Notes under the pieces: generated by a model
Databases searched by the model: none
Seen by the model: the letters and a program-made list of their open reading frames with translations, nothing else
What the model was told of the DNA's origin: nothing
NCBI GenBank assembly: GCA_945882415.1
Contig: CAMCWC010000003.1
Location: forward strand, 143,830-207,829
Length of the DNA stretch: 64,000 bases
Direction of reading: 5' to 3'
Source of the DNA: Chthonomonas calidirosea
GTDB lineage: Bacteria; Armatimonadota; Fimbriimonadia; Fimbriimonadales; Fimbriimonadaceae
In this document: piece after piece, positions 1 through 64,000 of the stretch
Layout: every line of letters begins with the position of its first letter
Numbering within the stretch: position 1 is the stretch's first letter
Translations under genes and position numbers: made by a program

Positions 1-844
1 GAACGTTCGTGAAAACTCGATCTTCCGTGAGGCCCAATCGCTCGGAGGCTGATTCGATAATGCGCAGATTGGCCTGATGTGGCACGAACAGATCAACGTC
101 GTCCGTCGTCATGCCGGCCTTTTCCAGCACTCGCTCGCAGGCGTCGCCCATGGCCTTCACCGCGAACCGATAGACCTCGCGGCCATTCATCGTGATGCAG
201 GCCTTTTTGCCTTCGGCTTGGGGTGATCCGAACGGATACTTGCTGCCGCCGACTTCGATGGCGATGTGCAGAGCGCCCGCACCATTTGAGAACGTGGCGG
301 TCTCGATAAGTCCGCGATCAGTGTTCTCTTGACCTTCTACAACCACCGCACCCGCGGCGTCGCCAAACAGGACGCAGGTAGAACGGTCGGTCCAGTCCAC
401 TTGCTTACTCAAGCAGTCGACGCCGACCACGAGGGCATGGCGTACGCGGCCCGACTCAATGATGGCGGCAGCGACATCCATCGCATAGATAAAGCCCGCG
501 CAAGCGGCACTGACATCGAATGCGCTGGGGCAAGGAATGCCGAGGGCGTCCTGCACGTTACACGCGGTGGCTGGCCAAGGGTAGTCACCGGAGACAGTGG
601 CGCACAGAACTAAGCCGATGTCCTCCGGATCGACGCCGCTGCGCTCAATCGCTTCTTTTGCCGCGACCGAGGCTAGGAAGCCAGTGCCTTCGTGCGGAAG
701 CTTGCAGACTCGCCGCTCCTTGATTCCCGTTCGCTGAACGATCCATTCATCGTTGGTATCGAGAAACTGTGAGATCTCGTCGTTGGTCAGCACCGTTTCG
801 GGAAGGGCATGACCGATCCCTTTGATTACCGTTCGAAGTTTCAT
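1..844 (-). CDS. fabH: 3-oxoacyl-ACP synthase III (FabH), C-terminus beyond window
   Basis: Beta-ketoacyl-ACP synthase III condenses an acyl-CoA primer with malonyl-ACP to start type II fatty-acid synthesis. Translating the minus strand from the ATG at 842-844 gives about 281 residues with no stop. Visible marks are the N-terminal IKGIGHALPE strand, the catalytic-cysteine region VSAACAGFIYA (Cys near residue 114) and the histidine motif VPHQANLRIIES near residue 260. The remaining catalytic Asn and the C-terminus lie outside the window. The start ATG overlaps the plsX stop (ATGA), so the two are translationally coupled in a yceD-plsX-fabH operon. The family is very clear; only the end is missing. 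Confidence 0.95.
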   Translation of the reverse strand, partial: MKLRTVIKGIGHALPETVLTNDEISQFLDTNDEWIVQRTGIKERRVCKLPHEGTGFLASVAAKEAIERSGVDPEDIGLVLCATVSGDYPWPATACNVQDALGIPCPSAFDVSAACAGFIYAMDVAAAIIESGRVRHALVVGVDCLSKQVDWTDRSTCVLFGDAAGAVVVEGQENTDRGLIETATFSNGAGALHIAIEVGGSKYPFGSPQAEGKKACITMNGREVYRFAVKAMGDACERVLEKAGMTTDDVDLFVPHQANLRIIESASERLGLTEDRVFTNV

Positions 845-1836
845 GATGTGTGTAGGATGTCGCGGGCAACGGTCTCGCGGATTCGACCCATGAGGTCAGA
901 TTCGATTCCGCGCTGAGTGAGCAGCAAAGCGTTTTTGATGGCGCGCGAATTGCTTCGCCCGTGGCAGATCATGCAGATCCCGTTCAGCCCGAGCAGAGGC
1001 GACCCGCCGATTTCGGCGTAGTCCATGTCCTTGCGTAGCGGCTCCATGACTTGGCGGACGGGCCAGTACAGCGGGCGCATGAGCGGGTGATCGGGCACGT
1101 TCTCCTTGATGACCGAGACAATGAGCTCGGCCAAGCCTTCGCAGGATTTGAGAACGATGTTGCCGGTGAAGGCATCGCAGATCACAACATCGCACGGATC
1201 GAAGAACATGTCTTTGCCTTCGATGTTTCCGGCGAACCATGGGTACTGCTTCAGCAAGTCAAAGGTCTGCTTCGCTACCGCGTTGCCCTTTCCTTCTTCC
1301 TCGCCGACATTGAGCAGGTGAACCTTCGGGTTCTTTCGGCCATAGAGCCGTTCGGAATAGGCCCGGCCTAGCACGGCGAATTGCACCAGGTTGTGAGGTT
1401 CCGCATCGGGAGATGCGCCAGCATCAAGCAGCACGAAGCCACCGTGTTTGTTGGGGAAGAGGCTAACAATTCCTGGGCGGTGAATTCCTTCGACCTGTCG
1501 CCAGGTGAGAAGGGCAAACGCGGTTGTTGCACCGGTGTTTCCGGCCGAAACGAGTCCAAGCGCTTCACCGTCTTTGATCATCCGCGTCGCGACCATCAGG
1601 CTCGAATCCTTCTTTTTGCGGTACGCATCGGTTGGCTTGTCGTCCATCGTCACGATTTGCGTGGCATGGCGCAGGAAGACGTTGCTGGGCAAGGTGCTGG
1701 GCAGGAGCGGCTTAAGGACGGCAAGATCACCCACGAGATGCAGGGGCATGCGAATTTCCGGCGCGGCTAAGAGGACGCCCTCTACAATCGCCTCGGGGGC
1801 GTTATCGCCGCCCATTGCATCAATCGCGATACTCAT
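841..1836 (-). CDS. plsX: Phosphate acyltransferase PlsX
   Basis: PlsX makes acyl-phosphate from acyl-ACP, feeding PlsY in phospholipid synthesis; it is a peripheral membrane enzyme. The 331-residue product is full length for the family and starts MSIAIDAMGGDNAPEAIVEG, the PlsX signature. Other family blocks are SAGNTGATTAF, the DAGASPDAEPHNLVQFA region and CDAFTGNIVLKSCEG. Its ATG overlaps the end of the yceD-like gene and its stop overlaps the fabH start, so the three form one tightly coupled minus-strand unit. This is the widely conserved yceD-(rpmF)-plsX-fabH order. Confidence 0.97.
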   Translation of the reverse strand: MSIAIDAMGGDNAPEAIVEGVLLAAPEIRMPLHLVGDLAVLKPLLPSTLPSNVFLRHATQIVTMDDKPTDAYRKKKDSSLMVATRMIKDGEALGLVSAGNTGATTAFALLTWRQVEGIHRPGIVSLFPNKHGGFVLLDAGASPDAEPHNLVQFAVLGRAYSERLYGRKNPKVHLLNVGEEEGKGNAVAKQTFDLLKQYPWFAGNIEGKDMFFDPCDVVICDAFTGNIVLKSCEGLAELIVSVIKENVPDHPLMRPLYWPVRQVMEPLRKDMDYAEIGGSPLLGLNGICMICHGRSNSRAIKNALLLTQRGIESDLMGRIRETVARDILHTS

Positions 1837-2417
1837 TCAGTTTCTTCTCCGGCCTCAGACTTCTCGCTTGGCTCATCTTTCAACAGCCCAGCAAGCTTTT
1901 GAAATTCCGCACGCGCGGCTTCATTTTTCGTTTTTTGGAGTCCGCGTGCAATGGCAATAGGGCAATCGCCATCCCAGCCGTAGGTGCAAAGTGGCTGAAT
2001 TGGAATCTCCAACAGTAAGTTTTGGCGCAGCAAATTCTCGACGATAAGAGAATTTCCTTCAAAGAGTTCAAATGGTTCGTCCGGAGAGACCTTCGCGACA
2101 TCCTGATGGTTGAGCGAACTCGGGACACCCACAACCGGAAACTGTTCGTCCAGTTGGAATGAGATGGGTAGTTCCAGCGGCTCAGTGCATCGTGCGCACT
2201 CTAGAACCGCAGTTGTGGAGAATTCTCCACTGATAAGTAGTAAGTTGCCGGTACTCACGGCCTCCAAAAAACCGTCCAAAGGGGTGACCAGGTCAAGGTC
2301 CTCCTCTTCGTCCATTTCTGTGGAGATGTCAACTTCAATCCGTCGACCAGGGTGCTGTAGCACATCGTTAAGGTCGAGAAGTTCATCCCGTCGCATGGTG
2401 CGCGCGGAGTGTACCAT
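1833..2417 (-). CDS. yceD: YceD/DUF177 family protein
   Basis: DUF177/YceD proteins are linked to 23S rRNA accumulation and are usually encoded next to rpmF (L32). The 194-residue product has the family's central CARC motif (Cys74, Cys77) in a strand context, a later LLLEIPIQPLC segment (Cys144) and Cys152, so a four-cysteine metal site is possible (inference). An acidic C-terminal tail follows. The ATG at 2417 was kept because an AAAGGTGG-like ribosome-binding site lies about 12 bases upstream; an in-frame ATG seven codons later has none. Unusually, no rpmF lies between this gene and plsX: the two overlap by 4 bp. Confidence 0.85.
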   Translation of the reverse strand: MVHSARTMRRDELLDLNDVLQHPGRRIEVDISTEMDEEEDLDLVTPLDGFLEAVSTGNLLLISGEFSTTAVLECARCTEPLELPISFQLDEQFPVVGVPSSLNHQDVAKVSPDEPFELFEGNSLIVENLLRQNLLLEIPIQPLCTYGWDGDCPIAIARGLQKTKNEAARAEFQKLAGLLKDEPSEKSEAGEETE

Positions 2418-2500
2418 TCACACCGACATCCCACCTTTAGTCTCATTCTTTCGTCGGTACGACGTGGAGGCTGGTGCGTATGTGTATAAGTAGGTTCTGC

Positions 2501-3196
2501 ATGAAGTCACTCCACATCGCTCGCTTGTTCGTCGTTGCTGCCGCTGCGCTCTCCCAGATGGCCCACGCTGCCGATCCGGTCAAATTCAATCGCACTTATG
2601 AATTGAACAGTTCGGTTAAGCACAAGGTTGATCTCCAACTCAACATCGGTGGCCTCGAAGGCAACATCAAGTTCAACGTTGCCACCAAGGTCACGAAGGT
2701 TTCGCCAGAGAAGGTTGAATCCACCGCCATCATCGACGAGGTGACCGCAGAGGTCGGTGGCTCTGACCCAGGGATCCAGGCTGGAGATCTTGTGCGCGAG
2801 TACAACGATAAGCGAGACATCGTGAACGTTACGGGCGGAATTCAGGGTTCGGATCCGTTCCGACTCGCCCTCACCTTGGAGTTCTTTGCCCCAGCCGATG
2901 CGCTGACCGAGGGCAAGGAGGTCACTCAGACTTTGGCGGAAAACAAGACCGCGAGCATCAAGGCTCTGAAGATCGTAACTAAGCTGGTCGGCAAGGAAAA
3001 GGTCGGAGAAACCGAAGGCTTCAAAGTCGTTCAGAAGATCACGGAAGAAGGCGAAGGTGGTCTCACCACCGAATCGACCTTCATCGTTTTGGAGAACGGA
3101 AAGATTCTTTCGGTGGACGCAAAGTTCACAAACATGCCCATTCCGGCGGCCGGACAGTCGGCAACCGGCTCAATCAAAGCCAAGATCGTCGAATAA
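2501..3196 (+). CDS. Exported protein of unknown function
   Basis: I do not recognise a family. The ATG at 2501 is preferred over one nine codons upstream because it starts directly with a signal peptide (MKSLHIARLFVVAAAALSQ) with likely cleavage after AHA, and an AGG lies about 6 bases ahead. The mature part, about 205 residues, is rich in Lys, Glu, Val and Thr and looks all-beta, with alternating short strands and no cysteine or catalytic motif. It is divergent from the yceD operon and followed by a strong hairpin, so it is probably monocistronic. Likely periplasmic. Confidence 0.8.
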   Translation: MKSLHIARLFVVAAAALSQMAHAADPVKFNRTYELNSSVKHKVDLQLNIGGLEGNIKFNVATKVTKVSPEKVESTAIIDEVTAEVGGSDPGIQAGDLVREYNDKRDIVNVTGGIQGSDPFRLALTLEFFAPADALTEGKEVTQTLAENKTASIKALKIVTKLVGKEKVGETEGFKVVQKITEEGEGGLTTESTFIVLENGKILSVDAKFTNMPIPAAGQSATGSIKAKIVE

Positions 3197-3207
3197 CTTC
3201 AAAAATT

Positions 3208-3245
3208 GACGAGGCATGTGACCTTTCTGGGTCATCTGCCTCGTC
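3208..3245 (+). terminator. Strong hairpin, probable (bidirectional) terminator
   Basis: A 9-bp perfect outer stem (GACGAGGCA with TGCCTCGTC) encloses a second 5-bp stem (TGACC with GGTCA) just 11 bases after the stop at 3196. It is preceded by an A-run that would be a T-run on the minus strand; there is no T-run on the plus side. Best read as the transcript end of the 2501-3196 gene. Confidence 0.6.
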
Positions 3246-3266
3246 GTACACAAGGAGGGAGTGTGT

Positions 3267-3275
3267 TGCTATACT
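3267..3275 (+). promoter_or_regulatory. Extended -10 promoter candidate
   Basis: TGCTATACT matches an extended -10 (TG-n-TATACT) and lies about 45 bases upstream of the GTG start of the next lipoprotein gene. No good -35 is seen, which is normal for extended -10 promoters. Confidence 0.4.
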
Positions 3276-3319
3276 GTTCGCGAAGTCGATCAGTTTGGTA
3301 ACTCAAACACGACTTCAAG

Positions 3320-4735
3320 GTGAGCGCTTTGAGGAACTGGGCGTTATTTTCTATCGCGATTGTAGTGGGAGCCACAGGATGTGGCGGTGCTGGAGGCGGC
3401 TCTAGCTCTGGCGGTGCTGGCGGAGGCGGCGGGGTTGTCCCTGCGTCGGGTCCGAGGGTACTGCTTGAGTCTAAGCCGGGTCAGTTGGAACTATCGTTCC
3501 TTACGGGTCAGGGCCGTAGCACGTTTGCTCCTGGAGATACGCAGGCAAGCATCGAAGTGCCGGATTTCGTGGACTCACGAGGGGCGATTGTTCGCCCACC
3601 GTTGGATGCTCCGCTCCGCCTTCAGCTGAACGGCTATCAAAACTCTATTTTCCGCCTCAACGCGGACGTTTCCACCCTGACCGAGGCAGAAACCGGACGG
3701 CCGTTGAACAGTCGACTGTTCCAGTCGTACGAGCTCTCGGTTACTTCGATCCTGTCGGAAGGGTTCGACAGCTCGTTTGAGTCGTCGGACATTCGCGGTA
3801 TCCCATCCGTGGGCTACCCGATCAATACTCGGCTCTTCCCGGGCCGGTATTCGAACCTACAGCTTTTTGTGAACGACGCCATGTTCTCGGTTGAGACTGA
3901 TGTCGATTCGGGCACCTCGTTCTATCAGTTCAACGAGCCTGAATTCCAGAGAGCAAACGGATTGGATCTTTCTCCACGAATTTCCAGCTCGCTCAGCGAC
4001 TACCTGACCTTCGATCTTCGAGGAATGGCATCCGCGGACCGACCTAAGCTGTTGACCGGACGAGACGCCTTCCGCGTCTTCTTCAGCGGAGACAACTACG
4101 CCCTTGCTAGCGGACTCGGCTACACCGATGTTCCTGCAGGAGATCAGACGAACGGCGAGTTCAATGCGGTGACCCGCAACGACCTTGATCCAGATGCGGC
4201 AGCTAACAACTTGATCGACGGTAAGTTCTCGCTTCCGGGTCAGCTTTCGCTGGTCCCTGGAGTTCAGGGTTCGACCCCTGGAACCTACTCGCTGCTTCAG
4301 GTGAATCCTTCGGATCCGTTCCTGCTGTCGAGAATCACCTCGCTTCAGGGAATTTGGCGAGAGCACCACAAGCTTGTTGGCAACATGCCAGAAGCTATGG
4401 CGATTGCCTTCCCAAGCAGCCGAGACAATGAAGAGCAGGACGTTGTTCTGATCCGACAGACTCTTGAGCGAACCGGAAGCACCGTCACCGCGGCCCGCGT
4501 CACTCAGTTGTACTACGGCGTTCAGAACTTGAACACCGGACAGGTTCGACTGTATCCGCTCCGCAACTTGCCGACCGGTTCCAAGGTTGGAGAAGTGTTT
4601 GCCACCGTTGGCGACATCAAGGATCGCTCCGGCGCAGCCACCGTGTCGGTACAGCAAGCAAGATCGGCAACCCTTTCGGGTCTCGCCATCGCTGGCTTCC
4701 CAACTAGCGTTCCTCTCGTCATCTACCGCTACTAA
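3320..4735 (+). CDS. Lipoprotein of unknown function with Gly-rich linker
   Basis: No family recognised. The 471-residue product starts at a GTG and opens with a hydrophobic segment ending in ATGC, a lipobox with Cys21, followed by a Gly/Ser-rich linker of about 20 residues, so it is predicted to be a lipid-anchored surface or periplasmic protein. The body is rich in Ser, Arg, Leu and Thr, with many short predicted strands, and has no obvious catalytic motif. It occupies the position immediately upstream of dop where actinobacterial loci carry the proteasomal ATPase; the 16-bp gap to dop allows co-transcription, but no functional link can be seen. Confidence 0.75.
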   Translation: MSALRNWALFSIAIVVGATGCGGAGGGSSSGGAGGGGGVVPASGPRVLLESKPGQLELSFLTGQGRSTFAPGDTQASIEVPDFVDSRGAIVRPPLDAPLRLQLNGYQNSIFRLNADVSTLTEAETGRPLNSRLFQSYELSVTSILSEGFDSSFESSDIRGIPSVGYPINTRLFPGRYSNLQLFVNDAMFSVETDVDSGTSFYQFNEPEFQRANGLDLSPRISSSLSDYLTFDLRGMASADRPKLLTGRDAFRVFFSGDNYALASGLGYTDVPAGDQTNGEFNAVTRNDLDPDAAANNLIDGKFSLPGQLSLVPGVQGSTPGTYSLLQVNPSDPFLLSRITSLQGIWREHHKLVGNMPEAMAIAFPSSRDNEEQDVVLIRQTLERTGSTVTAARVTQLYYGVQNLNTGQVRLYPLRNLPTGSKVGEVFATVGDIKDRSGAATVSVQQARSATLSGLAIAGFPTSVPLVIYRY

Positions 4736-4751
4736 GTACGTAGAACCGAGC

Positions 4752-6209
4752 ATGATGCGCCCAATTCTCGCGGGCCTCGATACCGAGTATGGATTCTCGG
4801 TCGAGGCCCGTGGTGCTGAAAACCAGATTGAAGATTCACAAACGTTCGTCCGAACCTTTCCCGGGACAGCGTTTGTGGGCTGGGATTATCGGCACGAAGC
4901 TCCTCGATCCGACCTGCGCGGCTTTCGCCTAGACGCGCTTGCCTTTGACCCTGAGGACGCAAAGTTCGATGCAGGACGAACCTACGGCTCATCCGTCGAA
5001 ATCCGCTCCGATCGTGTTCTAACCACCGGTGGGCGATTTTATAACGACCACGGTCATCCCGAATACGCCACCCCTGAGTGCTTCACCCTACGCGGCTTAG
5101 TTGGCCACGAACTCGCGGGCGATGAGATTCTTCGGCAAACTGCCCGCGCCTACGAAGACAAGACTGGCAAGTCAGTAGCCCTGTACAAGAACAACACCGA
5201 TTTCCACGGCGCATCTTGGGGGACCCACGAGAATTACTTGGTCTCGCGTTCTGTCGGCTACGAAAAGCTTTTCAAGGGTGTTATGCCCATGCTGCTCGTC
5301 CGGCAAATCTTAACCGGCTCCGGCAAAGTTGGTTCCGAGACCGGCGCAAAGGTGCCGTACCAAATCAGCCAGCGCGCTGACTTCATTGTCGAACCCGCTA
5401 ACGCCGAGACCCTTTACCGCCGGCCGCTCTTTAACACCCGCGACGAGCCGCATTCTCGCCCGACCGACTTCATACGCCTCCACGTGATTTCCGGGGACGC
5501 GAACATGATCGCAGCCAGCACGTTCCGCAAGGTCGGGCTTGTTAAACTCGCCGTCGCCCTCACCGAAATCGGAGCGGCTCCGCTCTGGGACATCAAAGAC
5601 CCGGTGCGCTCGTTCCAGTCGATCAGCCGAGATGAGGGTTACCGCTTCGAAATTCCTCTAGCCAAGGACAGTTGGACCACCGCCGACGAAATCCTTGAGT
5701 CCTACTTCTCCGCCGCGGAACGATTCCTAGACCTTGACGAAGAACTGCAATCCATCATCGATGAGGGTCGAAAGCTGCTCCAAAGCCTGCGAACCGACTT
5801 TCCGTCGTTCGCCCGGACCGTCGACTGGGCGGCCAAGCGACAGATGCTGGAGATGTACATGCAAGATTCCGGAACAGACTGGAACGACCCCGCTCTGCGA
5901 TCTTACGACTTGGAGTACCACAACCTGAATGCGGACGAGAGCCTGCATTCAGCCCTAGTGGATATGGATCTAGTCGTGCCAAACCCTGAAGCGATCTGGG
6001 AGCCGGAGCATTCGCGGGCCTGGGTGCGTGGCTATGCGATTCAGAACTTTGCAAGCCACTTGAAATCCGCCGCTTGGCGATCGCTAACTTTTGAGGTCAA
6101 TGGCCAGCAAGAAGATGTGGAACTTTGGCCCGACCAGACGTACAATCTGGAACTGGACGCGCTTGCGAACGTAAATACGTTTATCCAAGCCATGAGAGAG
6201 ATGAAATGA
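4752..6209 (+). CDS. dop: Dop-like enzyme of the Pup/UBact system (depupylase/deamidase family)
   Basis: Dop and PafA are glutamine-synthetase-fold enzymes that remove or attach prokaryotic ubiquitin-like proteins on substrate lysines. The 485-residue product has the nucleotide-binding start GLDTEYGFS, the motif YNDHGHPEYATPEC with the conserved Asp, NNTDFHGASWGTHENYLVSR, and NTRDEPHSRP followed by RLHVISGDANM. It also has the WDYxxExPxxDxRGF stretch (about residues 43-58) that matches the Dop loop absent from PafA, plus an ISRD segment typical of Dop, so I assign Dop rather than ligase. The start is the first of two adjacent ATGs, 16 bp after the lipoprotein gene; the stop overlaps the UBact start. 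Because the partner already ends in Glu, deamidation would be unnecessary and hydrolysis is the likelier role (inference). Confidence 0.88.
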   Translation: MMRPILAGLDTEYGFSVEARGAENQIEDSQTFVRTFPGTAFVGWDYRHEAPRSDLRGFRLDALAFDPEDAKFDAGRTYGSSVEIRSDRVLTTGGRFYNDHGHPEYATPECFTLRGLVGHELAGDEILRQTARAYEDKTGKSVALYKNNTDFHGASWGTHENYLVSRSVGYEKLFKGVMPMLLVRQILTGSGKVGSETGAKVPYQISQRADFIVEPANAETLYRRPLFNTRDEPHSRPTDFIRLHVISGDANMIAASTFRKVGLVKLAVALTEIGAAPLWDIKDPVRSFQSISRDEGYRFEIPLAKDSWTTADEILESYFSAAERFLDLDEELQSIIDEGRKLLQSLRTDFPSFARTVDWAAKRQMLEMYMQDSGTDWNDPALRSYDLEYHNLNADESLHSALVDMDLVVPNPEAIWEPEHSRAWVRGYAIQNFASHLKSAAWRSLTFEVNGQQEDVELWPDQTYNLELDALANVNTFIQAMREMK

Positions 6210-6388
6210 CGGACGGAGATCGACTCACAAGACCGCTGAACCCTAGCCCAGACCGAAAGATGGGCGATGAATCTGGACCAAGTGCGCCCGACGTGCAGAA
6301 GCCGGAAGGCGGAAACGAACTCCTGCGCCGAATGAAGAAGATCGACCCCGATCAGGCGAAAAAATATCGCCAGCGGTCAGGCGAATAA
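6206..6388 (+). CDS. ubact: UBact, prokaryotic ubiquitin-like protein (60 aa)
   Basis: UBact is a Pup-like, probably disordered modifier found in several Gram-negative phyla with bacterial proteasomes. The 60-residue product is rich in Pro, Asp, Gly and Lys, has a segment NELLRRMKKIDPDQAKKY able to form the helix used for ATPase docking in Pup, and ends RQRSGE, i.e. the Gly-Glu terminus ready for conjugation through the Glu side chain. It starts at an ATGA overlap with dop and ends at a TAATG overlap with prcB, so all three should be made together. The dop-modifier-prcB order is identical to the dop-pup-prcB order of actinobacteria. Confidence 0.9.
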   Translation: MTDGDRLTRPLNPSPDRKMGDESGPSAPDVQKPEGGNELLRRMKKIDPDQAKKYRQRSGE

Positions 6389-7140
6389 TGGCAACTGCCT
6401 TCGCTGGTCCAGCCCGCGACTTTAGCGAGTTGGTGACCTTGGCCCCGATGGGTACGCACGACGAAGTTCACGGCACGACCGTGCTTGCCGTTCGTTACCG
6501 TGGCGGCGTCTTGATCCTTTCGGACCGCCGAGCCACCGCCGGAAACCTCATCATGTTCGACAAGGCCGAAAAGGTCCTTGCCCTTGATGACAAGATGGTC
6601 GTGGCCATCTCGGGTGCCTTTGCCAAGTCCATCGAGGTCTGTCGGTACCTCAAGCACAACTTTAAGTACTACCGTCGGGTGACGCTCAACGAGATGTCGC
6701 TGGAAGGGAAGCTCGCTGAAATCAGCCGAGCCCTCGCGGGCAATGCTCCCATGGCGATGCAAGGCATCGGCCTTTTCCTGCCGATCGTCGCGGCCTATGA
6801 CGAGAAGAAGGAAGACTTCGCCGTCTACTTCTTCGACGGAGCTGGAGCGCGATTTGAAAACGGAGCCTATGCTTGTGCAGGCTCTGGTTCGGAGCGAATC
6901 CGCGGCGTGTTTGAATACATCGCCCGCGTTAAGGGTCCATGGGAGAGCCGTGAGCTGGACGACGTGCTTATGGACGGGCTGGAAATGCTCGACATCGCCG
7001 CCGACCTTGATTCGGCAACCGGTGGATTCCAACAGTTGCCGCCAATCGTGCGCATCCTCGATCGAGATGGCAACCGGCCGGTCGAAGAAAAGCACCTGGC
7101 CGAGCTTGTCGGACAGGTGCTAGAACGGAAACGAGCCTAA
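6388..7140 (+). CDS. prcB: 20S proteasome beta subunit
   Basis: This is the Ntn-hydrolase proteolytic subunit of the bacterial 20S core. After a 29-residue propeptide ending in Gly29, the catalytic Thr30 (mature Thr1) begins TTVLAVRYRGG. Asp46 (mature Asp17, in SDRRATAG) and Lys62 (mature Lys33) complete the catalytic set, so it should be active after processing. The length of 250 residues is normal. It is coupled to UBact by TAATG. It is followed after 9 bp by a convergent gene, so no prcA or pafA follows as in actinobacteria; a partner alpha subunit must be encoded elsewhere or be absent. Not to be confused with the unrelated PrcB_C-domain protein at 49.5-50.4 kb. Confidence 0.95.
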   Translation: MATAFAGPARDFSELVTLAPMGTHDEVHGTTVLAVRYRGGVLILSDRRATAGNLIMFDKAEKVLALDDKMVVAISGAFAKSIEVCRYLKHNFKYYRRVTLNEMSLEGKLAEISRALAGNAPMAMQGIGLFLPIVAAYDEKKEDFAVYFFDGAGARFENGAYACAGSGSERIRGVFEYIARVKGPWESRELDDVLMDGLEMLDIAADLDSATGGFQQLPPIVRILDRDGNRPVEEKHLAELVGQVLERKRA

Positions 7141-7149
7141 GCTTCTAGC

Positions 7150-7653
7150 TTAGAACTTGTAACCAAGGAACAGGCCGAACGAGTTCGGCTGGACGCCGTT
7201 CTTCTTGTCGGCGAGGTACAGAGTTGCTTCGCCGATGAGGGACGTGCTGAGCTCGATTCCAACGCCGAGTCGTGCGCCAAGCACGGTTTCGGATCCGGCG
7301 AAATCGACGACGGTTGCGCCGAGACCGAAGAAGGCGTAAGTTCGATTTCCTTCCGAGTTAGCCTTTCCGAAGATTCGCTGGTTAAGAGCGATTGGGAAGA
7401 CCGATCCCTTGTCCTTTCCGAAAGTCTTAGCATGGTAATCGAGCGAGAGGTAAGTCTCGCCGCCCTTGATAAGAGGCGAAGTGAAGGTGTAGTCGATTCC
7501 AACGCCGAAGAACGTGCTGCTAACGTTCGAGTACGACGAGTCGATCGGGAAAACAACGCCGCCGCGGACGGTGAAGTTGTATGGATAGCCTTGTGCCTGG
7601 GCACCAGCCACGATGCCGAATGCGGCCACTGCCGCCCAAATTGCCTTATTCAT
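7150..7653 (-). CDS. Small outer-membrane beta-barrel-like protein
   Basis: The ATG at 7653 begins a clean signal peptide (MNKAIWAAVAAFGIVAGAQAQ, cut after AQA), with AGGAG 11 bases upstream; a longer reading upstream adds only a basic non-signal stretch. The mature 147 residues alternate hydrophobic and polar residues with many Gly and aromatic positions and end in YKF, a terminal Phe typical of outer-membrane barrels recognised by the BAM machinery. About eight strands could fit. Specific function unknown. It lies convergent to prcB with a 9-bp gap. Confidence 0.75.
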   Translation of the reverse strand: MNKAIWAAVAAFGIVAGAQAQGYPYNFTVRGGVVFPIDSSYSNVSSTFFGVGIDYTFTSPLIKGGETYLSLDYHAKTFGKDKGSVFPIALNQRIFGKANSEGNRTYAFFGLGATVVDFAGSETVLGARLGVGIELSTSLIGEATLYLADKKNGVQPNSFGLFLGYKF

Positions 7654-7800
7654 GTTTAAGTGTTCTCCTAACAAGAGGACGATTTCTCGGCCCCGTGCTC
7701 GCTCTCGAAGTCTGCAAATCGAGATGTTCATCACAATGTGACGAAGCACCCTAGTTTAGCTTCAACGAGCAACCCGTTGTACTAGACGTAAAATGAGGGC

Positions 7801-8346
7801 GTGCCGATCTTGAAACTAGCAGCAGAATCGAGCCTTTTATTGGTTGTTGATGTCCAAACCGAATTTCTGAAGGTCATTCACGGTGCCGAGCAGGTGATTC
7901 AACGCACGAGATTCTTGGCGGAGTGCGCCGCGCAGCTTGGCGTGCCGGTTGTAGCAACCGAACAAAACCCAGATCGACTCGGAAAGCTAGACCCTCAGAT
8001 TGCTGAGTTCTGTCAGGACGTGCGTCCTAAGATGGCCTTTTCTGCCGTGGAGCCGTTCGGCGAAAGCTACTTCACTTCGGCGGTCGTGGTCGTTGGTGTG
8101 GAGGCGCATATCTGTGTTGCCCAAACTGTTCGAGACCTTCGGGCGGCCGGCGTGCCGGTTGTCGTGGCCGCCGATGCCGTTTCGGCCCGGAGCCCAGAAA
8201 TGACCCAAAACGGGCTGGCCCGAGCCCGAGACTTTGGTGCCGAGATATCTCACACAGAATCCGTGGTCTATGAATGGATGTCGACCGCAGCGCATCCTAA
8301 GTTTCGGGATGTGTTGTCGGTCGTTAAGCGTTTCCCAGCGAGCTAA
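7801..8346 (+). CDS. Isochorismatase-family cysteine hydrolase
   Basis: Isochorismatase-like hydrolases cleave amide or vinyl-ether substrates such as nicotinamide or isochorismate. The 181-residue product has the family triad: Asp in LLVVDVQTEF (near residue 17), a Lys in VRPKMAFSA (near 77), and Cys in GVEAHICVAQTV (near 104). The TEQNPDRLG segment resembles the YcaC-like subgroup. The start is a GTG, as no in-frame ATG with family-compatible N-terminus exists. Its 3' end overlaps the convergent kinase gene by 23 bp. Substrate cannot be told from sequence. Confidence 0.87.
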   Translation: MPILKLAAESSLLLVVDVQTEFLKVIHGAEQVIQRTRFLAECAAQLGVPVVATEQNPDRLGKLDPQIAEFCQDVRPKMAFSAVEPFGESYFTSAVVVVGVEAHICVAQTVRDLRAAGVPVVVAADAVSARSPEMTQNGLARARDFGAEISHTESVVYEWMSTAAHPKFRDVLSVVKRFPAS

Positions 8347-8854
8347 GCCAGGCGTCGGTTTCAGCCTGGTTGTGCAATACGATTTGGCGACAATTAGCAA
8401 AGGCCGGGTCCTGGGCCGCAAGATCAATTCGTTTTCGGTTAACCGAGTAGGTCTTTAGATGCCAGACCAGAATCGAATCTAGGGAGAGGATGCGCCAGAG
8501 CGATTCGTAGTTTCCGTTGCAACACGGCTTTCGGTTCCACACGCGAGAAACCGTTCTCCGAAACAATCGCCAGAAGCTCGTTCCGCGCGAGTAGTCCAGC
8601 CAAACTATCATCGTCACTTTGGGCAAGATGACTTCGGTCGCCACCGAATAGTTGCCGGAAATGACCCAGCTAGGCTGGCCTAGATTTTCTTCCAGTAAGG
8701 CGAAGAATTCTTCACGTGGGCGGACTTGCCAACCCGGTAGATGCCACAGGTCATCTAGCTCAACTTGCGCGATACCTAGGCGCTCTGAGATTGCTCTCGC
8801 GAGCGTCGATTTGCCAGATCCCGTTGTCCCCCTAATCCAGATTCGCTGCCCCAT
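8324..8854 (-). CDS. P-loop nucleotide kinase-like protein (FlaR/adenylate-kinase-like)
   Basis: The 176-residue product begins MGQRIWIRGTTGSGKSTLAR, with Walker A GTTGSGKST at residues 9-17 and the family's following segment VELDDLWHLPGW. A central IVWLDYSR and a run of basic residues (LFRRTVSRV) resemble the adenylate-kinase/FlaR 'topology modulation' proteins, whose true substrate is unknown. It lies convergent with the isochorismatase-like gene and divergent from the S9 peptidase with a 38-bp gap. Confidence 0.8.
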   Translation of the reverse strand: MGQRIWIRGTTGSGKSTLARAISERLGIAQVELDDLWHLPGWQVRPREEFFALLEENLGQPSWVISGNYSVATEVILPKVTMIVWLDYSRGTSFWRLFRRTVSRVWNRKPCCNGNYESLWRILSLDSILVWHLKTYSVNRKRIDLAAQDPAFANCRQIVLHNQAETDAWLSSLGNA

Positions 8855-8892
8855 CCTGCCCAGCGTACCAAGCCCGAAGGTAACCTAACAGA

Positions 8893-10914
8893 ATGCCCAA
8901 GCGGCCGATTTCTCCAGACGATTTGCTTCGCTACATCCTCGTCGGTGATCCCCAATTTAGCCCTGATGGGCAATTGGTGTTGTTCACAAGAAAGCACATC
9001 AACGAGAAGAAGCACTACGTTACGAACCTGTGGGTGTCGGATCGGGAAGGCAACCGCCGACCCTTGACCCAGGGCGAAAGCGGCAATGGGCATGGTCGCT
9101 GGCTCCCGGATGGAACGGGCATTCTGTTCATTTCGGGCCGAGAGAAACCCCTCAGCCAAATTTTTCAGCTTCCGATTGCCGGAGGCGAGGCATTCGCTGT
9201 CACCAAGCTCCCGGAAGGATCACTGGCCGACTTTAAGATTTCTCCGGACGGACAGCACGTCGCGGTCACCTTCCGTGAGACCCAGGCAAACTTCACCGCA
9301 AAGGCAAAGAAGGAACGAGAGGAGAGCGGCGCAAGTCTGCCACCAATCGAAATTGACGACATTTGGTACCGCCTCGATGGAGACGGATATTTTGCCGCTC
9401 AGCGCTACCAAATCATCATTCTCAAGCTACCGACGGAGCCGGGAACCGTTGCGACCGAAGTCACCCGCTACGCTGGCGCACCAGACGGAAACTACAGTTA
9501 TAACTGGCACCCGAACAGCCAAGAGCTGATCGTCGCGCATACGGCGAACGACTTCCCGAGTCGGCAAACCCCGAACGATCAGCTTTACCGCCTCAATCTA
9601 AAGGGCGAAGCCTTTCGACTTTCTGGGCTGCCAAAGGGCGAGAAGTCGGTACCAACGTATTCGCCCGATGGTCAGTGGATTGTCTATGCCGGAGACACGG
9701 ACGAAAGCGATCCTTGGGGCACGCGCAACACGAAGGCGTATCTGATTAAGCCGAAAGGCGGCGCTCCGACGGACTTGACCGGCGCTCAAGACTTCGACAT
9801 TGCCGTCGCCACCTTGAGCGATGCTGGAGAGGCGTCCTACGGTGCGAACCTGATTTGGAATACTGATTCCACCGGACTATTCACTCAAGTGGGGCACTTC
9901 GGCGAGAGCCAGATTGGCTTCATCTCCATCGATGGTGGAATCACTTTGCTCACTGAAGGTCGCCATTCCATCAGCTTGGGAAGCGTGGATGCCGACGGCA
10001 ACGTCGCGGGGGTTATTGGCAATCCGACCCAGCTACCGGAGCTTGCTCTCGTGGGGCCGGAACTTGGCACCGGTCGACTGGTAGCCAAACAGTTGAGCGA
10101 CTTCAATCAGGCGCTCCTGGAGGAAGTAGAGCTGTTTGCGCCCGCCGAACACTGGGTGGAGACCACCGATGGCACAAAAGTCCACGTGTGGAGCATCGTG
10201 CCAGACGCGACTAAGAAGCAGCCGGTCCTGTTGAACATCCATGGTGGCCCGCACACGCAGTACGGCTGGACTTACTTCCACGAGTTCCAAGTCTTCGCGG
10301 CCGCAGGTTATGCCGTTGTCTACAGCAATCCGCGCGGAAGTAAGGGCTACGGCGAGGCGCATTGCGCGGCAATCAGCGGCGATTGGGGCAACAAAGATTG
10401 GATCGATATGCAAGCCGTCACTGCCTGGATGAAGGCGCAACCTTGGGCAGATGCCTCTAAGCTTGCCGTCATGGGCGGCAGCTACGGCGGCTACATGACC
10501 AACTGGATCATCGGCCAAACCACCGAATTTGCTTGCGCGATCACCGACCGGTGCGTCAGCAACATGGTCTCGATGGCGGGGAACAGCGACTTCCCGTTCA
10601 ACAAGGACGGCTACTTCAAGGGAGTCGCTTGGGGCTCGCTAGAGGACATTAAGGAACTTTGGCGCCAGTCTCCGATTGCGTACTTCCAAAACGTAAAGAC
10701 GCCGACATTGGTTATTCACAGCGAAGGCGATCTGCGCTGTAACGTCGAGCAAGGCGAGCAGGTCTTCACCGCGCTTCAACAGCAGGGAATCCCGTCCCGG
10801 TTTGTCCGCTACCCGGTAACCACCTCCCACGGCCTCTCCCGCTCGGGTCCTCCTGATCTTCGGCTCCACCGTATCGGGGAGTATCTCGGCTGGATCAAGC
10901 GCTGGTTGGGCTAG
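8893..10914 (+). CDS. S9-family prolyl oligopeptidase-like serine peptidase
   Basis: A two-domain S9 peptidase: an N-terminal beta-propeller (about residues 1-390, with WD/PD40-like repeats such as FSPDGQLV, ISPDGQHV and YSPDGQWI) and a C-terminal alpha/beta hydrolase domain. The triad is visible: Ser530 in GGSYGGYM, Asp613 in EGDLRC and His646 in TSHGLS. The 673-residue length fits acylaminoacyl-peptidase/DPP-IV-like enzymes. There is no signal peptide, so it is probably cytoplasmic and trims oligopeptides. Its last 20 bp overlap the end of the convergent nuclease-like gene. Confidence 0.93.
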   Translation: MPKRPISPDDLLRYILVGDPQFSPDGQLVLFTRKHINEKKHYVTNLWVSDREGNRRPLTQGESGNGHGRWLPDGTGILFISGREKPLSQIFQLPIAGGEAFAVTKLPEGSLADFKISPDGQHVAVTFRETQANFTAKAKKEREESGASLPPIEIDDIWYRLDGDGYFAAQRYQIIILKLPTEPGTVATEVTRYAGAPDGNYSYNWHPNSQELIVAHTANDFPSRQTPNDQLYRLNLKGEAFRLSGLPKGEKSVPTYSPDGQWIVYAGDTDESDPWGTRNTKAYLIKPKGGAPTDLTGAQDFDIAVATLSDAGEASYGANLIWNTDSTGLFTQVGHFGESQIGFISIDGGITLLTEGRHSISLGSVDADGNVAGVIGNPTQLPELALVGPELGTGRLVAKQLSDFNQALLEEVELFAPAEHWVETTDGTKVHVWSIVPDATKKQPVLLNIHGGPHTQYGWTYFHEFQVFAAAGYAVVYSNPRGSKGYGEAHCAAISGDWGNKDWIDMQAVTAWMKAQPWADASKLAVMGGSYGGYMTNWIIGQTTEFACAITDRCVSNMVSMAGNSDFPFNKDGYFKGVAWGSLEDIKELWRQSPIAYFQNVKTPTLVIHSEGDLRCNVEQGEQVFTALQQQGIPSRFVRYPVTTSHGLSRSGPPDLRLHRIGEYLGWIKRWLG

Positions 10915-11920
10915 GGCGATTTGCCTTGTACACGCTGATAGAATTTCCGGCCTTGTCGTGCCATTCTTGCCAGCCATTGCTTGAACGTCCAAATAACACT
11001 TGGGAAGCTGAGCTAGGCTTCTTCATGCGTAAATCAGTTGTGAATTCGCAGGAATCTCCGCTGATTCGAAGAACACCAAGTTGTTCGTATTTTGGGCGCA
11101 ATTCTACGTACTTTGTTCGATGATCCACGGAATGAATCGCATTACCCTTACTGCCTGCAAGAACCGTAATTTCGCCGGTAGTGTGGAGCACACCTCTTGC
11201 CGAAACGGTATCGGTACTAATGTATATTTCAACTCCTTCCGAACCATCCTTAGATTCCGTGGACGGTCCGATTGGCGCAACATCAACGATTGAGTACTGT
11301 GCGCTCAGTTGGCTCTGCAGATCAAGATGCTCGATGATTTCAGCCGGAGAAGGTTCGTAACCCGACTTTGACTTTACGTAAGCTTGTAGAACTGGAATTA
11401 CTCCGTCATCTAGGCCCGATGCGATTCTGCCTAACAGTTCGATTCCAGCTGCGCTTGATTTAAGTTCCAAGATTCTTTCAATATCGATCTTCCCGGGTGA
11501 AAGGCACAGAACGAAATCTTTGAACAATGGAGACTCAATTCTGAATTCAACCACGAGGCGGCGTTGAAACTCAACCTGAAACGCATCATAGAGATGCCAA
11601 AGCTTGCCGTTCGTTAAGACCACCCATTGAAATGAATTCTGATAAGCGTAACCGGTGGCTTGACGTGCGTTTTCTACTGTGAGCGGTGAGGACCAAGCTT
11701 TCGCTTCCAAGAGCCAAGGCTGTTCGGCTTTAATGAGATAGTCGGGCCGACCTGCCGTTTCAGTCCCTCCTTGGGCAAGGATGGCAGTTCGTTTATAGCC
11801 TATTGCTTGAAGAATCGGTACGATTACCCAGTCACATGTTTGCAGCTCATTGCTAGGAGCCGGATGCTCACCCGCAAGAAATTCTCGTGCGGCGCTTATC
11901 TCCGATTCAAGTTGATGCAC
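10895..11920 (-). CDS. Orphan HSDR_N-like nuclease domain plus DUF4357
   Basis: The N-terminal half resembles the type I restriction R-subunit N-domain: a PD-(D/E)xK core is visible as GRPDYLI (Asp near residue 60) and WLLEAKAW (Glu-x-Lys near residues 71-73), followed by the QATGYAYQNSFQWVVLTNGKLW block. The C-terminal ~90 residues (GVLHTTGEITVLAGSKGNA ... FGRSSNGWQEW) match DUF4357, often fused to restriction and endonuclease proteins. There are no helicase motors and no methylase or specificity gene nearby, so it stands alone. The stretch is clearly AT-richer than its neighbours, suggesting horizontal acquisition. A defence or DNA-turnover role is inference. Confidence 0.75.
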   Translation of the reverse strand: MHQLESEISAAREFLAGEHPAPSNELQTCDWVIVPILQAIGYKRTAILAQGGTETAGRPDYLIKAEQPWLLEAKAWSSPLTVENARQATGYAYQNSFQWVVLTNGKLWHLYDAFQVEFQRRLVVEFRIESPLFKDFVLCLSPGKIDIERILELKSSAAGIELLGRIASGLDDGVIPVLQAYVKSKSGYEPSPAEIIEHLDLQSQLSAQYSIVDVAPIGPSTESKDGSEGVEIYISTDTVSARGVLHTTGEITVLAGSKGNAIHSVDHRTKYVELRPKYEQLGVLRISGDSCEFTTDLRMKKPSSASQVLFGRSSNGWQEWHDKAGNSISVYKANRPSPTSA

Positions 11921-11972
11921 GATCAGGAGTTTAGCAAATCCCTACCCGCCGGTACACTCTGCCCAAACCCGC

Positions 11973-13910
11973 ATGGCTCACAAGTCGACCGTTTGCACCG
12001 CCATTCCGTACGTCAACAGCGTCCCCCACATCGGAAACATCCTCACCGATCTCAGTGGCGATGTCACGGCGCGATACCTTCGATTGCGCGGACACGACGT
12101 GTTCTTCCAAGTTGGCACCGACGAGAACGGACTAAAGATCAAGGAGGCCGCTGAAGCCCAAGGCCGCGATCCGTATGAGTTCGTTGCCGAGATCTCGAAG
12201 CGATTCCAGGACATCTTTGACGCGACAAAGATCAGCTACGACGACTTCATCCGCACGACATCCGACCGGCACGTCCGGGCCAGCCAAGCTTTGTTCAGCA
12301 AGCTCCAAGAAAACGGCCACATCTACAGCGGCTTGTACGAGGGCTGGTATGACGTGTCAACCGAGACTTTCTTCCGGGAGGAAGACCTGGTCGATGGCAA
12401 AAGCCCGGACGGAAACGAAGTTCGGTGGGTCAGCGAGGAGAACTTCTTCTTCCGACTCTCTGCCTTCGAGGAAGCTCTGAAGGATCATATTGAAGCCAAC
12501 CCAAGCTTCATTCGGCCAAACAATCGGCGGAATGAGGTGATCTCGTTTATCAATCAGGGCCTCCGCGATATCTGCATCACCCGCAAAAATCCGGGCTGGG
12601 GCATTCCGGTTCCGGGCCGAGATGACCTCGTCATTTACGTTTGGTTTGACGCGCTGATCAACTACATCGCTAGCACCGGCTGGCCAGATGCGCCAGATTG
12701 GGATACCAAGTGGCCGGCGACCGTGCAATGGGTCGGAAAGGACATCCTCACTCGCTTCCACGCCACCCTCTGGCCAGCCATGCTGCTCGGGGCCGGACTG
12801 CCACTGTTTGATACCGTGGTCGCCCATGGCTGGGTACTCCTTGGCGGCGACAAGATGAGCAAGACGAAAGGGAACGTCGTTCGCCCGCTGGAGCTTGCCG
12901 ACGCATTGGCCGAGCGAACTTCGATTTCCCAAGAAATTGCCGTGGATGCCCTCCGGCATTATCTCACTGCTACGATGTCCCTGGAGAACGACTCGCAGTT
13001 CACCTACGAGGACTTCGACCTGCGCTACAACGCCGACCTTGCCAACGACCTTGGCAACGCGCTCAACCGTAGCCTCAGCATCGCGCATAAGTTCGGCTTC
13101 TCGACCGTCCCCGATGTCGCGCCGGAAGCCGAGGCGGTCCAAGCCATTCAGGAAGCGAAGCAGGCGTTTGCCGTGGCGATGGCCGATTACGAAATCGCCC
13201 GAGCCAGTTCGGCCGCGTTTGGCCTTATCCGGTTCTTGGGCAAATACATCGATTCCCGCGCTCCGTGGGCATTGGCCAAAAACAACGACCCCGAGCTCGC
13301 GGCCGTCATCACGTCAACCCTACACGTCATGAGAGCGGCCGAGGGCCTTGTGCGCCCGCTGCTGCCATCAACCGCCGATGCACTCGCCACTCAGCTCGGC
13401 GTGGAACCCACGTCGCACTGGGATCAAATCGGAGATCCGGCATCCCTGCCGGCCGGCACCGCCCTCAAGAATCCCCAACCCATTTTCCCAAGGCTCGAAA
13501 TCGAAAAGAAGGCACCCGAACCGAAAGCGCCGAAAGAGCCAAAGCCCGCAAAACAGGACAAACCTAAAGTGGAAGAAACCCTAACCGAAATCACCATCGA
13601 TGACTTTGCCAAAGTCAAGTTCCGCGTCGCCCGCATTGTGGAAGCCGAGGCCATTGAAGGTGCGGACAAGCTCTACAAACTGCAAGTCATGATTGGCGAA
13701 GAGAAGCGCCAGATCGTCAGTGGCATCCGAAAGGACTACACGCCGGAGGATCTCATTGGCCGGCAGATCATCGTTGTCGTCAACCTCAAACCGGTCAAGC
13801 TCCGAGGCGTGGACAGCAACGGCATGCTCCTCGCCGCGACGGATGAGAACGGCGGAGCGATCTTGCTGCAACCCGATCGCGAAGCCCCCGAAGGCGCCCC
13901 GGTCAAGTAA
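11973..13910 (+). CDS. metG: Methionyl-tRNA synthetase
   Basis: Charges tRNA-Met. The 645-residue protein has the class I signature PHIGN at residues 18-22 and KMSKT at 294-298, the anticodon-binding alpha-helical region, then a charged Ala/Lys/Pro linker and a C-terminal OB-fold tRNA-binding domain (about 535-645, with FRVARIVEAE and VSGIRKDYTP). In the connective region where many bacterial MetRS carry zinc cysteines, the segment YDVSTETFFREEDLVDG contains none, so this enzyme appears to be a zinc-free form. The ATG at 11973 gives the normal N-terminus; the gene is divergent from the nuclease-like gene (52-bp gap). Confidence 0.97.
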   Translation: MAHKSTVCTAIPYVNSVPHIGNILTDLSGDVTARYLRLRGHDVFFQVGTDENGLKIKEAAEAQGRDPYEFVAEISKRFQDIFDATKISYDDFIRTTSDRHVRASQALFSKLQENGHIYSGLYEGWYDVSTETFFREEDLVDGKSPDGNEVRWVSEENFFFRLSAFEEALKDHIEANPSFIRPNNRRNEVISFINQGLRDICITRKNPGWGIPVPGRDDLVIYVWFDALINYIASTGWPDAPDWDTKWPATVQWVGKDILTRFHATLWPAMLLGAGLPLFDTVVAHGWVLLGGDKMSKTKGNVVRPLELADALAERTSISQEIAVDALRHYLTATMSLENDSQFTYEDFDLRYNADLANDLGNALNRSLSIAHKFGFSTVPDVAPEAEAVQAIQEAKQAFAVAMADYEIARASSAAFGLIRFLGKYIDSRAPWALAKNNDPELAAVITSTLHVMRAAEGLVRPLLPSTADALATQLGVEPTSHWDQIGDPASLPAGTALKNPQPIFPRLEIEKKAPEPKAPKEPKPAKQDKPKVEETLTEITIDDFAKVKFRVARIVEAEAIEGADKLYKLQVMIGEEKRQIVSGIRKDYTPEDLIGRQIIVVVNLKPVKLRGVDSNGMLLAATDENGGAILLQPDREAPEGAPVK

Positions 13911-13916
13911 GCCCGC

Positions 13917-14117
13917 TCAGTCCACCCGGTTTTTAATCGTGGAGATTCCGAGGGTGACCAACACGATGAAGCTGATCGTCTGCACGATCATGAGTCCGAC
14001 GGTCACCACTCGGGGCAGGGCCGTGCCGCCCATGATCAAAGTAATGCCGACGCCGAAGAAAATTCCGGCGCACAAAACAAGCACGCCAGACCGAGTTCCA
14101 GATTTTTCCGTGGGCAT
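13917..14117 (-). CDS. Small two-helix membrane protein
   Basis: A 66-residue product from the ATG at 14117 (an upstream TTG would add nine residues) with two hydrophobic segments, about residues 12-32 and 36-58, separated by a short loop and ended by a basic tail (IKNRVD). No family recognised. It lies in the 270-bp space between metG and the HtpX-like gene on the opposite strand; coding status rests on the clean frame and hydrophobic pattern. Confidence 0.55.
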   Translation of the reverse strand: MPTEKSGTRSGVLVLCAGIFFGVGITLIMGGTALPRVVTVGLMIVQTISFIVLVTLGISTIKNRVD

Positions 14118-14179
14118 GAGCTGAATTTCTAGTCTACGGTGCAACGTAACCCCCGTTTCCGGGGTAATCCCTAGAACGG

Positions 14180-15112
14180 ATGAAAAGGACGCTTCCCGAG
14201 CAAATTGCCGCCAACAAACGCGCCAGCATGCTTTGGGTTTCTCTACTCTTCCTTTTGCTGGTCGCCCTCGGCACCGTTATCATCGGCTCGTACTATCCCA
14301 AGTATCTGGTTTACGGGGCGATCGGTAGTTCTGCGCTCGGCGTGATTTTGTGCCTTGTGGCTACATATGCCGGGCCAAAGTTGGTTCTGCAGATGTCCGG
14401 CGCGCGCCACGCCACCGACGTCGAGGACCGAATGCTTCGGAACGTGGTCGAAGAAATGGCCATCGCAAGCGGCTTGCCGATGCCCGAAGTCTGGGTGATC
14501 GAAGACAGCGCGCCAAACGCGTTTGCAACTGGGCGAACTCCAGACAAATCCGCCGTTGCCATCACGACCGGATTGTTGCAGAAACTCAATCGCGACGAAC
14601 TACAAGGCGTCATGGCGCACGAGATGGCACACATTCGAAACTACGACGTTCGGCTCATGACCACGGTCGCGCTGATCGCCGGCGCCATTCCGCTGTTGGC
14701 GGATGGGTTCCTGCGGATGCAGTGGTACGGCGGCCGACGCCGCGATGATGACCGCGAGAGCGGTCAGCTCGGGCAAATTCTAACCATCGTCGGCATCGTG
14801 CTTTCCTTAATCGCACCGCTATTTGCCGTGCTGTTGAAGATGGCCGTGAGCCGCCAGCGCGAGTATCTCGCCGACGCGACCGCCGCCGACATGACCCGAA
14901 ACCCCGACGGCCTTGCAAGCGCGCTTTGGAAGATTGAGAACGACAACGAAGCCCTAGAAGGTGCCAACCGGGCGATGCAACACATGTATATCATCAACCC
15001 GCTACGACTTCACGGCGGAGACGGTATGTTCAGCACCCACCCGCCGACTGAAGACCGAATCAGGCGTTTAACCGCGCTTGGCTCAAACTTCCAGGATCCG
15101 CTAGCGCCTTAA
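14180..15112 (+). CDS. htpX: HtpX-like M48 zinc metalloprotease
   Basis: M48 proteases degrade misfolded membrane proteins. The 310-residue product has two N-terminal membrane helices (about 17-38 and 44-64), the zinc motif HEMAH at residues 147-151 (His147, Glu148, His151), another hydrophobic segment near 155-175 and a further pair around 200-220, a third-ligand region REYLADATAAD, and the C-terminal STHPPTEDRI block typical of HtpX. Its stop overlaps a convergent gene. Confident at family level. Confidence 0.92.
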   Translation: MKRTLPEQIAANKRASMLWVSLLFLLLVALGTVIIGSYYPKYLVYGAIGSSALGVILCLVATYAGPKLVLQMSGARHATDVEDRMLRNVVEEMAIASGLPMPEVWVIEDSAPNAFATGRTPDKSAVAITTGLLQKLNRDELQGVMAHEMAHIRNYDVRLMTTVALIAGAIPLLADGFLRMQWYGGRRRDDDRESGQLGQILTIVGIVLSLIAPLFAVLLKMAVSRQREYLADATAADMTRNPDGLASALWKIENDNEALEGANRAMQHMYIINPLRLHGGDGMFSTHPPTEDRIRRLTALGSNFQDPLAP

Positions 15113-15687
15113 TCCGGCTCGCTTTCGTCCATACACCAAGGACTAGCTTGGCCCTTCTCGTAACCCGGCATTCCAGGGTACAGAAATAGCGAGACACCTT
15201 GTTCGTTTGGTACACCGACGCGCTTTTCGCATTCCGTCACCCGCCGAATGGTTCCATCCTTGTAGAGAACAAGGGTATATCCGGTCGGCTTGGTCCGTAC
15301 GAACTTCACGCAGTTTCGGTAAAGATAAACATCGGTGTAGGCAATGACATCTTTATCTTCAAGGTCTTTAAAAATGCCCAAGTTGCCGGTCCGCTCGTCT
15401 CGTGTGGAGGGATTCGCTGCCAAGTGCGAGAAAGGCATCCGGCGATCTGCAAAGCTAATCGCCTTCGCGGCCTCGTTCGAAAAGTTTCCTTCCTTCAAGC
15501 GAGCATAAATCTTTCTCAAGTGCGCCTCGCCCGCAAGGACGTGCGCCTCTTCCGGGCCAGTGTTGTTGACGATGATGGTGTTATCGTCTTGGGGACGTGG
15601 CTTCAGCCCGCCGGCGATTCCTTTGCCGGCAAAGAAAAGGCAAGTTGCCGATACCGTCGCGATGAAAATTTTGGTCCGGGTGTTCAT
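15109..15687 (-). CDS. Exported/anchored protein of unknown function
   Basis: The ATG at 15687, preceded by GTGGAG five bases upstream, is preferred over one twelve codons earlier. An N-terminal hydrophobic segment (about residues 6-27) could be a signal or anchor. The remaining sequence has no motif I recognise; notable are a YKDGTIRRV strand and a C-terminal SPWCMDESEPD with one of the few cysteines. It lies convergent to the HtpX-like gene with a 4-bp overlap, and about 140 bp of unassigned sequence separates it from the ABC exporter upstream. Confidence 0.65.
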   Translation of the reverse strand: MNTRTKIFIATVSATCLFFAGKGIAGGLKPRPQDDNTIIVNNTGPEEAHVLAGEAHLRKIYARLKEGNFSNEAAKAISFADRRMPFSHLAANPSTRDERTGNLGIFKDLEDKDVIAYTDVYLYRNCVKFVRTKPTGYTLVLYKDGTIRRVTECEKRVGVPNEQGVSLFLYPGMPGYEKGQASPWCMDESEPD

Positions 15688-15827
15688 GAGCTCCACAAAG
15701 GCTAAACGTAGGTAGAACGGCAATATCCGGTATATCGCGAAGGAACCACCTGTTCAACTCCTGCCGACATTCTAACAAAGAATCGAAAACATGCCAATAG
15801 AATTTTCGAGACTCTAATAACTGGCGA

Positions 15828-17615
15828 TCAACCAGCAACTGGTTCCAACGCCACCCGGAACTGCTCTCGGTACAGCCGCGAGTACAGTCCCGTCCCTGCT
15901 ACCAACTCGGCGTGTGTCCCCTGCTCGGTGACCACACCTTTCTCCAAAACCAAAATCTGATCCGCACCAACAATCGTCGACAGCCGGTGAGCGATGACGA
16001 AGCTGGTCCGTCCTCGCAGCAAGTTATCTAGCGCAGATTGCAGCAGGGCCTCCGTTTGGCTGTCCAGCGAGCTCGTAGCTTCGTCCAGAATCAAAATGCG
16101 TGGATCGGCCAACAGGGCGCGTGCAATCGCCAAGCGCTGCTTCTCGCCGACGGAGAGCTTAATCCCGTCTTCGCCAATCTTCGTCTCGTAACCTTCAGGC
16201 AAGGCAAGGATAGTCTCGTGGATGCTCGCCGCGATGGCCGCATCCTCTACTTCCTTATCCGTCGCTTCGAGCCGACCGTAGCGGATGTTCTCCCGAATCG
16301 AGGAGTTGAACAGAATGCTCTCCTGTGCGACCACGCCGACCTGCCGTCGATAGCTCCGCAGTTGCACGTCGCGCAAGTCCCGCCCGTCAATCGTAATCCG
16401 TCCGGTCGTCGGGTCGTAGTGCCGAAGCAGCAGGGAAGCCATCGTGGTCTTTCCGCTGCCGGAGAAGCCGACGAGCGCCACCGTTTGCCCCGGCTTCGCC
16501 TCGAGCTTGATCCCCTTCAGAACCGGCTGCCCGGGTTCGTATTCGAACCAAACATCTTCAAATCGAACGGTCCCCTGAATGGTCGGCATCGGTAGCGCAT
16601 CCGGCTGATCAACAATCGAGTTCGAAAGACTCATCGTGCGGAAGATTCGGTACAAGGCGGCCTGTGCGCGAGCGATCGGGTCCAGCACGACCAAGAACCG
16701 AACAATCGGGCCGTAGATGTAGCCAACCGCGTAGAGCAGGAACATGACGAGGGTTCCGGCTTCCATCTTGCCTTGGATGCACTGGGTTCCGCCGTACCAT
16801 AAAACGAGTCCGGTCGCAACGCCGCAAAGTGCGTCCGCAATGGTCCAGAGTCCACCGCCGAGCGCGCCTTGGTGCATGTTGAGGCCCATGATGTCGCGGG
16901 TGTTCGACATGAACACGCGGCTCTCAAATCGCTCTTGGCCAAACCCCTTCACGGTGGCGATACCGGTCAGCTTTTCTTGCATCTGACCATACATCGTGTC
17001 GCGCTTCGCCCGAATGTCGTTGCTCGTGCTCTGCAATTTCGGGAAGAAGTGGCGGAAGTTCCAGATGTAAACCGGTGCGATGCTCAGGCTGATCAGGGCC
17101 ATCACCCAGTTGATCTTTAGCAGGACAACCGTGACCAGTGTGAGCTGGACAAAGTCCCCCATCATCGTAGGCAGGTTGGACGTGATCAGCTGGTTCACGG
17201 TGCCAGCGTCGTTCATCACGTTGCTCACGAGCTTTCCGGTCTGGTTCTTCTCGAAATAGGCCATCGGAAGCTGCTGCATGTGACCCAACAGCTTTTCCCG
17301 CATCGACAACAAGAATGACTGGCCCAGCATGCTCATCTGCACCGACAGGGCGTAACCAAGCCCGCCGCTCGCAAGCGAGAACGCCACGATGTACGCCAGA
17401 TACAACACCGTATTGATCTTTTCCCCGCGCTGGAGCAGGTTGACGATGTCGCCGAGAATCAGTGGCGGCACAAAGCCAAACAGCGTCTGGATGATCGTGA
17501 GGAAGGCGATAAACGCCATCCGTGGCCGGAAGGGAATCAGTTCGATCCAAAGTCGCCGAAAAGTGAGAATGCCTTCACTCGGCTCAGGCGTAGTCTTATT
17601 TACAGCAATCGCCAT
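15828..17615 (-). CDS. ABC exporter, fused membrane and ATPase domains (MsbA-like)
   Basis: A 595-residue half-transporter: a six-helix membrane domain (about 30-320) and an ATPase domain (350-590) with Walker A GFSGSGKTT, Q-loop VVAQESILFN, signature LSVGEKQR, Walker B ILILDEATSSLD and the H-loop in FVIAHRLS. It would act as a homodimer exporting a lipid, drug or peptide; the substrate is not evident. It is followed on the same strand, upstream, by a CNNM-type gene after a 60-bp gap. Confidence 0.92.
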   Translation of the reverse strand: MAIAVNKTTPEPSEGILTFRRLWIELIPFRPRMAFIAFLTIIQTLFGFVPPLILGDIVNLLQRGEKINTVLYLAYIVAFSLASGGLGYALSVQMSMLGQSFLLSMREKLLGHMQQLPMAYFEKNQTGKLVSNVMNDAGTVNQLITSNLPTMMGDFVQLTLVTVVLLKINWVMALISLSIAPVYIWNFRHFFPKLQSTSNDIRAKRDTMYGQMQEKLTGIATVKGFGQERFESRVFMSNTRDIMGLNMHQGALGGGLWTIADALCGVATGLVLWYGGTQCIQGKMEAGTLVMFLLYAVGYIYGPIVRFLVVLDPIARAQAALYRIFRTMSLSNSIVDQPDALPMPTIQGTVRFEDVWFEYEPGQPVLKGIKLEAKPGQTVALVGFSGSGKTTMASLLLRHYDPTTGRITIDGRDLRDVQLRSYRRQVGVVAQESILFNSSIRENIRYGRLEATDKEVEDAAIAASIHETILALPEGYETKIGEDGIKLSVGEKQRLAIARALLADPRILILDEATSSLDSQTEALLQSALDNLLRGRTSFVIAHRLSTIVGADQILVLEKGVVTEQGTHAELVAGTGLYSRLYREQFRVALEPVAG

Positions 17616-17675
17616 CCTTCCTTTCCCCTCCCGTCCCCGACTATCGGCGCGAAACCGATAATTGTTAATAGACTA

Positions 17676-18995
17676 CTACGAAGCCTGAACAAGATCGGCA
17701 AATTCAGGTTTCAACTGAATCGAAACGCGCGTTATTCGTCGCCGCGCCATGTTTTCGACTCGCATCAGTCCAAGCTCAATCTCGGTGGTATCGCCGGTCC
17801 GTGGCACTCGCTCAAGCTCGTTGATCACAATCGTTGCCAAAGTTTCGGTGTTTGGCTCGTCGCCATCCAGCCCCAACTTCGAAATGAGCTCGTCATATCG
17901 GAGATCTGCTCGGGCTGAGACACGCCCGCCAGGATAAACCGTGATCGCCGGACGCTCGCTTTCCAGGCTATCTTCCAACTCTCCAAAGACCTCTTCGATG
18001 ACGTCTTCCAGCGTGATCAGACCGCTGGTGCCGCCGTACTCATCCATAACAATCACCATCTGGGTCTTGTTCTGGCGCATCATTTCCACCAGTCGCTCCA
18101 AGCTCAGGTTCTCTGGCACGGCGACGGGTGGTCTTGCAATGGACTCCAAATCAAGGTTCGGATCGTCCAGGTGGTTGATGATGTCGTGGATATAAACGAT
18201 GCCAACGAGGTCGTCGATGTCGCCCCGGCAGACCGGAAACCGGTTGTACGGCATCGTCTTGACTCGCTCCAAAAGCTGCTTGGCATCCAGCTTGCTGTCA
18301 AGCCATTTCATGTCCAGACGGTGGATCATGATGTCGCGGGCGCTCAGGTTGTCGAGCCGCAACGCACGGTTCACCATCTCCGCGTGGGACTTGTCGAGGA
18401 CTCCCGCGTTGCCGCCGCTACGGATCAGCATCATCAGCTCATCGCGAGATACTGCGTCCTGCTCGGTGTCTGCATTGATGCCAAACGGACGCAAGACCAG
18501 TACCGCTGAACTCTGCACCAGCATGACGAGCGGCTTCGCAAATCGAACGCAAAACCGCAGCGGCCGAATCGCGATCAGCGCTAACTGGTCTGCCGCTCGC
18601 AGCGACACAAACTTCGGCACCAACTCTCCAAAAACAACCGTGAAGTACGTGATGGTCGCAACCGAAAAAATCGACACGCCGGTTCGGAAGGAGTAGAGCA
18701 TCTCTTCCGACAACATCATCAGCAGCAAAATTCTGAGCTGACCGGAAATGAACGGCTCCGCAACCAAGCCAATCCCGATGCCGAGCATGGTGATGTACAC
18801 CTGCATCCCGGCCACGTACGGCGCCATGTTGTCGAGGGCATCGACAATCAGCGCGGCGGAGCGGTTTCCTTTCTTTGCAAGCGCCTCAAAGTGCCCTCGG
18901 CGGGCGCTGAGCAACGCATACTCGGAAGCCACAAAGAACGCATTAGCCAGAATCAGGCCGATGGATGCAAGCAATAACCCAAACTCGGCCGACAT
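17676..18995 (-). CDS. CNNM/CBS-domain transporter-like protein (HlyC/CorC family)
   Basis: Domain order: CNNM membrane domain (about 1-190, four hydrophobic segments), a tandem CBS pair (about 205-330, with NRFPVCRGDIDDLVGIVYI and MVIVMDEYGGTSGLITLEDV) and a C-terminal CorC_HlyC domain (about 350-435). The MDEYGGTSGLITLEDVIEE block is characteristic. Members are linked to Mg2+/Co2+ export or tolerance; the older 'hemolysin' name is misleading. The 439-residue length is normal. Gap of 3 bp to the AhpD-like gene transcribed ahead of it, so they probably form one unit. Confidence 0.92.
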   Translation of the reverse strand: MSAEFGLLLASIGLILANAFFVASEYALLSARRGHFEALAKKGNRSAALIVDALDNMAPYVAGMQVYITMLGIGIGLVAEPFISGQLRILLLMMLSEEMLYSFRTGVSIFSVATITYFTVVFGELVPKFVSLRAADQLALIAIRPLRFCVRFAKPLVMLVQSSAVLVLRPFGINADTEQDAVSRDELMMLIRSGGNAGVLDKSHAEMVNRALRLDNLSARDIMIHRLDMKWLDSKLDAKQLLERVKTMPYNRFPVCRGDIDDLVGIVYIHDIINHLDDPNLDLESIARPPVAVPENLSLERLVEMMRQNKTQMVIVMDEYGGTSGLITLEDVIEEVFGELEDSLESERPAITVYPGGRVSARADLRYDELISKLGLDGDEPNTETLATIVINELERVPRTGDTTEIELGLMRVENMARRRITRVSIQLKPEFADLVQAS

Positions 18996-18998
18996 GGT

Positions 18999-19373
18999 TT
19001 AGTCAATTGTAACGTTGGTTTCGTCGTTTGGCGAGGGGATCAGTTCATCCAGCATCTCAAACGCGTATCGCAAGTGCGGAATCACGATGCTGCCACCGAT
19101 CACTAAAGCGATGTTCATCGCCTCATTTAGCTCTTCCCGGCTCGCCCCTTCCGTGACGCATCGGTCGAGATGGTAGAAGATGCAATCGTTGCATCGAAGG
19201 ACCATGGATCCAACCAGGCCCATTAGTTCTTTGTTTTTGACCGAGATTGCGCCGTCTTGGTAGGCATTCGCATCGTGGGCAAAGAACCGGTTGAAGTCGC
19301 GGAAACCCGCATTGAGAATCTTGTCGTTCATTTCAGAACGATAGAGTCGAGTTTCGGCGGCTTTCTTTCTCAC
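18999..19373 (-). CDS. AhpD-like / carboxymuconolactone decarboxylase-family protein
   Basis: The 124-residue protein carries the AhpD core MVLRCNDCIFYHLDRCVTEG with the redox pair Cys61 and Cys64 and His68, so a peroxidase- or disulfide-reductase-like activity is more likely than decarboxylation. The following helix EELNEAMNIALVIGG is typical. It lies 3 bp upstream of the CNNM gene and 9 bp downstream of a membrane-anchored protein gene, in a five-gene minus-strand run. Confidence 0.88.
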   Translation of the reverse strand: MRKKAAETRLYRSEMNDKILNAGFRDFNRFFAHDANAYQDGAISVKNKELMGLVGSMVLRCNDCIFYHLDRCVTEGASREELNEAMNIALVIGGSIVIPHLRYAFEMLDELIPSPNDETNVTID

Positions 19374-19382
19374 GGGTTCAGA

Positions 19383-19820
19383 TTAACGCGGCAAAGCCGG
19401 GAACATGTCGCGACTGATGTTGCCGACATCGACTTTCCACCGACCGTCTTCTTTCACCATTGGCAGCTGGAAGTTCTCTTCGTACGATGCAGAGGACATC
19501 GCATTTCTAATGACCTGCATTCGAACGGCGGCAGAGTTCTCGTCTGCTTCCTTCGAGCCCATGATTCGCCAGCGGAACAGGTAGTGCTTGCCGGCCTTGT
19601 TGATCGCAAAGTCCCACTGCTTTCGCAAGTCTTCCTTGTCGCGGCCGTCGAGGGCAGAAAGCTCGGTGAGAGTATTTACGTCCCCTTTCGCGAGGGCGGA
19701 CATAAACTTCGTGCCCACGGTCTGCACGCTCTCGCGGGTCATGAAGATCACGTAGCCCAGCATCAGCACTACGGCAATGCCGACCACCAGGATGATATTC
19801 ACGCGGCCAAAACGATTCAT
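19383..19820 (-). CDS. Single-pass membrane protein, possible NTF2-like extracytoplasmic domain
   Basis: From the ATG at 19820 the product (145 aa) starts MNRFGRVNIILVVGIAVVLM, a signal anchor, followed by an alpha/beta domain with FMSALAKGDVNTLTEL and a closing DGRWKVDVGNISR, a layout resembling DUF4878/NTF2-like proteins (weak). An alternative TTG start at 19883 would overlap the upstream stop and add 21 residues without a better signal. The neighbour at 19880-20299 has the same architecture, so the two may act together or be diverged duplicates (inference). Confidence 0.65.
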   Translation of the reverse strand: MNRFGRVNIILVVGIAVVLMLGYVIFMTRESVQTVGTKFMSALAKGDVNTLTELSALDGRDKEDLRKQWDFAINKAGKHYLFRWRIMGSKEADENSAAVRMQVIRNAMSSASYEENFQLPMVKEDGRWKVDVGNISRDMFPALPR

Positions 19821-19879
19821 GCGCACGTAATTAAACCTTAGCAACCCGGTCTGTTGTTCCCGAAACCGCGAAACCGCCC

Positions 19880-20299
19880 TCAACGCCCGCCGTAAACTGC
19901 GTTTAAGTAGTCTTTCAGCGCGTTCGTGGTTTTCGAGGCATTGATCTTCCAGTTACGATCGGTTGGGTTCTTCGTGACGATAAAGACGATAGGAAAGGGA
20001 TTTCCAATCTCGTCTCGGTAGGTGATCAGTAACCGCTCTTCGGTACTGGAACCCCGCGCTCCGAGCAGTCCCGGTGGACCGTTTCGCAGCAGAACCGTGA
20101 CGGTTGCCAAGAGGGTGCGAACGCTCGCCGATTCAACGGGCTCATCAACGACCTCCTGCAACTCCCGAGAGTCCCGAGCCTCGATGGCTTGGTGGAATCT
20201 TCGAACCGCGCTTTGTGGCCCGTAGTTTTGCAGTCGGAAGAAGACGAAAAGGACAATGGAAGCAAGCACAAACGCCGGAATAATGCTTTTTCTATCCAT
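19880..20299 (-). CDS. Single-pass membrane protein, paralogue-like to its neighbour
   Basis: A 139-residue product with a signal anchor (SIIPAFVLASIVLFVFF) and a small extracytoplasmic domain beginning SAVRRFHQAIEARDSRELQEVV, again the 'helix with small residues then strands' pattern of NTF2-like/DUF4878 domains. The closing NWKINASKTTNALKDYL supports that. A strong ribosome-binding site (GGGGGAGG) precedes the ATG by a few bases. First gene of a minus-strand run that continues to the ABC exporter. Confidence 0.7.
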   Translation of the reverse strand: MDRKSIIPAFVLASIVLFVFFRLQNYGPQSAVRRFHQAIEARDSRELQEVVDEPVESASVRTLLATVTVLLRNGPPGLLGARGSSTEERLLITYRDEIGNPFPIVFIVTKNPTDRNWKINASKTTNALKDYLNAVYGGR

Positions 20300-20380
20300 G
20301 TTTCCTCCCCCTACAACTCGTAAAGTCTACATGGGACCTTGGTTTCGTCACTGAACGTCCGAAAACTTCCAGCGTCCTAC

Positions 20381-20409
20381 TTCACGTAATCCGCGCATTG
20401 ACGGATAAT
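20381..20409 (+). promoter_or_regulatory. Sigma-70-like promoter candidate for the DUF1501 gene
   Basis: TTCACG and GATAAT are separated by exactly 17 bp (20387-20403); matches to consensus are 4/6 and 5/6. It lies 17 bp upstream of the ATG at 20427, so the leader would be very short. Confidence 0.4.
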
Positions 20410-20426
20410 CAGGAAGGATCGGAACC

Positions 20427-21659
20427 ATGAGCGACTTTTTAACTCGACGCGAAATTCTCAAAGGCGGAAGCGTCATTGCGATCGGGCTCGTTGCCCCAAG
20501 GTGGCTTTCGGCGGTCGCCCATGCCGACGTTGTCAATCAAGCCAAAGGTGGCAAAGCGGTAAACGATACCGTTCTCATCGTATGCCAGCTCTCCGGTGGT
20601 AACGATGGCCTAAATACCGTTGTCCCTTACACCAGCCCGCGCTATTACGAACTGCGCCCCAACGTTGGAGTAAAGGAATCTGTCGCGCTCAAGTTGAACG
20701 AGCAAATGGCTCTGCACCCTGGCATGACGGGCCTGCATGGCCTGTACAAGCAAGGCAAAGTAGCGGTCATCCAAAACGTCGGCTATGCGAAAGCAAACCG
20801 TTCGCACTTTAAGAGCATGGAAATCTGGCAGTCCGCCAGTCCGGAAGGGAAGTTGAAGCACGGCTGGATCGGTAGACACTTCGATCAGCAGCTCGCGCTC
20901 AGCCCGCTGAACCCCGTCGTCGCCCTTGGCCTCAGCACCGAGAAGCCCCTCGCCCTCGCCGGAAAAAACGCCAGCGTCCCCTGCTTCGCCTCGCTCACCG
21001 ATGTGCAAAACATGATTGGCGATGCGGACACCGAGAAGATGCTTCGCCAAGTCCAAGGCATGGACGCAATGGAAGGATCCAGCACCAGTATCGTTCAAAA
21101 GGCGTCGAAGACCGCCCTCGAAGCGATGAGCGTGCTCAAGGAAAAGGTCGGCAAATACACCCCGACTGGAACCTATGCCAACGACGCGTTCGGCAACGGA
21201 TTCAAGCAAATCGCCCAGCTTGTCGCTACCTCCCCGGCTACTCGAGTGGTCTACTTCTCGGCGGGTGGGTTCGACACGCACGCCAAGCAAGCCGAGCAGC
21301 ATGAGAAACTCCTGAAAGGATTCTCCGATGCCGTCACCACCTTCCAGGCCGAAATGGAAAAGATCGGCCGAGCGGACAAGGTCATTGTTCTCGCCTTCTC
21401 TGAGTTCGGTCGACGCGTGCAAGAAAACGCTTCGCTAGGAACGGATCACGGCAACGCTGGTCCGATGTTCCTTATCGGGAACAAGGTCAAGGGCGGAGTC
21501 CATGGCCCGGTGCCCGACCTCGTTAACCTCGATAACGGCGACGTGCCATTCACCCAGGATTTCCGCGGTGTCTACGCGACGACTTTGGATGACTGGATGA
21601 GCGGCGACTCCGGCCTAGTTCTGGGCGGAGACTTCAAGCACGTCGACATTCTCAAGTAA
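20427..21659 (+). CDS. DUF1501 family protein, Tat-exported
   Basis: The 410-residue product begins with a twin-arginine signal (TRREILKGGS) and a hydrophobic stretch ending AHA near residue 33. The body shows DUF1501 blocks: LSGGNDGLNTVVPY, ALHPGM, NRSHFKSMEIWQS, FDTHAKQAEQH and LAFSEFGRRVQENASLGTDHG. This family is of the sulfatase/alkaline-phosphatase-like fold and is usually encoded beside a DUF1800 protein; none is adjacent here. Function unknown, location periplasmic or outer face. Convergent with the phosphodiester glycosidase-like gene, which ends the very next base. Confidence 0.88.
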   Translation: MSDFLTRREILKGGSVIAIGLVAPRWLSAVAHADVVNQAKGGKAVNDTVLIVCQLSGGNDGLNTVVPYTSPRYYELRPNVGVKESVALKLNEQMALHPGMTGLHGLYKQGKVAVIQNVGYAKANRSHFKSMEIWQSASPEGKLKHGWIGRHFDQQLALSPLNPVVALGLSTEKPLALAGKNASVPCFASLTDVQNMIGDADTEKMLRQVQGMDAMEGSSTSIVQKASKTALEAMSVLKEKVGKYTPTGTYANDAFGNGFKQIAQLVATSPATRVVYFSAGGFDTHAKQAEQHEKLLKGFSDAVTTFQAEMEKIGRADKVIVLAFSEFGRRVQENASLGTDHGNAGPMFLIGNKVKGGVHGPVPDLVNLDNGDVPFTQDFRGVYATTLDDWMSGDSGLVLGGDFKHVDILK

Positions 21660-23057
21660 TCAATTGCCAGCGGGCTGAAGCTCTATTGATGCATCCGCCC
21701 GCTGGCCACCCGCCCAAGCGGATACTTTGATCGTGCCTCCCGCGATGGCGCGAAGCATTCCGGTCTGATCAATCCATCCGCCGGCCGATGCGCTCCAAAG
21801 CACGAAAGCGTTCGGAATCGTCTTGCCCGATGCATCGGAGGCAAACGCTTGCACGCCCGCCGCGGTCTTGACCAACCGGACGGTCTTCACCGCGGGCCCG
21901 GTGGATTTGGGAATCTGAAACACGACACCGTTTGCAACGGCGCGCTCCGTTCCACCGCTTGGCCGATTCACCGGCGATCCGCCAAGGGTGAGCGAGCTGC
22001 TGCCGCCACCATCCAGGTTCACGGCATCCACGCACTCTAACCGTTTCATGATCGCCGCTAGCTCGGCAAGCGAGGCGCCAACGCTGTGCTTGCTCCGGCC
22101 GTCTACCACTACCCACCAGACGTCGCCGTCCTTCGTCCGGCCGACGGCGGTTCTCGGGTGCCGCGTTGTGGAGAAGGCTTCCCCGAAGCCCTCTTCTGTC
22201 GCCGTGATCTTGGTTTCTCCTTTAAGGAGGAGATTCGGGCCACCACCAATCGCGTTAGGCGTTTTCGACCAGTCAAATCCGGTGCACTTGATCGAAATCG
22301 TGACGGCAGTGCCAGGCTTCAGGGCCGAAAGGTTCGGCGCTGCCGTGCCTTGCGCCGTCAACACGAGGCGATCCGGGCCAACCGGAATGCTCGCAATGTC
22401 GGCCGAAATGGATTCGACCGTCGCAGAAATCTCTCCGTCCAACGGGAGCTTTGGCGTTGTCGTTTTTAGAACGACCGAGGTACTTGGGGCGCGGACGAGC
22501 GCGACTCCGCCCATCGGCGAACTCAGTACGACCTGGTTCAAGCCCGTTTCCTCATTCACTCCGTTGATCCGAATCGGTGTTCCACCCGGAACCTTGAGCG
22601 AACCGGTGAACGCGACATTGCCGGTCGCAGATACCTCATCCCCCCACGCGAAAACTGCCCTCGTCCGACCCGGCGATGAAATCAACTCCCCTGCCGAACA
22701 CATGAAACCGAGCGGATCGCCGGTGGATCGGTCTGCCGAGAACGGGAAGAAGTCGGCGTTGATCGCGCCAAAGGCGTCGTACTCGATCGTCATGCGGGTC
22801 ATCGTTCCGCGGCCAACCGTTGCTGTCGAATCGAAAACGTTTTTACCGGGAAGCGCTGGGATGGCTCGGACGCCCTCCGCCTTCGGGCTGATGCGAACCG
22901 CATGAACGGTCCTCGGCGCCTCCAGATCAACCTCCATTCGGTACATAAAGCCCTGCGCCAAGGTCTTTTCCCAAGATTGCTTGGTCGGCTGTGGCATCGA
23001 CCCGATTCCGAGCAGACCTAGGAGTCCAAAAATGGTGAGGCTTCGGTTTAACTGCAT
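21660..23057 (-). CDS. Exported phosphodiester glycosidase (NAGPA/DUF2233) family protein
   Basis: A 465-residue exported protein; the signal segment is SLTIFGLLGLLGIGS. The C-terminal third has the NAGPA-domain signature RTAVGRTKDGDVWWVVVDGR and AVNLDGGGSSSLTLGG, seen in enzymes that uncover GlcNAc-1-phosphodiesters and in many bacterial envelope proteins. The N-terminal half is a beta-rich region with no recognised domain, and the last ~80 residues look like an Ig-like tail. Its start overlaps by 10 bp the end of the LD-carboxypeptidase gene, suggesting a cell-envelope unit. Confidence 0.85.
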   Translation of the reverse strand: MQLNRSLTIFGLLGLLGIGSMPQPTKQSWEKTLAQGFMYRMEVDLEAPRTVHAVRISPKAEGVRAIPALPGKNVFDSTATVGRGTMTRMTIEYDAFGAINADFFPFSADRSTGDPLGFMCSAGELISSPGRTRAVFAWGDEVSATGNVAFTGSLKVPGGTPIRINGVNEETGLNQVVLSSPMGGVALVRAPSTSVVLKTTTPKLPLDGEISATVESISADIASIPVGPDRLVLTAQGTAAPNLSALKPGTAVTISIKCTGFDWSKTPNAIGGGPNLLLKGETKITATEEGFGEAFSTTRHPRTAVGRTKDGDVWWVVVDGRSKHSVGASLAELAAIMKRLECVDAVNLDGGGSSSLTLGGSPVNRPSGGTERAVANGVVFQIPKSTGPAVKTVRLVKTAAGVQAFASDASGKTIPNAFVLWSASAGGWIDQTGMLRAIAGGTIKVSAWAGGQRADASIELQPAGN

Positions 23058-23962
23058 AAGGCTTCTGTGTATTCCAGACGACCTTCGTCGGCATTCAGCC
23101 GTGCCCGAATGCCAAGTGGCAACGAAAGTTGATTCTTTGCGTGGCCAAAGGGAAAGTCGATGATCATGGGGATTCCGAGATCACCGAGGCGATCTGCAAC
23201 AATGTCTCGCCACGGCTTGCCGCCGATGCCTTCATCCACCCGTTCATCCGTCCGAGTCATCTCACCAATCACGATTCCGGCGGATTGCTGAATCTCGCCG
23301 GCATTGCAAAGGTGCGTGAGCATCGCGTCAATGCGATGTGGGTTCTCGTCGACGTCTTCGATGATCACGATCTTGCCGGCGCAGTCAATGGTGTTCGGGG
23401 TCGAAAGGCTATCCGTAATCAGGCAAAGACAGCCGCCGGTGACCACCCCTTCGCTTTCTCCACCAACAACGCACGTGCCAACTGGAGCGGTTGTGGGAAT
23501 TGGACTCGTACCCTTGAGAGAGGAAAGGAGCGACTCGTACACCCAAGGCTCTTTGGGATTGCTCAACGTAATCGCCATCGGGCTGTGCAGGGTCGGCAAT
23601 CCGCGCGCATTGAGCGCGAGATGCAGGCTCGTGATGTCGGAGAATCCGCAGAACAGCTTTCGGCTGGCCGCCATCATGTCTAGGTCCAGAAGGCTCAGCA
23701 ATCGGGCCACGCCATATCCGCCACGCGTGCACATGATGCCTTGGATCGAAGGGTCCGAAAATGCCCACTCGAGATCGGCAGCACGTTGCGCATCGGTACC
23801 GGCCAGATAGTCGTCGCGATTGAAAGCGTTCGGCCCAATCACGGTTTTGTAGCCTTCAGTGGTCAACAGGTTGACCATGAACTCGATGGAGGCAGGGCTT
23901 AACGGCGAAGCGGGCGATACGAGTGCAATCGTATCGCCCGCTTTGAGCGCGGCGGGCTTCAT
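23048..23962 (-). CDS. LD-carboxypeptidase (peptidase family S66)
   Basis: S66 enzymes remove the terminal D-Ala from murein tetrapeptides during peptidoglycan recycling. The 304-residue product has the family start GDTIALVSPASPL, MCTRGGYGVARLL, the nucleophile Ser108 in CGFSDITSLH, an acidic region around VIIEDVDENPHRID, and the His motif PFGHAKNQLSLPLG with His274. No signal peptide, so cytoplasmic as in E. coli LdcA. The downstream exported glycosidase-like gene overlaps its 3' end. Confidence 0.93.
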   Translation of the reverse strand: MKPAALKAGDTIALVSPASPLSPASIEFMVNLLTTEGYKTVIGPNAFNRDDYLAGTDAQRAADLEWAFSDPSIQGIMCTRGGYGVARLLSLLDLDMMAASRKLFCGFSDITSLHLALNARGLPTLHSPMAITLSNPKEPWVYESLLSSLKGTSPIPTTAPVGTCVVGGESEGVVTGGCLCLITDSLSTPNTIDCAGKIVIIEDVDENPHRIDAMLTHLCNAGEIQQSAGIVIGEMTRTDERVDEGIGGKPWRDIVADRLGDLGIPMIIDFPFGHAKNQLSLPLGIRARLNADEGRLEYTEALCS

Positions 23963-23996
23963 TAGATATGAAGTATGCCCGCTGGAATGTTAAGAA

Positions 23997-24701
23997 TCAG
24001 AGGTCTTCGAGGCCGCCGAGGAATGCATCTCGAATGATGCTGAGAATCGCCTCTCGATCGGCGATGTCCCAGGTCTTCCATTCGGAGACGAAAGTGGATC
24101 GCTTGTCGGCGTCCAGCTCCATCACGAGGATCGCTTCGGCGTTCTTGTAGCCAAAGTTGTCGTATCCGGTCTTCGCCTTCTTTTCAAGGGCGGCAACGAC
24201 GCGTCGAAACTCGCCTGCGCTAGTGGCCGACATCTTACTGGCAAGGTTATCGACGATCACGTGCTCGACAACTCGGTTTGTGCCAGCGGGCTTGCCGCCG
24301 GTCGCCATCATGTTGGCATCGCTAAATCGACCTAAGGTCTGGCCCATGGAACCGGAATCGTCGATACCGGAAAGATAAGCATCTCGAACTAAAATCGCAA
24401 TGGATTCTCGGTCGAACGAACCAGCGGACCCTCGAATCGATTCGATGTTCTGTCGATCCGAACCATCGACGCCTTGCATCAGAAGATCCCAAGCTGCCGG
24501 GAGCGAGAACGAGGTTTTGTTCTCGCGGCCAGCGGTTTCTACGGCTCCAAGACCCTTGATGAGCGATCGACCTTGATCTGCATTCAACCGGGAAAGGATG
24601 CTGACGATTGCGCCGACTTCCGATCGACTGGTCTGCGCCATCGCCATGGGCACCATAACCATAAGCCCAACGGCCAAAACTGCTTTACGAGCGTAATTCA
24701 T
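23997..24701 (-). CDS. Exported protein of unknown function
   Basis: The 234-residue product has a signal peptide (KAVLAVGLMVMVPMAMA, cut before QTS) and a mature part that is largely helical, with two similar segments: DRESIAILVRDAYLSGIDD (near residue 100) and DREAILSIIRDAFLGGLEDL at the C-terminus. This suggests an internal duplication. No family recognised. AAAGGAG precedes the ATG closely, and its first bases lie in the 3' arm of a leader hairpin (see 24711-24741), which could limit translation. Confidence 0.75.
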   Translation of the reverse strand: MNYARKAVLAVGLMVMVPMAMAQTSRSEVGAIVSILSRLNADQGRSLIKGLGAVETAGRENKTSFSLPAAWDLLMQGVDGSDRQNIESIRGSAGSFDRESIAILVRDAYLSGIDDSGSMGQTLGRFSDANMMATGGKPAGTNRVVEHVIVDNLASKMSATSAGEFRRVVAALEKKAKTGYDNFGYKNAEAILVMELDADKRSTFVSEWKTWDIADREAILSIIRDAFLGGLEDL

Positions 24702-24710
24702 TTCAATCTC

Positions 24711-24741
24711 CTTTAAAGGGGGACAAACTCCCCCCTTAAAG
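24711..24741 (-). promoter_or_regulatory. Leader hairpin overlapping the ribosome-binding site
   Basis: Read on the minus strand, a CTTTAA-G-run arm pairs with a C-run-TTTAAAG arm (11 of 12 positions) across a short loop; the AAAG of the Shine-Dalgarno AAAGGAG is the end of the second arm. There is no T-run after it, so it looks more like a translational control hairpin than a terminator. Confidence 0.4.
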
Positions 24742-24780
24742 TATTAGACCCGTAATGGTAGTTTTTATAGCCGAAACAGC

Positions 24781-24801
24781 GGCTTTTGTATCAAAAAAGC
24801 C
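24781..24801. other. Small inverted repeat between two genes
   Basis: GGCTTTT and AAAAGCC flank a 7-base loop. It lies 15 bp from the khpB terminator hairpin and could be a second termination step for khpB transcripts. Confidence 0.3.
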
Positions 24802-24815
24802 AAAGAGGAAATATA

Positions 24816-24835
24816 GGTAACGCTTTCGCGTTACC
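24816..24835 (-). terminator. Terminator hairpin after khpB
   Basis: On the minus strand GGTAACGC and GCGTTACC form a perfect 8-bp stem with a GAAA tetraloop, 5 bases after the khpB stop, followed by a weak T-rich tract (TATATTT). Good position for the end of the rpmH-rnpA-yidD-yidC-khpB unit. Confidence 0.6.
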
Positions 24836-24840
24836 GTTTA

Positions 24841-25710
24841 TTATTCGGCTGGGCCGATAACGACTCGTCGGTTAGGCTCTTCGCCTTCCGAGTAAGTCGT
24901 GATGCCAGGAATGTCCTGGAGGGCCTTGTGGACAATTCGTCGCTCAAACGCTGGCAGCGCATCAAGCACGGCTTCCTCACCGCGCTCAAGAACCTGAGCG
25001 GCGATTTCGGCAGCCTGCTTCGTAAGCTTCTCTTCGCGTCGTCGTCGCCAGTCGTTGCACTCAACCGTAGCGCGAACGCCACGCTGGAACTTGCGGCCGC
25101 CAATAATGTTGACCAAGTACTGAAGCGAGTTCAGCACTTCACCGTGCTTGCCAACGAGGTAGGACGAGTCCTTACCGTCGAGAGACAAGTTAACGTAGCG
25201 TCCCTGGAGCGAGCTAATCTGCGCTTCGATCGTAAGGCCAGAGTTGGCAAGAAGGCCGTTGACTAGAGCGAGGTAATCCGCTCCATCGGTTTCGGTGGCT
25301 TCAACTTCTTCGGACTCGGTGGCTTCGCTAGCCTCGACGGTTTCCGAAACTTCGGCAACCTTTGGTTCGGCAGCCTTTTCGGTCTTGCGTCGTCCTCTGG
25401 CTGGGGCAGCTGGAGCTTCTGGCTCCGCTTCTACGACGGGCTCAGCTTCAACCTCGGCAGGCTCTGCCTTGGCGGTTCGGCCTCGTCCAGCTTTCGGCTT
25501 GGCTTCTGCCTTCGCGGCCGGTGAGGCAGCCGGAGCGGCTTCTGGCTCAGCAATGACTTCGGCAAGGACGCGATAGTTGACTTTGCCGAACAGGCCCTTG
25601 GTTTCCTCAAGGACCTTTACGGTAACGCGACTAGCGTCAACTCCGAGCTTGTCAGCGGCAGTTTTCTTTGCATCCTCAACGGAGCGGGCGGTCAGTTCGA
25701 TAGCGGACAT
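24841..25710 (-). CDS. khpB: KhpB/Jag RNA-binding protein
   Basis: Jag/KhpB is an RNA-binding protein encoded after yidC. Domain order in 289 residues: Jag_N (about 1-52, VEDAKKTAADKLG ... GLFGKVNYRVL), a long low-complexity Ala/Glu/Pro linker (about 53-145), a KH-II domain with VGKHGEVLNSLQ as its GxxG loop (near 185), and an R3H domain with LPAFERRIVHKALQ (near 260). The linker is longer than in Bacillus. It is the last gene of the rpmH-to-khpB unit and lies 38 bp after yidC. Confidence 0.93.
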   Translation of the reverse strand: MSAIELTARSVEDAKKTAADKLGVDASRVTVKVLEETKGLFGKVNYRVLAEVIAEPEAAPAASPAAKAEAKPKAGRGRTAKAEPAEVEAEPVVEAEPEAPAAPARGRRKTEKAAEPKVAEVSETVEASEATESEEVEATETDGADYLALVNGLLANSGLTIEAQISSLQGRYVNLSLDGKDSSYLVGKHGEVLNSLQYLVNIIGGRKFQRGVRATVECNDWRRRREEKLTKQAAEIAAQVLERGEEAVLDALPAFERRIVHKALQDIPGITTYSEGEEPNRRVVIGPAE

Positions 25711-25748
25711 TTAATCTCAGTAATGTACCTTGCGATTGCGCAAGATGA

Positions 25749-27179
25749 TCATTTTCGTTTTTTGGGTTTGTGCTTTGCCGGGGTACCGGTTTTGCCAGAT
25801 CCAGGGGTGATTGTGGGGGAGTTACTCGATCCAGGCGTGGGGTTTGCCCCCTGCTGTGCTTGAGCTTCCAGCATCATGTCTTGAATTCGTTTTTGCCATT
25901 TCGAGCCGAATCCGGTTGGGTACGTTCCGCCCGCCGCCGTGTTCACACGCTGCAACGGAGGCAGCGGCAAATTGTAGGCTCGGAGCGATTGGAGCGTGCT
26001 CAAAATGAGCAAGAAAATCCAGTAAAGGACGAAGGCACCCGGCACCGGGAACCAGCCAAAGAACATCGTGACCGTGAAGAAGATCGCGATACCAATGCCC
26101 ATGACGCGCTGCTGCTTGGCGGTGCTCGGATCGTTCACCGGCTGCAACAGGGTCGAGATCACCATCATAACGCCGTAAATGATGATCAGCAGCGGATCGA
26201 GTTGCCCCATGTTCGGTGCGACGAATCCGGGCGGGAATGCTTTTGCGGTGTTTGGGTTCACCCAAAGGAACGTGCCGTTCTGAAACTCGAACTGGAACAG
26301 CAACATGCACTGGTAAACGGTGAGGAATAACGGCAGCTGAACGAGCGCCGGGAAACATCCGGCCATCGGGTTGACCCCGTACTCGCTGTAGAGCTCCATG
26401 GTCTTTCGCTGCTGCTCCTGTGGATCCTTGAACTTCTCCTTGATCTCAGCAACGAGCGGGGCCAACTGCATCATCTGGCGGCCAAACATCAACTGCTTTT
26501 GTGCGAGTGGCCAGACAATGGATCGCACAATCAGAGCAAGCAGGAATGCCGCGATCGCGTAGCTGTTCGGGTTCGATTTACCGCCGACAAGGTTCACGAG
26601 GAACTCGATAAACGCATATCCGCCGGGGATGGCGCCCCAAATTAGGTCCGTTTTACCGCGGGCAGAAATAACTTCAACCGTTCGCTTGTAAAGGTCTCGG
26701 CCGGTCCACTCTTTCCATCCGAAACGAGTGTCTGCCGTGACGTCGGCCACGGGAATGGCGGTGTTCCATTTCGGATCATCCAGCAACCGGGTTTCGTACG
26801 GAAGAAGCAGGTGGTAGGCGTTTCGGACTCGACCGGTATCGTTTCGGGCGAGGCCTGCCTTAAGCTGCGTGTCCGCAACCAGAACCGTAGCCGTGAGCTT
26901 TTCCGCGTCTGCCTCGGCTGGCGTCATCGTCTTCTTGGCGACTTGCTCGTCCAGCATGCGCTGATAAACGCCCTGCAAACGTTGTGCTGTGACGTCGTAC
27001 TGCTTCGCGTTAGATTCAACGAGGGCATCTTTGACTTCGCTGGCCGTGGTCAGCTTTTTGCCAAAGAACTCGGTCTCGTTCGTTTTGTTCTGTGGGAAGA
27101 GGAGCTGGAAGCCAAAGAACACCAGCGTCACAATGAGGAGCGTCTGGATAAAGTTGTTACGCGGTGTAGGTTGAGACAT
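25749..27179 (-). CDS. yidC: Membrane protein insertase YidC/Oxa1
   Basis: YidC inserts membrane proteins with or without SecYEG. The 476-residue protein has an N-terminal helix (about 9-27), a soluble region of ~150 residues shorter than the Gram-negative periplasmic domain and without clear similarity to it, then the conserved 60KD_IMP core with IVRSIVWPLAQKQLMFG (positively charged groove arginine included), GVNPMAGCFPALVQLPLFLTVY, and two later helices. The C-terminus is a Pro/Lys-rich basic tail typical of species where YidC contacts ribosomes. Confidence 0.95.
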   Translation of the reverse strand: MSQPTPRNNFIQTLLIVTLVFFGFQLLFPQNKTNETEFFGKKLTTASEVKDALVESNAKQYDVTAQRLQGVYQRMLDEQVAKKTMTPAEADAEKLTATVLVADTQLKAGLARNDTGRVRNAYHLLLPYETRLLDDPKWNTAIPVADVTADTRFGWKEWTGRDLYKRTVEVISARGKTDLIWGAIPGGYAFIEFLVNLVGGKSNPNSYAIAAFLLALIVRSIVWPLAQKQLMFGRQMMQLAPLVAEIKEKFKDPQEQQRKTMELYSEYGVNPMAGCFPALVQLPLFLTVYQCMLLFQFEFQNGTFLWVNPNTAKAFPPGFVAPNMGQLDPLLIIIYGVMMVISTLLQPVNDPSTAKQQRVMGIGIAIFFTVTMFFGWFPVPGAFVLYWIFLLILSTLQSLRAYNLPLPPLQRVNTAAGGTYPTGFGSKWQKRIQDMMLEAQAQQGANPTPGSSNSPTITPGSGKTGTPAKHKPKKRK

Positions 27180-27230
27180 CTCGAAATCGGCGGTTATTAT
27201 TGTGATTCAAACGCGGCGGTGCTTGGGCGT

Positions 27231-27446
27231 TTATGGGACCGGATCGTGACCGCCCGGTCGAAAAGGATGACAGCGTGCAATTCGCTTAAGCCCCATCCAA
27301 CTCCCTCGGACCAACCCGTACTTCTCAATCGCTTGGCGCGCGTAGCTTGAGCAACTTGGCGTGTACCGACAACTCGGCGGCAACCAAGCAAAGCCCTTTT
27401 TGTAGCAATCGATCAAGAAGATTCCGATTTTTCGACCGGCGTCCAT
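27231..27446 (-). CDS. yidD: Membrane protein insertion efficiency factor YidD
   Basis: A 71-residue protein with all YidD features: [35 protein letters not shown], and [18 protein letters not shown] at the end. The start ATG at 27446 lies inside the 3' end of rnpA, a usual overlap. It probably works at the inner membrane with YidC, encoded 52 bp downstream. Confidence 0.93.
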
Positions 27447-27754
27447 GGGGAGGTTTCGAACAATTGGCGGATATCGGCTTGGATTTCCGCAAACGAGGCA
27501 TTCGAGGCTCGCTCTGATACCAATACGATAAAGTCCCACTCGGGATTCGACTGTGCGACGAATGGCCGCACGATCTCGCGAATTTGGCGCTTTACGTGGT
27601 TGCGTTGCGGCTTCCCGCCAAGCTTCTTCGAGGTCGCAATCCCCACAAGTCCCGTGCCCGGAAGCACGTGAAAACGGACGAAAGCACCCGAATGCCTTCG
27701 TCCGTCTCGATAAACGGTCTCAAAACGCGCTTTCGCAGGTCCCTTTACGCGGAT
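27413..27754 (-). CDS. rnpA: RNase P protein component, start codon non-canonical or undetermined
   Basis: RnpA helps the RNase P RNA process tRNA precursors. The conserved core is complete in one frame: [20 protein letters not shown], then [23 protein letters not shown] with the RNR-like helix. No ATG, GTG or TTG occurs in this frame between the in-frame stop at 27857-27859 and a GTG at 27665-27667 that lies after essential N-terminal elements. The best-placed initiator is an ATC at 27752-27754 with AAGGG about 12 bases upstream, overlapping the rpmH stop; the coordinate given uses it. The alternative is a long Thermus-like extension within rpmH, or frameshifting from rpmH. The gene identity is certain, its start is not. 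Confidence 0.8.
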
Positions 27755-27879
27755 ATGCGGTGGCGACCCTTGACTCGACGGCGCTTCAGAACGTTCTGGC
27801 CGTCTGTCGTGCGCATGCGGACACGAAAACCGTGAGTGGTTTGTCGCTTCCGATTGTTAGGTTGAAATGTACGCTTCAT
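27745..27879 (-). CDS. rpmH: 50S ribosomal protein L34
   Basis: A 44-residue basic protein, [19 protein letters not shown]... ending GRHRISA, unmistakably L34, including the [18 protein letters not shown] region. It is the first gene of the rpmH-rnpA-yidD-yidC-khpB unit and has a good promoter 47 bp upstream. Its last ~110 bp are also open in the rnpA frame. Confidence 0.97.
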
Positions 27880-27925
27880 AGCAATCTACTCTCGCAGGCG
27901 CATCGCGCCCTCGAATGAACTGAGA

Positions 27926-27954
27926 ATGATACCAGATCGGAATGGCAGATTCAA
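27926..27954 (-). promoter_or_regulatory. Sigma-70-like promoter of rpmH
   Basis: On the minus strand TTGAAT and TATCAT are separated by exactly 17 bp (matches 4/6 and 5/6). The -10 ends 46 bp upstream of the rpmH start. Confidence 0.65.
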
Positions 27955-28003
27955 CGGCGTTCCGTTTAGAGCCTAGCCGAGACTTATCGGCTCCCTCGCG
28001 GAT

Positions 28004-28363
28004 CTAGCCCAGTTTCATCATCGAAGCAAACTTCAGCGCCGACTGTAAAGTCCGAATTGCCGTTGAATCCAACCCAAACATCTTTGAAGTTTCATCCGAA
28101 CCTAGCAATGCCAGCAAGTTAATGTGCTGACGAAGGGCCCACAACTCTTTCGCCAATCGGACTTGCTCCGACTTTTCCAGCGCATCCCAGCCGCGTTCGA
28201 GACGACGGGCGCTGGCTTGCAGCCGAATTCGTACCGACTTGGCCTCGGCGTTCGCTTGTCGGCTCCAGTTCTTCCAAGACCGTTGAATTTGCGATAAGTC
28301 AGGCTGGGCAAAGGCCGAGCTTGCCAACATCATCGCGATCAATCCGGTAACAACTGTTTTCAT
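28004..28363 (-). CDS. Small exported helical protein of unknown function
   Basis: A 119-residue product with a signal peptide (TVVTGLIAMMLASSAFA, cut before QPD) and a mature part of about 100 residues, strongly helical and rich in Arg, Lys, Ala and Leu, e.g. RIRLQASARRLERGWDALEK. No family recognised. It begins 2 bp after the leuC stop, so it is probably co-transcribed with leuC although no metabolic link is visible. Confidence 0.65.
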   Translation of the reverse strand: MKTVVTGLIAMMLASSAFAQPDLSQIQRSWKNWSRQANAEAKSVRIRLQASARRLERGWDALEKSEQVRLAKELWALRQHINLLALLGSDETSKMFGLDSTAIRTLQSALKFASMMKLG

Positions 28364-28365
28364 CT

Positions 28366-29754
28366 CTAGCCCAAATACTCACGAGGATCGGCCAGCTTGC
28401 CTTTGATCGCGGTCGCGGCAGCGGTGATGGGCGAAACCAAGTGCGTCCGCGAGCCGGGACCCTGGCGGCCTTCGTATGGTCGATTGCTCGTCGAAGCGCT
28501 TCGCTCTCCTGGTCGGAGAATGTCGCCGTTCATGCCGAGGCACATGGAGCAGCCGGCGAAGTGCCACTCAAAACCTGCGTTGGTGAACACGTGTTGGAGC
28601 CCTTCTTGTTCGGCCAGTTTCTTCACCGCTTCACTTCCTGGAACCACCATTGCGCGCACTCCCGACGCCACCTTTCGGCCACGCACCAATGCGGCAGCCT
28701 CCCGAAGGTCCTCTATTCGCGAGTTTGTGCAAGAGCCGATGAACACCGTATTAATATCCAACTCCGCCATTGCGACTCCCGGCTTTAGACCCATATAGCG
28801 CTGCGCGCGTTCCTCGGCTGCGTCCTTCGGATCGGGTACGGCCTCGTTGATGTCCACCGTCATGGCTGGGGTTGTGCCCCAACTCACTTGTGGTGAAAGC
28901 GCGGTCGCATCAAGCGCCTCGGTTCGATCAAAAGTCGCGCCCAGATCTGATTGGAGCCCAGCGACTTGAGCGACAAGCGCTTCAAACGCCGCACCTTTCG
29001 GCGCAAACGGACGGTCCTCCGCTGAGATGAATTCTAGCGTCGTCGCATCCGGTGCAATCATCCCGGCACGGGCACCCATTTCGATGCTCATGTTGCAAAT
29101 CGTCATGCGCCCGCTCATTGAGAGCGCCTCGATTGTGTCGCCGCGATACTCGACAACGTAGCCCGTTCCGCCGCTTGCTCCGAGCTTTCGGATGATAGCG
29201 AGAATGATGTCCTTGGCCGTCACCCCAGTCGGAAGCGCACCCGATACATGAATTCCGAGGCTCTTCGGTTTCGTCGGCGCTCGCAGAGTCTGCGTCGCCA
29301 AGACATGTTCAACTTCGCTGGTGCCAATACCAAACGCTAAAGCACCGAACGCTCCGTGCGTGCTCGTGTGGCTGTCTCCGCAAACGATAGTCAGGCCCGG
29401 CAGCGTGATGCCGAGCTGGGGCCCGATGACGTGAACGATGCCCTGTCGGTCTTCTTTATAGCCAAAGAGCGGAATCCCGAACTCTTTGGTGTTTCGCGCG
29501 AGGGCGGCAAGCTGCTTTCCGCTCACCGTCGATTCGTCAATGGGTCGGCCGTCGGTTGGCACGTTATGGTCAACCGTGGCAAAAGTTAAATCGGTCCGGC
29601 GCACCATCCGGCCGTGCTCCCGAAGACCATCAAACGCCTGCGGCGAGGTGACTTCGTGCACCAAATGGCGGTCAATGTAGAGCAGAACGCCTCCGTCGGG
29701 CAGCTCCGATACCACGTGCTGATCCCAAACTTTGTCGAAAAGCGTCTTCGCCAT
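28366..29754 (-). CDS. leuC: 3-isopropylmalate dehydratase large subunit
   Basis: LeuC with LeuD isomerises isopropylmalate in leucine synthesis through a 4Fe-4S cluster. From the ATG at 29754 the protein is 462 residues, the usual length, beginning [15 protein letters not shown]; an upstream in-frame extension has no relation to the family. The cluster ligands are visible as FIGSCTNSR and [10 protein letters not shown], and the substrate region as [27 protein letters not shown]. No leuD lies beside it here, unlike in most operons. It is divergent from the C45-like hydrolase gene (42 bp). Confidence 0.95.
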
Positions 29755-29796
29755 GCCCAGATTGTAATCAAGATCGTCGCTATACTTCTCAAGGTT

Positions 29797-31098
29797 ATGC
29801 CTTCGTTTCTGGCCCTTCTTATCACTCCCGCGCTCGTTTTCTCCGGAGTGCAGGCTCCAGATGCTGAACGACTGAAAGGATCCAGCCGGAAGGATGAGGC
29901 TGGTTGGGTTCAAATCACCCTCAAAGGCGAACCTCGAAACATCGGATACCAGCTCGGCTACCTCGGCTCCGCGGAAATTCTGGATGCCCATACGGTCGTC
30001 CGCTCATCCGTTAAAGGCAGCACCGGAAAGGATTGGAATTGGTTCCGCGCCGAAGCCCAACGCATGTTCTGGGACAAGCTTGACAAGGAGTATCAGGACG
30101 AAATCGACGGTCAGGTCGAGGGCCTGAAGGCCAAGAATGTGAACCTCGACCGCTGGGACGTGCTTGCCTACAACTCGCACATCGAACTTGAAGGCTACTA
30201 CTGGCCCTGGCTCAACGACAAAGCGAGCACCAAAGAATCTTGCTCGGCGTTCGTCGCGACCGGAAAAGCGACCAAAGACGGCAAACCGGTCATCGGCCAC
30301 AACATGTGGTGGGACTATCTCGTCGGCCAGCGGTTCAACTTCGCCCTGGATATCCAGCCGACGAAGGGCCATCGCGTCGTAATGGACGCATTGCCCGGGT
30401 TCATTCACTCCGGGACCGATTTCGCCATCACTTCTGCGGGCCTCATGATCTGCGAAACTACGATTCCTGGATTCTTCGGCTTCGATCCAGAAGGCATCCC
30501 AGAGTTCGTGCGAATGCGAAAAGCCACCCAATACGCTGAGGACCTCGACGAGTGGGTGGAGATCATGAAGAAAGGCAACAATGGCGGCTACGCCAACACC
30601 TGGCTCATTGCCGACCTGAACTCAAACGAAATCGGCAAGCTGGAACTCGGCCTCAAGAATGTCGTGTTGAGCCGCTCAAAAGACGGCTACTTCGTCGGCG
30701 CGAACTTCTGCGAAGACCCTAAACTCACCGCCGAAGAGACCCGCGGCTGGAATCCCGATCCAAAGCGAAACGGCTCGCTCCGCCGCAAAGCGCGCTGGGA
30801 GTCGCTGCTAACCAAGAACACCGGACTCGTGGATGACCTCCTCGGCCGCGCGTTCTTGTCGGACACCTACGACGAAGTCCTGGACCGCAAGGGAGCCTCC
30901 GGCAGCACCCTTTGCGGCCGTGGAGCCTTCGGTGGCGCCGTCAACGCCAAGGTCGCCAACGCCGAACTCGGCCGAAAACTCTCCTACTGGGGCCGCATGG
31001 GCTGCACCGACGGCACCCCGATCACCTTCAATTCCACCCGCCCAGCGGGACTGAAAGATATGCCGTCAATGCCTTGGTTGTTGATCGAGAACAAGTGA
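29797..31098 (+). CDS. Exported Ntn-hydrolase, C45/phospholipase-B-like
   Basis: The start ATG at 29797 gives a signal peptide ([19 protein letters not shown]). The core [28 protein letters not shown], with Cys149 as probable N-terminal nucleophile after autocleavage, and the later [15 protein letters not shown] match the peptidase C45/phospholipase-B-like group of Ntn hydrolases. Other blocks are the HNMWW motif and a C-terminal cysteine pair (GRGAFGG ... RMGCTDG). Members deacylate amides or phospholipids; the substrate is unknown. Likely periplasmic, monocistronic. Confidence 0.8.
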
Positions 31099-31232
31099 AA
31101 GCTAACGGGCGTCACGGCTCACATGAGGCACGCCAGATGAATGAAGTTCGTTCCGATTGGACCCTCTCGAGCCCAACGGCATAAAGTCTCTGGCCGAGTG
31201 CCGGAGACGTTGTGGACTATCGCGGCAACCTA

Positions 31233-31625
31233 TCACCGATACTGCCGGGGCAACTGAATCACCTGCGGGTGGAAGTAGTCGACCTCGACAATGTATGACG
31301 GGAGTCGAAATCGAGCTTGGCGGTCGTTCCAGCGGCACTCCCGATTGAGGATCGATAGCCGATTTTCGGCGCCTAAAGACGTCCTCAAATTATTCGGTTC
31401 CGCCGAATTCCAATTCGTGAAATTCCAGAGCTCACCGGTAATCCATCTCCATCCTTCACTCGATGCTTTTCGAGAAGAAGGGCAATAGCCTCCGAGCCAA
31501 GGCCCCTCGATGGGAGTCTCCATTGAGAAGTAATTGGGAGAGTCGATCAGTTCCGAAATGAACTGCTGCTCTGCCGAACTCGTAATCGTCGCCAAGTGTC
31601 CGCCCTCCGATTCGGCGATGATCTA
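31233..31625 (-). pseudogene. C-type lectin domain, downstream part of a TAG-interrupted gene
   Basis: Directly after the TAG at 31623-31625 the same frame continues open to 31233. It reads IIAESEGGHLATIT, then GPWLGGY, GWRWITGELWNFTNW, SAEPNN and RWNDRQ, i.e. a complete C-type lectin-like fold from the GGHLATI helix to the WND region. The N-terminal helix of the fold is completed by the last codons of the upstream gene (WYKAITVKNGIAWQEA). So this is the 3' part of the 31623-32450 gene, separated by one nonsense codon. No start codon with a ribosome-binding site is seen after the TAG; expression alone is unlikely. Confidence 0.75.
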
Positions 31626-32450
31626 CGCCTCTTGCCAAGCGATCCCGTTCTTCACCGTAATCGCCTTGTACCAATGCCCATTTCCAGCCCACTGAACGAA
31701 CCCTTTGTCGGAGAGCGTGGGATCGTATCCGGTTTTCATCTGCGCTCCAACGGTGCTTTCGTAAATCACCGTAACCGGCAAAGTGCGTTTCGTTCGGGAA
31801 GCTGTGATGTCTAGAACAAAGTTCGTTTGGTACGGGAGTTTGATTCCAGCTTGCTTAACTGGCTCGCCGATCGCCACGGGTAACTGGAGTTTCAGTTGGT
31901 TGCCAAGGCGATCAATGTTGCTCGTGTTGATCAGGCTGCCATCGGTGAGATCATACGATGCCTGAAACCCGGGAAAGAGCGAACGGCGCGAACTCCCGCC
32001 AAAGTAGTCCGTGTCTTCGGCGTCAACCGCGACTAGGCTCAATTTCTCGGCGTCGGTGCTGCCACTGAGCTCAAAGGCCGGTGCTTCGGTTTCAATCCCC
32101 ATCAGCTTCGCCGGGGTGGTTACGTTAACGAACTTTGGAAAGTCCTCGTCGTTCGCCGTAACCTTGAACGAAACGTTAGGCTCCGACATCGACACCCAAG
32201 TTCCGTCGGGAAGGAATTTCTTGAGCTCCTCCACGGTGGCCGCCGTAAATTGGTGTTCGCCCGGCGGCAATGCTTCCAGTTTGCCGGGTCTTTTCAGGGT
32301 CGCGGCGTTGCGAATCGTCACGGTATACGGCCGCACCTTCGCCAAGAACAGGTTGGCGTCGACATCTTGAACGGCCCGGCGATTGATGGAAATATTCACC
32401 CACGCCGGAGCGATATCGACATGGCTAGTCGCCAGCGAAAGCAACGTCAT
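31623..32450 (-). CDS. Upstream part of the lectin-domain protein, ending at an in-frame TAG
   Basis: A 275-residue product with no family recognised in its first ~230 residues; that part looks beta-rich, with DUF-like strands such as YTVTIRNAATL and FVLDITASRTKRTLPVTVIY, and has no clear signal peptide. The last ~25 residues (GNGHWYKAITVKNGIAWQEA) are the beginning of a C-type lectin domain cut by TAG. The ATG overlaps the zinc-ribbon gene's stop (ATGA), so it is translationally coupled to a membrane protein. Either a recent nonsense mutation or a readthrough site (see findings). Confidence 0.7.
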   Translation of the reverse strand: MTLLSLATSHVDIAPAWVNISINRRAVQDVDANLFLAKVRPYTVTIRNAATLKRPGKLEALPPGEHQFTAATVEELKKFLPDGTWVSMSEPNVSFKVTANDEDFPKFVNVTTPAKLMGIETEAPAFELSGSTDAEKLSLVAVDAEDTDYFGGSSRRSLFPGFQASYDLTDGSLINTSNIDRLGNQLKLQLPVAIGEPVKQAGIKLPYQTNFVLDITASRTKRTLPVTVIYESTVGAQMKTGYDPTLSDKGFVQWAGNGHWYKAITVKNGIAWQEA

Positions 32451-33280
32451 TTGATGGGAATGCCCTTTTCCAAGTAGGTGTCTGCCGAAGCCTTTTCTTC
32501 CGTTCGGTCGATCGGGGTCGGATTGGAGACGACCTCGGGGCTTGAACTGGCCTCGGCAGCATCACTTTCGGAACCGGTCTCTTGTGACGTTGGTTGGCTC
32601 GACGCTGCGGGAGTTTGCGATTCTTCCTGTGTCCCCGAGGCAGCTTTGGTGTCCTGCGGTTCGGTTTGTGGCGGCATTTGGATTTGGGTCGTAATGTTGA
32701 TCGGTTGCGCTGCCTGAGGCTGCCGACTCGGCGCCTCCATCTCTCCGACCCAACTGGAGCGCGTGTTCTGTTGTGGCGCCGATCCCCGCGGATTGAAGAT
32801 GTTGCCCAGCATGAAGCCGATTGCAACGATAACACCAAGGATTCCGGCTGCCAGCCATGGCACTAAGTTGGTCCCACCGCCGTTCGTTGTTGTTCGCTTT
32901 TCGGCCACGGCGGCTTCCGCTACTGGTTCCGCTTCGGGTTCCTGCGGCAGGGCAAAGGCTTGCGGCACGTTTCGAAGAATGACCGGGTGCTTACAGGTTG
33001 CGCAAGCTGGCTTTCCATCTTGTGCGATCAACGCATGGGGTTTCTTCAGATAGCTCCGGCAAATGAGGCACTGATTTGGAAACATCGGCAGCAGCGTTGC
33101 CGAACAGTGGCGGCACGTCGGGAGCCCCTGCTCACCAAACAGAGATACCGAAATGTCGTCAAGCGTCACGTCGCCGTGACAGTTCGCACAATAGAGTTCA
33201 GTGGTGAGTTTGGATTCGCCCGCCGGAGCCGCCGCTCCACTGTTATCGATGACAAGGTTTTTGAAAAAATGTGAACTCAT
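32447..33280 (-). CDS. Zinc-ribbon single-pass membrane protein
   Basis: The 277-residue product has an N-terminal zinc-ribbon region with repeated CxxC knuckles (CANC, CRHC, CLIC, CATC, within residues about 31-97), a Pro/Glu-rich linker, one membrane helix (LVPWLAAGILGVIVAIGFML, about 138-157), and a long Gln/Ser/Pro/Glu-rich tail without structure. No family name. Topology would put the zinc ribbons in the cytoplasm and the tail outside if the helix acts as a reverse anchor (inference). It is coupled by a 4-bp overlap to the lectin gene. Confidence 0.75.
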   Translation of the reverse strand: MSSHFFKNLVIDNSGAAAPAGESKLTTELYCANCHGDVTLDDISVSLFGEQGLPTCRHCSATLLPMFPNQCLICRSYLKKPHALIAQDGKPACATCKHPVILRNVPQAFALPQEPEAEPVAEAAVAEKRTTTNGGGTNLVPWLAAGILGVIVAIGFMLGNIFNPRGSAPQQNTRSSWVGEMEAPSRQPQAAQPINITTQIQMPPQTEPQDTKAASGTQEESQTPAASSQPTSQETGSESDAAEASSSPEVVSNPTPIDRTEEKASADTYLEKGIPIK

Positions 33281-33316
33281 TCGGTGCTCCGCTAAATGTC
33301 CTGATATCTAACTTGC

Positions 33317-33353
33317 GTCGGAGGCCCGCATTACGCTCAATAGGACCTCCGAC
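33317..33353 (-). terminator. Hairpin between prfB and the zinc-ribbon gene
   Basis: GTCGGAGG-TCC and GGG-CCTCCGAC form a stem of 8 to 11 bp with a 15-base loop in the space downstream of prfB. It lacks a clear T-run, so it may be a terminator of a different type or a processing site. Confidence 0.4.
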
Positions 33354-33428
33354 ACCGAGATTTTAGATGTATCGGAGTATACGAATGTTAAGAAATTCCC
33401 TGGGCCGTAAGTTTGCCGTAGGAAAAGA

Positions 33429-34545
33429 TCAATCTACGAAGTCGTCTTCTGACGGTCGCTTCTTCAGATAGGCCTCAATGAACCCGTCAATATCCCCGTC
33501 CAAAACGCCGGAGACGTTCGCGGTTTCATGGCCCGTGCGGTGGTCTTTCACCATGGTGTACGGCTGCATCACGTAGCTTCGAATCTGCCGACCCCAAGCC
33601 GCCGGACCGCCGTCGCTCTTGAGAGCCTGAACTTTGGCTTCAGCATCCAACCGTTCGACTTCCATAAGGCGCGCAAGCAGAACCGACATTGCCGAAGCGC
33701 GGTTTTTGTGCTGACTTCGCTCGTTTTGACAGTTCACGACGATCCCGGTGGGGAGGTGCGTGATTCGCACCGCCGATTCGGTCTTGTTAACGTGCTGACC
33801 ACCCGCGCCGCCTGCGCGGAGGGTTTCCACCTTCAGGTCGTCGGGGTTGATCGTCACTTCTGATTCTTCAATCTCCGGCAGAACCTCTAGTTTCGCAAAC
33901 GACGTGTGTCGTCGAGAGGCTGCGTCGAACGGCGAAATCCGAACCAGTCGGTGCACCCCGATCTCAGACCGCAAGAACCCAAACGCGTTCTCACCGGTGA
34001 TCTGCATCTGAATGCTACGGTAGCCCACGACATCGCCGGGGGTCTCGCTCATGATTTCGACTTTGAACCCATGCCGCTCGGCCCAGCGTTGGTACTGCCG
34101 CTGGAGAATCGAAGCCCAATCACAAGCTTCCGATCCGCCCGCGCCTGCCTGAACTTCCAAAAGCGCGTTTCGAGAGTCATATTCGCCGGTCAGTAGGGTT
34201 CGGAGTTCGTAGGCATCCAGCTTGGCCATGAACTCGATGGCCATGGTGTCGGCTTCCTTCTCCGTTTCTTCGTCTGGCTCCAGCTTCAAAAGGCCGTAAA
34301 GCTCGTCGATATCCCGCTCCATCTTGTCGAGTTGCAAGAATGGGTTCAGCACGTTTCGGATGCGTGAAAGGTGCTGGAGGGTTTTGTTTGCCGCCGAAGG
34401 GTCGTCCCAGAAGGTAAGTTCGGCCGACTGAGCTTCTAGCTCTTCAATGTTGCGCTGCATTCGAGGGACGTCAAAGATGCCCCCTAATCGCGTCCAGGCG
34501 GTTCCGCGCCTCGGACAAAGTCTGATGCTGTTCTAACGATAGCAC
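33429..34545 (-). CDS. prfB: Peptide chain release factor 2, with programmed +1 frameshift
   Basis: RF2 terminates translation at UGA and UAA. The main frame contains the GGQ loop ([21 protein letters not shown]) and an [13 protein letters not shown] segment, in which the tripeptide SPF takes the place of the usual anticodon-like one. The start is a GTG at 34543-34545 (another GTG two codons upstream is possible) opening a short first frame of 24 codons with the typical sequence [15 protein letters not shown]; it stops at TGA 34471-34473. A +1 shift at CTT joins it to the second frame at GAC, giving about 371 residues, the normal RF2 length. An AUG within the second frame at 34460 would give a product lacking the N-terminal helix. 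Confidence 0.93.
34471..34485 (-). promoter_or_regulatory. RF2 programmed +1 frameshift site
   Basis: Minus-strand sequence AGG GGG CAT CTT TGA C contains the internal Shine-Dalgarno-like AGGGGG, three bases of spacing, the CTT slippery codon and the TGA followed by C. It differs from the well-known E. coli site only in CAT for TAT. Low RF2 favours shifting, so RF2 controls its own synthesis. Confidence 0.95.
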
Positions 34546-34568
34546 CCGCACAGTTTACCGGCGAACCG

Positions 34569-35054
34569 CTACGGTCCCTTCGCCGCTGGATCGCTCGGCC
34601 CAAACTCGTCCTTCGGCAGGATCAAAATGGCCAGGAAAATGCATGCCAGGATGTACGCTCCGGGCACCAGGTACTGAAACGCCTCCGGATATTCCGGCCG
34701 CGGAGCCTGTTGCGCCAGGGCCGAAATGAAGCTGTGCTGGATCCGCAGGAACAGGAAAACCCCGGTGCAAAGCGCGCCGCCGATGAACCCGCAAGCCCCG
34801 CCAAGCCCAAACTTCCGCGTCGCGTAAACGCCCAAAATCGTCGCCGGAAGCGGCCCCGCCGCAAAGCAGATCAGTAGCCACTGAATCTGTTCGGTTTTCT
34901 GAAAGGCGACGAATGGCCAGATGCTGAGCAAATAACCCGCGACCGCGGCCACCAAAAATCCGCTGCACCCAAAGATCATTTGGGCGTCCATGTCTTTCTC
35001 CGGACGTACCGCCGCGTCGAGTTTCTCGTCGGTATTCAGCGGTTCAAGGGCCAT
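34569..35054 (-). CDS. Multi-pass membrane protein of unknown function
   Basis: From the ATG at 35054 (an upstream in-frame ATG would overlap glyS) the product is 161 residues: a charged N-terminus (about 25 residues), then four hydrophobic segments near residues 27-48, 55-78, 82-103 and 128-148, with a short polar tail. Glycine-rich helices (GLGGACGFIGGALCTGVF) suggest tight packing. No family recognised. It sits between glyS and prfB on the same strand, 10 bp after glyS, so it is probably part of that transcript. Confidence 0.65.
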   Translation of the reverse strand: MALEPLNTDEKLDAAVRPEKDMDAQMIFGCSGFLVAAVAGYLLSIWPFVAFQKTEQIQWLLICFAAGPLPATILGVYATRKFGLGGACGFIGGALCTGVFLFLRIQHSFISALAQQAPRPEYPEAFQYLVPGAYILACIFLAILILPKDEFGPSDPAAKGP

Positions 35055-35064
35055 ATTGGAATCT

Positions 35065-37161
35065 TCAGCCTTCGATGACCAGCTTCGTAAAGTCACCCGC
35101 CGCAAGCAACTGAAGCGAAGCCGCGTGCAAAAGCGTTAATCGAGCATAGCGCACGGCCGCATCTTCGACCAGTACCATCGTTCCATCCAGGAACGCGTTG
35201 ATCGGCGCAACCAGCGCCTCAACCGCGCCGACGGTGCAGTTTACGTCGCGCTCCCGGGCAAACCGGAACAGGTCATCTTCCTGAGCTTTTAGAACCTCTA
35301 GGAGGGCAAGACCAGGTTCGGAATCCAGATCGGTGGCTACGATCTGCCGAAGCGGATCGTCGAAGCCATATTCCAGCCCTTTCTTGCGCGAAGAAGCGAC
35401 CAGGTTCAGCGGCCGAGTTGCCGTCTGAACGAGGGCAGTGCGGCCGGCGAGGATTGTCATCACCGCAACCCGGAACTTAACCGCCTGCGGAATCGTGAGC
35501 TCCCATCGGTGCTCACTCAGCGCGGCGGCATCCAGAATGTCGTGCCGAACTTCTGGCATGAGCGCGGAGTACCGACCCTCGAACACATCCCAAAGCGCGG
35601 TATGCGCACCGGCAGTATCCAGCGGAGTCGCCTGCTCCCGGTACTGATCCAGCGCGAAATCAAAGAGCTGGTCATAAGCTGGAAGCGCGCCGGGCCAGGC
35701 CCAAGCCGATTCAATCAGCACGGTTGCGCAGCGTCGAAGTCCGAATGGGTCACTCGATCCGGTCGGTTCGAGTCCGAGACCGAGGAACCCGGCGAGCTTA
35801 TCAAGCTGATCCGCCATCGCAAGCCGCAATCCTGTTCGGTGGCCTAAATCCGTCTCCGGCGATACGTTCTTCGTCGGGGCATATTGGTGCCGAAGCGCGG
35901 TCACCACTGCCTCCGGCATGCCTTCGGCCCGGGCGTACTCCGCGCCAACGATGCCCTGGAGCGAGGAGAGTTCGCTCACCAATCCGGTGCTGAGGTCGGC
36001 CTTTGCGTACCGACCCGCCAACTCGGCAAGTTCGGCTTCTTCTTCCGATGCTCCGGTCGCTTCGGCGACAAAGCGCGCGACGTTGGCCAGTCGCTCGGAC
36101 CGGGAAAGAACCGTGCCCAGTTTCTCTTGGAAAACAATCCCGGTGGTCTTGGCAAGAAAATCCGCCAAGGTTGATTTTTGGTCCTCTTGATAGAAGAACT
36201 TCGCGTCGTTAAATCGTGCGTTGAGCACCCAAGCCGATCCCGCCCGAACGGTATCGTCTTCACCGCTGTTACGGACGAAGAGGAATCGGTTCGTGATCTT
36301 GCCCGAAGCGTCGCGCACGGGGAACATCCGCTCATGCTTCGCCATCGCCGTCACCAAAACGGGCTCTGGCAAGTCGAGGAAAGAAGCAGGAAACTCACCT
36401 TCAATGACCGTCGGCCATTCGGTGAGATGCACGTTCTCATCCAGCAAGTCTTCGGAAATCTCCGCTACTCCGGAGCACTTGGATTCGATTTGCTGAAGAA
36501 TCGCGGCTTTGCGGACGGCGGGATCAGGCTCGACAAAGTTCTCGCGAAGTCGAGCAATGAGTTCAGCTGCCGATGTAACGGCAAACGCCGCCGGAGCATA
36601 GAAGCGGTGGCCTCGGGATTCGTTTCCGCTCACCACGCCTTCGATGTCAAACGGAACAACAACGCCGTCCAGAACAGCCAGCAGCCACCGAATGGGTCGT
36701 GCAAACCGCATCCGGGTAGAGCCCCATCGCATTGACTTTTGGAACTGTAATTCGCGAATCGTCTTCGGCAGGAGGGCTTCTAGAATCGCGGTGGCCGACT
36801 GGCCAGGAATCTGCTTGGTGATCCAAACGTATTGATCGTCCTTCCGAATTGTCGAAACATCCACTCCTTGGCCACGGCAGAAGCCAAGCAGCGCTGGAGT
36901 TGGCTCGCCTTCGGCGTTAAACGCGCCCTTAAGCGCGGGGCCACGAACATCCTTCTCTGTGTCTTCCTGGCGGTCCAGCAAGCCGGAGATCGATACGATC
37001 AACCGTCGTGGAGTGCCATATGTCACCACTTTGTGGTCCGGACCAAGGAGTTGAGAAGCGTTTAGCGCGTTAACCAGTTGCCCAGAAAGGTCGCTCAAAG
37101 CGCGCGCCACAAACGCCGCCGGCAACTCTTCGCATCCCACTTCCAGCAACAATTCCGCCAT
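35065..37161 (-). CDS. glyS: Glycyl-tRNA synthetase beta subunit
   Basis: GlyS is the large subunit of the alpha2beta2 bacterial glycyl-tRNA synthetase. From the ATG at 37161 (MAELLLEVGCEELPAAFV) the 698-residue length is normal; the upstream in-frame extension does not match the family. Characteristic blocks are the TYGTPRRLIVSI strand, KSMRWGSTRMRFARPIRWLLA, PEPVLVTAMAKHERMFPVRDASGKITNRFLFVRN, and the late DRVLVMADD-like region replaced here by VMTILAGRTALVQTATRPLNL. glyQ is not adjacent: the gene upstream is divergent and unrelated, so the catalytic alpha subunit must be encoded elsewhere. Confidence 0.95.
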   Translation of the reverse strand: MAELLLEVGCEELPAAFVARALSDLSGQLVNALNASQLLGPDHKVVTYGTPRRLIVSISGLLDRQEDTEKDVRGPALKGAFNAEGEPTPALLGFCRGQGVDVSTIRKDDQYVWITKQIPGQSATAILEALLPKTIRELQFQKSMRWGSTRMRFARPIRWLLAVLDGVVVPFDIEGVVSGNESRGHRFYAPAAFAVTSAAELIARLRENFVEPDPAVRKAAILQQIESKCSGVAEISEDLLDENVHLTEWPTVIEGEFPASFLDLPEPVLVTAMAKHERMFPVRDASGKITNRFLFVRNSGEDDTVRAGSAWVLNARFNDAKFFYQEDQKSTLADFLAKTTGIVFQEKLGTVLSRSERLANVARFVAEATGASEEEAELAELAGRYAKADLSTGLVSELSSLQGIVGAEYARAEGMPEAVVTALRHQYAPTKNVSPETDLGHRTGLRLAMADQLDKLAGFLGLGLEPTGSSDPFGLRRCATVLIESAWAWPGALPAYDQLFDFALDQYREQATPLDTAGAHTALWDVFEGRYSALMPEVRHDILDAAALSEHRWELTIPQAVKFRVAVMTILAGRTALVQTATRPLNLVASSRKKGLEYGFDDPLRQIVATDLDSEPGLALLEVLKAQEDDLFRFARERDVNCTVGAVEALVAPINAFLDGTMVLVEDAAVRYARLTLLHAASLQLLAAGDFTKLVIEG

Positions 37162-37222
37162 CGCGAAAGAGGATACCGTTCGCCCGTTGCAGTAACCCCG
37201 TAAATCCTGTATCTTGAAGCCG

Positions 37223-38170
37223 ATGAGCAGGATGCGAATCAATGCATGGCTAGGGCTTGGCCTCGCCCTATTTCTGACCACGGCGGGATGCTCGAAGCCA
37301 AGCTCGGGACTGCCAAAGGTCGGCTTTGCCCAATTCACCAGCACCAGCAGCCTCGATCAGCTTCGCGAAGGATTCGTGAAGGGGCTCGCCGATGAAGGAT
37401 TTGTCGATGGGAAAACCGTGGAAATCGACTTCCAAAACGCCCAAAGCGATGCTGGGACGATGAGCCTCGTTATGCAGAAGCTCGCGACTTCCGTCGACGT
37501 GGTCGGGCTCTGCAGCACTCAGGCCCTGCAAGCGGCCATCAAAAGCGTGAAAGACAAACCGGTCATCTTCTGCGGCGTCATTGATCCCGTAGCCGCCGGT
37601 GCCGCTACCACCATTTCAGAGCCAAAGCCCAACATCACCGGGGTCTACAACCCGTTCCCGGTCACGGAGGGCGTCGAAATGATCCACAAGTTCATGCCCG
37701 CCGTCAAGAAGATCGGAACCCTGTACGATCCCAGTGAGCCGTTCTTTGGCGGAATGCACGAAGAAGCGAAGAAGGCTTGCGCCAAGAATGGGCTGGAGTT
37801 CATCGTCGTTACCGTGAGCTCGTCCAACGACATCGTGACCGGTATGCAGGCGCTCAAGGCGAAGGGTGTCGAAGCTGTACTCCAATTGCCCAGCAACACG
37901 GTGAACCAGGGTGTGGATGGCCAGATCAAAACCGCCGGAAACCTCGGACTGCCGATGTTCAGCCTTCAGCCGGACCAGCTTGAGAAGGGGATCGTCGCGA
38001 CCGTTGGAGTAGACCTCGAGGAAGCGGGCGCTCAAGCCGGGCGTATGGCAGGGAAAGTGCTGAAGGGTGAAAAAACTGCCAAGTTCCCTCTAGAAACGGC
38101 CAAGCTGCAACCCATCGCGACCAATCCGGCCGCCGCCAAGCAGTTCGGAATCACCTTGCCTGCGAACTAG
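37223..38170 (+). CDS. ABC importer substrate-binding lipoprotein (PF04392-like, TrpX-like)
   Basis: A solute-binding protein: lipobox ending in TTAGC (Cys near residue 23), then KVGFAQFTSTSSLDQLREGFVKGLADEGF, and alternating Rossmann-like strands, e.g. VVGLCSTQALQAAI and KKIGTLYDPSEPFFGG. The family (PF04392) includes TrpX-like binding proteins for amino acids; the ligand here is not proven. The start ATG at 37223 is preferred; an in-frame ATG three codons later also fits, while a TTG at 37214 is less likely. The permease and ATPase follow in one operon. Confidence 0.88.
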   Translation: MSRMRINAWLGLGLALFLTTAGCSKPSSGLPKVGFAQFTSTSSLDQLREGFVKGLADEGFVDGKTVEIDFQNAQSDAGTMSLVMQKLATSVDVVGLCSTQALQAAIKSVKDKPVIFCGVIDPVAAGAATTISEPKPNITGVYNPFPVTEGVEMIHKFMPAVKKIGTLYDPSEPFFGGMHEEAKKACAKNGLEFIVVTVSSSNDIVTGMQALKAKGVEAVLQLPSNTVNQGVDGQIKTAGNLGLPMFSLQPDQLEKGIVATVGVDLEEAGAQAGRMAGKVLKGEKTAKFPLETAKLQPIATNPAAAKQFGITLPAN

Positions 38171-38173
38171 ACC

Positions 38174-38989
38174 ATGGAACTCTGGATCGGAGCGATTACC
38201 CAAGGCGCGGCCTATGCCCTCTTGGCCCTCGCGGTGTTCCTTTCGTTCCGCGTGCTTCGTTTTCCCGATATCTCTGTCGATGGCACCTTCACCAGCGGCG
38301 CGGCGATCTTTGGCGTTCTTCTGGCCCAGAACCTGAATCTCTGGCTTGCGCTCGGCGTGGCGTTCATCGTCGGCGCAGTCGGTGGTGCGATCACCGGGCT
38401 CATTCACACCCGGTTGCAAATCAACGACCTGCTCAGCGGAATCATCACGATGACCGCGCTGTATAGCGTCAACCTCCGCGTCATGGGTCGGTCGAACCTT
38501 CCGGTGAGCGGGGGAGAGTTGGGCTATGCCGTCTTTGGAATTGCCCTGTTAGCCGTCGCAATTCTTTGGTGGTTTTTGCGAACCGACTACGGGCTTGCGT
38601 TGCGGGCGGTAGGCGACAATCCAGAAATGTCCGCCGCGCAAGGCATCAACGTCCGGAATGTCAAAACCATCGGCCTGAGCCTATCGAACGGTTTTGCCGC
38701 TCTCGGCGGAGCGGTGATCGCGCAGTACAACGGCTTCGCTGACATCACGATGGGCATCGGTGCCCTGGTTACGGGCATGGCGGGCGTGATGATTGGCGAG
38801 CGATTCTTGCCGCCGAAATCGGTTTTGTTTGCCGTCGGTGGCGCGCTAGTCGGCTCGATCGTTTTCCGCTTGCTCATCGCCGGTGCGTTGCAAGCGGGAA
38901 TGAACCCGATTGACCTGAAGCTCATTACCGCCGGCTTTGTGTTGATTGCTCTAGCGTTGCCGAGAATGTCGAAGGGGCGAGCGAGATGA
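38174..38989 (+). CDS. ABC importer permease (TrpY-like)
   Basis: A 271-residue protein with about eight hydrophobic segments and the permease block NPEMSAAQGINVRNVKTIGLSLSNG (the EAA-like loop). The sequence FRVLRFPDISVDGTFTSGAAIF near the N-terminus is typical of the permease family paired with PF04392 binding proteins. It starts 3 bp after the binding protein gene and its last bases overlap the ATPase start (ATGA). Confidence 0.88.
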   Translation: MELWIGAITQGAAYALLALAVFLSFRVLRFPDISVDGTFTSGAAIFGVLLAQNLNLWLALGVAFIVGAVGGAITGLIHTRLQINDLLSGIITMTALYSVNLRVMGRSNLPVSGGELGYAVFGIALLAVAILWWFLRTDYGLALRAVGDNPEMSAAQGINVRNVKTIGLSLSNGFAALGGAVIAQYNGFADITMGIGALVTGMAGVMIGERFLPPKSVLFAVGGALVGSIVFRLLIAGALQAGMNPIDLKLITAGFVLIALALPRMSKGRAR

Positions 38990-39750
38990 TTCTGTTGAGC
39001 AACATCAGCCAGCGATTTGAGCGGCCAGATGGTGGGGCAACTCTCGCGCTTCACGACGTTTCGCTGGAGATCCCTCGTGGCGAGTTCTTACTCCTTGCCG
39101 GCACGAACGGATCCGGCAAATCGACCTTGCTCAATGTTCTAGCCGGAGTGTTCCCGCCAACCTCGGGTCAGGTGCAAATTGACGGACTTGACGTCACGCG
39201 CCACGGACCAGAGCGTCGTGCCGTGAGTCTGGCTCGGGTCTTTCAGAACCCGTACCTCAGCACGGCCGGAACCTTGACCGTCGCCGAAAACATGCGCCTC
39301 GCCGAGCTACGAGGCGGCACCCGCATCCTGCGCTTGGGGCTCAACCGGACCGCGAAAACCCGCCACGCCGATGCCCTCGCCGCGTGCGGAATGGGCCTCG
39401 AAAACTTCCTCGACCGCCCCACCAACACCCTCAGCGGAGGCCAACGTCAGGCCCTCGCCGTCGTCATGGCAACCATCGTCACCCCAAAAGTGCTGCTCCT
39501 AGACGAGCACACCGCCGCCCTCGATCCTGAAGCCGCCGAGAAGGTCATGCAACTCACCGCCCGCCTCGTCTCGGAGCATGCCATCACCACCGTCATGGTC
39601 ACCCACTCCCTAGACCACCTCCCCCGCTTCGGCACCCGCGCCGTGCTCTTGCACCTCGGGCGGGTTCAAGAAGAGTGGAGCGGGGCAGAGAAGTCGGCGT
39701 TGACGTCTAACGAACTTCAGCAGCGGTTTGCTGGGTTGTATGGTGGGTGA
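38986..39750 (+). CDS. ABC importer ATP-binding protein (TrpZ-like)
   Basis: The 254-residue ATPase has Walker A GTNGSGKST, the Q-loop VFQNPYL, signature TLSGGQRQAL, Walker B VLLLDEHTAALD and the H-loop in VTHSLDH. One oddity is His in the Walker B second position (DEHTAALD instead of DEPTAALD), seen in some members of this family. It completes the three-gene importer. High GC and Ala/Arg-rich late codons match the surroundings. Confidence 0.92.
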   Translation: MILLSNISQRFERPDGGATLALHDVSLEIPRGEFLLLAGTNGSGKSTLLNVLAGVFPPTSGQVQIDGLDVTRHGPERRAVSLARVFQNPYLSTAGTLTVAENMRLAELRGGTRILRLGLNRTAKTRHADALAACGMGLENFLDRPTNTLSGGQRQALAVVMATIVTPKVLLLDEHTAALDPEAAEKVMQLTARLVSEHAITTVMVTHSLDHLPRFGTRAVLLHLGRVQEEWSGAEKSALTSNELQQRFAGLYGG

Positions 39751-39786
39751 ATCCTCACATTGCAATGAGCCTCAAATTAAGTGTGT

Positions 39787-39797
39787 GTACAATGTAC
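39787..39797. promoter_or_regulatory. Candidate TA-operon operator
   Basis: GTACAATGTAC is a short inverted repeat (GTAC-AAT-GTAC) that overlaps a TACAAT -10-like box 27 bp upstream of the antitoxin ATG. Antitoxin-toxin complexes of this type bind such repeats; the assignment is inferred from position and symmetry. Confidence 0.4.
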
Positions 39798-39820
39798 GCA
39801 GAGCAAACCTGGACTGCAAT

Positions 39821-40102
39821 ATGAGAGCGACAACCCCAAATCCCAAAGACGCCCGGATTGATTTGCGCGTCAATCTGAGCCAGAAAACCCTATTGGAACT
39901 TGCCGCCGCCTCGCAAGGGAAGAAACTTTCCGATTTCGTGATCAGCGCATCCACCGAAGCTGCGCAGTTAGCGCTGGCCGACCAGAACCGCTTCGTTTTG
40001 CCCGAAGAGCAGATGACAAGGTTCTTGGAAGTGCTCGAAGAAGAGCCACAGGACCTTCCCGCACTCCGCGCTCTCTTCGCTCGCAAGAGTGTTTTTGAAT
40101 GA
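39821..40102 (+). CDS. TacA-like DUF1778 antitoxin
   Basis: The 93-residue product fits the DUF1778 ribbon-helix-helix antitoxins: KDARIDLRVNLSQKTLLELAAASQGKKLSDFVIS is the DNA-binding N-half and the acidic C-terminal tail (MTRFLEVLEEEPQDLPALRALF) is the toxin-binding part. The start ATG at 39821 follows a candidate operator; an in-frame reading further upstream extends into the end of the ABC ATPase gene and is rejected. Its stop overlaps the toxin start (ATGA). Confidence 0.85.
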   Translation: MRATTPNPKDARIDLRVNLSQKTLLELAAASQGKKLSDFVISASTEAAQLALADQNRFVLPEEQMTRFLEVLEEEPQDLPALRALFARKSVFE

Positions 40103-40608
40103 CGCCCCGGTTCCAGGCGCCGGTGCTCCTGTCCGAAATCCACTCCGTTGGTTCATTTGACTGTGGAGTCGAAGCGCTGAACTCCTTCCTAAAGAATCAC
40201 GCTTTGCAAAACCAGCGAAACAACTCTGCCCGCACATTTGTTTCCACCCGCACCGACGGTCCGGAAGTGGTCGGCTTCTACAGTCTATGCGCTGCCTCGG
40301 TCGATTTTGAACAAACTCCTGAACGGATTCGCAAAGGGCTGGCTCGACACGAAGTTCCGCTTGTGCTTCTTGCAAGACTTGCAGTGGACTCTAGTTGCAA
40401 AGGCCAAGGACTCGGGGCCAGCCTGCTGCAAGACGCGTTCAGCAGATTCATGAAGGCCCAAGAAGCCATCGGTGCCCGCGCCCTCCTCGCCCATGCGAAA
40501 GATGAGGAAGCGAAGGCGTTCTACGAAAAGTACGGATTCGTTGCCACCGAAGGGCTGCCCTTTCACCTCTACATCCTGACCAAGACGATCAAGCAAACGC
40601 TGTCCTGA
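40099..40608 (+). CDS. TacT-like GNAT-family toxin
   Basis: GNAT toxins of TacA/TacT modules acetylate the amino group of charged tRNAs and halt translation. The 169-residue product has the GNAT acetyl-CoA loop in SSCKGQGLGASLLQDAF, the preceding strand VPLVLLARLAVD, and a C-terminal AFYEKYGFV with the catalytic-type Tyr. Together with the overlapping DUF1778 gene this is a complete, apparently intact pair. It is followed directly by non-coding sequence and an IS110 transposase. Confidence 0.88.
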   Translation: MTPRFQAPVLLSEIHSVGSFDCGVEALNSFLKNHALQNQRNNSARTFVSTRTDGPEVVGFYSLCAASVDFEQTPERIRKGLARHEVPLVLLARLAVDSSCKGQGLGASLLQDAFSRFMKAQEAIGARALLAHAKDEEAKAFYEKYGFVATEGLPFHLYILTKTIKQTLS

Positions 40609-40642
40609 AATGTGCGCTGGGGGAGTTCGGGCCAACCCCTTA

Positions 40643-40659
40643 GTAAATTTGTGATTTAC
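40643..40659. other. Hairpin downstream of the toxin gene
   Basis: GTAAAT and ATTTAC flank a 5-base loop 35 bp after the toxin stop. Weak stem, no T-run; possible transcript end. Confidence 0.3.
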
Positions 40660-40739
40660 TTCGAGCAACGTCGTTCGCGTAACAAACGAGGCCCCATTCA
40701 GAACAGCTCTCCCTAGATGATTAATGAATTAATTCGCCT

Positions 40740-40946
40740 AGTAAGTTAAACGGTGAACCAGCCAGGATCAGTCCGCGCATACGCCTGAGGCTTTGTCCTC
40801 GTCCCTTAGAGTGCGGCCCTGGCTTGCGTTCGCAGGTTCGCATACCATCGTGGAAGTCCCGCCGTTTCTAATTGAAGCAGAGCGACGGGAACGTTCCGTT
40901 TTCGTGACTAGGGTGATCCGCGAGCGCAAGGTTCTTGGAAAAGCCC
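40740..40946 (+). ncRNA. Candidate bridge-RNA region of the IS110 element
   Basis: In IS110 elements a structured RNA from the non-coding end beside the transposase pairs with donor and target DNA. Here about 200 non-coding bases precede the ATG and contain several hairpins (TGCG-TT-CGCA near 40828, and ACGG/CCGT around GAACGTT near 40890). No reading frame in it looks real. The rest of the 40609-40946 gap, before 40740, holds the toxin's 3' hairpin and AT-rich sequence. The RNA itself is inferred from family knowledge. Confidence 0.4.
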
Positions 40947-41885
40947 ATGAATATTGTAGTCTCCCAGATTGGAATCGACGTTGGCAAAGATGAGCTTGTG
41001 GTCTGCATTGACCAAGGAAAGCCTTTTGCGTGCCCCAACACGGCCAAGGGCTGCCTCGAAATCATCGAGAAGTTCCCTGCAGGCGCAGAGGTGCACCTGG
41101 AAGCCAGCGGTGGATATGAGCGCCTCGTCCGCCGGTTGCTGAGCGAACACGGGTTCAAAGTAGTGGTGCACAACCCTTTGAAGTCGCGCCGAATTGCGCA
41201 GGCTCAAGGGGTTCGCGCGAAAACCGACCCCGTCGATGCAAAACTCCTCTCACGTTCAGGGCACTTGTTGCCTCAAGAAACGGTCAAGCGCACCGAACGG
41301 CAGCAACTGGCCGACCACTCCAGAGCGATTGATGCGCTTAAAGATATGGTGATGTCTCTCAAGCAGAGCCAGGTCATGCCAGAGCTAGACTCAGCGGCAA
41401 AGCAGCTCTATGCGGAGGCAATCCTTGCCCTTCAGCAACAAATCGATGCAGCCGAAAAGGCATTTGAAGCACGCGTGAAAGCGAGCGACTGTGCCGAAAC
41501 CTACCAACTCATTCAGACCGTTCCGTCATTAGGAAAGCTCACCGCACGTCGGTGCGTTTGCGAACTTCCAGAAGACGTCATGGAGCGAAGCACTGGCCAA
41601 ATTGCCAGCTACGCCGGACTCGCCCCGATTGACAATAGCTCGGGCAAGCGAACTGGTCGATCTCGTTTAGGGCACGGTAACGCAAGACTGAAGGCCGCCT
41701 TCTACATGCCAGCACTGTGCGCGATTCGACACGAAGCATGGGCGAAAGAACTTTACCAAAGACTCAGAAGCGACAAAAAATCTCATCAAACGGCAACCGT
41801 GGCCGTAATGCGAAGGCTACTGATCCGCGCCGTTGCGGTTCTTAAAAGACGCACCGGATGGGTTTTAGAGGCGAAAACCGGTTGA
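40947..41885 (+). CDS. IS110-family transposase/recombinase
   Basis: A 312-residue enzyme with the RuvC-like DEDD domain (Asp11 in GIDVGKDE, Glu52 in LEASGGYE, Asp94 and Asp97 in KTDPVDAKLL) and the C-terminal transposase_20 domain with IQTVPSLGKLTA, SYAGLAPIDNSSGK (candidate catalytic Ser232) and GNARLKAAFYMPAL. The ATG at 40947 is used; an in-frame TTG four codons earlier adds nothing. All key residues are present, so it may be active. The protein is slightly shorter than typical IS110 members, mostly in the linker between domains. Confidence 0.93.
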   Translation: MNIVVSQIGIDVGKDELVVCIDQGKPFACPNTAKGCLEIIEKFPAGAEVHLEASGGYERLVRRLLSEHGFKVVVHNPLKSRRIAQAQGVRAKTDPVDAKLLSRSGHLLPQETVKRTERQQLADHSRAIDALKDMVMSLKQSQVMPELDSAAKQLYAEAILALQQQIDAAEKAFEARVKASDCAETYQLIQTVPSLGKLTARRCVCELPEDVMERSTGQIASYAGLAPIDNSSGKRTGRSRLGHGNARLKAAFYMPALCAIRHEAWAKELYQRLRSDKKSHQTATVAVMRRLLIRAVAVLKRRTGWVLEAKTG

Positions 41886-41958
41886 CAGAACGACATACCA
41901 TCTGAGGGGGAGCATGAATTAAACGGAAATCGAACCTAAACCGCTTAAAGCGATTAAT

Positions 41959-43101
41959 TCACTTTTCCTCGACCGAAACCGCGACCAACGGGCTGAAGGC
42001 GCCGAAGTCGCCCTTGCCCGACCGACGCAGGCGCCACTGGAAGTTGTAGACCCCCGCTAGGGTCGGGGCTCGGACGGTGAAGTTGAACGTGTAGGACTCG
42101 CCCGGTGCAACCGAAACCGGAAGCAAAATCGACTGCTTGCCCCAGCGGTTGTTGCCCGCCGGGCTCTGGCTGTACAGCGCGTATGGCCCTGGCGTCCAGG
42201 TGTCGACGCCGGTGTTCGTGAACCGAACCGAGACGTCGTAGTCTCGGGTTACAAACATTGAAGTTGGCACCGTCTGCGAATCACAAACCGAGTTGTTGCG
42301 ATACCGAACCTCGATTGGTACCGTCGGGCTGATCGGTCCGAAATTCGCTACGCTCGAACGGCGGAGCTGCCACAGGTGGTTGTAGATTCCCTCGGTCTTA
42401 GGCGCTTCCAACCGGAAGTTGTAAGTCTTGAACTGACCCGGTGCAATGCTCTCGCCGGGGTTCAACGAGATGCTGTCCCTGCCGAAAATCTTCGAAGGGT
42501 TGCTCAGCGAAACCAAGCGGAACGTGTCGTAGGTCCAAGTCGAAGAACCGCGATTCTGGAAAACTAACTGGACATCGAATTTGTTGCCCGGTTCTACAAA
42601 GGTTGGTACGGACTGGCTGATGAAATCGGCGGCGTCGCCGGAAAGAGCCGTAACCACCACGTTCGGCGTCATCGCGCCGAAGTTTGCCGGGCTACCCGGG
42701 GAGGTCTTTCGCATCTGCCACTGGAAGTTGTAGCGGCTTGGACGACTCGGAACGGTGATGTTGAAATTGAAGGTGTACGTCGCGCCTGGAGCAACGGTTA
42801 CTCCGGTAGGAAGCTTGACGTCCGTTCGTCCCCAGGTGTCGTTCGCGTACGGGTTCATCGAGACCAAGCGGTGCGTAGCCTGAGTCCAAGTCGTCGTCCC
42901 AACGTTGGTCAAGGTGATTGAGACCGCGTGAACGTTGCCAGCGTAATACTGCTCTTGCACCGTCTGCGAGACGAACTCAGCGTTGTTCCCATCCGCTTGG
43001 TTTAACAACGTGGCAGCCGATAATGGCGCCGCCATGGGCTGTAGAGAAGCATGCGCTCCAAGGAAACTGACCAACAAAAGCAATCCAATCCGACCCATCA
43101 C
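41959..43101 (-). CDS. Exported protein with three NBR1-type Ig-like domains
   Basis: A signal peptide (IGLLLLVSFLGAHA) precedes three tandem ~100-residue repeats, starting near residues 37, 155 and 265. Each has the NBR1 Ig-like pattern: SITLTNVGTTTWTQATHRLVS, VQLVFQNRGSSTWTYDTFRLVS and VSVRFTNTGVDTWTPGPYALYS, then a WGR/FGR/WGK turn, an 'APGxxxTxNFxxxxP' strand and a closing YNFQW or YNHLW. No catalytic domain is attached. It is likely an outer-surface or periplasmic adhesion or scaffold protein (inference). Its 3' end faces the IS110 element. Confidence 0.85.
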   Translation of the reverse strand: MMGRIGLLLLVSFLGAHASLQPMAAPLSAATLLNQADGNNAEFVSQTVQEQYYAGNVHAVSITLTNVGTTTWTQATHRLVSMNPYANDTWGRTDVKLPTGVTVAPGATYTFNFNITVPSRPSRYNFQWQMRKTSPGSPANFGAMTPNVVVTALSGDAADFISQSVPTFVEPGNKFDVQLVFQNRGSSTWTYDTFRLVSLSNPSKIFGRDSISLNPGESIAPGQFKTYNFRLEAPKTEGIYNHLWQLRRSSVANFGPISPTVPIEVRYRNNSVCDSQTVPTSMFVTRDYDVSVRFTNTGVDTWTPGPYALYSQSPAGNNRWGKQSILLPVSVAPGESYTFNFTVRAPTLAGVYNFQWRLRRSGKGDFGAFSPLVAVSVEEK

Positions 43102-43189
43102 GCGCGGAGTGTACGTTCGGATACTGGAGCATAACCTCCCCTTAACGCAAAAGTTGAATTTTTGCCATCAGATTGGCTGACTACGCCAA

Positions 43190-43843
43190 CTACGCCTGAC
43201 CGAGTTCGGCTTCCGCTTTCGTCTGCAGCCGCGTCATCTCATTTTCGAGTTGCAACCGGATCCGCTCTAGCGTCTCCTCGTCGGCATCCTTCGGCACGTA
43301 AATCGGCTCACCCGCATAGCCGATGCACTTCGAAAACGGCCAAGGAACCATGTAGCGGTCCCAGGATTTCGTAAGAATGCGTGGTTTGGCACTCATCCCC
43401 GCCGGAATCAAGGCTGCGCCTGACTTCTGCGCGAGCATCAAAACACCCGGCTGAACCACTTGAGACGGACCGCGCGGACCGTCTGGCGTCATCGCCATGC
43501 TGGTTCCGCTCTTGAGCAGGCGTATGCCCTCAACAGCCGCGCGAATGCCGCCGCGACCAGTGCTGCCTCGGATCACTTCAAATCCGAAGCTCTCGAAAAT
43601 CCGGGTCTGAATCTCGCCATCGCGCGAGTGGCTAATGATCACGCCGTACTTGCGCGGCCAGTTTCGGGTGACGAAGATGAAAGTCCGACCATGCCAAGCG
43701 CACATGATATGCGGATCGGGAAGGGCTTCAAAGCCTTCGGACTTGAACCGAACCGACCGCCCGACAACTCGCACTAGGAACGCGACCGCACCAGAAATGA
43801 TCTCCGGTCGGCGCTCACGCCACCAGTACTTCAGCGAAGCCAT
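43190..43843 (-). CDS. DUF374-type lysophospholipid acyltransferase-like protein
   Basis: The 217-residue protein has the DUF374 hallmarks CAWHGRTFIFV, VIISHSRDGEIQTRIFESFGF, RGSTGRGGIRAAVEG and MTPDGPRGPSQVVQPGVLMLAQKSGAALIP, related to the PlsC acyltransferase group; the HxxxxD active-site His is in AWHGR. An N-terminal hydrophobic segment may anchor it. Relatives are found near lipid-A genes and may transfer acyl chains to envelope lipids; here none of those genes are adjacent. Its start overlaps the end of the rhomboid gene by 13 bp. Confidence 0.85.
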   Translation of the reverse strand: MASLKYWWRERRPEIISGAVAFLVRVVGRSVRFKSEGFEALPDPHIMCAWHGRTFIFVTRNWPRKYGVIISHSRDGEIQTRIFESFGFEVIRGSTGRGGIRAAVEGIRLLKSGTSMAMTPDGPRGPSQVVQPGVLMLAQKSGAALIPAGMSAKPRILTKSWDRYMVPWPFSKCIGYAGEPIYVPKDADEETLERIRLQLENEMTRLQTKAEAELGQA

Positions 43844-44916
43844 CCGCGCGTCCTTGCCACTTCGGTGGCCCCGCTCAGCGGAAATTCAGATTGCAGCTGT
43901 GTTAACAATTCGGTCGCCTTCTCTGCATCATGCTCCCGAGCGAACTTTGCCCAGGCCAGCAGCGCATCTGGCTTTGCCCGAGCATCGCTCGATTCCGCCA
44001 CGCTCTGAAAAAGCTCGTCGGCAAGAATCGGATCGGTGCTGCTGAACCGATCAGCAAACTGAGATCGCTCGACCGCGGAAATCCGCTCAATCTGGCGCAG
44101 CTCGATCAACCTGGTCAGGCATTCGTGAGTACGAGAGAGATCGAGCACCATCAGCTGACAAATCGCCTCGGCCTCACCTTCGACATCCGAAAGCCCGCGG
44201 CAAGCGATAGCCAGCTCGCTCACCGCATGCGGGTCTGAAGGGTAGCGCTGTAAATGCCGCTCCGCCGCAACCTTCATCGCCGCTGGGCCACGAATGCTCA
44301 TTTGGTCAAGCGCTTGCCGAGCCACTTGCCGCTGGCCGAAGTCCGGAGTTCGGAAAACCAAACTCAGCATTACGCCCATTCCAAACCCGCCAATATGCGC
44401 CCAGTACGCAGTGCCGCCCGAATCGCCGATCCGAACCACCGCGCCCACCAACTGCAGGCCGAGCCAGACCAACGTAATCACCAATACGGGCAACGCCAGC
44501 CTCGGAACCACCGGAACCCGGACCGCCTGGTATCGAAGCGCGTAGTAGCCGATACAACCCGCCACGCACCCGCTCGCTCCGATGTACGGCACCGGATTCT
44601 CGAGCGACCGGGTCATGAAGTAATGGAGCATCAACCCCGCCCCTCCGCTTAGGAAATACACCAGCGCATACCGAAACCAGCCAGTCGACATCTCCACCGC
44701 CGACCCAACCGCGGCAAGGAAAAGCATGTTTCCAAGCAGATGGATCACGTTCTGGTGCAAAAACAGGCTCGTAATGTACGCCCGGAACTGCGGATTTCGA
44801 GAGTCAAATCCGAACTGATACACGAGGTCCGGATTGATCAGGACCGCGAAAGCAGCAAACAGATTTCCGGCCACCAGCAACAAGGTGATGACCGGTGGGC
44901 GGGGTTGAGCGGTCAA
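43831..44916 (-). CDS. Rhomboid intramembrane serine protease with TPR-like C-terminus
   Basis: Residues 1-190 form the six-helix rhomboid core, with HQNVIHLLGNMLFL (Asn63 and His positions), the catalytic Ser115 in GASGCVAG and His174 in AHIGGFGMG. Residues about 200-360 are helical and repeat-like (LQRYPSDPHAVSELAIACRGL, QLQSEFPLSGATE), resembling tetratricopeptide repeats, so the protein probably binds a partner on the cytoplasmic side. The start overlaps the yebC stop by 4 bp. Confidence 0.92.
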   Translation of the reverse strand: MTAQPRPPVITLLLVAGNLFAAFAVLINPDLVYQFGFDSRNPQFRAYITSLFLHQNVIHLLGNMLFLAAVGSAVEMSTGWFRYALVYFLSGGAGLMLHYFMTRSLENPVPYIGASGCVAGCIGYYALRYQAVRVPVVPRLALPVLVITLVWLGLQLVGAVVRIGDSGGTAYWAHIGGFGMGVMLSLVFRTPDFGQRQVARQALDQMSIRGPAAMKVAAERHLQRYPSDPHAVSELAIACRGLSDVEGEAEAICQLMVLDLSRTHECLTRLIELRQIERISAVERSQFADRFSSTDPILADELFQSVAESSDARAKPDALLAWAKFAREHDAEKATELLTQLQSEFPLSGATEVARTRGWLR

Positions 44917-45656
44917 TCTTCTTCGTACGCGTCCTCGCCGATATCGACGTTCACGTAGGTTTCTTGAACATCGTCCAAGTCGTCCAGCGCATCAAGCAGT
45001 TTCAGCAGCTTGATCTGGTCTTCTGGCGACAATTCCGTCTTGTTGGTTGCCACGTAAGTGAGCTGAATTTCGGTGGTCTTCACACCGGCGGCTTCCAGGG
45101 CGGTGTTCACCCGGTGCAAGTCCTCCATCGCAGTGGTGACGGTGAACGTATCCTCGTCGAGCTGAACGTCGTCCGCGCCGGCTTCGAGCGCGATCAGGGT
45201 GAAATCGTCCTCTTCGTAGTTGCCCTTCGCCACTTGGATCTGGCCCACGTACTTGAACTGCCAGCTCACCGCGCCGTTTTCGGCCATGTTGCCGCCGTTC
45301 TTGTTGAACGCGGTTCGAACGTCGCCGACGGTTCGGTTTCGGTTCTCCGAGTAGCACTGCAAGATGATTCCCGCGCCGCCCGGGCCGTAGCCTTCGTAAA
45401 TGATTTCTTCGTAGTTGGCGCCCTCAACCGCGCCGGATCCTCGATCAATTGCGCGCTTGATGTTTTCGTTCGGCAAAGAAACCGACTTCGCCTTTTCAAC
45501 CGCAACCCGGAGTCGTGGGTTCATCGCGACGTCGCCGCCGCCGAGTCGTGCAGCGACGATGATTTCTCGGGCGAGCTTGGTAAACAGCTTTCCGCGTATT
45601 GCGTCCTGCTTACCTTTTCGAAGCCGAATGTTCTTCCATTTACTATGGCCAGCCAT
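44913..45656 (-). CDS. yebC: YebC/PmpR-family protein
   Basis: The 247-residue product begins MAGHSKWKNIRLRKGKQDA, the YebC start, with further blocks VEKAKSVSLPNENIKRAIDRG and YEGYGPGGAGIILQCYSENRNRT. YebC proteins act as DNA-binding regulators or as translation factors for proline-rich proteins; which applies here cannot be told. The length is normal. It is the first gene of a yebC-rhomboid-acyltransferase minus-strand series. Confidence 0.96.
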   Translation of the reverse strand: MAGHSKWKNIRLRKGKQDAIRGKLFTKLAREIIVAARLGGGDVAMNPRLRVAVEKAKSVSLPNENIKRAIDRGSGAVEGANYEEIIYEGYGPGGAGIILQCYSENRNRTVGDVRTAFNKNGGNMAENGAVSWQFKYVGQIQVAKGNYEEDDFTLIALEAGADDVQLDEDTFTVTTAMEDLHRVNTALEAAGVKTTEIQLTYVATNKTELSPEDQIKLLKLLDALDDLDDVQETYVNVDIGEDAYEED

Positions 45657-45693
45657 GGGTAATCGCTATTTTGGCATGGCTGGCCAATCTCGG

Positions 45694-46290
45694 CTACTCA
45701 GCCGCGAGTTTCGGCTTGAGCGCGGCAAGGAACGACTTAACAACGAAGATGCTGGTTTGGTCTGGGCTATGGCCGCCGGCGTGCCAGTGGACCTGTACAT
45801 CCGCCCCTGCGGTGGCGAACTGCGTCGCCAGCGTTTGGGCATTCATTCGCGGGACCATCGGGTCGTGTTCTCCGCACACCATGAGCACGGGGAGGTCCGT
45901 AAGTTCGGGCATCGGCTCTTCGGAGAATGGAACCATCGGCGCAAGAAGCACGGCGGCCGAGAACAAATCGGGGTGCCGGATCACAAGGGCGGAGGCCATG
46001 TTGGCCCCGTTCGAAAAACCGAGCACAACTCTCTTTTCCGTTGGCAACGTTTCTCGGATGAATCCAGCAAGCTGATCTGCCCGAAACCGTAAGTTGTCTT
46101 CGTCAAACACACCTTCGGCAAACCGGCGGAACCAGCGGTTCTGTCCGTTCTCCGGCTCTTCACCGCGAACGGAAAGGAAGCCCACGCCGCTTACCAGCGA
46201 CTGCGTGAAGGCAAGAAAGTCCTGCTCGTTTCCGCCGGTGCCGTGAAGCGCTACGATGGTCGGGTTTCCCGCGATGTGCTGATGGATCAT
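45694..46290 (-). CDS. Alpha/beta hydrolase (phospholipase/carboxylesterase family)
   Basis: The 198-residue enzyme has the nucleophile elbow GFSNGANMA (Ser near residue 99), the oxyanion-side LHGTGGNEQDF near the start, an Asp in VCGEHDPMVPRM and the late His in HAGGHSPDQT. This order fits the YtpA/serine-esterase-type phospholipase/carboxylesterase group. It overlaps the start of its neighbour by 4 bp with the ring-cleaving dioxygenase-like gene, so both should be translated together, a pairing also seen in quinone-detoxifying MhqD/MhqO-type loci. Confidence 0.9.
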   Translation of the reverse strand: MIHQHIAGNPTIVALHGTGGNEQDFLAFTQSLVSGVGFLSVRGEEPENGQNRWFRRFAEGVFDEDNLRFRADQLAGFIRETLPTEKRVVLGFSNGANMASALVIRHPDLFSAAVLLAPMVPFSEEPMPELTDLPVLMVCGEHDPMVPRMNAQTLATQFATAGADVQVHWHAGGHSPDQTSIFVVKSFLAALKPKLAAE

Positions 46291-47213
46291 GCGTTTGGAT
46301 ACGTGATTTTTGGCAAAGCTGCTTCAATTTGCGCGCGTTTCGGTTCGTGCATCTTCGGAAGCTTCAGGCTTGTACCCAGCGATTCTAGGTCCTCGTCGGT
46401 AGCAAAGCCGGGTCCGTCGGTTGCAATCTCAAAGAGAACGCCGCCTGGTTCGCGGAAGTAGATGCTGTGGAAGTAGTCCCGATCGCGAACCTCAGAAACG
46501 CTCGCTCCGACGCCGATGAGGTCGGTTCGGACCTGAGCCTGTGTCTCGTCGGTCGGAGTTCGGAAGGCGATGTGATGCACCGTGCCCTTGCCGGGCCGTG
46601 CCGACGCAAATCCGATCGTGGAGATATCCACCCGCTGTCCTAGGCCGCGAGCACCGGTAAAGAATACGTACTCGGGAACCTCGATATCCGGGTCATGGTC
46701 GAAGCCGAGCACTTTCATGAGCAGCGCCGCCGTGCGTTCGACTTCGTTCTCGCGCAGGGTTACGGAGTGAATTCCGGCGATTTGATGTTCAACCGGCACC
46801 GCGCTCTTTTGCCAAGGAGCCGCGAGTTTATAGTTGGGATCCGGCACGAGGCGAAGTAGCAAGCCGTCTGGATCAGCAAAATCGAGCGCATGGCCGTCCT
46901 CACTCTCGACGGCAAGGCCATCGAGCCGCTCGCGCCAGTAGGCGACGGAGGATTCCGGAATGCTCAGCGAAGTGATGACCACCTGGCCTGCACCTTGACG
47001 GCCGGATTGAGCTGTTGGATACGGGAAGAAGGTGAGGACCGTTCCGGGCGAGCCGGCGCCATCTCCGTAGTAGAAGTGGTACGCGGTCGGGTCATCGAAG
47101 TTCACCGTCACCTTGATGAGGCGCAAACCCAGCAGCCCGGCATAAAAGTCGATGTTTTCCTGGGCATCCCCGCAAATTGCGGTCATGTGATGCAGGCCAA
47201 GAATATTGTTCAT
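46287..47213 (-). CDS. Glyoxalase-fold ring-cleaving dioxygenase (MhqO-like)
   Basis: The 308-residue protein has two VOC repeats: LGLHHMTAICGDAQENIDFYAGLLGLRL (first metal His) and HQIAGIHSVTLRENEVERTAALLMKVLGF, then HHIAFRTPTDE (second His) and YFREPGGVLFEIATDGPGF with the Glu ligand. This matches the MhqO/LinE-like extradiol dioxygenase branch. With the coupled hydrolase it resembles the MhqD-MhqO pair that responds to quinones, here without the regulator MhqR nearby. Confidence 0.9.
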   Translation of the reverse strand: MNNILGLHHMTAICGDAQENIDFYAGLLGLRLIKVTVNFDDPTAYHFYYGDGAGSPGTVLTFFPYPTAQSGRQGAGQVVITSLSIPESSVAYWRERLDGLAVESEDGHALDFADPDGLLLRLVPDPNYKLAAPWQKSAVPVEHQIAGIHSVTLRENEVERTAALLMKVLGFDHDPDIEVPEYVFFTGARGLGQRVDISTIGFASARPGKGTVHHIAFRTPTDETQAQVRTDLIGVGASVSEVRDRDYFHSIYFREPGGVLFEIATDGPGFATDEDLESLGTSLKLPKMHEPKRAQIEAALPKITYPNA

Positions 47214-47357
47214 GCGTACTTTCTACCGATAAATCGCTCTGTTTGATGTGATTTCGCAGAAAACTGTTGTCCTGACCTAGTAATTCTGGGACCAAATTCC
47301 GCGGTAGCCAGGGCGATCCCGCAATCAGGCCGGGATTTTGCATGGTAAAACGCCAAC

Positions 47358-48404
47358 GTGTCCGTGTTTGAAATTTCCAACGAGTACTTGCAGCGAACCC
47401 TGGTAGACCTGCTCAACACGCCGAGTCCGACCGGGGACACCGACTATGCGATTGGATTCCTGCAGGGAGAGCTGGACGTGCTCGGAGTGCCATGCCAGCG
47501 AACGGCAAAGGGTGCTTTGGTGGCGCAGTTAGAGGGGCACGAAAGTAATCGCCCACGCGCGCTTTCTGCCCACATCGACACGCTTGGGGCCATGGTCGCG
47601 GAGATCAAGCCAAATGGTCGCATCCGAATCGCCGCAATCGGCGGAGTCATGTGGCCAACCGTGGAAAGCGAGGGCGTCTACATTGCAACTCGATCAGGGC
47701 GACGGATTCGCGGCTCAATCGTTCTCGAAAACGGAGCTGCCCATGTCAATCGTGACGCCCGAACCAAGGAGCGAACCGCTGACACGCTTGAAGTCCGGCT
47801 AGACGAACGCACCACCCGCGCCGATGAAACGCGCTTGCTCGGAATCGAAGTCGGAGATTTCGTTTATTTCGACACGCGGACGGAAGTCTCAGACTCAGGA
47901 TTTATTCGATCACGCTTCCTCGATGACAAGGCTTGCGTGGCCTGCATGTTGGCGGCAGTTCAAGCGGTGAAGTCGATTGACATCACGCCGGGCCAAAGAA
48001 CGTCGCTGCTGTTCTCAAACTTTGAGGAAGTCGGGCACGGCGGAATGGACGGGTTGCCAGACGATCTTGCCGAGTACATTGTCCTAGATATGGCTTGCAT
48101 TGGAAAGGGGCTCCAAGGGGACGAATTCCACTGTTCACTTTGCGTTGCGGATTCCAGCGGCCCGTACAGCCGAAATCTTGGCGATAAGCTTCGCGGGCTC
48201 GCTAGCCAACGAGGAATCGACCTCGTGGCCGATATCTATCCGTACTACGGTTCTGATGGCAGCGCCTACTGGCGATCCGGTGGTCGGGCCGAAGTCGCGC
48301 TGATCGGCCCAGGAGTCGACACAAGCCACGGCTATGAGCGAACGCACATTGACGCCTTGCGAGACACCGCCGAGGTCATTGCCTCCTATCTGATTTCTGA
48401 CTAG
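47358..48404 (+). CDS. M42-family metalloaminopeptidase-like protein
   Basis: A dinuclear-metal peptidase of family M42 (TET/CelM-like). Visible: SAHIDTLGAMVAEI (first metal His), FLDDKACVACML (bridging Asp), NFEEVGHGG (catalytic Glu-Glu), LDMACIGKG (Asp ligand) and SHGYERTHIDALRDT (last His). The PA-like insert domain lies at about 70-170. Start is a GTG at 47358 with a family-like N-terminus. 348 residues, the usual length. Convergent with the pterin dehydratase gene with a 4-bp overlap. Confidence 0.92.
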   Translation: MSVFEISNEYLQRTLVDLLNTPSPTGDTDYAIGFLQGELDVLGVPCQRTAKGALVAQLEGHESNRPRALSAHIDTLGAMVAEIKPNGRIRIAAIGGVMWPTVESEGVYIATRSGRRIRGSIVLENGAAHVNRDARTKERTADTLEVRLDERTTRADETRLLGIEVGDFVYFDTRTEVSDSGFIRSRFLDDKACVACMLAAVQAVKSIDITPGQRTSLLFSNFEEVGHGGMDGLPDDLAEYIVLDMACIGKGLQGDEFHCSLCVADSSGPYSRNLGDKLRGLASQRGIDLVADIYPYYGSDGSAYWRSGGRAEVALIGPGVDTSHGYERTHIDALRDTAEVIASYLISD

Positions 48405-48682
48405 AGCAGTTCAATTCGGCTAGCGAGCTCGAAGTCGAGTTCGCTGATTCCATTAACATCGTGGGTGTTGAGGCTGACTCGGACCTTTCGATAGCCAATG
48501 AACAGGTCCGGGTGATGGTCGAGTTTGTCGGCCATATATCCGACGGTTGAAGCAAAGGCAAGCCCGGTCGCGTAGGACTCGAAGGCGTACTCTTTTGTGA
48601 TCTGACCGTTTTGGTAGCTCCAGCCGGGAAGTCCGCTAAGCCCACCGGCGATTTGCTCGTCCGAAAGTTTGGTTCGTGCCAT
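48401..48682 (-). CDS. phhB: 4a-hydroxytetrahydrobiopterin dehydratase (PCD/DCoH)
   Basis: PCD recycles the pterin cofactor of aromatic amino acid hydroxylases; in bacteria it sometimes serves molybdopterin-related pterins. From the ATG at 48682 the product is 93 residues, beginning MARTKLSDEQIA, with the active-site DHHPD motif (VGYMADKLDHHPDLFIGY) and VSLNTHDVNGISELDFELA. No hydroxylase gene is near. An upstream in-frame ATG (48718) would add 12 residues and invade the divergent nitroreductase region, so the shorter start is preferred. Confidence 0.9.
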   Translation of the reverse strand: MARTKLSDEQIAGGLSGLPGWSYQNGQITKEYAFESYATGLAFASTVGYMADKLDHHPDLFIGYRKVRVSLNTHDVNGISELDFELASRIELL

Positions 48683-48704
48683 CAACTTGGTGTCTACCCG
48701 CGAA

Positions 48705-49514
48705 ATGGAAATCTTCAACGAAAATCTCTCAGAAACATGGCCAAAGCGTTATGGAACCGAGGCTCCCGCTTCTTCGCATCCGCTAGATCGGTTCCTGACG
48801 CACCGTTCGGTGCGGAAGTATTCCGGCAAGCCGATTGAGCCTGAGCTGCGAGAGTTGCTTTTTGCCGCAGCGCAGAGTGCGGCGACGAGTAGCAATCTCT
48901 CGGCATGGTCGGCAGTCGTTGTTGATGATCCTGACCAACGAGAAAAGCTCGCGAAACTTGTCGGAAATCAAAGTCAGGTTCGCGAAGCTGCCATCTTTCT
49001 GGCATTTTTGGCGGATCATGCGAAGCTGAGCGCTTCGGCCAAGAGCCACGGAGAATCTCCCGCAGGGCTAGAGGCAGTGGAGATGCTGCTTGTGAGCGCA
49101 ATCGACGCAGCCCTTGCCGCCGAACGCTTGGTTTGTGCCGCTGAGTCGATCGGGATCGGGAGCTGTTACATTGGCTCTTTGAGGAACGATCCGGCTGGAG
49201 TCGCCGAAGTTCTCCAGCTACCGCACGGCACTTTCGGCTTGTTCGGTCTGTGCCTCGGCTACCCGGATCCTTCGGCACCTCCTTCGGTGAAGCCTCGAAT
49301 GCAGCAGGTGGAAGTTTTTCACCAAGACGTCTATCCAGACGGCTGGGACCCGAGTGACTACAACCGACGGATGTCGGAGTTTTATCTTGAGGAAGGGATG
49401 AAGGGCGACGTCACCTGGACGATGCGCAGTGGCAAGCGAGTGACCCTTCCAGGGCTCAACGGAAGGGACACCCTGCTTGCTGCGTTGCAGAAGCAGGGCT
49501 TTGCTCTGCTTTAA
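48705..49514 (+). CDS. NADPH-dependent FMN nitroreductase-like protein
   Basis: The 269-residue enzyme (ATG 48705, MEIFNENLSETW) has the nitroreductase fold: the FMN-binding HRSVRKYSGKPIEPELRELLFAAAQSAATSSNLSAWS, the central AALAAERLVCAAESIGIGSCYIGSLRNDP (with the loop between helices) and a C-terminal extension ending FALL. It is of the NfsA/FRP type, which uses NADPH and reduces quinones, nitro compounds or flavin. The divergent arrangement with phhB leaves a 22-bp space. Confidence 0.9.
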   Translation: MEIFNENLSETWPKRYGTEAPASSHPLDRFLTHRSVRKYSGKPIEPELRELLFAAAQSAATSSNLSAWSAVVVDDPDQREKLAKLVGNQSQVREAAIFLAFLADHAKLSASAKSHGESPAGLEAVEMLLVSAIDAALAAERLVCAAESIGIGSCYIGSLRNDPAGVAEVLQLPHGTFGLFGLCLGYPDPSAPPSVKPRMQQVEVFHQDVYPDGWDPSDYNRRMSEFYLEEGMKGDVTWTMRSGKRVTLPGLNGRDTLLAALQKQGFALL

Positions 49515-50407
49515 AGGCTCGTCAGGAATTTGAGCGTTAGATTCGTCGCGCTATTCTCGACACGAAGAATCACGAACGGTCGCGTCATCATTTGCGTTAC
49601 TGGCTGCCCAAATCGCGGTGCGGTTTCGCGTGCGACGATAAAAGTCTGGCCGGTCTTCGCTCGCGTGATCGTATCGACACTGAGGCTGTAGCCGCCCGTG
49701 GGCCGCTCGCCCAGTGCCACCGCAATGATCTTATAGCGGCTCCAATCAATTTGCTGAACCGGGGCTCGTGAGCCTCTGCCGAGCATTCGCTCGAGCAACG
49801 TCTCGTACTCTTCCTGACTGTTCGCAACGGAAAATCCGCGCTCCGATATATTGCACTGTGATCCGTAGCTCAGCGAGATGAACCCGTAGCGGGGAGCGTT
49901 CGGGTCAAACCAGTTGGTGAAGTCATCCACTTGACCGGCAACCCCGTTTGGGCTGTGCAGTTGCGTCCAGTTCACGCGGAAATTGAATGCGGAGCGCTCG
50001 ACGCGGATAAGGCTGTAAGCGGATTGCTGGGCAACTCTCGCATTCGGGCTGAGCACGGGACCACGTTCAACCGCGGTGATTACCGTAGTTCCATCCACTT
50101 GCCGATCAACGGCGCGAACGAAGAGAGCGGTGCCTACAGGCTTTGGACCCGACGTTAAAGCGATGACTTTGTATCGCGTCCACTCGACCTGGAATCTGGC
50201 CGGCACCGACATTCCGGTGAGCTTTCGGTAGTGAACTTCAAGTTGGTCCGGGCTGCTGATTTCGGTGAAGGACTTCGTTGCAATGTTGCAGTTTTGACCG
50301 GCGTCAATGGTGCCCCAGTCAATGCGCTTTGGATCAGGACCGAACACCTGACCGAAGGCTGCAGTGAGACTGCAGATAAAGAGAGCGACGAACAAAAATC
50401 TTCGCAT
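49511..50407 (-). CDS. Exported protein with two PrcB_C-type domains
   Basis: Not a proteasome subunit despite the name of the domain. A signal peptide (RRFLFVALFICSLTAAFG from the ATG at 50407) precedes two similar ~130-residue copies: RYKVIALTSGPKPVGTALFV ... GPVLSPNARVAQQSAYSLIRV, then RYKIIAVALGERPTGGYSLSVDTI ... PRFGQPVTQMMTRPFVILRV. The second is closest to the PrcB_C (PF14343) consensus, known from proteins tied to a treponemal protease complex. Function unknown; likely periplasmic. Confidence 0.82.
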   Translation of the reverse strand: MRRFLFVALFICSLTAAFGQVFGPDPKRIDWGTIDAGQNCNIATKSFTEISSPDQLEVHYRKLTGMSVPARFQVEWTRYKVIALTSGPKPVGTALFVRAVDRQVDGTTVITAVERGPVLSPNARVAQQSAYSLIRVERSAFNFRVNWTQLHSPNGVAGQVDDFTNWFDPNAPRYGFISLSYGSQCNISERGFSVANSQEEYETLLERMLGRGSRAPVQQIDWSRYKIIAVALGERPTGGYSLSVDTITRAKTGQTFIVARETAPRFGQPVTQMMTRPFVILRVENSATNLTLKFLTSL

Positions 50408-50457
50408 GAGCCAATCCATCTGACGCGTTTTCTGCACGGTTGGTTATCATGGAGTGA

Positions 50458-51636
50458 ATGCGCGGGCTTCCGGTGACCGATCGGCTGCCTGCCCTAGAGG
50501 GCATGCGCGGGCTTCTGGCCGTATATGTTCTGTTTGGCCACATTGCAAGCATGGCCGATCCGAGTTTTCTGGCTGGTAAGCCGAGCTCGGCTCCCGATTG
50601 GATCCGAAGTCTCTTTGCGCCGTTCGCGTACGGGCACCTCGCGGTCGCCGGATTCATTGTCTTGTCTGGTTTCTGCCTTCAGCTTTCGCTGTATGTCAAT
50701 GGCGACGGCACAGTCAAGTCCGCTAGCAAGTTCTTTCGTCGTCGGGCTTGGCGGCTTTTGCCGGCGTACTACGGCTGCCTTGCTCTCAGTTGGATCGTTT
50801 GCGAAACGGTGACCAAGCGGTTATCGGGCATGCCATTCGATCTGTATTTGCCCGTTACGACCGAGAACCTGCTCGCGCATGTCGCGCTGGTACACAACGT
50901 GCGGCCCGATTGGATGTACAAGGTCAACGGGGTGCTCTGGAGCATCGCGATCGAGTGCCAGATCTATCTTGTGTTTCCGCTACTAGCACTTGTCATGCAA
51001 CGGGTCGGGCGGGTGGTAGCAGTGGCAATGGCGTGCCTGGTTCCATTGCTCATTGCCCTCTCGAGCCCGCAATGGTTAAAGCTGTACGGTTGGTACGTCG
51101 TGCTGTTCGCGATTGGAATGGTGGGTGCTTCGATGCTTTATCGCCCGCCGGTTGCTCAATCGCCGAAAGCCATCTACGGGTACGCGGCGGGCAGCCTTGG
51201 CGTGGTCGGAGTTTGGTTGAGCATCAACCAAGCCGCGCTTTTGCCGGTACGCGATCTTGCCGGTGCTCTCGTGATATCCGGGCTCAGCTATGCGGTTTGC
51301 ACAAATCCGGAGAGCTTTCTTGCGCGGGCTTTGGGTTGGCGTCCGGTCGCGCTGATTGGCGCAATGTCCTACAGCTTATATCTGATGCATCACCCGATTC
51401 AGCAGGTCGGATTCTATGTGCTGAACGGTACGCGATACGATGCGGCAGGAAAGTTATGGATCTTGATCCAGTGGCTACCGGTGGTGTTGATTGGTAGCTG
51501 GGCTTTCTATCTTTTGTTCGAGCGGCCGGTGCTTTCGAACAGATCGGAATCGGGACAGGAACAACGGAACGATTTTCCGTTGCACCTGCCCCTAGTTGTG
51601 TTAGATCTGGAAGCTGAGAATCAGCCGCGAGTCTAA
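50458..51636 (+). CDS. Acyltransferase-3 family membrane protein (OafA/YrhL-like)
   Basis: The 392-residue protein has about ten hydrophobic segments and the family start RLPALEGMRGLLAVYVLFGHIA (catalytic His in FGHI), then GLSGFCLQLS- and VNGVLWSIAIECQIYLVFPLLAL, and a late MSYSLYLMHHPIQQVGFYVLNG. Such proteins O-acylate surface polysaccharides or peptidoglycan. Its start is 50 bp from the divergent PrcB_C gene. Confidence 0.9.
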   Translation: MRGLPVTDRLPALEGMRGLLAVYVLFGHIASMADPSFLAGKPSSAPDWIRSLFAPFAYGHLAVAGFIVLSGFCLQLSLYVNGDGTVKSASKFFRRRAWRLLPAYYGCLALSWIVCETVTKRLSGMPFDLYLPVTTENLLAHVALVHNVRPDWMYKVNGVLWSIAIECQIYLVFPLLALVMQRVGRVVAVAMACLVPLLIALSSPQWLKLYGWYVVLFAIGMVGASMLYRPPVAQSPKAIYGYAAGSLGVVGVWLSINQAALLPVRDLAGALVISGLSYAVCTNPESFLARALGWRPVALIGAMSYSLYLMHHPIQQVGFYVLNGTRYDAAGKLWILIQWLPVVLIGSWAFYLLFERPVLSNRSESGQEQRNDFPLHLPLVVLDLEAENQPRV

Positions 51637-51639
51637 CCC

Positions 51640-52185
51640 TTACTTCTTGCGGCGTCGGAGGAAGAGTCCGCCGAGGGCGATGACAGCCATGCTAGCTGGC
51701 TCTGGTACTGGCGCGGAAGTCTTGCCGTAGGCATAGAACGTGTTGCTGCCTTTGTAGGAGCCATTGATTCGAATGTGATAGCCGTTCACAACGGTGGATC
51801 CGGCGGTGGCGGTCAGAGATTTGAACTCAAAGTTCTGTACTTCGCCAGAGGAAATCGAATTGCTCTTGTCGTTGTCTTCCCAGCCGGCGACCGTTTTAGG
51901 TCCGCTCAGGCCATCGAATTTCCAGGACCAAGGGGCCGACTTGGACGAAGCGCTCGATAGAGACCCGGTGGTCGCTACTTTGTAAACTCCGAAAACGTCA
52001 ACGATGCTGAAGGTGTTGCCATCGATGGTAACCGTGGCACCCGAAGTGAGCGACGTGCTCAGCTTGAGTGGGGATGGTTCGGTGGTTGTCAAACCAACGA
52101 AATCAACGGCATGAAAAGAGGAAGCCGTTTGAGCATTTGCGGCAGTTACAACCGCCAGGCTGGCAATAATCAGAATTCGCTTCAT
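51640..52185 (-). CDS. PEP-CTERM protein A
   Basis: A 181-residue exported protein: signal MKRILIIASLAVVTAANA, a beta-rich body (GATVTIDGNTFSIVDVFGVYKVATTGSL, DGLSGPKTVAGWEDNDKSN), and the C-terminal sorting signal VPEPASMAVIALGGLFLRRRKK with Pro-Glu-Pro, one helix and a basic end. Such proteins are cut by exosortase (not in window) and placed at the surface. It is a paralogue of the 52339-52884 gene, with nearly the same layout. Confidence 0.95.
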   Translation of the reverse strand: MKRILIIASLAVVTAANAQTASSFHAVDFVGLTTTEPSPLKLSTSLTSGATVTIDGNTFSIVDVFGVYKVATTGSLSSASSKSAPWSWKFDGLSGPKTVAGWEDNDKSNSISSGEVQNFEFKSLTATAGSTVVNGYHIRINGSYKGSNTFYAYGKTSAPVPEPASMAVIALGGLFLRRRKK

Positions 52186-52279
52186 AAGGAAAGGTCCTTC
52201 GAACAGAGTGCCTGATCACCTGGTGCTTTGCTATCCCGTTTACTCGTTCCCCTTTTTGTGTGACTTGGATCGAATTGAA

Positions 52280-52311
52280 TAGAAAAGCTCGCTTCGAAGT
52301 TCGAAGCGAGC
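52280..52311 (-). terminator. Rho-independent terminator of the PEP-CTERM B gene
   Basis: GCTCGCTTCGAA and TTCGAAGCGAGC (12 bp, perfect) around one central base; on the minus strand the stem is followed by TTTTCTATT. It ends the transcript of the 52339-52884 gene and separates the two paralogues. Confidence 0.8.
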
Positions 52312-52338
52312 CCGATCTAGCGCCAGAGAACGAGTCCT

Positions 52339-52884
52339 TTACTTCTTGCGGCGTCGGAGGAAAAGTCCGCCGAGTCCGATGACCGCGAAGCTTGCCGGCT
52401 CTGGAACCGGAGCGCTCGTCTTGTTGATCACGTAGAACGTATCGCAGTCGTTGTACTTGCCGTTGATCTTGACTTCGAAGCCATTCGAGATCTTCGCTCC
52501 GCTGGTCGAAGTGAGTGCTTTGAAAGCAAACGTCTTGCTTGCGTTGGATTTGACGGCCTGCTTCTGGTCGCCGTCGCTCCAGCCAGTGACCTGCTTGTAG
52601 CCGCTGAGTCCCTTGAATCCCCAACCCGAAGGCGTGGTCTTGCTGGATGAGGAAGTGAACGAACCGGTGGTTGCGACTTGGTAGAAGCCAACGACATCCG
52701 TGATCGTGTAAGTCTTGGTGCCGAGCTTCAAGGTGGCGCCGCTTGCGAGCGAAACCGTGAAGGACAATGGGGACGATTGGGTTGCGGTCAAACCGGTGAG
52801 CTCAACCGTGGAGAACGAACTCCGGGTTTGCGCGCTCGAGACGGCGACGATAGCCAAGGCAGCAAAAATAAGGATGCGCTTCAT
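52339..52884 (-). CDS. PEP-CTERM protein B
   Basis: A 181-residue paralogue of PEP-CTERM A: signal MKRILIFAALAIVAVSSA, a body with the shared motif FYQVATTGSFTSSSSKTTP and GWGFKGLSGYKQVTGWSDGD, and the tail VPEPASFAVIGLGGLFLRRRKK. A ribosome-binding site GAGGAATT precedes the ATG. Length, domain order and position all match A, pointing to a tandem duplication; an own terminator stands between them. Confidence 0.95.
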   Translation of the reverse strand: MKRILIFAALAIVAVSSAQTRSSFSTVELTGLTATQSSPLSFTVSLASGATLKLGTKTYTITDVVGFYQVATTGSFTSSSSKTTPSGWGFKGLSGYKQVTGWSDGDQKQAVKSNASKTFAFKALTSTSGAKISNGFEVKINGKYNDCDTFYVINKTSAPVPEPASFAVIGLGGLFLRRRKK

Positions 52885-52987
52885 AATTCCTCAGCGACAA
52901 GTTTGTGGCAACGATTGTGGTTTGCATGACACCTTTCTTCGTTACCGGAAATGGGTGACAGAGAAGTCGGCATAATGAAACCAACCC

Positions 52988-53515
52988 ATGAGTGCACTTT
53001 TGATGGACGCCGAGGACATTCGCCGAACCCTCGGAAGAATGGCCCACGAAATCATCGAAGCTAACCACGGAACCGAAAATCTGGTTGTGGTCGGAGTGCT
53101 TCGACGCGGCTGGCCCATCGCCAAGCGGCTGGCATTCAGCCTCACTCAGATTGAAGGCACAACCGTTCCGTGTGGAAAAGTGGATGCGCGGCGCTTTCGG
53201 GACGATCGCAAGCGGCCCGATGAGGACCTGACCGAAATTCCGTTTGAGATCACCGGAAAGAAAGTCATTCTCGTGGACGAGGTGATCTTCACCGCACGAA
53301 CCGCAAGAGCGGCGCTCGATGCCGTGATGACTGCCGGCAGACCGGAAAACGTACAACTTGCAGTCCTCGTGGATCGCGGGCACCGAGAGCTGCCGATCGA
53401 ACCTAATTACTGCGGACGAAAGTTCTTCACAAATCGAACGGACCACATCATCGTTCGCGTGAACGAAATTGACGGCGAAGACGCCGTGGTTTTGGAATCT
53501 GGAGAAAAGTCATGA
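52988..53515 (+). CDS. pyrR: Bifunctional pyr regulator / uracil phosphoribosyltransferase PyrR
   Basis: PyrR senses UMP and controls pyr mRNA attenuation and can convert uracil with PRPP to UMP. The 175-residue product has the PRPP loop ILVDEVIFTARTARAALDAVM (TAR for the usual TGR), the LVVVGVLRRGWPIAKRLA block, and VLVDRGHRELPIEPNYCGR. It is the first gene of pyrR-pyrB-pyrC and is coupled to pyrB by ATGA. The 103-bp leader was scanned for an antiterminator-like structure but none was clear. Confidence 0.93.
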   Translation: MSALLMDAEDIRRTLGRMAHEIIEANHGTENLVVVGVLRRGWPIAKRLAFSLTQIEGTTVPCGKVDARRFRDDRKRPDEDLTEIPFEITGKKVILVDEVIFTARTARAALDAVMTAGRPENVQLAVLVDRGHRELPIEPNYCGRKFFTNRTDHIIVRVNEIDGEDAVVLESGEKS

Positions 53516-54438
53516 GTAACAACCTTTTGGGGATTCGGGAGCTCGATCTTGATCAGATTGAGACCCTTCTCGCCATCGCTGCCGACTTCAAAGTTCGAAT
53601 CATCGAAGGTCGACCGGTTCCGAAAATCACCGACAAAGTCGTTGGCATGCTCTTTTTTGAAGACTCCACGAGAACTCGGGTGAGCTTCGAACAGGCAGCG
53701 CACTATCTCGGCCTTAAGACGGCTAACTTTGCGGCAGGCGCGAGTTCCATGAGTAAGGGCGAGACCCTGAAAGATACGATCCTGACCTTGCGATATGAGC
53801 GTTTAGACGGCCTAGTCATTCGTCACCGCATGAGTGGTGCCCCGAACCTGGCAGCGCGATTCTTCGCCGGACCGGTCCTCAACGCTGGCGACGGAATGCA
53901 TGAGCATCCGACCCAAGCCCTCGGCGATGCCCTCACGATTCTTGAACGAAAGGAAAAAATTGAAGGGCTGAAAGTCGCGATTGTTGGCGACGTCGAGCAT
54001 AGTCGCGTGGCACGGTCCAACGCTTGGCTCCTCTCGAAACTCGGGGCAAGCGTTAACTTCGTGGGGCCACGAACTTTGATGCCACCTAACTCTTCACTTC
54101 TCCCGGGCAGGGTCTATCACGATTTAGAAGCCGGGATTGAAGGAGCAGATGTGATCATCTGCTTACGCTTACAGCGCGAGCGCATGGCAGAAGGTCTGCT
54201 CAGCTCCAGTGGCGAGTACGCCGCGATGTACCAAATCAATCAGCGCAATCTGGCGTGGGCCGCGCCTGAATGTTTGGTCATGCACCCCGGACCCATTAAC
54301 CGTGGCATTGAGGTTGACGATTTCACCGCCGACGGAGAGCAAAGCGCGATTACGGCTCAGATCGAAAACGGCATCTTTGTCCGAATGGCTTCTCTTTACT
54401 GGGTCTTCGGTGGCACGGTCGCCGAGGTGATGGCGTAG
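53512..54438 (+). CDS. pyrB: Aspartate carbamoyltransferase catalytic subunit
   Basis: Second step of pyrimidine synthesis. The 308-residue enzyme has the carbamoyl-phosphate motif FFEDSTRTRVSFEQAA, RHRMSGAPNLAARFF, HEHPTQALGDALTI and VGDVEHSRVARSN (the 'DIxxSR' region), and ends HPGPINRGIEVDDFTADGEQSAI-, typical of Gram-positive-like PyrB without PyrI. No regulatory PyrI subunit follows. Overlaps pyrR; 34 bp to pyrC. Confidence 0.96.
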   Translation: MSNNLLGIRELDLDQIETLLAIAADFKVRIIEGRPVPKITDKVVGMLFFEDSTRTRVSFEQAAHYLGLKTANFAAGASSMSKGETLKDTILTLRYERLDGLVIRHRMSGAPNLAARFFAGPVLNAGDGMHEHPTQALGDALTILERKEKIEGLKVAIVGDVEHSRVARSNAWLLSKLGASVNFVGPRTLMPPNSSLLPGRVYHDLEAGIEGADVIICLRLQRERMAEGLLSSSGEYAAMYQINQRNLAWAAPECLVMHPGPINRGIEVDDFTADGEQSAITAQIENGIFVRMASLYWVFGGTVAEVMA

Positions 54439-54472
54439 CGACGCCAACGGCGATTAGGGATACTCACTAGGT

Positions 54473-55804
54473 ATGCGCACCCTCCTCCAGAACGGCAGAA
54501 TCCTGGACCCTTCCCAGAACATGGACCGGATTGGTAGCGTTCTGATCGAAAACGATCAGGTCGTTCAGGTGGGTGATATTGAACTTGGCAACCGGCCAGC
54601 GGATGAGATTTACGACTGTACCGGGCTCTGGATTACTCCCGGATTAGTTGACCCGCATGTTCACCTTCGAGAACCGGGATCAACCCACAAAGAAGACATT
54701 GCGACCGGAACTCAAGCCGCCGCCGCCGGTGGATACACGACGATCTGCTGCATGCCGAACACGAATCCGCCGCTGGACAACCCGGCGCTGGTCGATTTCA
54801 TTCTCGATCGTTCTGCCTCACCAGATGCCGGTGGCGTTTTTGTGGCCCCAGTTGGTGCGTTGACGAGAGGCATGAAGGGAGAAACCCTCGCTGACCTCGC
54901 GGCCATGAAGCGCGCGGGAATCGTCGCGGCCAGCGATGAAGAATTCCCCATCCAGAACGCCAACATCATGATGCGGGCGATGGAGTTCTGTGTCCAGCTG
55001 GATCTCCCGATCATGGCGCACTGCGAGGACACAAACCTAAGTAATCGCGGCAGCATGAACGAAGGTGCCATGAGCGCGATGCTTGGTTTACGCGGAATTC
55101 CACGGTCTTCAGAAGAGATCGCGATTGTCCGGAATGGCTTGCTCGCCCTTCACACCGGCTGTCGACTGCACATCATGCGGGTCAGCACTTGGGGCGCGGT
55201 CGAAATGGTTCGCCAGCTCAAGTTCCTCGGAGCTCCGGTTACTTGTGAAATCTGTCCGATGCACTTCGCGCTCACGGAAGACATGATCGGCGACTTCGAT
55301 ACTCGCTACAAAACGCTTCCACCGTTGCGAACCCAGATCGACATCGACCTCTTGCTGCAGGGCATCAACGACGGCACCATCGACTGCATCGCGAGCGACC
55401 ACTCGCCGCATGCTTCCTACGAAGTCGACGTTCCGTTCGAAGAAGCCCCGTTCGGCACGGCTCAACTCGAAAGCTCCGTCGCGGTGACGCTGACTTATCT
55501 GACCCACAAGGGGATCTTGTCGCCGCTGGAGACCATCCGAAAGCTCTCGACCGCTCCGGCGAGCATTTTGCGCTTGGAAGCAGGATCGCTGAAACCAGGT
55601 GAAACGCCAGTCGCTCAAGTTACGGTTATCGATCCGAACCTGGAGTGGACGTTTGATCGGGACAAAACCTTTAGTAAGAGCAAGAACACGCCGTTCCATG
55701 ATTTCCGCCTGAAGGGCAAATCCCTGCTCACCTTCTGCGGTGGCGAGCTTTATCGGGATGCCATGTTCAGCGCAGACCGGTACCAAATCGTGACTTCGGC
55801 ATGA
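54473..55804 (+). CDS. pyrC: Dihydroorotase
   Basis: Third step of pyrimidine synthesis: closure of the dihydroorotate ring. The 443-residue type I enzyme has DPHVHLREPGSTHKEDIATG (first metal histidines and substrate Arg), CCMPNTNPPLD, the metal-bridge region MAHCEDTNLSNRG, HIMRVSTWGAVE (third His), and the Asp motif IASDHSPH. Ends with a conserved FSADRYQIVTSA-type beta tail. Its stop overlaps a lipoprotein gene. Confidence 0.96.
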   Translation: MRTLLQNGRILDPSQNMDRIGSVLIENDQVVQVGDIELGNRPADEIYDCTGLWITPGLVDPHVHLREPGSTHKEDIATGTQAAAAGGYTTICCMPNTNPPLDNPALVDFILDRSASPDAGGVFVAPVGALTRGMKGETLADLAAMKRAGIVAASDEEFPIQNANIMMRAMEFCVQLDLPIMAHCEDTNLSNRGSMNEGAMSAMLGLRGIPRSSEEIAIVRNGLLALHTGCRLHIMRVSTWGAVEMVRQLKFLGAPVTCEICPMHFALTEDMIGDFDTRYKTLPPLRTQIDIDLLLQGINDGTIDCIASDHSPHASYEVDVPFEEAPFGTAQLESSVAVTLTYLTHKGILSPLETIRKLSTAPASILRLEAGSLKPGETPVAQVTVIDPNLEWTFDRDKTFSKSKNTPFHDFRLKGKSLLTFCGGELYRDAMFSADRYQIVTSA

Positions 55805-56583
55805 GAACGCCATCCTTTGTTGCCGCCTGCTTCGTCGTCGTGGCTGTTGGCATGGGCGGCTGTCAGTCGCCAAAACTTCCCGACCCGAATGATCCGAAAA
55901 CCGTCGGCGTGATTGCTCCGGATGTCTTGCGGAATTTGCTGAAGGGCGCAGCGACGCAGTTTTACAGCCGGGTTCGCACTCGGGAAATCACCGACGCCGA
56001 GGCGCAGCAATATCTCACCGAGTACGCAAACGACCTCCTCAAGACTGTCCAAGCTAAAGATGTTCCGGCGGACCGTGCTTGGGAGTACGCCGAAGTGTTG
56101 ATGACGGCAAAGCGATGGAAGGATGCGCAGAAGTTCTTAGAACTCGCTGTCAAAAATCCCGATTCCGAAGACCGCCGCGTGAACGACAACTTGCGGCTTG
56201 CTCGCGTACAAGCAACCTTGGGCGATGTCGACGCTGCGGTTAAGTCGGCCCGATCCGTGTTTAACGCCAAGCCCGTGGACAAAGCACCGATTCTGACGGC
56301 GGTGCTCCTAGAAATCGTCCCGGCGGGCGAAGGGAAGAAGAAGGACGCCGAACTTGCATTGCTTCTTGAAGAGGCGGTTTATCAGAGCCGCGACGCGCAA
56401 GTTGATCCGAGCACCGAGGCAGGGGCCAAGTACCTTGCCGCCCGACCATTTCACGTCCGGAACGCTTGGGAAAAGATTCAGGAGCTGTACGAGCGTGCCG
56501 GAAAACCTGAAGAAGGAGCAAAAGCCGCGCAACGCGGTTTGGGCCCGTCTAGATCCGAAACTGGAAACGTTCAGTCGATATGA
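55801..56583 (+). CDS. Lipoprotein with TPR-like repeats, coupled to pyrC
   Basis: No family recognised. The 260-residue product has a signal with lipobox GMGGC (Cys near residue 21) and helical repeats: AWEYAEVLMTAKRWKDAQKFLELAVKNP and NLRLARVQATLGDVDAAVKSARSVF, two-helix units like tetratricopeptide repeats, and a final AWEKIQELYERAGKPEEGAKAAQRG. Its ATG overlaps the pyrC stop, so it is translated with the pyrimidine genes though no link to pyrimidine synthesis is visible. Its end overlaps the convergent maf gene by 13 bp. Confidence 0.75.
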   Translation: MRTPSFVAACFVVVAVGMGGCQSPKLPDPNDPKTVGVIAPDVLRNLLKGAATQFYSRVRTREITDAEAQQYLTEYANDLLKTVQAKDVPADRAWEYAEVLMTAKRWKDAQKFLELAVKNPDSEDRRVNDNLRLARVQATLGDVDAAVKSARSVFNAKPVDKAPILTAVLLEIVPAGEGKKKDAELALLLEEAVYQSRDAQVDPSTEAGAKYLAARPFHVRNAWEKIQELYERAGKPEEGAKAAQRGLGPSRSETGNVQSI

Positions 56584-57158
56584 CCTAACCGGACGAGTTC
56601 TTCCTGAACTCGCTCGACTGGATATCCGATCACATTTGTGCGAAGTCCCACGACTTCTTCAACAAACTCCGTGCCGAGCCCTTGAAGGCCGTAAGCGCCC
56701 GCTTTGTCCATCGGTTCGCCCGTTGCGATGTAGCTCTCGATTTGCTCATCCGTGAGGTGGCGAAACGTCACTTCGCTTCGCTCAACAAAGGAAAAGTCGC
56801 CGTTTGGCCACACGATAGCCACGCCGGTTGCAACGATGTGCGTAGTTCCGGAGAGGGCTTTCAGCATCCGCTTGGCGTCCTCGGGGCTTGTTGGTTTTCC
56901 GTACTGCACATAGCCCAGTTCTTCCTTGACCGCAACCACCGTGTCGCCGCCGAGAACCAGGTGATTTGGATTCTGGGAGTACACCCACATGGCCTTAGCT
57001 AGGGCCAAGTTTTGGGCCGTCACGAACGGATCGGATACCGTCAAAGCGTCCTCATCTAGGTCGGCGGGAATGACCTGAAAGTCCGGCAAGATCAGCTTAA
57101 GTAGAGATTGGCGACGTGGCGATGCGCTTGCGAGGATGACCGGAAGTTCGTAAGACAC
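56571..57158 (-). CDS. maf: Maf-family nucleoside triphosphate pyrophosphatase
   Basis: Maf proteins hydrolyse dTTP/UTP or modified nucleotides. The 195-residue protein has the signature PVILASASPRRQSLLKLI, LGGDTVVAVKEELGYVQYGKPTSPEDAKRML, the substrate block SGTTHIVATGVAI, and YIATGEPMDKAGAYGLQGLGTEFVEEVVG. The normal length and all motifs are present. Convergent with the pyr-operon lipoprotein. Confidence 0.95.
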   Translation of the reverse strand: MSYELPVILASASPRRQSLLKLILPDFQVIPADLDEDALTVSDPFVTAQNLALAKAMWVYSQNPNHLVLGGDTVVAVKEELGYVQYGKPTSPEDAKRMLKALSGTTHIVATGVAIVWPNGDFSFVERSEVTFRHLTDEQIESYIATGEPMDKAGAYGLQGLGTEFVEEVVGLRTNVIGYPVERVQEELVRLGHID

Positions 57159-57271
57159 GCCATATTTTGCCGTTATCTTGAAGATTTTCTGAAACCCTGA
57201 CTTTATGGGCCCAGGGGAGAGAAATGACCGAACGTTAAGATTCGTTCACAATTAGAGGAAGGCCATCCTGA

Positions 57272-58384
57272 ATGAGAGTTCCCTTTTACGATATTAAGGC
57301 GCAGTACGACGAACTGAAATCCGAAATGGATCGCGCCACGCTTGAAGTCATCTCGAGCGGCAAGTACATGCTCGGTGCAAACCACAACGCATTCGAATCC
57401 GAGATGGCCGCTCGGCACCGATGTAAACACGGCATCGCTCTAAACTCGGGCACTGACGCACTCCGCATTCTCATGGACGCGGTTGGCATCGGACCGGGGG
57501 ACGAAGTCATCACCACCGCGTTCACCTTTGTTGCCAGCACAGAAACGATCGTCCAAGTTGGGGCGAGACCGGTCTTCGTTGACATCGAAAAGGATCACTT
57601 CATGATCGATGTCGAGAAAATCGAGGCCGCGATCACTCCTCGGACAAAGGCGATTCTGCCCGTCCATTTGTTCGGACAGTTGGCAAACGTCGCGGAGATT
57701 CAGCGGATTGCCGAAAAGTACGAGTTGATCATCATCGAGGACTCGGCTCAGGCAGTTGATTGCACCTACCAGGGAGTTCAAACCGGCAACTTCGGCATCG
57801 GCGCTGGTTTCAGCTTCTACGTCACGAAGAATCTCGGTGCCGCTGGCGACGCGGGCATGATCGTGACCAACGACGACGAGATTGCCGAAAAGTGCCGCGC
57901 CATCCGGATTCATGGCATGGGTCGGGAGCGCTACTATTACGACTACGTTGGCTACACCTCTCGCATGGATGAGGTTCAAGCGGCCGTGCTCCGGGTTAAG
58001 TTGACCCAGCTCGACACCTGGAACAGACGGCGCGCGCAATTGGCGGCTATTTACAACGAGGAACTGCGTGACACCGGGATCAAGCTGCCGTTCACCGCAA
58101 CGGGCAACAACCACACCTGGCACCAATACAGCGTGATCACCGACCGGCGCGATGAGCTTCAGGCGTTTCTAAAGGGTCAGGAAGTCGATTCGATGATCTA
58201 CTATCCGGTTCCGCTGCACTACCACGCGCCGTACCGACACTTGGCGGAGGGTCATGGTTCTCTGCCGGTTACCGAGGATGTCGCTCGCCAAATTTTGAAT
58301 CTTCCGATTCAGCCGCACCTTTCCGACGAACAAGTTCGACACACCTGCGCGTTGGTGCGGGAGTTCACCACCGTGCGCGCCTGA
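57272..58384 (+). CDS. DegT/DnrJ/EryC1/StrS-family sugar aminotransferase
   Basis: A PLP enzyme transferring an amino group to a keto-sugar nucleotide. The 370-residue protein has ALNSGTDALRILMDAVGIGPGDEVITTAFTFVAS, IIIEDSAQAVDCTYQG, and the Schiff-base Lys186 in FYVTKNLGAAGDAGM, then RIHGMGRERYYYDYVGYTSRMDEVQAA. It heads a cluster with a FemAB/GNAT-like protein and a glycosyltransferase, suggesting surface polysaccharide or nucleotide-sugar modification. Confidence 0.95.
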   Translation: MRVPFYDIKAQYDELKSEMDRATLEVISSGKYMLGANHNAFESEMAARHRCKHGIALNSGTDALRILMDAVGIGPGDEVITTAFTFVASTETIVQVGARPVFVDIEKDHFMIDVEKIEAAITPRTKAILPVHLFGQLANVAEIQRIAEKYELIIIEDSAQAVDCTYQGVQTGNFGIGAGFSFYVTKNLGAAGDAGMIVTNDDEIAEKCRAIRIHGMGRERYYYDYVGYTSRMDEVQAAVLRVKLTQLDTWNRRRAQLAAIYNEELRDTGIKLPFTATGNNHTWHQYSVITDRRDELQAFLKGQEVDSMIYYPVPLHYHAPYRHLAEGHGSLPVTEDVARQILNLPIQPHLSDEQVRHTCALVREFTTVRA

Positions 58385-58386
58385 GC

Positions 58387-59409
58387 ATGCACCGGGTCGA
58401 GATCTGGGACACCCTAGATTCCGGCTGGAATCGAGAGGAATGGAACGAACTTTGCGCCGAGGATCCTCTGGCTACGGTTTTCCAGTCGTCAGAATGGCTG
58501 CAGGCTTATAGGGAAACGTCGCACTTTTTTTCTCGGTGGATAGTCCTGCGGCGAGATAGACAACCTACCTGCGGAGTCGCGATTGTACGATCACATTTCA
58601 CTCTGGGCTTTGCCGGCGGCAGCTTTGCCGATGTGCGCGGCCCGGTTATGCGTCCCGGTGCGGAGCAAGACCTGGAACTGCTTTACGAGTGGCTGATGTC
58701 GAGTCGCATCGCTCCGTTCGATTTTCGAGAGGTTGCAGCCGAGCGTGGGCCAAAGGGTGCAGTCACGTTGCCTGAATCCGTTCGTTGGCAAATTGACCTT
58801 CCGACCACGTTTGAGGAGTACCTTTCCACGCTCGGCAAGAGCATGCGAGCCGATCTCAAACGGGCAGCGCGGGCAGACGGTCTGGTGGTCGGGAAGCTTA
58901 ATGGTCCTGATCGCCTGGAAGGCTTCGAGCAACTTGTTCGCTTGCACCAAGCCCGATGGAGGCAACGCTGGATGCCCGGCTCATTCCATGGACGTGCCCT
59001 AAAGTTTCATCGGCGCTTCCTGCAGTTGGCCACCGAAGAGCAAGTGAGCATCTGGAGAGCGCTGGATGCGGAGTCCCAGAAGCCCGTTGGTTACCTGTAC
59101 GCGCTGCATCATGGAGACACAACGAGCTATTACCAAGCTGGCATCGATCCCCAGCTGACGAAGTGCTCGCCAGGAACTGCCCTAGTCGCGGCCGTGATTA
59201 AGGATGCGATCTCTCGTGGCGATAAAAAATTCGATCTGCTTCGAGGCGAAGAGCCCTACAAGCTCCGCTGGAAACCGCAACGACGAGTTGAAAATCAGCG
59301 TTATCTCTTTGAAGGAAACGGATGGATCAGTCAGGGGTCGTTGGCAATGCGGCGCAAACTTGCCCTCTGGGAGCGCGGAGTCAAGTCCATCCTGGAGCAG
59401 AGACGGTGA
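58387..59409 (+). CDS. FemAB/GNAT-like acyltransferase (GNAT_6-type)
   Basis: A 340-residue protein of the FemAB-like/GNAT_6 (PF13480) group found in exopolysaccharide clusters: WNELCAEDPLATVFQSSEWLQAYRET, the LGKSMRADLKRAARADG helix, FHRRFLQLATEEQVSIWRALDAESQKPVGYLYALHHGD-, and SPGTALVAAVIKDAISRGDKKFDLLRGEEPYK. It probably N-acylates an aminosugar or lipid precursor, which fits the aminotransferase 2 bp upstream. Its stop overlaps the glycosyltransferase start (GTGA). Confidence 0.85.
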   Translation: MHRVEIWDTLDSGWNREEWNELCAEDPLATVFQSSEWLQAYRETSHFFSRWIVLRRDRQPTCGVAIVRSHFTLGFAGGSFADVRGPVMRPGAEQDLELLYEWLMSSRIAPFDFREVAAERGPKGAVTLPESVRWQIDLPTTFEEYLSTLGKSMRADLKRAARADGLVVGKLNGPDRLEGFEQLVRLHQARWRQRWMPGSFHGRALKFHRRFLQLATEEQVSIWRALDAESQKPVGYLYALHHGDTTSYYQAGIDPQLTKCSPGTALVAAVIKDAISRGDKKFDLLRGEEPYKLRWKPQRRVENQRYLFEGNGWISQGSLAMRRKLALWERGVKSILEQRR

Positions 59410-60077
59410 ACTGGGATCGGCGCGTAGCCGTAGTCCTGCCTGCCTATAACGAAGAGCCGCGAATTTCGTTTGTGCTGCAGGGCGTGTTGTCCTCTAACAT
59501 CCCAGATGAGGTCATCGTGGTTTGCGATGGTTGCACCGATGGAACCGCAACCATCGCGCGACGTTTTAGTGGTGTCGCCGTTCTCGAACTTGAGGCGAAC
59601 TGCGGCAAGGCCGCCGCGATGATGAAGGCGGTTCAGAGCTCGCAGGCCGATATCTTCTTGTTTCTAGATGCGGATCTGCTCGGCTTGAGATCGCAGCATG
59701 TTCGTGATCTGCTGGAACCTGTGCTCGCTGGCGAAGTAGGAATGACAATCGGCATCTTTCACGGCGGGAGATTTTGGAGCGACCTTGGCCACAAGATTTC
59801 GCCAAACCTAAGCGGGCAGCGGGCGATGACCCGAGAGTTCATTTCTGGACTCGATCACGCGGAAACGCTTGGCATGGGCGTCGAGATCGCCCTGAACCAG
59901 ATGGCGAATCGTGCCGGAATCGTTGTCCGCCGGGTGACCATGGTGGGCGTTTCGAACTTTCACAAGGAAGCTAAGCTCGGACTCTTGCGAGGTCTTGGTG
60001 CCCGCGCCCGGATGTATCGCGAGGTAGGGCGGTCTTGGCTAAAGCACCGTGGCGGCTGGCACATTCGGCACCGCTGA
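59406..60077 (+). CDS. Family 2-like glycosyltransferase
   Basis: The 223-residue protein starts at a GTG overlapping the stop of the acyltransferase gene. It has the GT-A fold motifs VAVVLPAYNEEPRISFVLQG, VVCDGCTDGTATIARRF, and LFLDADLLGLRSQHV with a DAD-type metal site; the C-terminal half is a basic region (RGLGARARMYREVGRSWLKHRGG). A short cytoplasmic GT2 without membrane helices. It closes the three-gene polysaccharide group. A TTG far upstream would overlap the previous gene by 88 bp and is rejected. Confidence 0.88.
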   Translation: MNWDRRVAVVLPAYNEEPRISFVLQGVLSSNIPDEVIVVCDGCTDGTATIARRFSGVAVLELEANCGKAAAMMKAVQSSQADIFLFLDADLLGLRSQHVRDLLEPVLAGEVGMTIGIFHGGRFWSDLGHKISPNLSGQRAMTREFISGLDHAETLGMGVEIALNQMANRAGIVVRRVTMVGVSNFHKEAKLGLLRGLGARARMYREVGRSWLKHRGGWHIRHR

Positions 60078-60240
60078 TGTCCCCTAAAACCGGATCCTCC
60101 GAAGTGTCCCGAGCGGGAGTCAAACAGAACGAGCCCGAGCTAATCCCGAAGATCCCCCTCCTCATCTGGCCGGGCTCAAAATCCAATTTCGGTAATCAGC
60201 CGTACACCCGCGCGGCAACGGTACGTCTGGTAGCTTAAAG

Positions 60241-61830
60241 ATGATGCTGGCGGCTTCGTTTCTGTTCGCGGTGGCAATGGCTCCCAAGACCCTGAGCCTG
60301 CCTCCCTCGGTTCATCCGGAGTTCGCGAAAGCGGCAAAGGCAGTTGCCGGCGCAACCCAAGCCGGAGATTTTGATAAGGCGGGCCGACTTCTTACCTGGC
60401 TCCCGAGCGAAGTTATCACGGTCGAGTGGGATGACCAAAAGGTGCCGGCAAAGTATCGCCGGGAGTATCGGCGCGGGTTCGAGGATGCGCTTAAGGAATG
60501 GTCATCCGTGCCAAACGGTCCGCGATTTGCTGAAGAGAAAGGCGGACTTGTTCGATTCACTTTCGAGAAGGAATTAGCCGAGTCGGACGTTCCTGGCGTT
60601 CCGCTTGGCGCGGCCACATTCTTCAAGGATAAGTCGAATCCTCGATTAGAGGTTGTCCTCGGATTGAGCCGAGGGCCCAGTCGGTCAAGAACCGAAGGGA
60701 TCGAGATTCGCAACGAGGTCGTCGCAGGACTCGCGCAAGCGATGGGCTTTTCTCCGAATCCGCTCTTCGGGTTTGCCGCTTCGCGTACTGACATGAACGC
60801 CAACCGGCCAATCGGGATTTTCCCCGGAGACATTCGGCACTATCAAGCAAACCGACAACTGGTCGCCGAGCTCACGGCCGCCGTCGAAGCAAAGCAGACG
60901 ATCACCATCCCAGACGGTAAGTACTCCCTTGACCGCGATTCGGTCGATGCCGGAACGGTCACCGAAGGGGAGAAAGCAACTTTTACCTTCCAACTTTCTA
61001 ATCCAGGTGATGGCCCTCTCCTATACCGGACGGGAGCGGATTGCGGTTGCGTGATCCCGCCGAAGCCGGGCGAAGTTGCGCCGGGCGGCTCCACGATTCT
61101 GGTGGCACAAATCGATACCCGCGGCTTTCCGGGCGATTTGCAGAAAAAAGTCGTTCTCTACACCAACGATCCCGAACAACCCACTCGATCGCTCAATCTC
61201 CGCGTTCGTAGTCGGCCCGAATTCCGGTGGATCATGCCAGCAGGGAACACGGTTTCCGTTGAAGATGGTTGGCCGGAAGGTGCGATCTACTTCTTTGGGC
61301 CGGATGCCGCCAAGTTGGATTGGAAAGACCTGAAAGTTGAAGGCATCGCCGGAACTGCCTCCGCCGAACCATGGACCGGCGACCTTGCCGACGCTGAGAT
61401 GAGCGAGCCAGTGTCACCGCGAAAGGGCTGGAAAATCAAGCTGGAAGTGAAACCGGAAGCCGTGTTGGGACGAACCTTGGTTACGCTTTCTGTCCCGAAC
61501 CCAGAGCCAACGAAGGCGCGGATATCTCTACCGTTCTTCATCCAGCGCGGAATTCTCGCGAGCCCGTCCGAGGTGTATTTTGGTGAGATGTCGGTTGGTC
61601 GAAGTGCCTTCTTCACCTTGTCTCGCCCGAAGGCTTTTAGTGTCACTGAGGTCAAGTCCGATTCGCCTTCCTTCAAAGTTGAGGTGGTGAAGTCTTCGCC
61701 GACCGAGGTCACGTACAAGGTGATCTATCAAGGCGGGCAACTTGGCGATATTCGCGCGAAAGTGATCCTGAAAACCGACGACCCGAAGCAGCCGACCATC
61801 GTTGTTCCGATTGCTGGAATCGCAGCATGA
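60241..61830 (+). CDS. Exported protein: degenerate matrixin-like domain plus DUF1573
   Basis: The 529-residue product has a signal (LAASFLFAVAMAP) and a ~230-residue N-terminal region with the shape of a matrixin metallopeptidase; where HExxHxxG would be, it reads NEVVAGLAQAMG, so the zinc histidines are gone (pseudo-enzyme, inference). Residues about 235-330 are a DUF1573 Ig-like domain with the characteristic GADCGCVIPPK and GFPGDLQKKVVLYTNDP. The last ~200 residues look like further beta domains. It is coupled by ATGA to a tetrahaem cytochrome. Confidence 0.8.
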   Translation: MMLAASFLFAVAMAPKTLSLPPSVHPEFAKAAKAVAGATQAGDFDKAGRLLTWLPSEVITVEWDDQKVPAKYRREYRRGFEDALKEWSSVPNGPRFAEEKGGLVRFTFEKELAESDVPGVPLGAATFFKDKSNPRLEVVLGLSRGPSRSRTEGIEIRNEVVAGLAQAMGFSPNPLFGFAASRTDMNANRPIGIFPGDIRHYQANRQLVAELTAAVEAKQTITIPDGKYSLDRDSVDAGTVTEGEKATFTFQLSNPGDGPLLYRTGADCGCVIPPKPGEVAPGGSTILVAQIDTRGFPGDLQKKVVLYTNDPEQPTRSLNLRVRSRPEFRWIMPAGNTVSVEDGWPEGAIYFFGPDAAKLDWKDLKVEGIAGTASAEPWTGDLADAEMSEPVSPRKGWKIKLEVKPEAVLGRTLVTLSVPNPEPTKARISLPFFIQRGILASPSEVYFGEMSVGRSAFFTLSRPKAFSVTEVKSDSPSFKVEVVKSSPTEVTYKVIYQGGQLGDIRAKVILKTDDPKQPTIVVPIAGIAA

Positions 61831-63083
61831 AGATTGGGCTCTGGCCCGTAGCTGCTGCCGCAATGGTCGGGCTCATCGTGGCGGCGCAACCGGTCGATGA
61901 AACCCGCGTGGTCGTTTCTGGCGCCACGCGCGGATACCTGGCGCCTTGCGGTTGCACAAAGCCCATGTCCGGTGGCCTGCGGCGTCGTATGGCTTCAGTA
62001 CGGCAACTGAGCTTGGGTGGTGAAGTGCTTGTCCTTGATACCGGCGAATTCGTGACAGGAACAGGGCCGCAAGATGTTCTGAAAGCACAAACCGTTGCTG
62101 CCGCGATGCGTACCGCGCCGATTGACCTGATTTCGTACACCCAAAGCGAAAGCCGATTAGGTGCCGCGACTGCCACTCAGCTTCAGGAGCTGGTCGGCGG
62201 AAAGCTGCGGTCTTCGACTTCACTTGAATCGGCTTTCTCCCTTCCGAGACCGGTGACCAAAGGAAACGTACTTTCCGTTAGCGTCGAAACGGGCGCGGGC
62301 CAAGCGCGTTCCTGGCGCGAAGTGTTGCGGGAAGTCGACGAGCAAGCCGCCGATGAGCACCGAGGAGTTGTCGTGCTATTTGGTGGAGACAGAGAACTGG
62401 CAGCAGAGGCGGCAGAATCGTTCACATCGCCCGTAGTGGTGGTTTACCGGAGCAAGGAAGACGCTCTGACGGAGCCGATTCGGGTCGGAAAAAACTGGCT
62501 CGTCACTCCGGGTGACTTGGGAAAGACCGTTTTGGGTTTCTCGTTTGTTAACGGTGGTTGGGAAAAGTACCGGGTGAATCGCTTAGGGCCAGATGTCCAT
62601 GACGATCCGCAGACGTCGCGGTTGTACCGCCAGTACCTGAAAAGGGTAGGAGACGCTGGCCTATTCGAGAAGCTTTCTCGAACGGCTGCGCAAGGGTTCG
62701 TCGGCTCAGACAAATGCCAGCCTTGCCATGCGGAAATCTACAAGCACTGGAAAAAGACGTCGCATGCCTCCGCAATGCCGACGCTCAAAAGGGACGGCCA
62801 CGACCGGGATCCTGACTGCGTTTCTTGCCATTCGGTCGGCACGCATGCTGCCGACGGCTACTTTTCGGAGAAGCGAACGCCGACGCTGGGAGCGGTTGGA
62901 TGCGAATCTTGCCATGGTCCGGGTCGCGATCATGTTGCCGATTGGAAGCAGAAAACGATATCTCAATCTGCCCAAACTTGCACTCAATGTCACTCCCGGC
63001 AGACAAGCCCTAATTTTGATTTCTTAACATACTGGAACAAGGTCAAACATCCGGTGGGGAAAACCGGGGGAAAACCAAAGTGA
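61827..63083 (+). CDS. Tetrahaem c-type cytochrome with metallophosphatase-like N-terminus
   Basis: The 418-residue exported protein has a signal (GLWPVAAAAMVGLIVAAQ) and four CxxCH haem sites: Cys297 (CQPCH), Cys331 (CVSCH), Cys359 (CESCH) and Cys385 (CTQCH), the last three spaced as in cytochrome c554-like proteins. Before them lies a ~270-residue domain starting YLAPCGCTKPMSGGLRRR, a segment also seen in multihaem proteins with a 5'-nucleotidase-like front. Haem would be loaded in the periplasm. Its start overlaps the DUF1573 gene (ATGA), so both work in one place, probably electron transfer at the envelope. Confidence 0.88.
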   Translation: MKIGLWPVAAAAMVGLIVAAQPVDETRVVVSGATRGYLAPCGCTKPMSGGLRRRMASVRQLSLGGEVLVLDTGEFVTGTGPQDVLKAQTVAAAMRTAPIDLISYTQSESRLGAATATQLQELVGGKLRSSTSLESAFSLPRPVTKGNVLSVSVETGAGQARSWREVLREVDEQAADEHRGVVVLFGGDRELAAEAAESFTSPVVVVYRSKEDALTEPIRVGKNWLVTPGDLGKTVLGFSFVNGGWEKYRVNRLGPDVHDDPQTSRLYRQYLKRVGDAGLFEKLSRTAAQGFVGSDKCQPCHAEIYKHWKKTSHASAMPTLKRDGHDRDPDCVSCHSVGTHAADGYFSEKRTPTLGAVGCESCHGPGRDHVADWKQKTISQSAQTCTQCHSRQTSPNFDFLTYWNKVKHPVGKTGGKPK

Positions 63084-63249
63084 TAGAAATTTATTGAAAA
63101 TCGAGGATAACGTCGAAAATCGATGATAATCGATCATATTTGGAGACCGTCGAACCTGGCGAATTCCGATAAACCGCCCTTGACGCCCGATAAATCACCG
63201 TGCACAATATGTGGCGGGGGAGATTTCCACTTTGGAAATCGTTAACAGA
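63084..63249. other. AT-rich repeat region; possible replication origin
   Basis: This non-coding stretch is much AT-richer than its surroundings at its left end. GAAAATCGAGGATAA (63096-63110) and GAAAATCGATGATAA (63115-63129) form a direct repeat with a 19-bp period and 14/15 identity; their complements begin TTATCCTCG and TTATCATCG, close to the DnaA box TTATCCACA. Two further GATAA sites follow at 63168 and 63189. It lies just upstream of a DnaA-like gene. Suggestive only. Confidence 0.35.
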
Positions 63250-64000
63250 ATGGCATTGCTTAATGAAGAATCATCAGAAGGCGGTCCCAAACTTTCCGAG
63301 GTGCTGTTCGATGAGTCAACTTCAGCCACCTCCCTTGCAACGCTAGGTTCAAACTACGAAGCCATCGAGGCAGGACGTCTTTTTTCCGCAGGACACGAGA
63401 GCTTTCTCGCCCTCGTCGGTCCGAGCGGTTGGGGCAAGAGCCACCTGCTCGACGTGCTCGCCAAGCGGATGGATTTTGCCGAATCCAACTTGGTTCGACG
63501 CTGGACCGCAAGCGACTATTTGCACGCGCCCGGTAAGCACGACCCGGCGTTACCGCTGCTCTTGGACGATGTCCAAGAAATTCTCGGAAGGACCAAAGCG
63601 AGGATTGAGCTGCGGGTGGTTTTGGAGCGGCGAGTGCGAGCAGGTCGACCAACGGCGCTGTCTTTCACGATGGACGAGCCGAACCGGACCTTGCGGTCGT
63701 TCCTGCCCAATTCTCGAAGCTGGTTGATCGCAAAAATTCGCGAAGCAAACGCACATGAGCGCATCACCCTGATCGAGCGGATGGGCGCGGCCGAGGGGCT
63801 TTACATGTCTGGCGCGCTTGTGAAAATCATTGCGCACCACATGAACGGCGACGGTCGGACGCTTGCCGGGGCGCTTAAGAGATTGCGGCTTTCCGGCCAT
63901 GCGTGGCTGGATACCCGTGCTACGTTGAGGGCGCTGGGAGTGCTCGATCCTTACTTCGCGGATAACCCAACCTGGGACTTGCGCATGCGGATCGCGAAGG
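63250..64000 (+). CDS. DnaA-like AAA+ ATPase, C-terminus beyond window
   Basis: The open frame from ATG 63250 reaches the window end (250 residues). It shows the DnaA domain III layout: an entry helix LGSNYEAIEAGRLFSA, Walker A GPSGWGKSHLL (57-67), Walker B LPLLLDDVQEIL (101-112), a LIAKIREANAHERITLIERM helix, and the sensor-2 block DGRTLAGALKRL (201-212), similar to NVRELEGALNR. DnaA domain I is absent; only ~40 residues precede the ATPase. It could be the initiator with a shortened N-terminus or a DnaA-like regulator such as Hda; a C-terminal DNA-binding domain cannot be seen. Confidence 0.75.
   Translation, partial: MALLNEESSEGGPKLSEVLFDESTSATSLATLGSNYEAIEAGRLFSAGHESFLALVGPSGWGKSHLLDVLAKRMDFAESNLVRRWTASDYLHAPGKHDPALPLLLDDVQEILGRTKARIELRVVLERRVRAGRPTALSFTMDEPNRTLRSFLPNSRSWLIAKIREANAHERITLIERMGAAEGLYMSGALVKIIAHHMNGDGRTLAGALKRLRLSGHAWLDTRATLRALGVLDPYFADNPTWDLRMRIAK

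Follow-up and report, generated by a model that had tools for sequence, protein, structure and literature searches.

A dispersed UBact-proteasome gene set in the Fimbriimonadaceae and the predicted role of its Dop-type enzyme

The genome analyzed here carries a dispersed UBact-proteasome gene set with every expected part. Three of the genes, dop, ubact and prcB, lie together in a 64,000-nt stretch of contig C3 (the whole stretch is referred to below as the window), and a PafA-type ligase gene, a prcA-like gene and an ARC gene are found on other contigs of the same genome (3.36 Mb in 38 contigs, 99% complete). We consider it probable (approximately 0.85) that Dop, UBact and PrcB, together with the unlinked PafA, PrcA and ARC, would constitute a working tag-and-degrade pathway in which Dop mainly removes UBact. 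The gene set, its dispersal in the family, the switching of the tag end between Glu and Gln, and the presence of Dop with its catalytic residues in both states can be read from the sequences, and from these we infer each of the reactions.

The dop-ubact-prcB locus and its partner genes

The genes dop (4752 to 6209, 485 aa), ubact (6206 to 6388, 60 aa) and prcB (6388 to 7140) are all on the + strand, where a preliminary description of this DNA had placed them. The junctions are also as described there, with an ATGA overlap at 6206 to 6209 formed by the dop stop and the ubact start, and a TAATG overlap at 6386 to 6390 formed by the ubact stop and the prcB start. The order dop-modifier-prcB is, as had been noted, that of the actinobacterial Pup-proteasome locus. 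A convergent barrel-like gene (7150 to 7749, - strand) ends 9 bases past prcB, again as reported; it is a flank outside the unit. Among the nearest Dop relatives in a named collection are records labeled Armatimonadetes, Fimbriimonas or Fimbriimonadaceae, on which ground the family of the window (code f1) is referred to as Fimbriimonadaceae-like. For comparison within the family, 76 of the 79 UBact loci were taken in, that of the window included (those of G113, G114 and G115 were left out), and 6 of the 76 were placed by the dop match and not by the UBact match (G077, G105, G110, G111, G112 and G137). The barrel-like gene has a homolog in only 31 of these 76 loci.

The dop product is a Dop-type GS-fold enzyme and a predicted UBact deconjugase/deamidase. 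It scores 412.7 bits against Pup_ligase (PF03136; gathering cut-off, 25), 351 bits against the NCBIfam Dop model (TIGR03688) versus 253 bits against the PafA model, and 262 bits against PDB sequences of Dop versus 170 bits for PafA. Both NCBIfam equivalog cut-offs are missed (351 versus 492 bits for Dop), and the enzyme is therefore named Dop-type by comparison with PafA and not filed in the equivalog. Residues 44 to 58 (WDYRHEAPRSDLRGF; 4881 to 4925, + strand) align to the loop of the PDB Dops and contain the Dop-loop motif W44-D45-Y46, E49, P51, D54 and R56-G57-F58. Among the family Dops, W44, E49, P51, D54, R56 and G57 are invariant in the 74 of 76 rows that have a residue there, and the strict full pattern matches 61 and fails in 15. 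The enzyme has a DHGHPEY signature in addition to the Dop loop; the positions of the DHxHPEY signature are those listed in the accessible text of PMC7947786. Asp99 (codon at 5046 to 5048, + strand) aligns with the catalytic Asp94 of the 4b0r Dop chain, and Arg208, Arg230, Asp231, Glu232, Arg242 and His244 are kept in all 76 family loci. The first Glu of the Dop E-T-E motif is replaced by Asp at residue 10 (4779 to 4781) in 20 of the 76 family Dops, including that of the window.

In a Dop/PafA tree of 57 rows, three of them PDB references (two for Dop, one for PafA), the enzyme groups with the Dops and not with the PafAs, in agreement with the earlier proposal that this single GS-fold enzyme is Dop. 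The Dop and PafA states each require one change on this tree; the branch dividing all Dops from all PafAs has a weak support of 45, and the PafA reference forms a long branch.

UBact exceeds both curated cut-offs (PF20513, 79.2 versus 27.8 bits; NF033388, 80.6 versus 35 bits). This ubiquitin-like tag has the C terminus RQRSGE, with GAA at 6383 to 6385 as the final codon. PrcB is a proteasome beta subunit with a predicted 29-residue propeptide and the codon of the mature Thr1 at 6475. It matches Proteasome (PF00227) with 88 bits, above the gathering cut-off, falls below the NCBIfam 20S_bact_beta equivalog cut-off (TIGR03690; 137 versus 192 bits), and has proteasome beta subunits, PrcB included, as its best PDB matches. 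The residues Thr1, Asp17 and Lys33, which had been reported as kept, are indeed present and are invariant in all 76 family loci.

The preliminary description had predicted that a ligase and an alpha subunit would be encoded elsewhere and had proposed a genome search for prcA, pafA and an ARC/Mpa-like ATPase; we found candidates for all three, the PafA-type gene on C19 and the PrcA-like and ATPase genes on C6. A whole-genome search with PF03136, up to an E value of 10, gave exactly two matches, dop on C3 and the C19 gene. The C19 protein scores 281.5 bits with the PafA model, under the NCBIfam equivalog cut-off of 551 bits (TIGR03686), versus 270.8 bits with the Dop model, and among PDB sequences it matches a Dop best (217 bits, versus 188 bits for PafA). 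It displays IDAVGSHLEYATAE at the site of the DHAHPEY of Dop, and in the alignment both the Dop loop and the DHxHPEY signature are absent. In the tree it is found inside a set of 15 (support, 100) with the PafAs that intact clusters encode at their pafA position. Tree and cluster position of the homologs support the identification of the C19 enzyme as PafA-type, and hence as the putative conjugation ligase of this genome.

The PrcA-like gene (C6:137075-137743) is the only other PF00227 match of the genome. Its product is below the NCBIfam 20S_bact_alpha equivalog cut-off (TIGR03691; 66 versus 139 bits); all 8 distinct PDB sequences that it matches are alpha-subunit chains, two of them from entries with "alpha and beta subunits" in the name. 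Its homologs directly follow prcB in intact clusters, and this position supports the view that the C6 gene encodes a diverged alpha subunit. All 11 family PrcAs looked at have kept the Lys of a K-[VIL]-[FY]-E-x-Y-D stretch, which we take to be the pocket Lys. The ATPase gene (C6:59567-61033), 76 kb from the prcA-like gene, gives the one strong ARC match of the genome, at 438 bits, under the NCBIfam pup_AAA (ARC/Mpa) equivalog cut-off of 505 bits (TIGR03689), and the best PDB matches of its product are named proteasome-associated ATPase. Homologs of the ligase, Dop, the alpha and beta subunits and the AAA ATPase, the gene set of a UBact system, are accordingly all present in one genome.

The tag end, the ATPase tail and the predicted pathway

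In the pathway that we propose, PafA would join the side-chain carboxylate of the UBact Glu to substrate lysines, and with UBact already ending in Glu it would need no prior deamidation. ARC would unfold UBact-tagged proteins into the PrcA/PrcB barrel, and Dop would cleave UBact off tagged proteins and recycle the tag.

The last residue of UBact is Gln in 58 and Glu in 18 of the 76 family loci. On a tree of Dop plus PrcB (78 rows, two of them outgroup loci), the Glu/Gln state requires 16 changes, at least 12 of which are forced by strongly supported branches. This number is hardly below that for shuffled labels, which averaged 17.0 changes and gave a number as low in 153 of 500 shuffles, and Glu and Gln tags show no clustering on the tree. 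The nearest relative, G088 (locus L132), has a 60-residue UBact identical to that of the window except for E60Q, a C/G base difference at the first position of the codon; between the two genomes the synonymous distance is 0.4 in ubact and 1.1 to 1.9 in the other genes, and dN/dS of dop is 0.043. The preliminary description had argued that a modifier already ending in Glu leaves Dop no deamidation job. This holds for the present lineage but not for the family in general, in which most tags, including that of the nearest relative, end in Gln.

The catalytic positions of Dop do not follow the tag end. Asp99 is Asp in all 18 Glu-type and in 57 of the 58 Gln-type loci, the remaining one being a gap. 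A comparison with an all-Gln sister could be made for 10 of the 18 Glu lineages; Dop had evolved faster on the Glu side in 4 of these, and so had PrcB in 4. Across the phylum, 153 of 167 genomes with an over-cut-off UBact match PF03136 two or more times (some matches being fragments), and 10 of the 14 genomes with one match are <90% complete. The presence of Dop is in part a matter of construction, since the 48 loci compared from outside the family were all found with Dop and the 6 family loci mentioned above were placed by it. That Dop and its catalytic residues persist under both Glu and Gln favors deconjugation as its conserved job, and the likely role that had been predicted for Dop fits these comparative data. 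Retention by itself is no proof of deconjugation, since Gln returns often and Dop may be kept just because it has to survive until the next Glu-to-Gln change.

It is also conceivable, although we judge it rather unlikely, that Dop is kept mainly as a deamidase, the Glu-ended UBact being a transient neutral state from which lineages return to Gln. The prevalence of Gln and the unclustered distribution of the two states would agree with this. The equal conservation of the Dop catalytic positions in the 18 Glu and 58 Gln lineages and the lack of a Dop speed-up in the Glu lineages speak against it, as do, more weakly, the UBact-bearing loci of Poribacteria and Nitrospirales that we examined, all of which are Glu-ended and all of which hold Dop; the point is weak because these loci were found with Dop. 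Deconjugation remains the preferred role. For Pup, the available portions of PMC3511204 and PMC12288473 argue that Dop persists alongside Glu-ended tags, where it would serve chiefly in depupylation. The argument from retention is thus already known for Pup, and what is new here is the frequency of Glu/Gln switching inside one family.

The predicted step from tag to proteasome depends on ARC. According to the parts of PMC8755798 and PMC8142254 available to us, Mpa uses a GQYL motif for docking, and archaeal and eukaryotic ATPases use HbYX. We compared the tails of 51 complete ARC genes, 49 of them distinct, from Armatimonadota, Poribacteria, Nitrospirales, one Acetothermia record and others. 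A penultimate Tyr is found in 0 of the 49 distinct tails, and the GQYL/HbYX docking motif is absent from them. In all 49, the last two residues are drawn from I, V and L, and the entropy is 1.0 bit at each of these two positions and 2.3 to 3.3 bits at the preceding 13. As a control, both last residues are I, V or L in only 1 of 145 Dop, 3 of 134 PrcB, 1 of 43 PrcA and 2 of 33 PafA tails. An example of an ARC gene with an aliphatic tail is at 1450 to 3114 (- strand) of locus L007. The simplest reading is that the aliphatic end of ARC may be another docking tail, the alternative being that ARC does not dock.

If ARC and the core were undocked, UBact would be a regulatory tag used without proteasome coupling, as in corynebacteria, and PrcA and PrcB would be acting alone or decaying. 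This would accommodate the lack of GQYL/HbYX in every distinct ARC tail and the loss of prcA from its place beside prcB, and the accessible text of PMC3511204 describes ATPases without the docking motif in actinobacteria that lack a proteasome. We nevertheless regard it as quite improbable. The ARC tail is not random but conserved as two aliphatic residues, Thr1, Asp17 and Lys33 of PrcB are invariant throughout the family loci, dN/dS between the window genome and G088 is low for both prcA (0.025) and prcB (0.028), and PrcA is retained in most genomes of the family (78 of 85). A tag-and-degrade pathway with a coupled proteasome remains our preferred reading.

Dispersal of the gene set and the lipoprotein gene

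The dispersed layout is the usual one in the family of the window. Of its 85 genomes, 83 have a PF03136 match, 80 have ARC and 79 have UBact. In all 8 single-contig genomes (G077, G080, G118, G125, G134, G135, G150 and G153), every part is present and the four pieces are apart; the closest pair, ARC and prcA, are 7.4 kb from each other in G077, and the closest pair in the other seven is separated by about 76 kb or more. The probability that the C6 and C19 genes are metagenome binning errors and that the system is incomplete is therefore negligible, even for an assembly in 38 contigs, as these 8 relatives contradict it and the nearest relative, G088, has pafA, prcA and ARC with 93 to 97% identity. 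The stretches around pafA (10 relatives), prcA (10) and ARC (9) contain no other gene of the system, except for ARC near prcA in G077.

The genes dop, ubact and prcB are together in all 76 family loci. A gap of about 2 kb separates dop and ubact in L174 and L175, the two members of genus g22; the corresponding gap is 264 bases in L181, and in L182 ubact and prcB are 677 bases apart (automatic start call). Two genomes of 1.5 Mb and 97% completeness, G132 and G133, had no match to UBact, PF03136, ARC, PrcA or the lipoprotein under the thresholds applied, an apparent loss of the whole system.

Outside the family we sampled 48 loci (L076 to L124 without L082), including Chthonomonadaceae, Poribacteria and Nitrospirales records. 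The order ARC-dop-ubact-prcB-prcA-pafA is intact in 34 of them; in the other 14 at least one of the six genes is missing from the stretch, many of these being at contig ends. ARC is gone from the cluster in sister families within the order, with dop to pafA still linked in G172, G173, G174 and G176, and in genera g41 and g45 pafA is gone in addition to ARC. Family f2 is mixed, with dop-ubact-prcB-prcA kept in G067. In another f2 genome, G072 (L218 and L219), pafA and dop are neighbors and ubact is alone on another contig, with no prcB within 9 kb. Extra neighboring PF03136-like matches, mostly long open frames, occur beside the normal two in G044:C582, G046:C18 and G055:C14 and are possibly further amidoligases. 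A single ancestral cluster appears to have been broken up step by step, the dispersed state being the end of the process, so that the amounts of PrcA and PrcB would now have to be matched by separate promoters.

The preliminary description had also held that the cluster stops at the three genes. No prcA, pafA or ATPase gene adjoins them, as it said, but the lipoprotein gene that it took as the upstream edge is not one. This gene (3320 to 4735, + strand), for an exported protein with lipobox Cys21, ends 16 bases upstream of dop, and in 70 of the 76 family loci, window counted, the gene immediately before dop, in the same orientation, is this one or a homolog, which makes it the first gene of a conserved unit. 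The gap to dop is no more than 25 bases in 67 of the 70, with many overlaps (the start call is approximate). The six loci without an adjoining lipoprotein gene are L142 and L176, at contig edges, L158, and the genus g31 members L189, L190 and L191. By genome, the lipoprotein is present in 78 of the 85 in the family and in 75 of its 79 UBact genomes, and none was found in the 28 genomes that represent the other families of this order. Cys21 is invariant in 28 aligned rows (starts chosen). The window lipoprotein has no Pfam match, and one of the 28 rows weakly matched one phage family; the predicted structure is mostly beta and bears only a weak resemblance to Bacteroides adhesion proteins.

Beyond the lipoprotein gene, a divergent conserved flank (841 to 2417, - strand) holds two genes which we take to be plsX and a YceD-like gene. 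In the loci of relatives, a YceD-like homolog is found beside the lipoprotein gene in 25 of 28 and a plsX homolog in 24 of 28. In G108 (L245, G108:C1:330000-339000), where dop-ubact-prcB occupies a different contig, the lipoprotein gene is with the YceD-like gene and plsX. It is followed about 0.85 kb downstream by ARC in the same orientation, and the interval contains an ORF on the opposite strand.

As a tentative extension, which we think doubtful, UBact proteasomes might be a separate branch of the bacterial proteasomes, with a [VI][IVL]-COOH end lacking tyrosine as the means by which the ATPase binds the alpha ring in place of GQYL or HbYX, and in the Fimbriimonadaceae the operon of dop, ubact and prcB might have gained a surface lipoprotein as a dedicated fourth product that links tagging to the envelope. 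Several observations argue against a functional link between the lipoprotein and the dop unit: plsX and the YceD-like gene are also kept beside it, genus g31 manages without it, three genomes that gave no UBact match still have it (G086, G109 and G122, all <90% complete), and G108 has kept it beside plsX and the YceD-like gene, apart from dop-ubact-prcB.

Comparison with known systems

The UBact conjugation and proteasome system was reportedly described by Lehmann et al. in 2017. The set found here agrees with it in having a PF20513/NF033388 tag together with Dop, PafA, PrcA, PrcB and ARC homologs in one genome, and differs in that the genes are at four sites instead of in one cluster and that dop has a family-specific lipoprotein gene beside it. 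A dispersed set with every expected part is carried by most members of a large family of Armatimonadota; a 2026 review (PMC13022661) continues to place bacterial core particles mainly in Actinomycetales and Nitrospirales. Two tags that are identical but for the final Glu or Gln, both accompanied by Dop, provide a natural experiment that could separate the deamidase and deconjugase roles of this enzyme, and the lack of tyrosine in the ATPase tail suggests a way of docking that differs from those of the proteasomal ATPases studied in detail.

The Dop loop and a Thr1 beta subunit are shared with the actinobacterial Pup-proteasome system, in which both Gln- and Glu-ended tags are known from the available text of PMC3511204 and PMC12288473. 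In contrast to that system, the tag here is UBact (SGE/SGQ) and not Pup (GGE/GGQ), prcA, pafA and ARC are unlinked, and ARC is without GQYL. Corynebacterial pupylation is similar in having a Glu-ended tag with Dop retained, which the accessible part of PMC3511204 explains by depupylation, but it operates in the absence of a proteasome, whereas proteasome subunit genes are present here. The gene set of the window genome is new in its arrangement and not in its kind.
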